NCBI GenBank assembly: GCA_019114885.1
Contig: DXEQ01000065.1
Location: 1 to 33,850 of the forward strand
Reading direction: 5' to 3'
DNA length: 33,850 nucleotides
DNA from: Candidatus Anaerobutyricum stercoripullorum
GTDB lineage: Bacteria > Bacillota > Clostridia > Lachnospirales > Lachnospiraceae
A program made the translations under genes and the position numbers. The notes beneath the pieces were generated by a model. The model searched no databases and had not been told where the DNA came from. It worked only from the letters and a program-made list of their open reading frames with translations. Of this stretch, positions 1 through 33,850 are shown one piece after another (position 1 is the first letter of the stretch; every line of letters starts with the position of its first letter).

Positions 1-3000
1 CTTGTGTGGATTCTGCTGTGCGCGATGCTGGTGACGGACATCCCGGCACGGGCAGCGGTGGAAAATAATAATGATGTATATTATATCAGCACAGCGGAAG
101 AACTGGTGAAGATACTGGAGGCAACGAGAGGGAAAGGGTACTTTGAGCTGACGGAGGATATCGATCTGAGCGGATATGATTGGGAACCCATCGGTCTGGT
201 TGGAACCTTCAACGGGAACGGATATGCGCTTCGCAATGTCACTATAACAGGAGCTGCGAAGGGGAATTTAGATTCGTATGTGGGTCTGTTCTATAATTGG
301 GGTCTTACGCCGGGTGCGGAAGGATATGTGACAAACCTCACTCTGACCAATATAAAGATTGATGTGAATGTTCTGGAAGGGGAACAATATGAAACGGCGT
401 ACGTCGGTCCTTTCGCCGGGAATGTCGGAAGTATCAATAATTGTACGGTTTCCGGCAGTGTAACAGTGACTGGCGGGGAGAATATGCCGGTAGATGGCCG
501 TATCGAGATGACCGGTCTTAAAAATGCCAGTAACTGTCGGGTCGATCTGGACATGAGATATGAAGGCGGGGAGACCGGACTCTCTACCGTGTATGTGACG
601 GCGATGTCTGCCTGCACCAACTGTCAGTATGAGGGAGATGTAAAAGCGATTGACGATACAGATTCTGTCAGTATATATGCGAAAGCAGCGGAAGCCTCCA
701 GGGGATGTTCTTTTATCGGAAATGTGGAGACGGATGGATATGCCTATGGCATGGAAGGTGTCGACTGTTATATGAAAGGAGATATCTCGTCAATTTCTTC
801 CGGTGGTGCGTATGCCTGGGGAACCGGCGGAATAGGTAATCTTCTGGAAGGAGACGTCACGGCCCGGGGAGTGAATAGTGCAAAGGCCTATGGTGTGTAT
901 GAAGCGGCGACAGAAACCGGAGGGGCAAATTATCCGGTTCATGAGGCGAAAGATTGCCAGGTGAGGGGAAATATCACGGCTTCTGAAACCGGAGATTCTT
1001 TTGTAGATGAGTATGACATTATTACGGTCGCCTACGGAGTATACAGTACCAGTGCGGATAATAACGTGACGGGCTGCTATGTCTGGGGCGACGTCAGCGC
1101 CAGCAGTGAAAACCATCACGCGCAGGCGGCGGGGCTTTATCTGTGCTCGGAAAGCTATTTTCAGGGAAATGTGACGGCAAAAGGAAATAGGGAAGGGGAC
1201 CCGCACAGTACACGTACATTGGCTTCCGGAAATTATGGAGGAAAGGATAATTATGCAGCAGGAGATATAGCCGCGTGGAACCCTTCCGGCGCGGCAGAAG
1301 CGAACGGAAGCACAGGAGGAGAGAACTGTTTTGTGGAGGGCGATGTTTCCGCTTCCGGAATGAACGTCTATGCTTACGGGCTGGAGGTTATTTTCCGTGA
1401 TTCTTTCTATTATGGAGATGTGAGAGCAGAAGGAGAGGAAGAAAGCGTGGCCTCCCTGATACAAAGTGCGCAGGATTCCTATGCCGCAGGAGACGTCTAT
1501 GCGAAGAGTAACGAGGTGGCAAGAGCAGATGGAATCTGCCCGGTTAATACTTCCGGTAATAACGCCGTCGGCAATATTACGGCGGAAGGCGGAAAACCGT
1601 CGACTTCCTATGGTTCTAACGGCGACGGGGGCAGTTTCTCAGGGACGGTAACCAGTATCTACGACGGCAGGACGATTTCTGCCGGTGAGCCGGGGGCGGC
1701 GCAGTATTTTATCGAGGACAGATATGATAAAATATACATATCCGATACGATACCGGAGAATATGTATTATGATAAAGTTGTCGGCAGAGCCGTCTACGGT
1801 CAGGGCGGAAGTGTGACAGAGCCGGAAGAGTGGGGGCCGGAAGGAGGAGAGGACGATCGGAAAGACATCTATTCTCTCCGGATTATGGATGCGCGGACCG
1901 ATAAGCCGGTGACTGACGCCACGGTGGACGTGGATGGAACAGAGTATCAGACCGATAAAAATGGAATGATCACGGTGACGGGCAGCCGCTATATCAAAGG
2001 GCTGGAAGTAGTACAGGGCGGTTCCATTGTACATACCCAGAGCAGGATTTACGCAAAAGAGGGAAGAACAAAAAATATTTATGTCAACGGGCTGAAACTG
2101 GATCTTCAGGATCTTGATCTGGGAGGAACCGGAGAAACCAAGGTGACAGGCCCGGAGATCAATATAAAGGGGGAGACTTTTCCGCTGTTTGAGCTGCCGT
2201 TTTCCTTTGAGATGGATCTGGTGGAGTCCATGCGGATTGCCTATGATGACGAGAACAGAGTGTATCAGGTGATTCTGGACAGTGAGCCGGACGACGAGGA
2301 GGAAGATGGGATCGCGGACGCCGCGGATTCTTTCTGGCTGGGAGATTATCAGCGGATAAAACGGCAGTGTGAAAATGCATACCGGGATTTCCGTGAAAAG
2401 TCCTTCTCGGGACTGAACAGAAGTTTTGGCATCGACAGCAGCGTGGACGCCAACGGTTATCTGGAATTTGCTGTGACAAAAGACGGTCTGGAGCTGCAAG
2501 ACGGGAAGCTGGTTTTTGTGGTGGCCGGTTCTTTTGCCGCCAGCCGTCCGATACCGCCCGCGCCGTACATTTTTCTGACATTCGGTATAGAAACCGGTTT
2601 TCAGGCAGAGAGTACGCTGACGCTGGAGGAGGCGGTGTACATTGATCCTCAGATATCAGCGGAAGCGGATATCTCCTTTGATCTGACGCCTTCGGTGGGC
2701 GTCGGAGCCGGTCTGGATAAGATTTTATCGGCGGAAGTGGGGATAGAAGGCCCATTAAACGCCAATCTGAATCTGCCGTTCAGAAGCATGAAAGAAAATG
2801 CGAAGCTTACCCTGGCGTCGAGAATTTACTTGCAGCTGACAGCTTTGTCTTTCCGTATGCGATTCAGCAAAACCTTTGCCGACGTACAGCTTTATCCAAC
2901 AGAGGAAGAAGACGATTCCGGTCTGCAGACCTTTGCATCCATACCGGACGACGGAGCGATGGAACTGATTGATAGAAGTTATCTTCACAAAGCTTCCGCC

Positions 3001-6000
3001 CGTTCTTCCGGACGGAATACCGCCGGCGGCGATACGGTAAAAGATCTGGTCTATCCATATGGGAATGCGCAGACCATCACTCTGTCAGGGTCTACAAAGC
3101 TGATGGTTTGGCTGGACGACGACCAGAGCAGAAATCTGACCAATAAGACAACATTGTATTACAGTATCCTCAGAGATGGAGAGTGGAGTGAACCGCAGCA
3201 GATTGAAAACGACGGAACTCCGGACTTTGATTTTAGTCTTTGCCGGGCAGGTTCCGGCGCAGCCCTTGTATGGCAGGACGCCAATGAGCAGGTGGCTGAG
3301 AATGTCACGGAAGAAGAACTGGCGAAGAAGATAGAACTTTCTTATATAGAATACGATGGCGGCGAGTTTCAGGAGGTCATCAGCCTTACCGAAGGAGAGA
3401 GCTATGAATACAGCCCGAAGCTGTACAGCACCTATTCCGATCGTTATGTCATATGGACACAGAACGACTCTGACAGCATACTTCCGGGCACCGACGATAC
3501 GGCGGAAAGTATTTATTTCGCACATATTGATTATGATGGCAGAAGCTATCAGAAACAGGAGACGAAAGTCGTGGCGGAAGGCATTTCTTCCCTGTATGAG
3601 ACTGCTGTGGGAGAGAGCGGCCTGGTGGCATGGCTCACGGGCAGTGACATGAATCCTGACAATGAAGGGGCGAGAAAGCTGTCTGTGAAGGAAATGTCCG
3701 GTCAGGAAAGGACAGAGGAATATGAACAGAATACCTGTCTGTCCAGTCTGCAGTTGAACGGGAGCCAGGTATTCTTTTCCGAGGAAGGAAGCATCAAATA
3801 CCTGTCGATGGAAGAGGATCCGACCCTGATCGTGGAGGATCAGGGCATGGGAGACGCGCCAGTCAGATTATTGTTCCGGGAAAACACCGATAATTATTTG
3901 CCGCTGGCTGTCGTATATGAGGTGCAGGACGGTTTCACATCGAATCTTTATGCTTCTTATCCTGGCAGCGGCGGAACTTACACCAATCCGGTGCCGGTGA
4001 CAGACTGGGATGAGAAGATCCGGGCGTGGAGCATTCTGGAAGGAATGGACGATACGATGGAGATTGGCGCTTTGCTGGCCGATATTCAGGTTGGCGAGAC
4101 AGAAAATGATATGTCTGAAACCGCGCGGCTTGTCTGGACTACCGCCAATCCGCAGGAAGATATCATCCTGACGGAAGTATTTACCGAAGACGACCATATT
4201 TCCAGAGGCAGCACAGCGACCTTTTTGTTAAATGTGGAGAATCATACGAAAGAGAATCTGAAAAACCTCACGATAAAGATAGCCGGAGCGGACGGCAGCA
4301 GTTTTTATGAAGGGGAAACAGCCGCATTTGTTAAGGCCGGAGGCATCAACACGATTGCGATGAACGTCCCGGTCCCTGCTGATTTCCAGCAGCAGGAGCT
4401 GACATTTACCGTGACCGGCGGTGCGGAAGAAGCGGACATGGAAAATAACAGCCGCACATTTCTGGCGGGCGCGGCCAACCTGAGCCTGGAACTTACAGAC
4501 CGCCATCTCCATGACGACGGATATCTGGAAGCGGTTATCACCAATAACGGAAGTGCGGACGCCTCCGGAGTGGACTTGAAGATAACCGAGGAGGATGGAG
4601 CAATCATCTATGAAGGTACGGCAGGAGATGTACCGGCTGGCGGTGAAAAAAGGGTGACAATCCCGATTGCGGATGGTAAACGTACATTTGATGATGATAC
4701 GGACAGTTACGGTATTGTCGCCGAAGTATCCCACGACGGGGAGGAGAGCACGAAGATTGACAATGAAATCATGTTCCGGATTCGACCGCCGCGAGTGTCG
4801 CAGATAGCGATTTCCGAAAGAACGCTTACCATGACTCCGGGAGAATCTTATCAGCCGTCGGTGCAGGTTTATCCTTCCGATACGTTGAACAAAGAGTACG
4901 TTGTCCGGTCCGGCGATGAAAATGTGGTTTCAGTAGATGCAGATGGAACAATCACCGCAAAGGCGGAAGGAACAGCAGATATTATCTACATGGCGGTCAA
5001 TTCCAGTGCGGCAGCCAGAGTGAGCGTCACTGTGAGCAGCGTAAGTGATACGGGAACAATCCACAAGATCTTATTGGATGCCGGTGGCGGCACAGTTTCG
5101 CCGCAGCGCCTGGAAGTACAGGACGGGCAGACAGCCGTGTTGCCATGCCCGATGCGGAAAGGGTACTATTTCGTCGGTTGGTATAACGCTCTAGAAGGTG
5201 GCAACGAGATTACCAGCGAGACAGCCATCACACAGGATATGACCCTGTACGCCCGGTGGACAGATACCAGATCTCCAAATCCGGAGCTGCCGGAGATTGA
5301 TAACCCAGACCCGGACGATCCGAATCCAGACGACCCGGACAACCCGAATCCGGACAGTCCGAATCCAGATGACCCGGGGGGAACAGATCCTGATAATCCG
5401 AACCCAAACCCGGGAGAAACAGATCCCGATGATCCAAATCCGGATACCCCGTCGCCAGATCCAACGCCAGGCGGCGATCCTGGAAGTGGAACCACATCAC
5501 AGCCGGGTACGCCGACGCAGCCGGGAGGAAGCGGAACAACGCCACAGCCAGGTGGCAGCGGAGCGGGAACCGGTCAGACCGGCAATAAGACGTCGCAGGC
5601 AGCGGCACAGTATCGTGTCGGCGATATAGTGACGGCCAGCGGACTTCGTTACCGAGTAACCGACGCCCGGTCCGCACTGGGACAGGTACAGATGATCGGT
5701 GCGGCAGGAGTCGCGAAGAAGACGGTGAATATCCCGGCAGAGATTTTTTCTCCTTCCACCGGACAGCGTTTTAAAGTAACAGCTATCGGAAATAATGCGT
5801 TTAAAAATCAAAAGAAGCTGCGTAAGCTGACGATAGGAAAGAACGTAAGAGTCATAGGAAAGAAGGCGTTCTTCAACTGTAAGAAGCTGAAAAATATTAC
5901 CATGAAGACGAAAACTCTGACGAAAAAGACGGTTGGAGCGAAAGCGTTCCGTGGCATTTATGCCCGGGCGGTCATTAAGACGCCGAAACAAAAGCGAATG

Positions 6001-6057
6001 CTGTACAGAAAGATTCTGCGGGCTAGGGGCGTCGGTGTTCAGGTTAGAATCCGTTAG
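1..6057 (+). CDS. Very large secreted/surface protein: beta-helix-like repeats, CARDB-like and BIG2-like domains, InlB-type repeat, Pro/Asp/Asn-rich linker, BspA-like LRR C-terminus; probably 5'-truncated by the window edge
   Basis: ORF open from base 1 (track start at 4); N-terminus resembles the tail of a signal peptide (..ILLCAMLVTDIPARA); repeated G-[DN]-[VI]-x-A motifs; 'GYYFVGWYN..YARWT' InlB-type repeat; 'IGNNAFKNQKKLRKLTIG' BspA-type LRR. Confidence 0.85.
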   Translation, partial: LVWILLCAMLVTDIPARAAVENNNDVYYISTAEELVKILEATRGKGYFELTEDIDLSGYDWEPIGLVGTFNGNGYALRNVTITGAAKGNLDSYVGLFYNWGLTPGAEGYVTNLTLTNIKIDVNVLEGEQYETAYVGPFAGNVGSINNCTVSGSVTVTGGENMPVDGRIEMTGLKNASNCRVDLDMRYEGGETGLSTVYVTAMSACTNCQYEGDVKAIDDTDSVSIYAKAAEASRGCSFIGNVETDGYAYGMEGVDCYMKGDISSISSGGAYAWGTGGIGNLLEGDVTARGVNSAKAYGVYEAATETGGANYPVHEAKDCQVRGNITASETGDSFVDEYDIITVAYGVYSTSADNNVTGCYVWGDVSASSENHHAQAAGLYLCSESYFQGNVTAKGNREGDPHSTRTLASGNYGGKDNYAAGDIAAWNPSGAAEANGSTGGENCFVEGDVSASGMNVYAYGLEVIFRDSFYYGDVRAEGEEESVASLIQSAQDSYAAGDVYAKSNEVARADGICPVNTSGNNAVGNITAEGGKPSTSYGSNGDGGSFSGTVTSIYDGRTISAGEPGAAQYFIEDRYDKIYISDTIPENMYYDKVVGRAVYGQGGSVTEPEEWGPEGGEDDRKDIYSLRIMDARTDKPVTDATVDVDGTEYQTDKNGMITVTGSRYIKGLEVVQGGSIVHTQSRIYAKEGRTKNIYVNGLKLDLQDLDLGGTGETKVTGPEINIKGETFPLFELPFSFEMDLVESMRIAYDDENRVYQVILDSEPDDEEEDGIADAADSFWLGDYQRIKRQCENAYRDFREKSFSGLNRSFGIDSSVDANGYLEFAVTKDGLELQDGKLVFVVAGSFAASRPIPPAPYIFLTFGIETGFQAESTLTLEEAVYIDPQISAEADISFDLTPSVGVGAGLDKILSAEVGIEGPLNANLNLPFRSMKENAKLTLASRIYLQLTALSFRMRFSKTFADVQLYPTEEEDDSGLQTFASIPDDGAMELIDRSYLHKASARSSGRNTAGGDTVKDLVYPYGNAQTITLSGSTKLMVWLDDDQSRNLTNKTTLYYSILRDGEWSEPQQIENDGTPDFDFSLCRAGSGAALVWQDANEQVAENVTEEELAKKIELSYIEYDGGEFQEVISLTEGESYEYSPKLYSTYSDRYVIWTQNDSDSILPGTDDTAESIYFAHIDYDGRSYQKQETKVVAEGISSLYETAVGESGLVAWLTGSDMNPDNEGARKLSVKEMSGQERTEEYEQNTCLSSLQLNGSQVFFSEEGSIKYLSMEEDPTLIVEDQGMGDAPVRLLFRENTDNYLPLAVVYEVQDGFTSNLYASYPGSGGTYTNPVPVTDWDEKIRAWSILEGMDDTMEIGALLADIQVGETENDMSETARLVWTTANPQEDIILTEVFTEDDHISRGSTATFLLNVENHTKENLKNLTIKIAGADGSSFYEGETAAFVKAGGINTIAMNVPVPADFQQQELTFTVTGGAEEADMENNSRTFLAGAANLSLELTDRHLHDDGYLEAVITNNGSADASGVDLKITEEDGAIIYEGTAGDVPAGGEKRVTIPIADGKRTFDDDTDSYGIVAEVSHDGEESTKIDNEIMFRIRPPRVSQIAISERTLTMTPGESYQPSVQVYPSDTLNKEYVVRSGDENVVSVDADGTITAKAEGTADIIYMAVNSSAAARVSVTVSSVSDTGTIHKILLDAGGGTVSPQRLEVQDGQTAVLPCPMRKGYYFVGWYNALEGGNEITSETAITQDMTLYARWTDTRSPNPELPEIDNPDPDDPNPDDPDNPNPDSPNPDDPGGTDPDNPNPNPGETDPDDPNPDTPSPDPTPGGDPGSGTTSQPGTPTQPGGSGTTPQPGGSGAGTGQTGNKTSQAAAQYRVGDIVTASGLRYRVTDARSALGQVQMIGAAGVAKKTVNIPAEIFSPSTGQRFKVTAIGNNAFKNQKKLRKLTIGKNVRVIGKKAFFNCKKLKNITMKTKTLTKKTVGAKAFRGIYARAVIKTPKQKRMLYRKILRARGVGVQVRIR

Positions 6058-6072
6058 CTATGCCATAAAAAG

Positions 6073-6115
6073 GGGAGCAGATGACCACTGCGGGTCGTTT
6101 GCTCCCTCTTGCTTT
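6073..6115. terminator. Intrinsic terminator between convergent genes
   Basis: GGGAGCA..GACC-actgc-GGGTC..TGCTCCC stem followed by a T-rich tail, A-rich on the other side. Confidence 0.7.
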
Positions 6116-6117
6116 TC

Positions 6118-6384
6118 TTATTTCCGATACTCTTCCGGAATATCTTCCTCATCCCAGAAGCTTACGCCGAACTTCTTCTGGCTGCCCATCTTGATGCCGT
6201 AGCCGAGAACGTTGTCGGTGGAACGGTCCAGAAGGATGTTGATGTAGTCCATCGCCTCTTTATGTTTTTCGCCTACGACGTAGACGTTGAAGTTCTTGGT
6301 GGCTTCACTGTTGATCACAGTGTAGTTGCCAGCCTTTAAATCTTCATCTCTCTGTGGAACTAATTTCTGCTGTTCTGCTGTCAT
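6118..6384 (-). CDS. Hypothetical small protein, 88 aa
   Basis: Complete ORF with an RBS-like ggaggag upstream on the minus strand; faces the shared terminator. Confidence 0.7.
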   Translation of the reverse strand: MTAEQQKLVPQRDEDLKAGNYTVINSEATKNFNVYVVGEKHKEAMDYINILLDRSTDNVLGYGIKMGSQKKFGVSFWDEEDIPEEYRK

Positions 6385-6763
6385 GGTATTTCTCCTCCCT
6401 GTAAATGTATTTTAGTAAATATGCTCTATATATTGTCCATGCCGGTCAGCCTGCCGGACGGGACGTAAAGAAGGGCAGATCATCTGCCGCCAAATGGCAC
6501 GAAGCCCTGTTTGTCATTATAACACAAATGAGAGTGAAAGCAAATTTTTTATTTTTACTGTGGAAGAGTTTGCGGCTGTGAAAGAGGATACAGGGAAAAT
6601 CCATCCGTCAGAAAAACACGGAGGAAGAACATTGATTTCCTTTCAGAAAGTCAGTATAATAAGGCGTAAATCTTTCAGGCAGCACATTTGAGTCTTAGTG
6701 ACATGCTATGTGCAGCATAGAGGCAGATGTGACATAGAAGCATACGAGCTGGGAGGTGATTGT

Positions 6764-6934
6764 ATGCAATGCGATTACTGCGCATTTTATTATATTGACG
6801 AGGAAGACGGTCAGGGAGAATGTACAGTGAATCTGGATGAGGACGATCTGGCAAGACTGCTGGCCAGTCCGCAGGACGGATGCCCGTATTTTCAGATGGA
6901 TGATGAATATAAGATCGTGCGTAAGCAGATGTAG
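6764..6934 (+). CDS. Small Cys-rich protein (CxxC...C...C), 56 aa
   Basis: ATG preceded by 'gggaggtgatt'; MQCDYCAFYYIDEEDGQGECTVNLDEDDLARLLASPQDGCPYF. The track ORF start at 6698 lacks a good RBS. Confidence 0.7.
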   Translation: MQCDYCAFYYIDEEDGQGECTVNLDEDDLARLLASPQDGCPYFQMDDEYKIVRKQM

Positions 6935-7058
6935 AGGATTTTGTCAGTGCAGAGGTTACCGGTGGACGTATCCGGTAATAGCTTTATCGAGTATCCGAAA
7001 GGAATCTGCCAACAGCATGACGAACGACCGGGAATATGAGAAAAGAAGGAGATGAATT

Positions 7059-8459
7059 ATGGGATTTTCATGGGAGATAAGCGTACCGGCCATTACGGTC
7101 TTTGTGCAGGGACTGCTCAGTTTCTTCTCGCCCTGTGTCCTGCCGCTGCTGCCTTTATATATCAGTTATCTGTCCGGCGGGACGGCGGTAAAAAGAGAAG
7201 ACGGGCGTATGCAGTACAAACGAAGCAAGGTGATGCTTCACACGTTATTTTTTGTGATCGGCATCAGTTTTGCCTTTTTTGTGCTGGGCCTTGGCGTGTC
7301 GGCGGTCGGCACGTTTTTCAAATCTAATCAGGCGATGTTTGCCCGGGTTGGCGGCATCGTTGTGATCTTGTTTGGACTGTATCAGTTGCGGGTGTTCGGG
7401 TTCTCGCAGACGCTGGAACGGGAGAGAAGGCTGCCGTTTCGGCTGGACCGGTTTGCCATGTCTCCGTTTACGGCGCTGCTCCTCGGATTTACGTTCAGCT
7501 TCGCCTGGACGCCCTGCGTGGGACCGGCGCTGACCAGCGTGCTGCTCATGGCGGCTTCCGCCTCCACCCGGATGGCAGGATTTGCGCTGATTGGCGTATA
7601 CACTTTGGGATTTGTACTGCCGTTTCTGGCGGTGGGATTATTTACGACCACTCTTCTGGAACTGTTCAGGAAGCATCAGCAGGTGGTGCGCTACACGGTG
7701 AAAGTCGGCGGCGTCCTCATGGTGCTGATGGGTGTTCTGATGTTTACCGGGAAAATGAACAGCGTGACAGGCTATCTCTCCAGAATCTCAGACATTCCCG
7801 GCGTGGAGCAGGATGAGACTTCGGGTAAACAGACGGCTACGGAGAAGCAAGAGTCGGATGCAGAGGCCGGTACCGGGGCAGAAACAGACAATACAATTTC
7901 CGGGGATGAAACCGATGCGGAAGGCGGCACCGGAGAGGAGCCGGACGGACAGGAGAACAATGTAGCCGGAGCTGACAGCTCCACAGAAGAGAACGAGGCA
8001 GGAGATGCAGCCAGTGAAGTAATCCCGGCGGTGGACTTCGAGCTGACTGACCAGTACGGGGTGGCGCACCGGCTGGAAGATTATAAAGGAAAGACGATAT
8101 TCTTAAATTTCTGGGCGACCTGGTGCCCGCCGTGCAAGGCGGAGATGCCGGACATTCAGGAGATTTATGAAACGTATGATACGGAGGGAGAAGACGCTCT
8201 GGTCGTTCTTGGAGTGGCAACGCCGTCCATGGGACAGGAAGGCACGGAAGAAGAGATCAAAGCGTTTTTAGAGGAAAACGGGTATACCTATCCGGTACTT
8301 ATGGATACGGAAGGCGAGCTGTTTGGCGCTTACGGCGTGTATTCCCTGCCGACGACATTTATGATCGACCGGGAAGGAAATGTGTTCGGCTATGTGAGCG
8401 GTATGCTCACAAAAGACATGATGGAGAGCATCATTCAGCAGACAATGGAGGGGAAATAA
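7059..8459 (+). CDS. CcdA-type membrane thiol transporter fused to a TlpA/thioredoxin-like domain
   Basis: N-terminal CcdA signatures (FFSPCVLPLLPLYISYLSGG; FAWTPCVGPALTSVL); C-terminal TlpA signature (FLNFWATWCPPCKAEMPDIQ); acidic low-complexity linker between them. Confidence 0.92.
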   Translation: MGFSWEISVPAITVFVQGLLSFFSPCVLPLLPLYISYLSGGTAVKREDGRMQYKRSKVMLHTLFFVIGISFAFFVLGLGVSAVGTFFKSNQAMFARVGGIVVILFGLYQLRVFGFSQTLERERRLPFRLDRFAMSPFTALLLGFTFSFAWTPCVGPALTSVLLMAASASTRMAGFALIGVYTLGFVLPFLAVGLFTTTLLELFRKHQQVVRYTVKVGGVLMVLMGVLMFTGKMNSVTGYLSRISDIPGVEQDETSGKQTATEKQESDAEAGTGAETDNTISGDETDAEGGTGEEPDGQENNVAGADSSTEENEAGDAASEVIPAVDFELTDQYGVAHRLEDYKGKTIFLNFWATWCPPCKAEMPDIQEIYETYDTEGEDALVVLGVATPSMGQEGTEEEIKAFLEENGYTYPVLMDTEGELFGAYGVYSLPTTFMIDREGNVFGYVSGMLTKDMMESIIQQTMEGK

Positions 8460-8477
8460 CCCCTCCTCTGTTTTTTT
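8447..8477 (+). terminator. Intrinsic terminator overlapping the ccdA-tlpA stop codon
   Basis: GGAGGGG-aaataa-CCCCTCC stem followed by tctgttttttt. Confidence 0.75.
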
Positions 8478-8482
8478 CTGGC

Positions 8483-9136
8483 TCAGAACTCCTTTTTCTG
8501 CATGATGCCGATGCTGATCAGGCAGGACAGCCCGAGAAGAAGGAGTGCGACGATCAGCAGGATAGCTGCCAGGATGCCCGCATGGACGGTCGGCATCGTG
8601 TCGAGGATGGTCGCAAGATCAATACCAATCAGTTGAAGCCCTTTGACTGCCAGTGTGCCCAGCACGGACACAAGAACAAGACAAACGATCAGGGCAATCC
8701 GTCCCCGTTCACCGCCAAATTTAAGCTGGAACGGCAGCATCAGGGCGAGGATCATAAATATTATGGCCAGGATGAAAGCTGCGCTTAACCACATTTCCGT
8801 ATCGGGATAAATCCCTTTGAAGAAGCCCACCAATGTGGTGAGGATTACCGCCAGCATCCAGGCACAGCAGCCGAGGATCGCGCCGAAGATATATTTCTCC
8901 ACGGCGTAAGTACGGCGGGAAATCGGCAGGGAGAACAGGAATGAGTTGCCGTTATCAAATTCATCGTAACGGATGGAGCTTATGGAAAACAGGGAAGACA
9001 CAAAGGCCATGAAACCTGTGGTGAAAGCGACATCGTAGGATGAAAATGTAATGACGACGCCTACCAGTAATATAAGAAGAAAAAATCGTTTCTGCATTTT
9101 CATTAATTTAAAATCTTTGATCAGTAAACCTTTCAT
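8483..9136 (-). CDS. ABC-2 type transporter permease
   Basis: Multi-TM protein starting MKGLLIKDFKLMKMQKRFFLLILLVGV; overlaps the ATPase gene by 4 nt. Confidence 0.85.
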   Translation of the reverse strand: MKGLLIKDFKLMKMQKRFFLLILLVGVVITFSSYDVAFTTGFMAFVSSLFSISSIRYDEFDNGNSFLFSLPISRRTYAVEKYIFGAILGCCAWMLAVILTTLVGFFKGIYPDTEMWLSAAFILAIIFMILALMLPFQLKFGGERGRIALIVCLVLVSVLGTLAVKGLQLIGIDLATILDTMPTVHAGILAAILLIVALLLLGLSCLISIGIMQKKEF

Positions 9137-9999
9137 AATCTTTCCACCTCTCTGGTCTGACCCCGTACCATCATGGAGATCACTTCGTCGATACTTCCAT
9201 TTTCGATGGTGACGTCCGGGTAATTTTCCATATAAAATGTCTTCTGGTTCGTCAGGCAGCTGTAGCCGTAAGTCTCTTTTTTTACCTTGAAAATGTACTG
9301 CTTATCCAGATGTTCATATTGTTCATCGGTTACTTTTAAGAGCGCGTAATCACTCAGGAGAACGTCGGTTTCCTCGTGGAGGACGATGCGGCCCTCGTGG
9401 ATCATGTAAATATCATCGCAGAGGCTCTCCAGATCGCTGGAAATGTGCGAACTGATGAGGATGGAGCGATTCGGATCCGCTTCCATGTATTCCCGAAGGA
9501 GGGTGAGAAGTTCATCCCTTGCCACCACATCAAGTCCGGCGGTAGGTTCGTCAAGGAGCAAAAACCGGGCATTGTGGGAGATGGCGACAAGAACCTTGAG
9601 CTTCGCCTTCATGCCGGTGGAAAACTCCCGGATCTGTTTGCGAAGGGGCAGCCCGGCTTTTTGTACCTGTTCCATAAAAAATGTTTTGTCAAATTGTTGA
9701 TAGAGGCTGCCCAGCACCGGAAGAATATCGCCGATGGTCAGATAGCCGGAAAAACCGGAATCGGAGAGCACAACGCCCAGATTCTCCTTGTCCGCGGCAG
9801 TAAACGTCCGGATATCCTTGCCTAAAAGGGTGATATCGCCGCCGTCTGTGGCGATCAGGCCAAGCACCGCCTTAAATGTGGTGCTCTTTCCGGCGCCGTT
9901 CTGGCCAATCAGGCCGGTGATGCAGCCGGGCATCACCGAGAGCGAGCAGTCCAGTGAAAAATTCGCATAATGTTTTCTCAAATGTTCGATTTTCAGCAT
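9133..9999 (-). CDS. ABC transporter ATP-binding protein
   Basis: Walker A GQNGAGKST, signature-like EFSTGMKAKLK, Walker B FLLLDEPTAGLD; start MLKIEHLRKHY preceded by aggaggatt. The longer track ORF runs into the upstream repeat. Confidence 0.92.
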   Translation of the reverse strand: MLKIEHLRKHYANFSLDCSLSVMPGCITGLIGQNGAGKSTTFKAVLGLIATDGGDITLLGKDIRTFTAADKENLGVVLSDSGFSGYLTIGDILPVLGSLYQQFDKTFFMEQVQKAGLPLRKQIREFSTGMKAKLKVLVAISHNARFLLLDEPTAGLDVVARDELLTLLREYMEADPNRSILISSHISSDLESLCDDIYMIHEGRIVLHEETDVLLSDYALLKVTDEQYEHLDKQYIFKVKKETYGYSCLTNQKTFYMENYPDVTIENGSIDEVISMMVRGQTREVERL

Positions 10000-10023
10000 A
10001 AGAAATCCTCCTAAAATATTTGT

Positions 10024-10176
10024 TCCGGAATCATCCGGTCTCCGGAATCCTTCTGTCTCCGGAATCATCCAGTCTCCGGAATCCTTCTGTCTCCGGAATC
10101 ATCCGGTCTCCGGAACCATCCTGCTTTCGGAATCGTCCTGTCCCCGGAGTCATCTTTCTTCCAGAATCATTTCAAA
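10024..10176. repeat. Tandem repeat, 17-bp unit, ~9 degenerate copies, overlapping the gntR 3' end
   Basis: Units TCCGGAATCATCCGGTC / TCCGGAATCCTTCTGTC alternating at 10024, 10041, 10058, 10075, 10092, then progressively degenerate through 10176. Confidence 0.9.
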
Positions 10177-10524
10177 AAGCGTACGGATATCTTCATCACT
10201 GATTCCGCATCGTCTGCCTTTTTGTATGGCCATCTCCAAATCGGCTTCCACTTCTTTTTTCTGCTCCTCCAGCAAAAGTTCCGCGTTGGCTGCCGACACA
10301 TAGGTGCCTTTTCCGTGAACCGTCACGGTGAAGCCTTCGGCTTCCAGGTTGTCGTAAGCTTTTTTTACAGTCAGAGCGCTGATTTTTAATTCTTTTGATA
10401 AGGAGCGGACAGAAGGAAGGTTGTCATTTTCCTTTAGTTCCCCGTTGCGGATGAGCGTCTTGATCTGGTCGACGATCTGCTCGTAAATGGGAACCATGGA
10501 AGAGTGATTGATGATTATTTTCAT
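10150..10524 (-). CDS. GntR family (YtrA-like) transcriptional regulator
   Basis: N-terminal wHTH: IYEQIVDQIKTLIRNGELKENDNLPSVRSLSKELKISALTVKKAYDNLEAEG; short C-terminus; upstream of ABC genes in the same orientation. Confidence 0.93.
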   Translation of the reverse strand: MKIIINHSSMVPIYEQIVDQIKTLIRNGELKENDNLPSVRSLSKELKISALTVKKAYDNLEAEGFTVTVHGKGTYVSAANAELLLEEQKKEVEADLEMAIQKGRRCGISDEDIRTLFEMILEER

Positions 10525-10538
10525 TGGTTCTACCTCCT

Positions 10539-10591
10539 CTGTTTGTAAACAGTATATAACAGTTTAGAACTGTTGTCAAGTGTTATACACT
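10539..10591 (-). promoter_or_regulatory. gntR promoter with palindromic operators
   Basis: Minus strand TTGACA (10579-10574), 17-nt spacer, TATACT (10556-10551). Perfect palindrome AACAGTT-TAG-AACTGTT (10558-10574); further palindromes AGTGT-TAT-ACACT (10579-10591) and CTGTTT-GT-AAACAG (10539-10552). Confidence 0.8.
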
Positions 10592-10643
10592 GTTTATTCA
10601 AAAGTTTTTTGGAATTATAAAATAGGGAGATGTTTGTGAGTTA

Positions 10644-12320
10644 GTGTATAATTATCATTGGCAAAGATAGAAATTATTTTTAAATAAAAAGAGAAGCAGA
10701 GAAAATCCCTGCTTCCCAATCATACAGTTTTTCTTTATGATGTTAGTTGCGAAACAAAACACGTAAAGGAGACTGCATGATGAAATCTATTGTAGAAGAA
10801 AAGCTGGTATCTTTCAAGACCCTGGAGCAAAAAGTTTTTGCTTATGTTTGCGAGCTGGGCAGGCTGATCACCCAGACGATACTGGAAAACTATGATGATG
10901 AGCTGGCAAGGGATCGGGATAAAAAAGCATACAGAGACAAGGGAAAGCGGGATACTTCCATCAAGACCGTATATGGGGAGGTTGAATACTCCCGGAGGGT
11001 CTATCGGACAGAGTCTGAGGATGGCAAAGCGGCACATGTTTACCTGTTGGATCAGGCAATGCAGATGGAAAAGATCGGGCTGATCTCCACAAACCTTGCA
11101 GAAAAGATCGCCCTGACCGTAACGGAGGCCCCTTATCGCGTCAGCGCGGATGTGATAAGCGATACCTGCGGCCAGACGATCAGCCATGGAGGTGTCTGGA
11201 ACCTGATGCAGCGGCTGGGAGAACGGATCAGCAAAGAAGAAGAATACGCGGTACAGCAGATGGAAACAGGCCGGGCGGAAGGGACAAAGGCAATCGGGAT
11301 CCTTTTTGAAGAAATGGATGGCGTATGGCTGCGGATGCAGGATCCCAGCCATAAGAAGGCTCCGAAACAGGAAATGAAGGTTTTTACGATGTATGAAGGA
11401 TGGGACGCGGACAACACCCAAAGGAGCCGCCTGGTAAACAAGAAGATGCTGGCCGGGATGGAGAAAAGCGGCCTGTTCCACCAAAAACGGGAAGCGTTGA
11501 TTGAAAAGGTCTATGATGCGGATGAGATCCAGCAGCGTATCCTGAACGGAGATGGAGGAAGCTGGATCAAAGAGGCATATGATCCAGAAGTGATCTTCCA
11601 GCTGGACCGGTTTCATATCTATAAGGAGATCAAAGGGAAGATCCGGGATGCAGAAGCCCAGGAACGGATCAAAGAGCTTCTGGAGAAGAAGGAAGTAGAT
11701 AAGATGCTGGAATATATCCGGATCTACGCGGACAGTATAGAAAGCGATGATGCAGCAGAGAAAGGAAGCGAAAAGGCGAGAGAATTGTACCAGTATCTCT
11801 GGAATAACCGGGAAGGACTCCTGCCGTATCAGGAGAGAGGGATAGAACTTCCGGAAGCCGGGGAAGGGATCGTCTATAAAAATATGGGGGTACAGGAAAA
11901 TCAGAACTGTACGGCAATCACGTTGCGGATGAAGCACCGGAGGATGAGATGGTCTGTCAATGGCGCGAATAACATGGCGAAGGCACTATACCGGAAAGAA
12001 AACCGGGAACTGATCGATACGATAGAACGATATACGGATGGCGTGGTATTTACCATGGGTATGGAAGAGATCGTCAAGACGCTGAGCGCGGCAAAAGCAC
12101 CAAAGAAAGACGGGAAAGGGGATCCGTATGTGGATATCATCACGCACCATATGCCGCTCCTGGACGCGATGCGGACAGCATCGAGAAAAGCCTTTGAAAG
12201 AGCGTTCTGCTAAAAAAGGATAAAAAAGAAGGTGGAAGAAGTTCCTGAATAATTATCTGAAAATAGAGAAAGTAAACTGACATCAATAAATAAGAAAAAG
12301 TGCCAATGATTACTTGACAC
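10644..12320 (+). mobile_element. ISLre2-family insertion sequence
   Basis: UPF0236/ISLre2-type transposase flanked by inverted repeats: left gtgtataattatcattggca (10644-10663), right tgccaatgattacttgacac (12301-12320), 16/20 matching. No matching target-site duplication seen. Confidence 0.8.
10777..12213 (+). CDS. ISLre2 family transposase
   Basis: MMKSIVEEKLVSFKTLEQKVFAYVCELGRLITQTILENYDDELARDRDKKAYRDKGKRDTSIKTVYGEVEYSRRVYR resembles UPF0236; RBS aaaggag upstream of ATG 10777; full length. Confidence 0.9.
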   Translation: MMKSIVEEKLVSFKTLEQKVFAYVCELGRLITQTILENYDDELARDRDKKAYRDKGKRDTSIKTVYGEVEYSRRVYRTESEDGKAAHVYLLDQAMQMEKIGLISTNLAEKIALTVTEAPYRVSADVISDTCGQTISHGGVWNLMQRLGERISKEEEYAVQQMETGRAEGTKAIGILFEEMDGVWLRMQDPSHKKAPKQEMKVFTMYEGWDADNTQRSRLVNKKMLAGMEKSGLFHQKREALIEKVYDADEIQQRILNGDGGSWIKEAYDPEVIFQLDRFHIYKEIKGKIRDAEAQERIKELLEKKEVDKMLEYIRIYADSIESDDAAEKGSEKARELYQYLWNNREGLLPYQERGIELPEAGEGIVYKNMGVQENQNCTAITLRMKHRRMRWSVNGANNMAKALYRKENRELIDTIERYTDGVVFTMGMEEIVKTLSAAKAPKKDGKGDPYVDIITHHMPLLDAMRTASRKAFERAFC

Positions 12321-12436
12321 ATACAATTCTTAGATTGGAATGTAAAAATAGTGGCAATTATGGTAGAATAGAAACCAGCAGATTCAGCCGTGCACAAAAT
12401 ACAGCGGCAAGAAAGTAATATATCAGGAGGTACACA

Positions 12437-13729
12437 ATGAGACACAATACAAAACGTCTGGCGGCGGCAGCGCTCACGGCAGTTCTGGCTGTCGGTATGA
12501 TGACCGGCTGCGGCAATTCCGGCGGCAAGGGAGAAGTAACACAGAATGGTAACGAGACGCTGTTTACCTATGACGGCGTGGACGTTCCGTTGAAGAAAGC
12601 ATGGATTTATGGCAAGATGACGGCCGCTCAGTATGAGGCGTCCTACGCCAACTATTTTGGCGATAATTTCTGGACCATGGATATGGGAACGGATGACGAA
12701 GGAAATGCAACGACTTTCGAGGATTACGCGAAAGAACAGATCATTGCCCGCATCAAGCAGATCATCGTTCTCAACAACCATGCCGAGGAGGCAGGAGCTT
12801 CCTTAAGTGAGGAGGAAGAGGAGCAGTGCGCTGAGTATGCGGCTGCCTTCGCGGAGGATGCTTCCGGTGCGGAGATTCTTGCCGAGTGCGGCGCCAGTGA
12901 AGACGATATGACAGAGATTTATGAAGAAAATGCACTGGCTGCCAAGGTGCAGGAATACATGGTCAAAGATACGGATACCAACGTCAGTGACGATGAGGCC
13001 AGAGAGACGACCATCTCCCGGGTAGTATTTGCGACGACGACCACAGATGACGAGGGTAAGACGGTAGAGATGAGCGAGGAGGAGAAGGCGCAGGTTCTCT
13101 CCAGGGCGCAGGCAGCTCTGGATAAGCTGAAAGCCGGTACAGATATCGCCGATATCGCCGAAGAACAGGAGTATACCAACACCTCCGAGACCTTTGCGGC
13201 CGGCGAATCCGAAGAAGGCGAAGCCTTTGAGAAACTGCTGGCAACGATGAAAGACGGCGACATCACACAGGAAGTACAGGAATGTGACAACGGATATGTG
13301 ATTGCCAGACTGGATGCCTACACGGATGCGGAAGCGACGGAAAGCAACCGGGAATCCATCATCTCCGAAAGACAGCAGACAAAGTTCTCCGAAGTATACG
13401 ATGGATGGACCGAAGAGCTGGAAGCGGACTGGAATTACGAGGAGGACGTGAATCAGGAACTCTGGGCGGAACTGATTCTCCACGAAGAGGAGAGCACGGC
13501 AGAGGAAGGAACCACGGCCACAGCGCCGGCAGCAGATACGACCGCGGCGTCCACGGAGGCCGGAGCAGCGGACACGACCGCAGCGTCCACGGAAGCCGGA
13601 GCGGCGGACACTACAGCAGCGTCCACGGAAGCCGGAGCAGCGGACACGACAGCAGCATCCACGGAAGCCGGAGCGGCGGATACCACAGCGGCATCTACGG
13701 AAGCAGCGACAGACGCGGCTGCCCAGTAA
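12437..13729 (+). CDS. PrsA/parvulin-like foldase lipoprotein with C-terminal 12-aa repeats
   Basis: Lipobox signal peptide (AVLAVGMMTGCGN); rotamase-like region; C-terminal (ADTTAASTEAGA)n; RBS caggaggt. Confidence 0.75.
   Translation: MRHNTKRLAAAALTAVLAVGMMTGCGNSGGKGEVTQNGNETLFTYDGVDVPLKKAWIYGKMTAAQYEASYANYFGDNFWTMDMGTDDEGNATTFEDYAKEQIIARIKQIIVLNNHAEEAGASLSEEEEEQCAEYAAAFAEDASGAEILAECGASEDDMTEIYEENALAAKVQEYMVKDTDTNVSDDEARETTISRVVFATTTTDDEGKTVEMSEEEKAQVLSRAQAALDKLKAGTDIADIAEEQEYTNTSETFAAGESEEGEAFEKLLATMKDGDITQEVQECDNGYVIARLDAYTDAEATESNRESIISERQQTKFSEVYDGWTEELEADWNYEEDVNQELWAELILHEEESTAEEGTTATAPAADTTAASTEAGAADTTAASTEAGAADTTAASTEAGAADTTAASTEAGAADTTAASTEAATDAAAQ
13532..13705 (+). repeat. In-frame 36-bp minisatellite (12 aa, ~4.8 copies)
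   Basis: Units start at 13532, 13568, 13604, 13640, 13676; amino acids identical, with only synonymous nucleotide differences. Confidence 0.9.
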
Positions 13730-13827
13730 ATTTGCCCATTACAAAAATATGACGATTTCATGAAGGTTCTGTATTTTTGTCCCTTTTATGCGGATAGTAT
13801 GATATGATAGGAAAAGAGTTTTGAAAC

Positions 13828-13932
13828 GCCGCGCGCTCTGGCGGGAAGGGAGCGAACCACCCGGTATGGAGATTCGCGCGGCATCAATATGAAGTAGAAT
13901 TTGTCTGTGCTCTGCCGGTCCGCATTCTGCGG
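13828..13932 (+). promoter_or_regulatory. Candidate structured 5' leader upstream of CBS-domain gene
   Basis: GCCGCGCG (13828-13835)/CGCGCGGC (13875-13882) perfect 8-bp stem enclosing ~39 nt; second hairpin CCGCA-ttc-TGCGG (13920-13932) within an outer CTCTGCCG/CGGCGGAG pairing; promoter-like TTGTCC-N17-TGATAT upstream. Confidence 0.5.
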
Positions 13933-13961
13933 CGGCGGAGGGCAAAAACAGGGAGAGTTAC

Positions 13962-14381
13962 ATGAACATATCATTTTTCCTGCTTCCAAAAAGTGAAGTG
14001 ACTTATATCGAACAGGAGGATATCGTCGGCAGGGCGCTTCGAGTCATACATAAGAACGGATTTCAGGCCGTGCCGGTCATCGATGAGGAAGGACATTACG
14101 TGGGAACCATCACGGAGGGCGACTTCCTCTGGAATCTTATCGAAGACTATCATATGGACATGGAGGTCATGCGCAAGGTCCGCATCGCCGCCCTGCGGAA
14201 GCGGTGGGATTACAAGCCGGTGAGCATTGAGGCCACCATGGCGGAGCTGGAACAGTATATCATGAATCAGAATTTCGTTCCCGTGGTGGACGGAAGAAAT
14301 GTATTCATCGGCATTGTCACAAGAAAACAGATCATCACAGAGATGATACGTAAGAAAAATAAAAATGGAGAACACCAATGA
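13962..14381 (+). CDS. CBS domain-containing protein
   Basis: VGRALRVIHKNGFQAVPVIDEEGHYVGTITEGDFLW ... MNQNFVPVVDGRNVFIGIVTRKQII: two CBS motifs. Confidence 0.9.
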   Translation: MNISFFLLPKSEVTYIEQEDIVGRALRVIHKNGFQAVPVIDEEGHYVGTITEGDFLWNLIEDYHMDMEVMRKVRIAALRKRWDYKPVSIEATMAELEQYIMNQNFVPVVDGRNVFIGIVTRKQIITEMIRKKNKNGEHQ

Positions 14382-16132
14382 CACAAATGCAGCTGCCGGA
14401 GAAGTTTCTCAAGACGATGAAGCAGATTCTCGGAGAAGAATACGGAGCATTTCTTGAGAGCTTTGACGGAAAAAGACAATTTGGTCTGCGGGTGAATACA
14501 GCAAAGATGAAATTGGAGGAATTCGAAAGGATTGCTCCTTTTCATTTGAGCAAAATCCCGTGGATTGCAGACGGATATTTTTATGAGGAAGAAGACGCCC
14601 CGGCAAAGCATCCGTTTTACGCGGCGGGACTTTATTACCTCCAGGAACCCAGCGCCATGACCCCGGCTTCCCGGCTTTCGGTGACGCCCGGCGAGCGGGT
14701 GCTCGACCTCTGCGCGGCTCCCGGCGGCAAAGCGACGGCGCTTGGCGCGAAGCTGCAGGGCGAGGGGCTGCTGGTGGCCAACGACATCAATAACGCCCGG
14801 GCAAAGGCACTCCTTCGCAATCTGGAGCTGTTCGGCATTTCCAACGCCTTTGTCACCAACGAACCGCCCCACATCCTGGCGGAGCATTACCCGGAATACT
14901 TTGATAAGATCATGGTGGACGCTCCCTGCTCCGGCGAGGGAATGTTCCGAAAGAACCCGGCGGTCGTGGAAGCGTGGCAGGAGAAAGGGCCGGAATATTT
15001 TTCCCGCCTGCAGCGGGACATCATCCTCTATGCCGCGGATATGCTGCGGCCCGGCGGCCGGATGCTCTATTCCACCTGTACATTTTCCCCTCTGGAAAAT
15101 GAATCGGTCATCACCCATCTTCTCCGGGAACGGCCGGAGATGGAAGTGATTCCGATGGAAGACTACGAAGGTTTCGCAGAAGGACTTACGGCCTTTGGCG
15201 GCGAACAATTTCACGAAAGCTGCCGCCTCTGCCGCCGGATCTTCCCGCACAGGATGGCTGGCGAAGGACATTTTCTGGCGCTTCTTTATAAACACGCGCC
15301 GGACGAGAAGTCCAATCTGACGGCAAATGTATCGGCTCCTGCCGGCCTTTCCGTTCAGCCGGAAAATGTATCGGCCCCTGCCGGCCTTTCCGTTCAGCCG
15401 GAAAACGTATCGGCTCCAGCCGGCCTTTCCGATTTGCCGGAAAATGTACAGACGGCAGCCGGGATATCTTCCGGTAAAGATGCGGAGAAAAAATCCGGGA
15501 AAAGAAAAAAAGAAAAAAAGAAGAAAAAGCAATCTGCCGGCACAGACGGCAGCCGGAATTGGTGGGACACCTGTCCGGGGCTGGACCGGGAACAGCGGCA
15601 GGCGCTGGCAGATTTCTTTATCCATGTACATATGCCGCTTCAAAAAGAGCGGATCGACATCCGCGGGGACAAGGTCTATTATGTGCCGGCAGAGACATTG
15701 TTTAGTGATTCGCAGCTCAGGTCTGCCGCCTTTTCGGCCGGGGAAGAGCGGGCAGCCCGCACCCGATGGTCTGGCGCCGGGGGACGTTCGTCCGGAGGAA
15801 AAAGAAAGCAGCCGGGCACAATGCCGACTGCGAAGATACATTTTTTAAGAAACGGGTTGTATATGGGCGACCTGAAAAAGAAACGGTTTGAGCCATCGCA
15901 GCCGTTTGCGCTGGCCCTGTCAAAGGACGCCTTTGATCAGTGCCTGAACTTTGCCGACGGGGACGAGCGCCTCCAGCGCTATCTCCGGGGCGAGAGCATC
16001 CCTCTGGAAGGGGGAAACACCGCTTCGGGCGGCTGGTACCTCGTCCTGGCTGACGGCTGCCCGCTGGGCTTTGGCAAGCTTGCCGGACACATTTTAAAAA
16101 ATAAGTATCCGGCAGGCTGGCGCAGAAATTAG
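14378..16132 (+). CDS. rsmF: RsmB/RsmF-type 16S rRNA (cytosine-C5) methyltransferase
   Basis: VLDLCAAPGGKATALGAKL, DAPCSGEGMFRKNP, STCTFSPLENE motifs; C-terminal RsmF-like domain; 4-nt overlap with the CBS gene. Confidence 0.9.
   Translation: MTQMQLPEKFLKTMKQILGEEYGAFLESFDGKRQFGLRVNTAKMKLEEFERIAPFHLSKIPWIADGYFYEEEDAPAKHPFYAAGLYYLQEPSAMTPASRLSVTPGERVLDLCAAPGGKATALGAKLQGEGLLVANDINNARAKALLRNLELFGISNAFVTNEPPHILAEHYPEYFDKIMVDAPCSGEGMFRKNPAVVEAWQEKGPEYFSRLQRDIILYAADMLRPGGRMLYSTCTFSPLENESVITHLLRERPEMEVIPMEDYEGFAEGLTAFGGEQFHESCRLCRRIFPHRMAGEGHFLALLYKHAPDEKSNLTANVSAPAGLSVQPENVSAPAGLSVQPENVSAPAGLSDLPENVQTAAGISSGKDAEKKSGKRKKEKKKKKQSAGTDGSRNWWDTCPGLDREQRQALADFFIHVHMPLQKERIDIRGDKVYYVPAETLFSDSQLRSAAFSAGEERAARTRWSGAGGRSSGGKRKQPGTMPTAKIHFLRNGLYMGDLKKKRFEPSQPFALALSKDAFDQCLNFADGDERLQRYLRGESIPLEGGNTASGGWYLVLADGCPLGFGKLAGHILKNKYPAGWRRN
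15326..15481 (+). repeat. In-frame 39-bp (13 aa) tandem repeat within rsmF
   Basis: NVSAPAGLSVQPE x2, NVSAPAGLSDLPE, degenerate NVQTAAGISSGKD; units start at 15326, 15365, 15404, 15443. Confidence 0.9.
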
Positions 16133-16179
16133 CAGAATCAGTTGTCTGTAGTTTTGGCTGCTGTGTTGGTGTCAGGCTT

Positions 16180-18621
16180 TTATTTGATATCCATATCTTT
16201 CATCATCCGCTGTACCGTATCGCGAATCTGTTTTTTCAGGAAGATCTCCTGGAAGGATTCTTCATACGGCGGATAAGCGATGCCGAATTCGGTGACGATA
16301 CCGGTGATCAGATCGTGGCCCGTCACGTCAAAGGCAGGATTATATACTTTTACGCCGGGAGCGGTCATTGGCTTTTCATACCACATGTCAGTGACCTCTT
16401 CCGGTTTTCTCTGTTCAATGACAATGTCGTCTCCGGTGGCGGTGGACATGTCGATGGTGGACGTCGGCGCACACACATAGAACGGCACGCCGTAACGTTT
16501 CGCCGCCAGGGCGGCCATGGAAGTGCCAATCTTATTGGCGGTATCGCCGTTTTTTGCCACACGGTCACAACCCACAAACACAGCCTGAATCTTTCCTTCC
16601 CGCATGAGGGAGGCTGACATGTTGTCGCACAGAAGAGTCACGTCCAGACCGGCGCTGAATAGTTCAAAGCTGGTAAGTCTCGCACCCTGCAAAAGGGGTC
16701 TTGTCTCGTCACAATATACTTTAAAATGATAGCCCTTTTCCTGTCCCAGATACATCGGGGCGGTGGCGGTGCCGTATTTTACGGTGGCCAGCTGACCGGC
16801 GTTACAGTGGGTCAGGAGACCGTCGCCCGGTTTTACGAGAGAAAGACCGTACTTTCCGATGGACTGGCAGACCAGAATATCTTCCTCCCGGATGGCCAGA
16901 GCCTCGTCATGAAGGGCGGCCACGATCTGCGCCACGGAATCGCCCTTGTGGGCGAGCACCACATTTTCCATGCGCTGAAGCGCCCAGGAGAGATTAACTG
17001 CCGTCGGCCGGGACGAATTGAGGTAGGCGGAAGCCTCCCGGAAGCGGCGCAGGAATTCCTCGTAGTCGGTCACAGGCCGTCCTGCAGAAGCAGTCTGCCC
17101 GGTGGCCGTCTGTCCCGCCGAAGCTGCCTGCCCGGAAGCGTCGGCTGTACCCTCCGCGATCTCTCTGGCGGCCAGATAGATGCCGATGGCCGCCGCCACG
17201 CCGATGGCCGGGGCGCCCCGCACTTTCAGCAGATAGATGGCGTCCCAGATGTCCTCCTGCGCGGTGAGAGAAAGAATCTCAATGCGGGAAGGGAGCTTTG
17301 TCTGATCGATGATGACCAGCGCGTGCTGTTCATCGTCAAGAGCTACGGTATCATAATCAAGGATCGTCTTTTTCGGGCCGATGAGAGGATTGTCCGGTTC
17401 GATGGCGCGGATGGCGTCCTCCATGGCACGGTAATAATCGTTGGCTGTCTGGAACTGCCGCTGATGCAGAATCAGGTCTTTGGCGAAAGTGAGAAGAATC
17501 TTCTCCGCGGAGGCCCGCTTCGCCATATCTTCAATGACGGTGATGTCCTTGTTGTGGGCCATACCTACAATCCGGCGGATACATTCCGTGCCGGCGTACC
17601 CGGCGGTATCCGCCATAATGTCCGCCAGATAGGACTGTTTAAATTCTTCGGATCTGGCCAGAGGTTCCGTCACCTGCTCGTCGTAAAGACGGCAGAACTT
17701 CTCCTTAAACAGATCGACGATCTCCAGGATGGCGCACATACACCAGCCGCAGAAGCGGGCGCGCTCTGCCGGAGCGTCGATAGTGGCATTGCCGTTTGCC
17801 CATGCAAAGAAGAGGTTGGCGATCACATTTCCTATGTCATAACCCATAGGGCCGAAGAACGCGAACTCCGGATCGAACACAAAGGTGTGGTCTTTGTTGA
17901 TAAAGACGGAACCGGTGTGCAGATCTCCGTGAATCAGCGACTGGGCGTGGTTCATAAAACGGAACTTGAGCCGTGCCACCTCTGCCCGCAGTTCTTCATC
18001 GCCGTAGATCTCCCGCTCCACAAAATCTCTGACCGGCGGAAACACATCGTTCCTCCCGTTATAATCAAGAAGCGGCTCGCCGAAGACCAGATTCTCCGTG
18101 ATGTCGCAAAGCTCCGGATTGGTGAACTCCCGCACCAGCGCCTTCCTCTTCTGATGGTCCATGACGATATCGGTGGTCATCAGCAGACTGTTCACAAGAA
18201 ATGTACTGATCTGCTCAGGAAATTTCGGATAGATCTCATGGTGAATCAGCCCGGTGCGCATCATGGTGTGCCCGATCATATCTTCCATGATCATGGCGCA
18301 CATCACACCGTCGTACAGGTACACTTCCGGCACCAGGCCCGGACACAGCGCGCCCTGCAGCTTCAAAATACTGGCCTCGATCCGTCCCCGGTCTGTGGTC
18401 AGCGTCATTTTATCGGAAATCCGCAGATGCTCCCCCGCCTGCTTGACGATGATGGAGCGGCCGCTTCGTTCATCCCATACCCGGAAAACATAATTCAGAT
18501 TCCCATCGCCGATCTCCTTGCAGGCAAGCGGCGCGTCCGCGTCAAAATACGAAAGCTTCGCCTGCACGTAATCGATGACGTCCGGTTCTTTCATCAGAAA
18601 ATAAGTATTAAAATCAGACAA
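16180..18621 (-). CDS. Fused 5-methylthioribose kinase (MtnK) - methylthioribose-1-phosphate isomerase (MtnA)
   Basis: N-terminal kinase: CKEIGDGNLNYVFRV, SLIHGDLHTGSVFI, VFDPEFAFFGPMGYDIGN. C-terminal MtnA: LLKVRGAPAIGVAAAIG, LLTHCNAGQLATVKYGTA, VFVGCDRVAKNGDTANKIGT. Probable TTG start at 18621 after GGGGGAG; the longer track ORF runs into a repeat. Confidence 0.9.
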   Translation of the reverse strand: MSDFNTYFLMKEPDVIDYVQAKLSYFDADAPLACKEIGDGNLNYVFRVWDERSGRSIIVKQAGEHLRISDKMTLTTDRGRIEASILKLQGALCPGLVPEVYLYDGVMCAMIMEDMIGHTMMRTGLIHHEIYPKFPEQISTFLVNSLLMTTDIVMDHQKRKALVREFTNPELCDITENLVFGEPLLDYNGRNDVFPPVRDFVEREIYGDEELRAEVARLKFRFMNHAQSLIHGDLHTGSVFINKDHTFVFDPEFAFFGPMGYDIGNVIANLFFAWANGNATIDAPAERARFCGWCMCAILEIVDLFKEKFCRLYDEQVTEPLARSEEFKQSYLADIMADTAGYAGTECIRRIVGMAHNKDITVIEDMAKRASAEKILLTFAKDLILHQRQFQTANDYYRAMEDAIRAIEPDNPLIGPKKTILDYDTVALDDEQHALVIIDQTKLPSRIEILSLTAQEDIWDAIYLLKVRGAPAIGVAAAIGIYLAAREIAEGTADASGQAASAGQTATGQTASAGRPVTDYEEFLRRFREASAYLNSSRPTAVNLSWALQRMENVVLAHKGDSVAQIVAALHDEALAIREEDILVCQSIGKYGLSLVKPGDGLLTHCNAGQLATVKYGTATAPMYLGQEKGYHFKVYCDETRPLLQGARLTSFELFSAGLDVTLLCDNMSASLMREGKIQAVFVGCDRVAKNGDTANKIGTSMAALAAKRYGVPFYVCAPTSTIDMSTATGDDIVIEQRKPEEVTDMWYEKPMTAPGVKVYNPAFDVTGHDLITGIVTEFGIAYPPYEESFQEIFLKKQIRDTVQRMMKDMDIK

Positions 18622-18767
18622 AATCAATCTCCCCCTTTCCACAGGAAATGTAATTTCTCTCAGATGCCTTCTCCTTATCCCCGGTCCGCCTGCAGCCCGG
18701 AGAAATCTACACAAATAAACACATTTGCCGTTACTGTTTACACAGTGCCCGGCAATCATCTGTTATT

Positions 18768-18905
18768 ATGTTACTGTTCACTCGCCGAGCCACGCACTGG
18801 CTGCGTGGCTGCGGACCAATATGATTCAGCCGGCGATTTGGCCTTCGCGAAGCGAATTAGGATGCCAAATCGCATCGTTACTGGTCACTGTGTGAACAGT
18901 AACAT
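18768..18905. mobile_element. MITE-like palindromic element, 138 bp
   Basis: Perfect 14-bp TIR ATGTTACTGTTCAC (18768-18781)/GTGAACAGTAACAT (18892-18905); internal hairpins AGCCACGCA-ctggc-TGCGTGGCT (18788-18810) and GCGATTTGGC/GCCAAATCGC (18833-18873). Confidence 0.65.
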
Positions 18906-18937
18906 TATTATTATAAAATAGCTCCCCGCGAAAAACA

Positions 18938-18966
18938 ATGAAAAAACCGGTAGTCTGTAGTATAAT
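18938..18966 (+). promoter_or_regulatory. Putative promoter of the Mrr-like gene
   Basis: ATGAAA (18938)-N17-TATAAT (18961-18966); the start site would fall at about the first base of the repeat copy. Confidence 0.5.
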
Positions 18967-18974
18967 TAGTTGAT

Positions 18975-19036
18975 ATGTTACTGTTCACTCCCCGAGCCAC
19001 GCACTGGCTGCGTGGCTGCGGACCAACATGATACAG
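18975..19036. repeat. Half copy of the 138-bp MITE-like element
   Basis: 62 nt matching 18768-18829 at 59/62 positions; no right half. Confidence 0.9.
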
Positions 19037-19052
19037 AGGAGCGGAGGAACTT

Positions 19053-19589
19053 ATGAGAGGATTTGACATCGTAACGGGAATACTGGCAGCGGCGGTTCTG
19101 ACCGCTTACACAAAAGGATATCTGCTTTACACGGCGGGGAGGGGAGAGGAGTGCGTCTTTTATACGCTGCTCACCGCCATCGGGCTTTTGATTCTGGTCC
19201 GCCGGCTCATCAGCCGCCGGTACCTGCACATGTCCATGCGGAAGGTGGACCGGCTCAACGGCCGGGCTTTTGAGAAATATCTGCGGGCCCAGTTCAGACA
19301 TCTGGGCTACCGGGTCACCCTCACCGATCTCAGCCACGATTACGGCGCGGACCTGATCCTACGCCGCCACGGAGAGAAAATTGTGGTGCAGGCAAAACGA
19401 TACGAGAAAAATGTGGGAATCGCGGCGGTGCAGGAGGCGGTGGGCTCCGTGGCCTACTATGACGCGGACCGGGCCATGGTGGTCACCAACAGCGGCTTTA
19501 CCAAAAGCGCCAGAAACCTCGCCCGGCAGAACGAAGTGGAACTGTGGGGACGCTATGACATCCAGAAAAAGTTCCGGATCCGGGAGTGA
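19053..19589 (+). CDS. Membrane-anchored Mrr-type restriction endonuclease-like protein
   Basis: Two N-terminal hydrophobic segments, then Mrr_cat pattern: LNGRAFEKYLRAQFRHLGY..DYGADLILRRHGEKIVVQAKRYEKNVGIAAVQEAVGS (D..QAK). Confidence 0.88.
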   Translation: MRGFDIVTGILAAAVLTAYTKGYLLYTAGRGEECVFYTLLTAIGLLILVRRLISRRYLHMSMRKVDRLNGRAFEKYLRAQFRHLGYRVTLTDLSHDYGADLILRRHGEKIVVQAKRYEKNVGIAAVQEAVGSVAYYDADRAMVVTNSGFTKSARNLARQNEVELWGRYDIQKKFRIRE

Positions 19590-19709
19590 CCGGTGAGATG
19601 CCGCCACGGATAAATTATCAGAAAATTATAACTAAACAAAAATAAAAACTAAAATTTATCAGAATATTTAATCATTTTATAAAAACAGAAATTTTTTTGA
19701 AAAATAGTA

Positions 19710-19738
19710 TTGACAAAAAAGAGGTCTGGTATTATAAT
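19710..19738 (+). promoter_or_regulatory. Consensus sigma-A promoter
   Basis: TTGACA (19710-19715), exactly 17 nt, TATAAT (19733-19738); A/T tracts upstream resemble an UP element. Confidence 0.9.
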
Positions 19739-19820
19739 ACAGATACAAACAAAGAAAGGACGGATTAGTCCATTATATAGATTTTGTAATTATTAATTTT
19801 CAGTTTTTTGTAAAAGAAAA

Positions 19821-20107
19821 AGAGGTGAGACCACCAAGAAGGTTAATTTAATTTCAAGATCTAAATAAGCACAGGAGGTACAGACCACCAGCAAGACTAA
19901 TTTGAACTCAAAACTATACTAAGTAAAGGAGGTACGGTCCACCAAAAACTTTAATCTGACATTCAAACGATACTAACAGAGGAGGTACAGACCACCGGAA
20001 GTAGTAAGAGAGGAATTCAAGAGAACCTGAAGGAAGAGGTACAGGTAATAAGGGGTTAGAGATAGCGAGACCCAAAGAGTTGAGAAGCAGAAGGTGTACA
20101 GGTCACC
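19821..20107 (+). repeat. ~54-nt degenerate tandem repeats (GGAGGTACAGACCACC motif), main block
   Basis: Motif starts at 19821, 19874, 19928, 19981, 20035, 20090 (spacing 53-55); a separate pair at 20294 and 20348. Confidence 0.85.
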
Positions 20108-20388
20108 GCGCAGTTTGTCTTTGAATTCATAGGATTGGCACTTTGACATTGTGATTTATAGGAAAGTTCGCTCGAGATTTTAAGGAAGCTTGATGGAGGA
20201 TTAAGAGATAACCGGTTATAGAATGTGGGATAGATAGAAGATTGGTGTAAGATTCCCGGAGAGTTCTTCTTAAGGTTAAGAGGAAAAGTATTTGAGGTAC
20301 GGTCCGACAAAAACTTTAACTTAACACTCGAAACGATATTATGAACAGGAGGTATTAGACCGTTGGACATAATAGTTGAACAGTAAAA

Positions 20389-20429
20389 GGGAGCATCTGA
20401 ATTGGTAGTTAGGTGCTCTCTTTTCTTTT
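20389..20429 (+). terminator. Intrinsic terminator of the repeat RNA
   Basis: GGGAGCATCT (20389-20398)/AGGTGCTCTC (20411-20420), 10-bp stem with wobbles, followed by TTTTCTTTT. Confidence 0.85.
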
Positions 20430-20551
20430 GCCTTTTTTTAAATCAAGAGGCACTGTCCCCTGCCGCACCGCAGGCAGCGCACTGCGCGGCAAACTGGTTA
20501 CAGGATAAATGGTTGACGATTCTTCTTTTTTGAGGTAAATTAAAAAATAAT

Positions 20552-20590
20552 TGTTAAGAAAATGTTTCCCGAACCGGCATTTTCTTAACA
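20552..20590 (+). promoter_or_regulatory. 13-bp perfect inverted repeat upstream of M14 carboxypeptidase
   Basis: TGTTAAGAAAATG (20552-20564)/CATTTTCTTAACA (20578-20590), 13-nt loop; ~40 nt before the start codon. Confidence 0.7.
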
Positions 20591-20631
20591 TAATATTACG
20601 TACTTATTAAAAGAAGAAGGAGAAGCAGCCA

Positions 20632-21642
20632 ATGAAAAGAATCGTAAGAAGCACGAGGGTTTTCCTGTTCCTGTGTCTGTTTCTGGGAGCAGCCTTCTGG
20701 GCGGGACACAGTGTGGACGCGGATGCGGCCATCGTTTCCACCAGCCACCAGAAATATACCTACACAGAGTATAAGAAAGACTTAAAGCAGTTGAGGAAAA
20801 AATATAAAGAGCACTGTCAGGTCAATACCATCGGTCGGTCGGCGGATGACCGGAATCTCTATGAAGTGGTTCTGGGCAATCCGGAGGCGAAGAAGCATCT
20901 GGTGGTGATCGGCAACCTCCATGCCAGAGAGTACATGACGACACAGCTGTGCATGAGTCAGATTGAATATTATCTTAAGAATTATGATAAAAAGATCAAC
21001 GGAGAAAAGGTATCGAAGGTACTCGACAAGGTGGCCATCCATTATGTGCCGTCCTGTAATCCGGACGGTACGGCCATCAGTCAGTTCGGTTTCAATGCCA
21101 TAAGAGATAAGGAGCTGCGGGCGGATCTCAAGAGGATGCCGGGCAGCAGCACCCACTGGAAGGCCAATGCCCGCGGTGTGGATCTGAACAGAAACTGGGA
21201 TGTGGCTTTCCGCAGAGCGGGAAGACGCGGCTATGCCGGATTCCACGGCAGCAGGGCGGCCAGTGAGCCGGAAGTAAAAGCACTGGTGAAGATGATCAAC
21301 AAGACGGAGAAGAAGGGACGGATCGTGGGTGTGGTCAGCTACCATTCCACCGGTTCCATCCTCTACGGCAGATGTGCCGGTAACGCGACGGCCAAAGTGG
21401 CGCAGACCACAACCCGCATGTACCGGACTGCCCAGAGTCTTACAGGCTATCGGCTGATGCCAGCGGAAAGCCTGAGTTCAGCCGGCGGATGTTCCCGGGA
21501 ATATTTCCTCTATAAGAGAAAGATCCCGTGCATCACCCTGGAAGTGGGAAGAGGAGCCTGTCCTCTGTCCATCCGGGAGTTCCCGTCCATCTGGCAGAAG
21601 AATAAGGACGTGGTTTTCCGCGAGGCGTCGCTGTTCGACTGA
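20632..21642 (+). CDS. Secreted M14 family zinc carboxypeptidase
   Basis: Signal peptide; HAREYMTTQ (HxxE); NPDGT; ANARGVDLNRNW; C-terminal ITLEVGRG. Confidence 0.9.
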   Translation: MKRIVRSTRVFLFLCLFLGAAFWAGHSVDADAAIVSTSHQKYTYTEYKKDLKQLRKKYKEHCQVNTIGRSADDRNLYEVVLGNPEAKKHLVVIGNLHAREYMTTQLCMSQIEYYLKNYDKKINGEKVSKVLDKVAIHYVPSCNPDGTAISQFGFNAIRDKELRADLKRMPGSSTHWKANARGVDLNRNWDVAFRRAGRRGYAGFHGSRAASEPEVKALVKMINKTEKKGRIVGVVSYHSTGSILYGRCAGNATAKVAQTTTRMYRTAQSLTGYRLMPAESLSSAGGCSREYFLYKRKIPCITLEVGRGACPLSIREFPSIWQKNKDVVFREASLFD

Positions 21643-21718
21643 TCTTGTGATGCCGGTTCGCGAAGACTGCCGCGGCAGAGCGCACAGAATCTCTGAATGT
21701 TTATGACATAACAAAAAA

Positions 21719-21760
21719 GGACGCTGTTTTCCATAAACCGGAAACAGCGTCCTTTTTTTG
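21719..21760. terminator. Strong bidirectional intrinsic terminator
   Basis: GGACGCTGTTT-tccataaaccgg-AAACAGCGTCC followed by TTTTTTT and preceded by AAAAAA. Confidence 0.9.
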
Positions 21761-21912
21761 CCTTGGCAAAAAGAAAATAATTCTTTGCAGCCATCATGGA
21801 AACGCAGCAGCTGCGCCCATGGCAGGAGGCATCCTGTGCAGAAAGATATTCAAAATCGATGAGAACCCTTATGTCCGCAGTATAAAAAAATGTACTGCGG
21901 GGGGATTGGTTA

Positions 21913-23388
21913 TCAGTAGCTCTTATAAGGCTTCTCCATCAATTTGACAAACTCATATAATGTCATAACGGCAACGCCGGTACCGCCTTTGGAGTAGATC
22001 TCCACGTCGGCGTCAGAATCAGAGGTGCCGGCAATGTCCATGTGGATCCACGGCTTCCTCTCCACGAACTCATTTAGGAACCGGGCGGCTGCGATGGCGC
22101 CGCACTGGGTGCCGCAGTTGGCGATATCCGCCACGGAAGAAGCGTTGAGATCCTTATACTCATCATCTCCCAGAGGCATCCGCCAGATATTCTCGCCTGC
22201 GAGGATGGAAGCCTGTACCAGTTTGGCTACCAGATCGTCACTGTTGCTGAACACGCCGGTGTAACGGCTGCCCAGAGCAGTCTGGCAGGCGCCGGTCAGT
22301 GTGGCCACGTCGATGAGAGAGGTGGCGCCGCATTCACGGATGGCGTAGGTGATGGCGTCAGCCAGAGCCATACGTCCCTCGGCGTCCGTATTGACAACTT
22401 CGATATATTTACCGTTCATGGACTGTACGATATCCCCTGTCCGCATGGCCTCGCCGGAGATCATGTTCTCGCAGGCCGGGATGACAGCGGTCACGTTGAT
22501 GCCCAGCTTGGACTGGGCGATGGCGCCCATGGCAGCGATGACAGCGGCAGCGCCGCCCATATCACCCTGCATACCTTTCAGACCGGCGGCAGACTTCAGA
22601 TTATATCCGCCGGCATCGAAGCAGATGCCCTTACCGATCAGGGCAATCTTCTCCTCGTCGGTCACACGTCCGTTATATTCCATGACGATACATTTCGGCG
22701 GCTGGGCGGAACCCTGTGCCACCGACAGGAAGGCGTGCATGCCCAGGGCCTCGCAGTCTTCCTTCTCCAGAATCGTACATTTGATATTGTGCTTGTCGCA
22801 GACTTCCGTTGCCGCGTCGGCTAAAGCGGCCGGGGTCATTACATTTGCAGGCTCATTGATCAGATCACGGGCCAGCGCAACGGCGGAAGCCATCATGTGG
22901 GAATACTGCTCCTCCTTCTTGAAGGAAGCGGAATCCACACCGGTGAGAATCCCCAGATTCAGCTCCGGCGCGTCCTTCTTGTCACAGTGATATTTATCAA
23001 AGGAATAGTCCGCAAGGAGAATTCCTCTCATGGCAGAATTCAGCCAATAGGAGACGTCGTCTCCGATGGCAGTCATCAGAAGGTTGCGGCCTTTCAGCCT
23101 TCTGGCCTCTTTTAAAGCGGCCCCGAACTGGAGCTGATATCTTCTCGGTGAAGCATGCTCCGGAATGCCGATAAAAATCAGATTATAATAAGGCTGTCCC
23201 TGATAAGAGAAATCCTTGCCGCGAAGTCCGTACACCTTGCTCCCACCAACCAGGTCGTCATCCTGAAGACCCTTAAAAATCTCGCTGACTTTGCCAAGTT
23301 CAATGCTCAGACGGTTTTTATGGTTATATGTAACGAGCAATGTATCAAATTCGTAATCCTCCAGGTCTACGAGACGTTGTATTTGCAT
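21913..23388 (-). CDS. pepA: Leucyl aminopeptidase, M17 family
   Basis: NTDAEGRMALAD signature; IGKGICFDAGG; DMGGAAAVIAAM. Confidence 0.93.
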   Translation of the reverse strand: MQIQRLVDLEDYEFDTLLVTYNHKNRLSIELGKVSEIFKGLQDDDLVGGSKVYGLRGKDFSYQGQPYYNLIFIGIPEHASPRRYQLQFGAALKEARRLKGRNLLMTAIGDDVSYWLNSAMRGILLADYSFDKYHCDKKDAPELNLGILTGVDSASFKKEEQYSHMMASAVALARDLINEPANVMTPAALADAATEVCDKHNIKCTILEKEDCEALGMHAFLSVAQGSAQPPKCIVMEYNGRVTDEEKIALIGKGICFDAGGYNLKSAAGLKGMQGDMGGAAAVIAAMGAIAQSKLGINVTAVIPACENMISGEAMRTGDIVQSMNGKYIEVVNTDAEGRMALADAITYAIRECGATSLIDVATLTGACQTALGSRYTGVFSNSDDLVAKLVQASILAGENIWRMPLGDDEYKDLNASSVADIANCGTQCGAIAAARFLNEFVERKPWIHMDIAGTSDSDADVEIYSKGGTGVAVMTLYEFVKLMEKPYKSY

Positions 23389-23654
23389 TTTGATACACTC
23401 CTTTCCTAATATCGTACTTCCCCCTTATAAAAGATAAATTAAGTATAGCACAATTGAATTTTGAAAAACAGAAAAAACTTGTAGATAATACATAAATTTT
23501 TAGTGATAGAAAATGGATTTTTGCATAAACTTTTTAGAAACAGGGTAATTTTTTGGCAGTTTTTGTTTTTGTGAAGACGGCCCAAAAGGGAAGAGTACGC
23601 CGCGCCTGCCGCCCCGGAAAGAAGGGGGAGCCTGTCAGATGTCATGAACAAAGA

Positions 23655-23683
23655 TTGACAAAGGAAAAATCCGGCAGTATAAT
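23655..23683 (+). promoter_or_regulatory. Consensus sigma-A promoter of citrate synthase
   Basis: TTGACA (23655-23660)-17 nt-TATAAT (23678-23683). Confidence 0.85.
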
Positions 23684-23723
23684 AATTAACATAGTTAATT
23701 AACAACGGTAACTATCTGAGTGA

Positions 23724-23802
23724 GCTGTGCGAAGGCAGCGGGCAGTGAGATTAGCCGGGCTGGTCCGGCTCTGACATGTTACATCCGCACGTTACGCACA
23801 GC
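23724..23802 (+). promoter_or_regulatory. Candidate structured 5' leader of citrate synthase
   Basis: GCTGTGCG (23724-23731)/CGCACAGC (23795-23802) perfect outer stem; inner AGCCGG-gctggt-CCGGCT hairpin (23753-23770). Confidence 0.5.
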
Positions 23803-23837
23803 CTGTATGACGACATAGAGAAAGGGGACTGACAGAC

Positions 23838-25208
23838 ATGAATGAGTATTCTGCAATGACACCGGAGATCCAGGAACTGGCCGCCATCTGCATGGAACAC
23901 GGCAATATACCGGCAGGGTTATATGACACCTACCATGTTCTCCGGGGTTTGAGAGACGTAAACGGAAAAGGTGTTCTGGCGGGATTGACGGACATTTCTA
24001 CTATCACCGCCTCAAAGATTGTGGATGGAAAGAGTGTTCCCTGCGAAGGCGAGCTGCGCTACCGGGGATACGACATCAAGGACCTGGTATCCGGATTCGC
24101 GAAGGAGGAGCGGTTCGGCTTTGAGGAGACGGCATTTTTGATTCTGTTCGGACGTCTGCCGGATAAGAAGGAGCTTGCTGACTTTGAGAAGCTTCTGGGC
24201 AGATACCGGACTCTGCCGACCAACTTTGTGCGGGACGTCATCATGAAGGCACCGAGCAAGGATATGATGAACACTCTGCAGAGAAGTATCCTGACACTCT
24301 ACAGCTACGACGATATGGCGGACAACATCCAGATTGACAACGTACTCCGCCAGTGTCTCCAGCTGATCAGCACCATGCCGATGCTGGCCGTGTACGGCTA
24401 TCAGGCCTACAACCACTATGTGGAGGGCAAGAGCTTCTACGTACATTCGGCCAAGCCGGAATTATCCACAGCGGAGAATATCCTGCGTCTGCTTCGTCCG
24501 GATAAGAAGTATACGAAGCTGGAGGCAAGGATCCTTGATATCGCCCTTGTGCTTCACATGGATCACGGCGGCGGTAATAACTCCACATTTACCGACCATG
24601 TGGTGACTTCCTCCGGAACGGACACCTACTCGGCCATCGCCGCAGCCCTGGCCTCCTTGAAGGGACCGAAGCACGGCGGCGCCAACCTGAAGGTGACCCG
24701 GATGTTTGACGAGATGAAGGCGGAAGTCAAAGACTGGAAGGATGAGGACGAGATCAAGAACTATCTGCTGAAGCTTCTGAACAAGGAGGCATTTGACCAC
24801 AGCGGACTGATCTATGGTATGGGACATGCCGTGTACTCCATCTCCGACCCGCGTGCGCAGATCTTCAAGGGATATCTGGGCAAGCTGGCCGTGGAAGAAG
24901 GCTGCGAAGAAGAGTTCCACTTCTACGAGACCGTGGAGCGTCTGGCGACAGAACTGATCAGCAGCCGCAGAAAGATTTACAAAGGCGTCAGCGCCAATAT
25001 CGACTTTTACAGTGGATTTATGTATCGTATGCTTGGTCTTCCGGATCAGCTCTTCACACCGATGTTCGCCGTGGCCCGTGTGGTCGGCTGGAGCGCGCAC
25101 CGTATCGAGGAACTTATGAACTGCGATAAGATCATCCGTCCGGCATACCAGAGCATCGCAGCAGAGAAAACGTATGTGCCGATGTCCGAGAGGACGGCAG
25201 CAGAGTAA
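23838..25208 (+). CDS. Citrate synthase
   Basis: LHMDHGGGNNSTFTDHVVTSSGTDTYSAIAAALASLKGPKHGGAN; IYGMGHAVY; fold-consistent length. Confidence 0.93.
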   Translation: MNEYSAMTPEIQELAAICMEHGNIPAGLYDTYHVLRGLRDVNGKGVLAGLTDISTITASKIVDGKSVPCEGELRYRGYDIKDLVSGFAKEERFGFEETAFLILFGRLPDKKELADFEKLLGRYRTLPTNFVRDVIMKAPSKDMMNTLQRSILTLYSYDDMADNIQIDNVLRQCLQLISTMPMLAVYGYQAYNHYVEGKSFYVHSAKPELSTAENILRLLRPDKKYTKLEARILDIALVLHMDHGGGNNSTFTDHVVTSSGTDTYSAIAAALASLKGPKHGGANLKVTRMFDEMKAEVKDWKDEDEIKNYLLKLLNKEAFDHSGLIYGMGHAVYSISDPRAQIFKGYLGKLAVEEGCEEEFHFYETVERLATELISSRRKIYKGVSANIDFYSGFMYRMLGLPDQLFTPMFAVARVVGWSAHRIEELMNCDKIIRPAYQSIAAEKTYVPMSERTAAE

Positions 25209-25232
25209 CAGCCGGCACATCTGGGAGGAAAT

Positions 25233-25790
25233 ATGGAATTCGAAGAAGCAGGATCATCGAAACAAAGTGCACAGCAGATCATAAAAGAAAAAGCAGCCGG
25301 AGAGGGACCGGAAGATGCGGAGCAAGACCGCGCCTGTGAGCAGAAAGTCTGCGCCGACGATTATAAGGAGCTGATCGTGCAGATGCGCAAGGCACATATC
25401 CTCTTTCAGCAGATGAGCAGTATCCCGCTGGGAGAGCTGACCATGCTGCTGGCCATCAGCCGCCAGTCAGAGCGACTCGGGGCCGTCCGGGTCTCTGGAC
25501 TCGGGGCCGCCATGCGGCTGTCCCGGCCGGCCGTCTCGCGGATGCTCCACACCCTGGAGAAAAAGGGCTGCATCCAGATGAAGAACGGCGAGGAAGATCA
25601 GCGCTACGTCTACGTCTCCCTCACGGAAAAAGGACGGGAAGTCCTTCACCGGGAGATGCACGGCGGCTACTGCATCCTGGAGCGGGTGCGGGAGCGGATG
25701 GGCGGTCAGTGCCTGCATGAATATCTGGATTATTGCGAGAGGTTTCATGAGATTCTGTCAGAAGAGATTATAAAACTGAATAAGAAATGA
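25233..25790 (+). CDS. MarR family transcriptional regulator
   Basis: wHTH: GLGAAMRLSRPAVSRMLHTLEKKGCIQMKNGEEDQRYVYVSLTEKGREVL. Confidence 0.88.
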   Translation: MEFEEAGSSKQSAQQIIKEKAAGEGPEDAEQDRACEQKVCADDYKELIVQMRKAHILFQQMSSIPLGELTMLLAISRQSERLGAVRVSGLGAAMRLSRPAVSRMLHTLEKKGCIQMKNGEEDQRYVYVSLTEKGREVLHREMHGGYCILERVRERMGGQCLHEYLDYCERFHEILSEEIIKLNKK

Positions 25791-25862
25791 GGAGATACAT
25801 TTTTTTCCGTGTGAAAGGCTGACGGATCCGTGTCAGAAGATAACGGGAAAATGTAACAAAAT

Positions 25863-25906
25863 AGCCACAGAAACCAGTGAAATACCGGTCTCTGTGGCTT
25901 TTTTTG
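25863..25906. terminator. Intrinsic terminator between convergent marR and transaldolase genes
   Basis: AGCCACAGA...TCTGTGGCT stem with inner ACC/GGT and T7 tail. Confidence 0.9.
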
Positions 25907-25949
25907 TCCGGAAATGTATTGGCCCGGAACGAAAGTTGTCTGCAAACGA

Positions 25950-26603
25950 CTACTCTCCGAAGACAGCGATATAGTCTTTCTTAAACTTCTCGATACCTGC
26001 GTCGGTCAGCGGGTGTTTGGTCATCATCTCGATCACGTTGTAAGGAACGGTCGCAATATCCGCTCCGGCAAGAGCACAGTCTGTCACATGAACCGGATTG
26101 CGGACGCTGGCCGCGATGATCTCGGTGTCGATGCCGGCCACAGCGAAGATCTCCGCGATCTCCCGGATCAGGTCCACGCCGCGCACGCTGATATCGTCCA
26201 GTCTGCCCAGGAACGGGGATACGTAAGTTGCGCCCGCTCTGGCTGCCAGCAGCGCCTGATTGGCGGTAAAGATGAGAGTCACGTTGGTCTTTACGCCCTC
26301 AGCGCTCAGCACCTTGACAGCCTTAAGACCTTCTACCGTCATAGGAATCTTAACAACCATGTTCGGATGGATGGAAGCAATCTCCCGGCCTTCTTCGATC
26401 ATACCCTCGGCGGTCGTGGTGGTCGCCTTGACCTCGCCGCTGATCGGACCGTCCACGATGGTGGTGATCTCTTTGATCACTTCTTCAAAATCCCGGCCTT
26501 CCTTGGCGATCAGGGACGGATTCGTGGTCACGCCGCAGATCACGCCCATGTCGTTGGCCTTGCGGATATCTTCTACCTTAGCTGTGTCAATAAAAAATCT
26601 CAT
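25950..26603 (-). CDS. Transaldolase / fructose-6-phosphate aldolase-like (FSA) protein
   Basis: [65 protein letters not shown]. Confidence 0.93.
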
Positions 26604-26722
26604 AATACAGTCCTCCTCATACATGTATTGCCCTGATGCCTGCGTCTGATCATGTAACTGGCAGGCATCGTATGTAAAAGTATCTATTGCAACATTTTCT
26701 TAAAAAGAAAAATGAAGTTGCC

Positions 26723-27472
26723 CTATTGTGGCGGTAATTGCCCCGCAGTCTTAATAAACCGCTCCGTTTCCTCCGTCAGCGCCATCTCGCTGTGCAGGTT
26801 GTAAAGGGCCGCCAGCTTATTTACCGCAAAAAGTGTCTCGCCCAGCCGCCGGGAGAGGGCGTCGTCTTCCTGCCCCGCAGCCTGCTGCAGCCGGACCACC
26901 GACTCCAGAATCTCCTTGAAGATCTCTTCCTCCCGAAGAGCGATAAGGCCCCGCTTCCCGGCCTTCTTTAACACCTTCTGGCTGCGGATGAGCGCCGGAA
27001 AGGCGGCCGGTACATTGGCAAGTTCCGCGGCAATGGCTCCGGCATCTCCCGATTGGGATTGTGCTGCAGCCGCCTGGGCTTCCCGATGCTCCTGTTCCTT
27101 GATGGCCTCCCAGGCCGCCCGCCGCTCCTCGTCGCTTGCATAGGTCTCCCCGCCAAACACATGCGGGTGCCGCCGGATCATCTTCCTCGTGATGCCGTCG
27201 ATCACATCCTCCAGGGTGAATTCCCCGCTCTCCTCGGCAATCTGGCTGTGCAGCATCACCTGCAGCAGCAGATCCCCCAGTTCTTCACACAGATTTGCCG
27301 GGTTGCCGGTGGCGGTCAGGTCGCTCACCGCCTGATTGACCTCATAGGCCTCCTCTATGGTATTCCCCTTCATGCTCTCGTGGGTCTGCGCCTTATCCCA
27401 GGGACAGCCGTTCTCGCCACGCAGGGCGGCCACGACAGCATGCAGTTCCTCAAAAGTAAATTGTCTGTCCAT
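26723..27472 (-). CDS. mazG: Nucleoside triphosphate pyrophosphohydrolase MazG
   Basis: LRGENGCPWDKAQTHESMKGNTIEEAYEV; EELGDLLLQVMLHSQIAEE; IRRHPHVFG. Confidence 0.95.
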   Translation of the reverse strand: MDRQFTFEELHAVVAALRGENGCPWDKAQTHESMKGNTIEEAYEVNQAVSDLTATGNPANLCEELGDLLLQVMLHSQIAEESGEFTLEDVIDGITRKMIRRHPHVFGGETYASDEERRAAWEAIKEQEHREAQAAAAQSQSGDAGAIAAELANVPAAFPALIRSQKVLKKAGKRGLIALREEEIFKEILESVVRLQQAAGQEDDALSRRLGETLFAVNKLAALYNLHSEMALTEETERFIKTAGQLPPQ

Positions 27473-27753
27473 CTTGTACTCCGTTTCAATGATTCGATAT
27501 CCGGGACAAAAAACATGTCCCCTTTAATATACAGATTGTTATGGCAACGCACGAAAGGTCCGTTCCTCTGGTATTTATTATAGCAATATGACCGGAAAAA
27601 ATCCATGCACTTTTCTTGTGTTTTGACAGGAATCTATTATAATAGTCAGTAATACAGCATGACGATTCGGCAATCTGCCCCGGACCGGCGCAGACACCGT
27701 GTTCGCACGGGCAGACGCATGACAAAAATCGTTATGGATCTCGGGAGGGACCT

Positions 27754-29562
27754 ATGAAAAAGTTTAACTACAGAACAACCGTCAATATAAACGGCAGCCT
27801 CATGCAGCTGGGATTTCGCTGTCAGCTGCCGGAGGAAATGTGTCATAAAAAAATACGGGTGCAGGCCATCTTCGCCCAGCGCCAGGTGGACCGCCGGTTC
27901 CCTATGGAAGTCTGTATAGAAGAGAGCGAGAACGGAGCGCAGCTTCTGGCAGACGCGCAGATCGAGCTGCCTTACGTCTTTCGCCAGCCGCCGCGCCACA
28001 AGGTCGCCATCACATTTGCTCTCTGGTGCGGGACAAGGGAATGGACCCTGAACGACCAGTCATTTCCGGTGCAGCGGGAACTCTTCGCCCGCCCGGAACA
28101 GACCGGAAGAAGAAATGTGGTCACATTCGCCGGCTGCACCATCGCCCTGCCATTCCTGATCGCCCGGGCGTGGTTTTCCGAAGGAAAAGACCTCAAAAAA
28201 GCCGTCAAAAAGGCCAACGAGACCGTCTACCGCCTGAGCGGCTACAACTACAGCCCACGGCAGCGGCACACCGACTATTTTGCCGCGAAGTACGAGCAAT
28301 TCGTCAGCCGCAGCCGGACTCTCTCCGGCAATCAGGTGCTGTTTCTGTCCGAGCGCCTGCCGGAAGAGGGCGGCAACCTGCAGCGCATCCGCCAGGCCCT
28401 GTCCCAGGACCCGGACGTGGAGATCACAGAATTCATCAACACCCACACGGTGGACGCCCTGAAAAAGAAAGAACTGCGGGAATGTGCCAGAAAATGTGCC
28501 GACGCCCGCGTCATCGTGCTGGAAGACTTCTACCCGCAGCTGCACCGCCTCCACATCCGCCCGGAGACGAAGGTGGTCCAGCTCTGGCACGCCTGCGGCG
28601 CATTTAAGACCTTCGGTCTCACCCGGATGGGCAAGCCCGGCGGCGCGCCGCAAAGCTCCATGAACCACAGAAATTATGACTTTGTAAGCGTCAGCAGCGA
28701 GACCATCCGCGATATCTACGCGGAGGCCTTCGCCATCCCGACCAACAAGGTAAAGGCGCTGGGCGTGCCGCGGACGGACGCCCTCTTTGACTGGGAGCGG
28801 AAGCGAAAGACGAGAGAAGCCCTCTACGAGAAATACCCGCTCCTCAGGGACCAGAAGATCATTCTCTTCGCCCCGACCTTCCGGGGTGACGGCAACAAGG
28901 ACGCTCACTACCCGCAGGACGCCTTTGATCTGGACGCCTTCCTCGAGAAGATGCCGGAAGACACCGCCTGCATCATCAAACACCATCCGTTTGTCCATCA
29001 GCCGGTGGAGATCCCGGCCCGATGGCAGAACCGCGCGCTGGACCTGACCGGAAAAGACCACATCAATGATCTGCTGCTGATCACCGACCTGCTGATCACC
29101 GACTACAGCTCCAGCATCTTCGAGGCCGCCATCCTGGAAGTGCCGATGCTCTTCTACGCCTTCGACGAGGAGGAATACATGGCCAGCCGGGACTTCTACT
29201 TCGCCTACGAAGAGATGGTGCCGGGCCCGGTGACAAAAACCTTCCGGGAACTCTGCCGCAGGGCCTCCCGTATGGTCAGCGGCCAGTGGAACCCGGTGGA
29301 CGAGCCATGGATATTCGGGGAGGACGCAGACGGCGCGCGCCGTCCGGATGCGGACCATCCGGATGACGAGTGTGCGGAGAAGGATCTGCTGACCCGCCGC
29401 ATGGAGCGGTTCCGGGAAGCCTTCTTAAGTGCCCTGGACGGTCACAGCACCGAGCGGGTGGCAGCATATATCAAGGAGAATTATCTGAAAAATGTACCGG
29501 AATCAACCGCGGAGGCAGCGGCAGACGCGGAAAGCGGAAGAAGGTGGAAGAATGAGGAATAA
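27754..29562 (+). CDS. CDP-glycerol:glycerophosphate glycerophosphotransferase family (TagB/TagF-like)
   Basis: VVQLWHACGAFKTFGLTR; LGVPRTDALFD; IILFAPTFRGDG; LLITDYSSSIFEAAILEVPMLFYAFDEEEY. Confidence 0.9.
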   Translation: MKKFNYRTTVNINGSLMQLGFRCQLPEEMCHKKIRVQAIFAQRQVDRRFPMEVCIEESENGAQLLADAQIELPYVFRQPPRHKVAITFALWCGTREWTLNDQSFPVQRELFARPEQTGRRNVVTFAGCTIALPFLIARAWFSEGKDLKKAVKKANETVYRLSGYNYSPRQRHTDYFAAKYEQFVSRSRTLSGNQVLFLSERLPEEGGNLQRIRQALSQDPDVEITEFINTHTVDALKKKELRECARKCADARVIVLEDFYPQLHRLHIRPETKVVQLWHACGAFKTFGLTRMGKPGGAPQSSMNHRNYDFVSVSSETIRDIYAEAFAIPTNKVKALGVPRTDALFDWERKRKTREALYEKYPLLRDQKIILFAPTFRGDGNKDAHYPQDAFDLDAFLEKMPEDTACIIKHHPFVHQPVEIPARWQNRALDLTGKDHINDLLLITDLLITDYSSSIFEAAILEVPMLFYAFDEEEYMASRDFYFAYEEMVPGPVTKTFRELCRRASRMVSGQWNPVDEPWIFGEDADGARRPDADHPDDECAEKDLLTRRMERFREAFLSALDGHSTERVAAYIKENYLKNVPESTAEAAADAESGRRWKNEE

Positions 29563-30634
29563 GCAGAGAAAACGATTACAGTATAAGATACAGGGACGGA
29601 AACGTTCGGGAGTATACGCAGCCCTGCTGACAGCCGCGCTGGCCGTGGCACTCCTGTGGATGCTGCCGGCGCAGCCTGCGCAGGCCGGGGCCATCACCAC
29701 GGTGAAGAAAAAGCAGAATCTCAAGATGAAGACGCTGACGCCGGACCTGCAGAAAAAGATTGCCGCCTCCACCCCGGCGGAAAAACCGAACAGTGACCTC
29801 ATCCTCCGCCATCCGGCGGCCCGGCTCACCACGGCCCGCCTGCCACAGGGGTACACTCATGACGATACCTACTATTATTATCTTTCTCAGATCGCCAACA
29901 CGGGAAAGCACAAAAACGACCTGCGGCTCACCCGCATAAAGTACAGAGGAATCGGGAAATATACCGTAGAATATATGACACTGAAACGATTCGGCCACGG
30001 CACAAACTTAGACTGCGCGCAGGCGGACGGCCTCACCTGGCTGTGGACCGGCAGCAATGCCCGCGGCAGCGGCGGCCCGACCACCGCCATCACCTGCTTC
30101 CGTTTCCGGCCGGGAACCACCCTGCGCAGGCAGGGGCAGTACACCTACCGCATCCCGGTCTCCGGCTCCGCCGGCCGGAAAGCCAGCAACTGTTATCCGG
30201 CCATCAGCGCCGACGGAACAGAACTTGCCGTCCGGTTCACCATCAGCGGCGGCCAGCAGTTCCAGATCTACAATCTGAAAGACGGAAACACCATCCGCCC
30301 GAAGAAAGTTAAGAAAACCGTAAGATTAAAAAGCACTCCCGGGGACTTCCAGGGGTTTGACATCTGCGGGACAACCATATATACTCTGGAAGGAACAAGA
30401 AGCAGAAGCGAAATGCGCGAGCTGGGAAAAGCATCCGAGTTCGCCCCGATTCGCATCCGCACCTACGACTACAGTACCGGCGCCAGCACCGTGCAGAAGA
30501 TCAGAGGCGCCAAGGCCATCAGCCACCGGGAACCGGAGGGCATACAGGTGGCGGGCGACGGAACGGTGGAACTGATGATTGCATCCCATTATAAAGAAAA
30601 ATATACCTGTGTGAATGTGTATGGGGTAAAATAA
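29552..30634 (+). CDS. Secreted helveticin-J-like beta-propeller protein
   Basis: Signal peptide (VYAALLTAALAVALLWMLPAQPAQA); HGTNLDCAQADGLTWLWTGSN..YPAISADGTELAVRF..FQGFDICGTTIYTLEG..REPEGIQV pattern; ATG overlaps the upstream CDS end. Confidence 0.6.
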   Translation: MRNKQRKRLQYKIQGRKRSGVYAALLTAALAVALLWMLPAQPAQAGAITTVKKKQNLKMKTLTPDLQKKIAASTPAEKPNSDLILRHPAARLTTARLPQGYTHDDTYYYYLSQIANTGKHKNDLRLTRIKYRGIGKYTVEYMTLKRFGHGTNLDCAQADGLTWLWTGSNARGSGGPTTAITCFRFRPGTTLRRQGQYTYRIPVSGSAGRKASNCYPAISADGTELAVRFTISGGQQFQIYNLKDGNTIRPKKVKKTVRLKSTPGDFQGFDICGTTIYTLEGTRSRSEMRELGKASEFAPIRIRTYDYSTGASTVQKIRGAKAISHREPEGIQVAGDGTVELMIASHYKEKYTCVNVYGVK

Positions 30635-30759
30635 AGAAAAACAAGTTTTTCCGTTGTCTAAAAAGCGGGAATATGCTATATTGTATAAAATTAATTTGCT
30701 AAAATATTACATCCATATTATAGGATTATATAATAACAGAGTGTACAGGAGGAGAAATT

Positions 30760-31647
30760 ATGAAGGGTATTATCCTGGCCGGCGGTTCAGGAACAAGACT
30801 GTATCCGCTCACAAAGGTAACCAGTAAACAGCTTCTTCCGATTTTCGATAAGCCGATGATCTATTATCCGATGAGCGTCATGATGATGGCGGGCATCCGG
30901 GATATCCTGATCATCTCCACGCCGATGGATACCCCGCGGTTTGAGGACCTGCTGGGAGACGGCCATCAGTTCGGAGTGAACTTAAGCTATGCCGTACAGC
31001 CAAGTCCGGACGGACTGGCCCAGGCATTTATCATTGGCGAGGAATTTATCGGCAATGATTCTGTAGCCATGGTACTGGGCGACAATATCTTCCACGGCCA
31101 CGGACTGAAGAAACGTCTGGTCGCCGCTGTGCAGAGAGCGGAGAAAGAATCCGGCGCCACGGTGTTCGGTTACTATGTGGACGATCCGGAACGTTTCGGT
31201 ATCGTGGAGTTCGATAAGGAAGGCAAAGCTGTCTCCATCGAGGAGAAGCCGAAGCACCCGAAGAGCAATTACTGTGTCACAGGATTATATTTCTATGACA
31301 ATCGTGTGGTAGACTATGCAAAGAACCTGAAACCATCTGCCCGGGGCGAGCTGGAGATCACAGACTTAAATCGCATTTACCTGGACAATCAGGAACTGCA
31401 CGTGGAACTTCTGGGACAGGGATTCACCTGGCTGGATACCGGAACTCATGAGAGTCTGGTGGACGCCACCAACTTCGTAAAGACGGTGGAACAGCACTCC
31501 CACAGAAAGATTGCCTGCTTGGAGGAACTGGGCTACATCAATGGATGGATCGGCGAGAAAGAGATGCTTGAGGCATATGAGATTATGCAGAAGAACCAGT
31601 ACGGTCAGTATCTGATGGACGTGCTGCGGGGTAAATATCTGGATTAA
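30760..31647 (+). CDS. rfbA: Glucose-1-phosphate thymidylyltransferase
   Basis: [37 protein letters not shown]. Confidence 0.97.
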
Positions 31648-31735
31648 CAGTAATCTCGTGCCTGCCGGGAAGAAGAGGCAAGATACCGGCAGAAATATGA
31701 GACAATACATTTATTAGAATTAAGAGGGAATTATC

Positions 31736-32770
31736 ATGACAATTATTGTGACCGGCGGAGCCGGATTTATCGGAGCTAACTTTGTATATCTTGAGTTAAA
31801 GGAACACCCGGAAGACCGGATTGTCTGCATTGACAAGCTGACTTACGCAGGCAATCTGGAGACATTGAAGGACGCCATGGACAATCCGAACTTCCGTTTT
31901 GTGAAGATGGATATCTGCGACAGAGAGGCTGTATTCAACCTCTTCGAGGAAGAGAAGCCGGATATCGTGGTGAACTTTGCCGCAGAGAGCCATGTGGACC
32001 GTTCCATCGAGGACCCGGGAATCTTCCTGCAGACCAATATCATCGGCACACAGGTGATGATGGACGCCAGCCGCAAATACGGCGTGAAGCGTTATCATCA
32101 GGTGTCCACAGACGAAGTGTACGGCGATCTGCCGCTGGACCGTCCGGACCTCTTCTTCACCGAGGAGACTCCGCTTAAGACCAGCAGCCCGTACAGTTCT
32201 TCCAAGGCGGGAGCTGACCTTCTGGTCAACGCCTACCACCGGACATTCGGTCTGCCGACCACCATCTCCCGGTGCTCTAACAACTACGGCCCGTATCAGT
32301 TCCCGGAGAAGCTGATTCCGCTGATGATCGCCAACGCGCTGGCAGACAAGCCACTTCCGGTCTACGGCGAGGGTCTCAATGTCCGCGACTGGCTGTATGT
32401 GGAAGATCACTGTAAGGCCATCGACCTGATCATCCGTGAAGGCAAGGTCGGAGAAGTCTACAATATCGGCGGCCATAATGAGATGAAGAACATTGATATC
32501 GTAAAGATCATCTGCGAGGCTCTGGGCAAACCGGAATCCCTCATCACCCATGTCACCGACCGGAAAGGTCACGACATGCGCTACGCCATCGACCCGGCCA
32601 AGATCCACAGAGAACTGGGCTGGCTGCCGGAGACCATGTTCAAGGACGGCATCAAGAAGACCATCCAGTGGTATCTGGACAACAAGGAATGGTGGGAGCG
32701 AATCATCTCCGGCGAGTACCAGAACTACTATGCGTCCATGTACGGCGACCGCCTGAAAGACGCAGAATAA
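31736..32770 (+). CDS. rfbB: dTDP-glucose 4,6-dehydratase
   Basis: MTIIVTGGAGFIGANFVYLELKEHPEDRIVCIDKLTYAGNLETL; YSSSKAGADLLV; SRCSNNYGPYQFPEKLIPLMI. Confidence 0.97.
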   Translation: MTIIVTGGAGFIGANFVYLELKEHPEDRIVCIDKLTYAGNLETLKDAMDNPNFRFVKMDICDREAVFNLFEEEKPDIVVNFAAESHVDRSIEDPGIFLQTNIIGTQVMMDASRKYGVKRYHQVSTDEVYGDLPLDRPDLFFTEETPLKTSSPYSSSKAGADLLVNAYHRTFGLPTTISRCSNNYGPYQFPEKLIPLMIANALADKPLPVYGEGLNVRDWLYVEDHCKAIDLIIREGKVGEVYNIGGHNEMKNIDIVKIICEALGKPESLITHVTDRKGHDMRYAIDPAKIHRELGWLPETMFKDGIKKTIQWYLDNKEWWERIISGEYQNYYASMYGDRLKDAE

Positions 32771-32789
32771 TATAAAAAACATTACGCCC

Positions 32790-32820
32790 TATTTTGATGA
32801 AAGTTAAGATAGGGCTTTCC
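32790..32820 (+). terminator. Weak terminator/attenuator-like hairpin between rfbB and rfbD
   Basis: GCCCTAT...ATAGGGC followed by only a short T run (ctttcc). Confidence 0.45.
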
Positions 32821-32850
32821 GTGCGTTAAGAGATAGATTTGGAGGACAGA

Positions 32851-33699
32851 ATGAAAGTATTTGTTACGGGAGTCAGAGGACAGCTTGGCTACGATGTGGT
32901 AAATGAACTGGAAAAACGGGGACACACCGCCATCGGCGTGGATATCGAAGAACTGGATATCACAGACGCCGCCGCAGTGGATAAGATGATCACAGAAGTG
33001 GACCCGGACGCAGTCATCCACTGCGCTGCATGGACGGCTGTGGACGCCGCCGAGGACAATGAAGATAAATGTCGTCAGGTCAACGCCGGCGGCACAGAAA
33101 ATATCGCAAAGGTCTGCAAGAAACTGAACTGCAAGATGATGTACATTTCCACCGACTATATCTTTGACGGCAAGGGTACCCGCCCGTGGGAGCCGGATGA
33201 CCCGGTGACCACACCGCTCAACGTCTACGGACAGACAAAGTATGAGGGTGAGTTGGCAGTGCGCGACAATGTAGAGAAGTTCTTCATCGTCCGCATCGCC
33301 TGGGTATTCGGTAAAGGCAAGAACTTTATCAAGACCATGCTGAATCTGGCAAAAACCCACGATCACCTCACGGTGGTCAACGACCAGTACGGCACACCGA
33401 CCTACACCTACGATCTGGCCAGACTGCTGGTTGATATGATTGAGACAGACAAATACGGCAACTACCATGCCACCAACGAGGGCGGCTACATCACCTGGTA
33501 CGACTTCGCCTGCGAGATCTTCCGTCAGGCAGGCGTGGACATCGAGGTGGAACCGGTGAGCAGCGCCCAGTACGCAGCCAAAGCCAAACGACCGGAAAAC
33601 AGCCGGATGAACAAGCAGAAGCTGGTGGATAACGGATTCCAGCCGCTGCCGGACTGGAGAGATGCGCTGGGACGGTATCTGGAGACGTTAGGGGAGTGA
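32851..33699 (+). CDS. rfbD: dTDP-4-dehydrorhamnose reductase
   Basis: MKVFVTGVRGQLGYDVVNELEKRGHTAIGVDIEELDITD; STDYIFDGKGTRPWEPDDPVTTPLNVYGQTKYEGE. Confidence 0.96.
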   Translation: MKVFVTGVRGQLGYDVVNELEKRGHTAIGVDIEELDITDAAAVDKMITEVDPDAVIHCAAWTAVDAAEDNEDKCRQVNAGGTENIAKVCKKLNCKMMYISTDYIFDGKGTRPWEPDDPVTTPLNVYGQTKYEGELAVRDNVEKFFIVRIAWVFGKGKNFIKTMLNLAKTHDHLTVVNDQYGTPTYTYDLARLLVDMIETDKYGNYHATNEGGYITWYDFACEIFRQAGVDIEVEPVSSAQYAAKAKRPENSRMNKQKLVDNGFQPLPDWRDALGRYLETLGE

Positions 33700-33747
33700 T
33701 GCTATTATGATGTTAATATATTTGGATTAGAAAGCGAGGAAAAATAG

Positions 33748-33850
33748 ATGAACAAGGGTAAAACAATTAGTCTGAAAGAAGTTTTATACCATATTCTTCT
33801 AAGAAGGCGTATTTTGTTGATTTGGATGATTGTTTTTGCAATTTTAGCGA
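33748..33850 (+). CDS. Start of a Wzz-like chain-length determinant/polysaccharide biosynthesis protein, truncated by the window end
   Basis: MNKGKTISLKEVLYHILLRRRILLIWMIVFAILA: short cytoplasmic segment then TM helix; follows rml genes. Confidence 0.5.
   Translation, partial: MNKGKTISLKEVLYHILLRRRILLIWMIVFAILA

Follow-up and report, generated by a model that had tools for sequence, protein, structure and literature searches.

The window, the whole stretch of 33,850 nucleotides that was analysed, is contig C307 of an assembly of 2.33 Mb in 320 contigs (89.6% complete, 6.3% contaminated), evidently a metagenome bin. On the minus strand, positions 16180–18621 translate without interruption into 813 residues followed by a stop codon, and these coordinates are exact. 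The frame joins a methylthioribose kinase (MtnK) half to a methylthioribose-1-phosphate isomerase (MtnA) half. The features of the locus are listed below.

16180..18621, minus strand: mtnK-mtnA fusion gene, TTG start, 813 aa (open frame; both families above their curated cut-offs; 11 full-length homologues in the genus)
17407..18621, minus strand: MtnK half, residues 1–405 (TIGR01767, alignment to 2olc, residue table, fold match to 2pun/2olc)
17923–17925, minus strand: codon of D233 in the MtnK motif HGD (residues 231–233)
17872–17874, minus strand: codon of D250 in the MtnK motif DPE (residues 250–252)
17368..17406, minus strand: linker of about 13 residues, 406–418 (alignment of the fusion against separate genes)
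16183..17367, minus strand: MtnA half, residues 419–813 (TIGR00512, alignment to 2yrf, residue table, fold match)
16804–16806, minus strand: codon of MtnA C606
16564–16566, minus strand: codon of MtnA D686
17083..17142, minus strand: low-complexity insert in the MtnA half, residues 494–513 (alignment; pLDDT below 50 at 494–513)
18730..18905, no strand assigned: palindromic insert between promoter and start codon (inverted repeats, upstream alignment, predicted leader fold)
18910..18938, minus strand: likely promoter of the fusion gene, TTGTTT, 17 nt, TATAAT (pattern match, upstream alignment)

The TTG codon at 18621 has a ribosome-binding-like site (GGGGGAGA) just 5' of it, and its position matches the starts of the relatives in the alignment. 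A longer product of 859 aa could start at the ATG at 18759. This start is possible but improbable and TTG is preferred, because the 46 additional residues enter the palindromic insert, which is missing from the closest relatives. The promoter pattern was found in none of 100 shuffles and is conserved in G020, G009 and G022. The leader RNA is predicted to fold strongly (z −5.9) and the insert may affect expression of the fusion. A partial copy of the palindromic element lies at 18974–19036 in the window and two weaker copies are present elsewhere in the genome. No known RNA element was found in the window with Rfam. In another gene of the window, encoding an RsmF-like rRNA methyltransferase, a 39-bp tandem repeat (15311–15462) adds a repeated low-complexity stretch to the protein.

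In the domain search advised by an earlier note on this DNA, both halves exceed the curated NCBIfam cut-offs. The kinase half matches TIGR01767 with 415.6 bits (cut-off 275) over residues 10–398. The isomerase half matches TIGR00512 with 397.9 bits (cut-off 279), the best stretch being residues 516–782, and in phmmer searches against solved structures the MtnA match reaches N-terminally to residue 431. The best phmmer partners include the B. subtilis MtnK and MtnA structures. The kinase half keeps K60, HGD 231–233, DPE 250–252 and the paired arginines R349–R350, with numbering identical to that of the B. subtilis enzyme from K60 through both motifs. C606 and D686 of the isomerase half align with B. 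subtilis C160 and D240. We take these to be the catalytic residues of the two families. They are present in the window protein, each half retaining the residues expected of it, and in ten of the 11 other full-length fusions, the exception being G021.

The AlphaFold model comprises two confident domains (mean pLDDT 85), the mutual arrangement of which is left unfixed (pTM 0.62). With Foldseek, the predicted domains match MtnK 2pun (TMt 0.94) and MtnA 2yvk (TMt 0.92). The insert at residues 494–513 is found in the window's own clade and is predicted to be disordered. The fusion halves thus share fold and active-site residues with B. subtilis MtnK (2olc, 2pun) and MtnA (2yrf, 2yvk). Those enzymes, however, are separate proteins acting in full methionine salvage, whereas here they form one chain.

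A search of 145 related genomes revealed the full-length fusion in 11 congeners with 67–90% identity. The loci include those of the isolate Eubacterium sp. An11, Eubacteriaceae bacterium CHKCI004, Candidatus Anaerobutyricum avicola and several Lachnospiraceae bins, and the genus reads as Anaerobutyricum-like Lachnospiraceae. Compared with the nearest relatives, dN/dS is 0.05–0.08 in both halves; by this measure both are under strong purifying selection. The frameshift origin named in the earlier note, or another assembly artefact of a fragmented bin with 6.3% contamination, has a negligible probability and is rejected, since 11 genomes from separate assemblies, that of the isolate An11 among them, have the same uninterrupted full-length frame. 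The unbroken frame, these congeners and two intact active sites bear out the proposal that the 813-aa chain is a natural MtnK-MtnA fusion. Contig C99 of the same bin carries another, incomplete copy of the gene (L028:2-1564). It is 90% identical, groups with G020 in the MtnA tree (99/96) and probably belongs to a relative that contaminates the bin.

Two further genera (G047 and G095) have mtnK and mtnA as distinct genes with 9 and 21 bp between them, so that loss of a stop codon together with a short gap would explain the fusion. The position of the linker corresponds to the gap between the separate genes of G047. In the MtnA tree, fused and kinase-less congeners form a single clade (100/99). 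The kinase-less forms are nested in it, with G011, G013 and G016 beside the fused G003 (100/99). The simplest reading of this tree is a single fusion event in the genus, in which the stop codon separating neighbouring mtnK and mtnA genes disappeared, and subsequent loss of the kinase half at least two times.

Among 391 sampled Clostridia genomes no other MtnK-MtnA fusion was confirmed, and candidates read by hand are separate genes. The long open frames of G047, G095, G423 and G457 are separate adjacent genes, and MtnA stands alone in G254, G198 and G234. The candidate from G199 is actually a natural fusion of MtnP (MTA phosphorylase) to MtnA (L146:1706-3415, plus strand, 569 aa), both halves of which exceed the NCBIfam cut-offs. 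Judged by its domains, it would convert MTA to methylthioribulose-1-phosphate without a kinase.

A fusion of the same two enzymes, MTNAK, has been described in Tetrahymena thermophila (Salim et al. 2009) and also occurs in Ostreococcus, Micromonas and Phaeodactylum (PMC2759508). A 2018 review mentions only the Tetrahymena case (PMC6302742). The Tetrahymena protein (779 aa, MtnA N-terminal; PMC2759508) likewise carries MtnK and MtnA, two consecutive steps, in one chain. It is, however, eukaryotic and acts in methionine salvage together with MTNBD, whereas the present fusion is bacterial and occurs without MtnD. The Tetrahymena-type order is absent here, MtnK preceding MtnA. Because of this reversed order the two are best seen as independent, and the bacterial kinase-first fusion looks like one probably derived from an mtnK-mtnA operon. 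No paper on a bacterial MtnK-MtnA fusion was found in the open-licence library searched. The fusion as such (in eukaryotes) and the pathway are known; the bacterial version with the opposite order is real, conserved and probably independent. With a reverse-order bacterial fusion kept through a genus, the two steps have been joined on more than one occasion; this points, as we infer, to some benefit.

The earlier note had stated that the window holds no other salvage gene and had suggested, as one continuation beyond methylthioribulose-1-phosphate, an aldolase-based shunt. The first statement is confirmed by a Pfam scan, which detects none among the 20 neighbouring window proteins. A genome search for downstream salvage genes, which the note had called for, yielded a class II aldolase on contig C86; it also yielded a RuBisCO-like gene on contig C283, which by score is not MtnW. 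The genome furthermore encodes an MTA/SAH nucleosidase on contig C180, well above its cut-off, and contains two PF00596 (class II aldolase) proteins in all, neither above the MtnB cut-off. MtnD (acireductone dioxygenase) is absent from all 24 genomes of the genus; absences in the window's own genome alone are weak evidence because the bin is incomplete and contaminated.

Together, a nucleosidase, a kinase, an isomerase and a class II aldolase make up the gene set of the dihydroxyacetone phosphate (DHAP) shunt, or 5-deoxyribose disposal, and all four are encoded in this genome. The DHAP shunt of E. coli and others employs MtnK, MtnA and Ald2, plus Pfs (PMC10986504), and the same set is present here. 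There the kinase and isomerase are separate, whereas here they form one chain, and the aldolase of the window's species is encoded on a different contig. Over 213 residues, the C86 aldolase shares 61% identity with DrdA of B. thuringiensis. In the drdK-drdI-drdA cluster of that species (PMC6079011) the three genes are separate, in contrast to the fused kinase-isomerase; the aldolase adjoins the kinase-isomerase in congeners of the window's species. B. thuringiensis DrdK takes 5-deoxyribose and methylthioribose about equally (PMC6079011).

Five congeners (G001, G002, G010, G015 and G021) carry an aldolase gene immediately upstream of the fusion, at a distance of 2–190 bp. In G002 the contig ends after the first 122 residues of the fusion, so the linkage there is to the fusion start. 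In G004 and G012 the aldolase gene overlaps the start of an MtnA-only gene. No such linkage to the fusion is seen for the aldolase of the window's own clade. Linked and unlinked aldolases form two clades, the C86 protein belonging to the unlinked one, and the two types never occur together in one genome.

Most likely, with a probability of about 0.75, the protein is a bifunctional kinase-isomerase that feeds a DrdA-like aldolase. Free sugars would come from the MTA/SAH nucleosidase. The N-terminal half would phosphorylate 5-methylthioribose, and probably also 5-deoxyribose, at carbon 1 with ATP, and the C-terminal half would isomerise the product to methylthioribulose-1-phosphate or 5-deoxyribulose-1-phosphate. 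The C86 aldolase most likely splits this product into DHAP and an aldehyde, so that the sugar would serve as a source of carbon. The route would then be a DHAP shunt or 5-deoxyribose disposal rather than an oxygen-dependent return to methionine. What was computed directly is that the halves are fused and conserved, which active-site residues they keep, which genes the genomes encode and where the aldolase gene lies in congeners; we infer the activities, the substrate range and the aldolase step. Of the routes considered, the aldolase-based shunt is the likeliest continuation in view of the missing MtnD, the nucleosidase, the DrdA-like aldolase and the linked aldolases of five congeners. This pairing, in bacteria without the oxygen-dependent salvage enzyme, would place the fusion in the disposal of S-adenosylmethionine by-products.

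Alternatively, kinase and isomerase work as described, the C86 protein acts in sugar catabolism as a fuculose-phosphate aldolase, and another or unknown enzyme handles the MtnA product. The C86 protein is assigned to the NCBIfam L-fuculose-phosphate aldolase family and lacks linkage to the fusion. Its homologue in G008 (77% identical) is found beside sugar-kinase-like genes in a genome without MtnA. Its identity to FucA, however, is 52% (S. pneumoniae) and 36.5% (E. coli), compared with 61% to DrdA, and the mutual exclusion of linked and unlinked aldolases looks as if both did the same job. We consider this alternative unlikely.

The RuBisCO-like protein of C283 (L159:298-1647, minus strand) could instead divert the MtnA product into another shunt, for example an isoprenoid shunt. 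Such a gene is present in the same genome and in eight of the 24 genus genomes in total. Its distribution is patchy and does not track MtnA: it occurs in just three of the 11 intact-fusion genomes and also in G008, which has no MtnA. Its operon partners, an HAD phosphatase and two FAD enzymes resembling glycerol-3-phosphate dehydrogenase/oxidase, point elsewhere. The protein falls below the MtnW and OiaX cut-offs, and among solved structures its best matches are just generic RuBisCO-like proteins. A diversion of this kind is highly improbable.

A complete methionine salvage via MtnB, MtnW/MtnX or MtnC, and MtnD has hardly any probability. In B. subtilis this pathway begins with MtnK and MtnA, and on C283 an HAD phosphatase gene adjoins the RuBisCO-like gene. 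However, besides the lack of MtnD throughout the genus, the two class II aldolases of the genome score 87.5 and 76.3, far below the MtnB cut-off of 137.05. The RuBisCO-like protein scores 262 against an MtnW cut-off of 513.6. Given this score, a distribution unlike that of MtnA and the glycerol-3-phosphate-dehydrogenase-like operon, it was rejected as MtnW.

In other Clostridia, too, mtnK, mtnA and a class II aldolase gene are found linked. In G047 (L040:326-9181) and G095 (L041), mtnK and mtnA lie near genes for a class II aldolase and a CoA-acylating-type aldehyde dehydrogenase. The G047 locus also holds microcompartment shell genes and a PduL-like protein, which suggests that the aldehyde product is dealt with inside a microcompartment.

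Seven congeners have kept MtnA and lack the kinase half. In the G021 fusion (L009:1495-3903, minus strand) the HGD motif of the MtnK half is changed to HGA and DPE to NPE, and MtnA is intact. This kinase half is the most diverged of all (59% identity to the window protein versus 77% for the isomerase half) and, judged by its motifs, is a probable pseudokinase. The contig of its sister G019, 98% identical, ends before the two motifs. The channelling of methylthioribose-1-phosphate that the earlier note had taken the fusion to suggest is not borne out. It was rejected as a reading of the predicted model, in which the domain arrangement is unfixed at a pTM of 0.62. Moreover, sister species keep MtnA after the kinase has been lost or inactivated; coupling is thus not obligatory.

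A DeoD-type phosphorylase is encoded in seven of the nine genomes with a lost or inactivated kinase (the seven kinase-less ones, G021 and its sister G019) versus none of the 11 with an intact kinase half. The DeoD gene is mostly found directly beside the nucleosidase gene, and the two genomes of the nine without it are 76–82% complete. Fisher's test gives p = 4.6e-4 for these 20 genomes. They comprise 2–4 phylogenetically independent pairs, for which a sign test is not significant, and the association is therefore only a lead. A phosphorylase can replace nucleosidase and kinase, as proposed for Clostridium phytofermentans (PMC6079011). Tentatively, and with the odds somewhat against it, the genus may represent a natural series of kinase-step loss, with domain loss at least twice and a pseudokinase elsewhere, in which DeoD beside the nucleosidase, if it accepts 5'-deoxyadenosine or MTA, would make the sugar-1-phosphate directly and the kinase half would be dispensable or merely structural. 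Congeners whose kinase half is missing or inactive lend themselves to a comparison of channelling with mere co-expression. This comparison within the genus is the most interesting part of the analysis.

On contig C18 of the same genome (L027:1034-3574, plus strand), two tandem MtnK-like kinases match TIGR01767 with 249 and 256 bits, below the cut-off of 275. They adjoin genes for a EutS-like shell protein and a EutP-like GTPase, and similar paralogues are present in most congeners.
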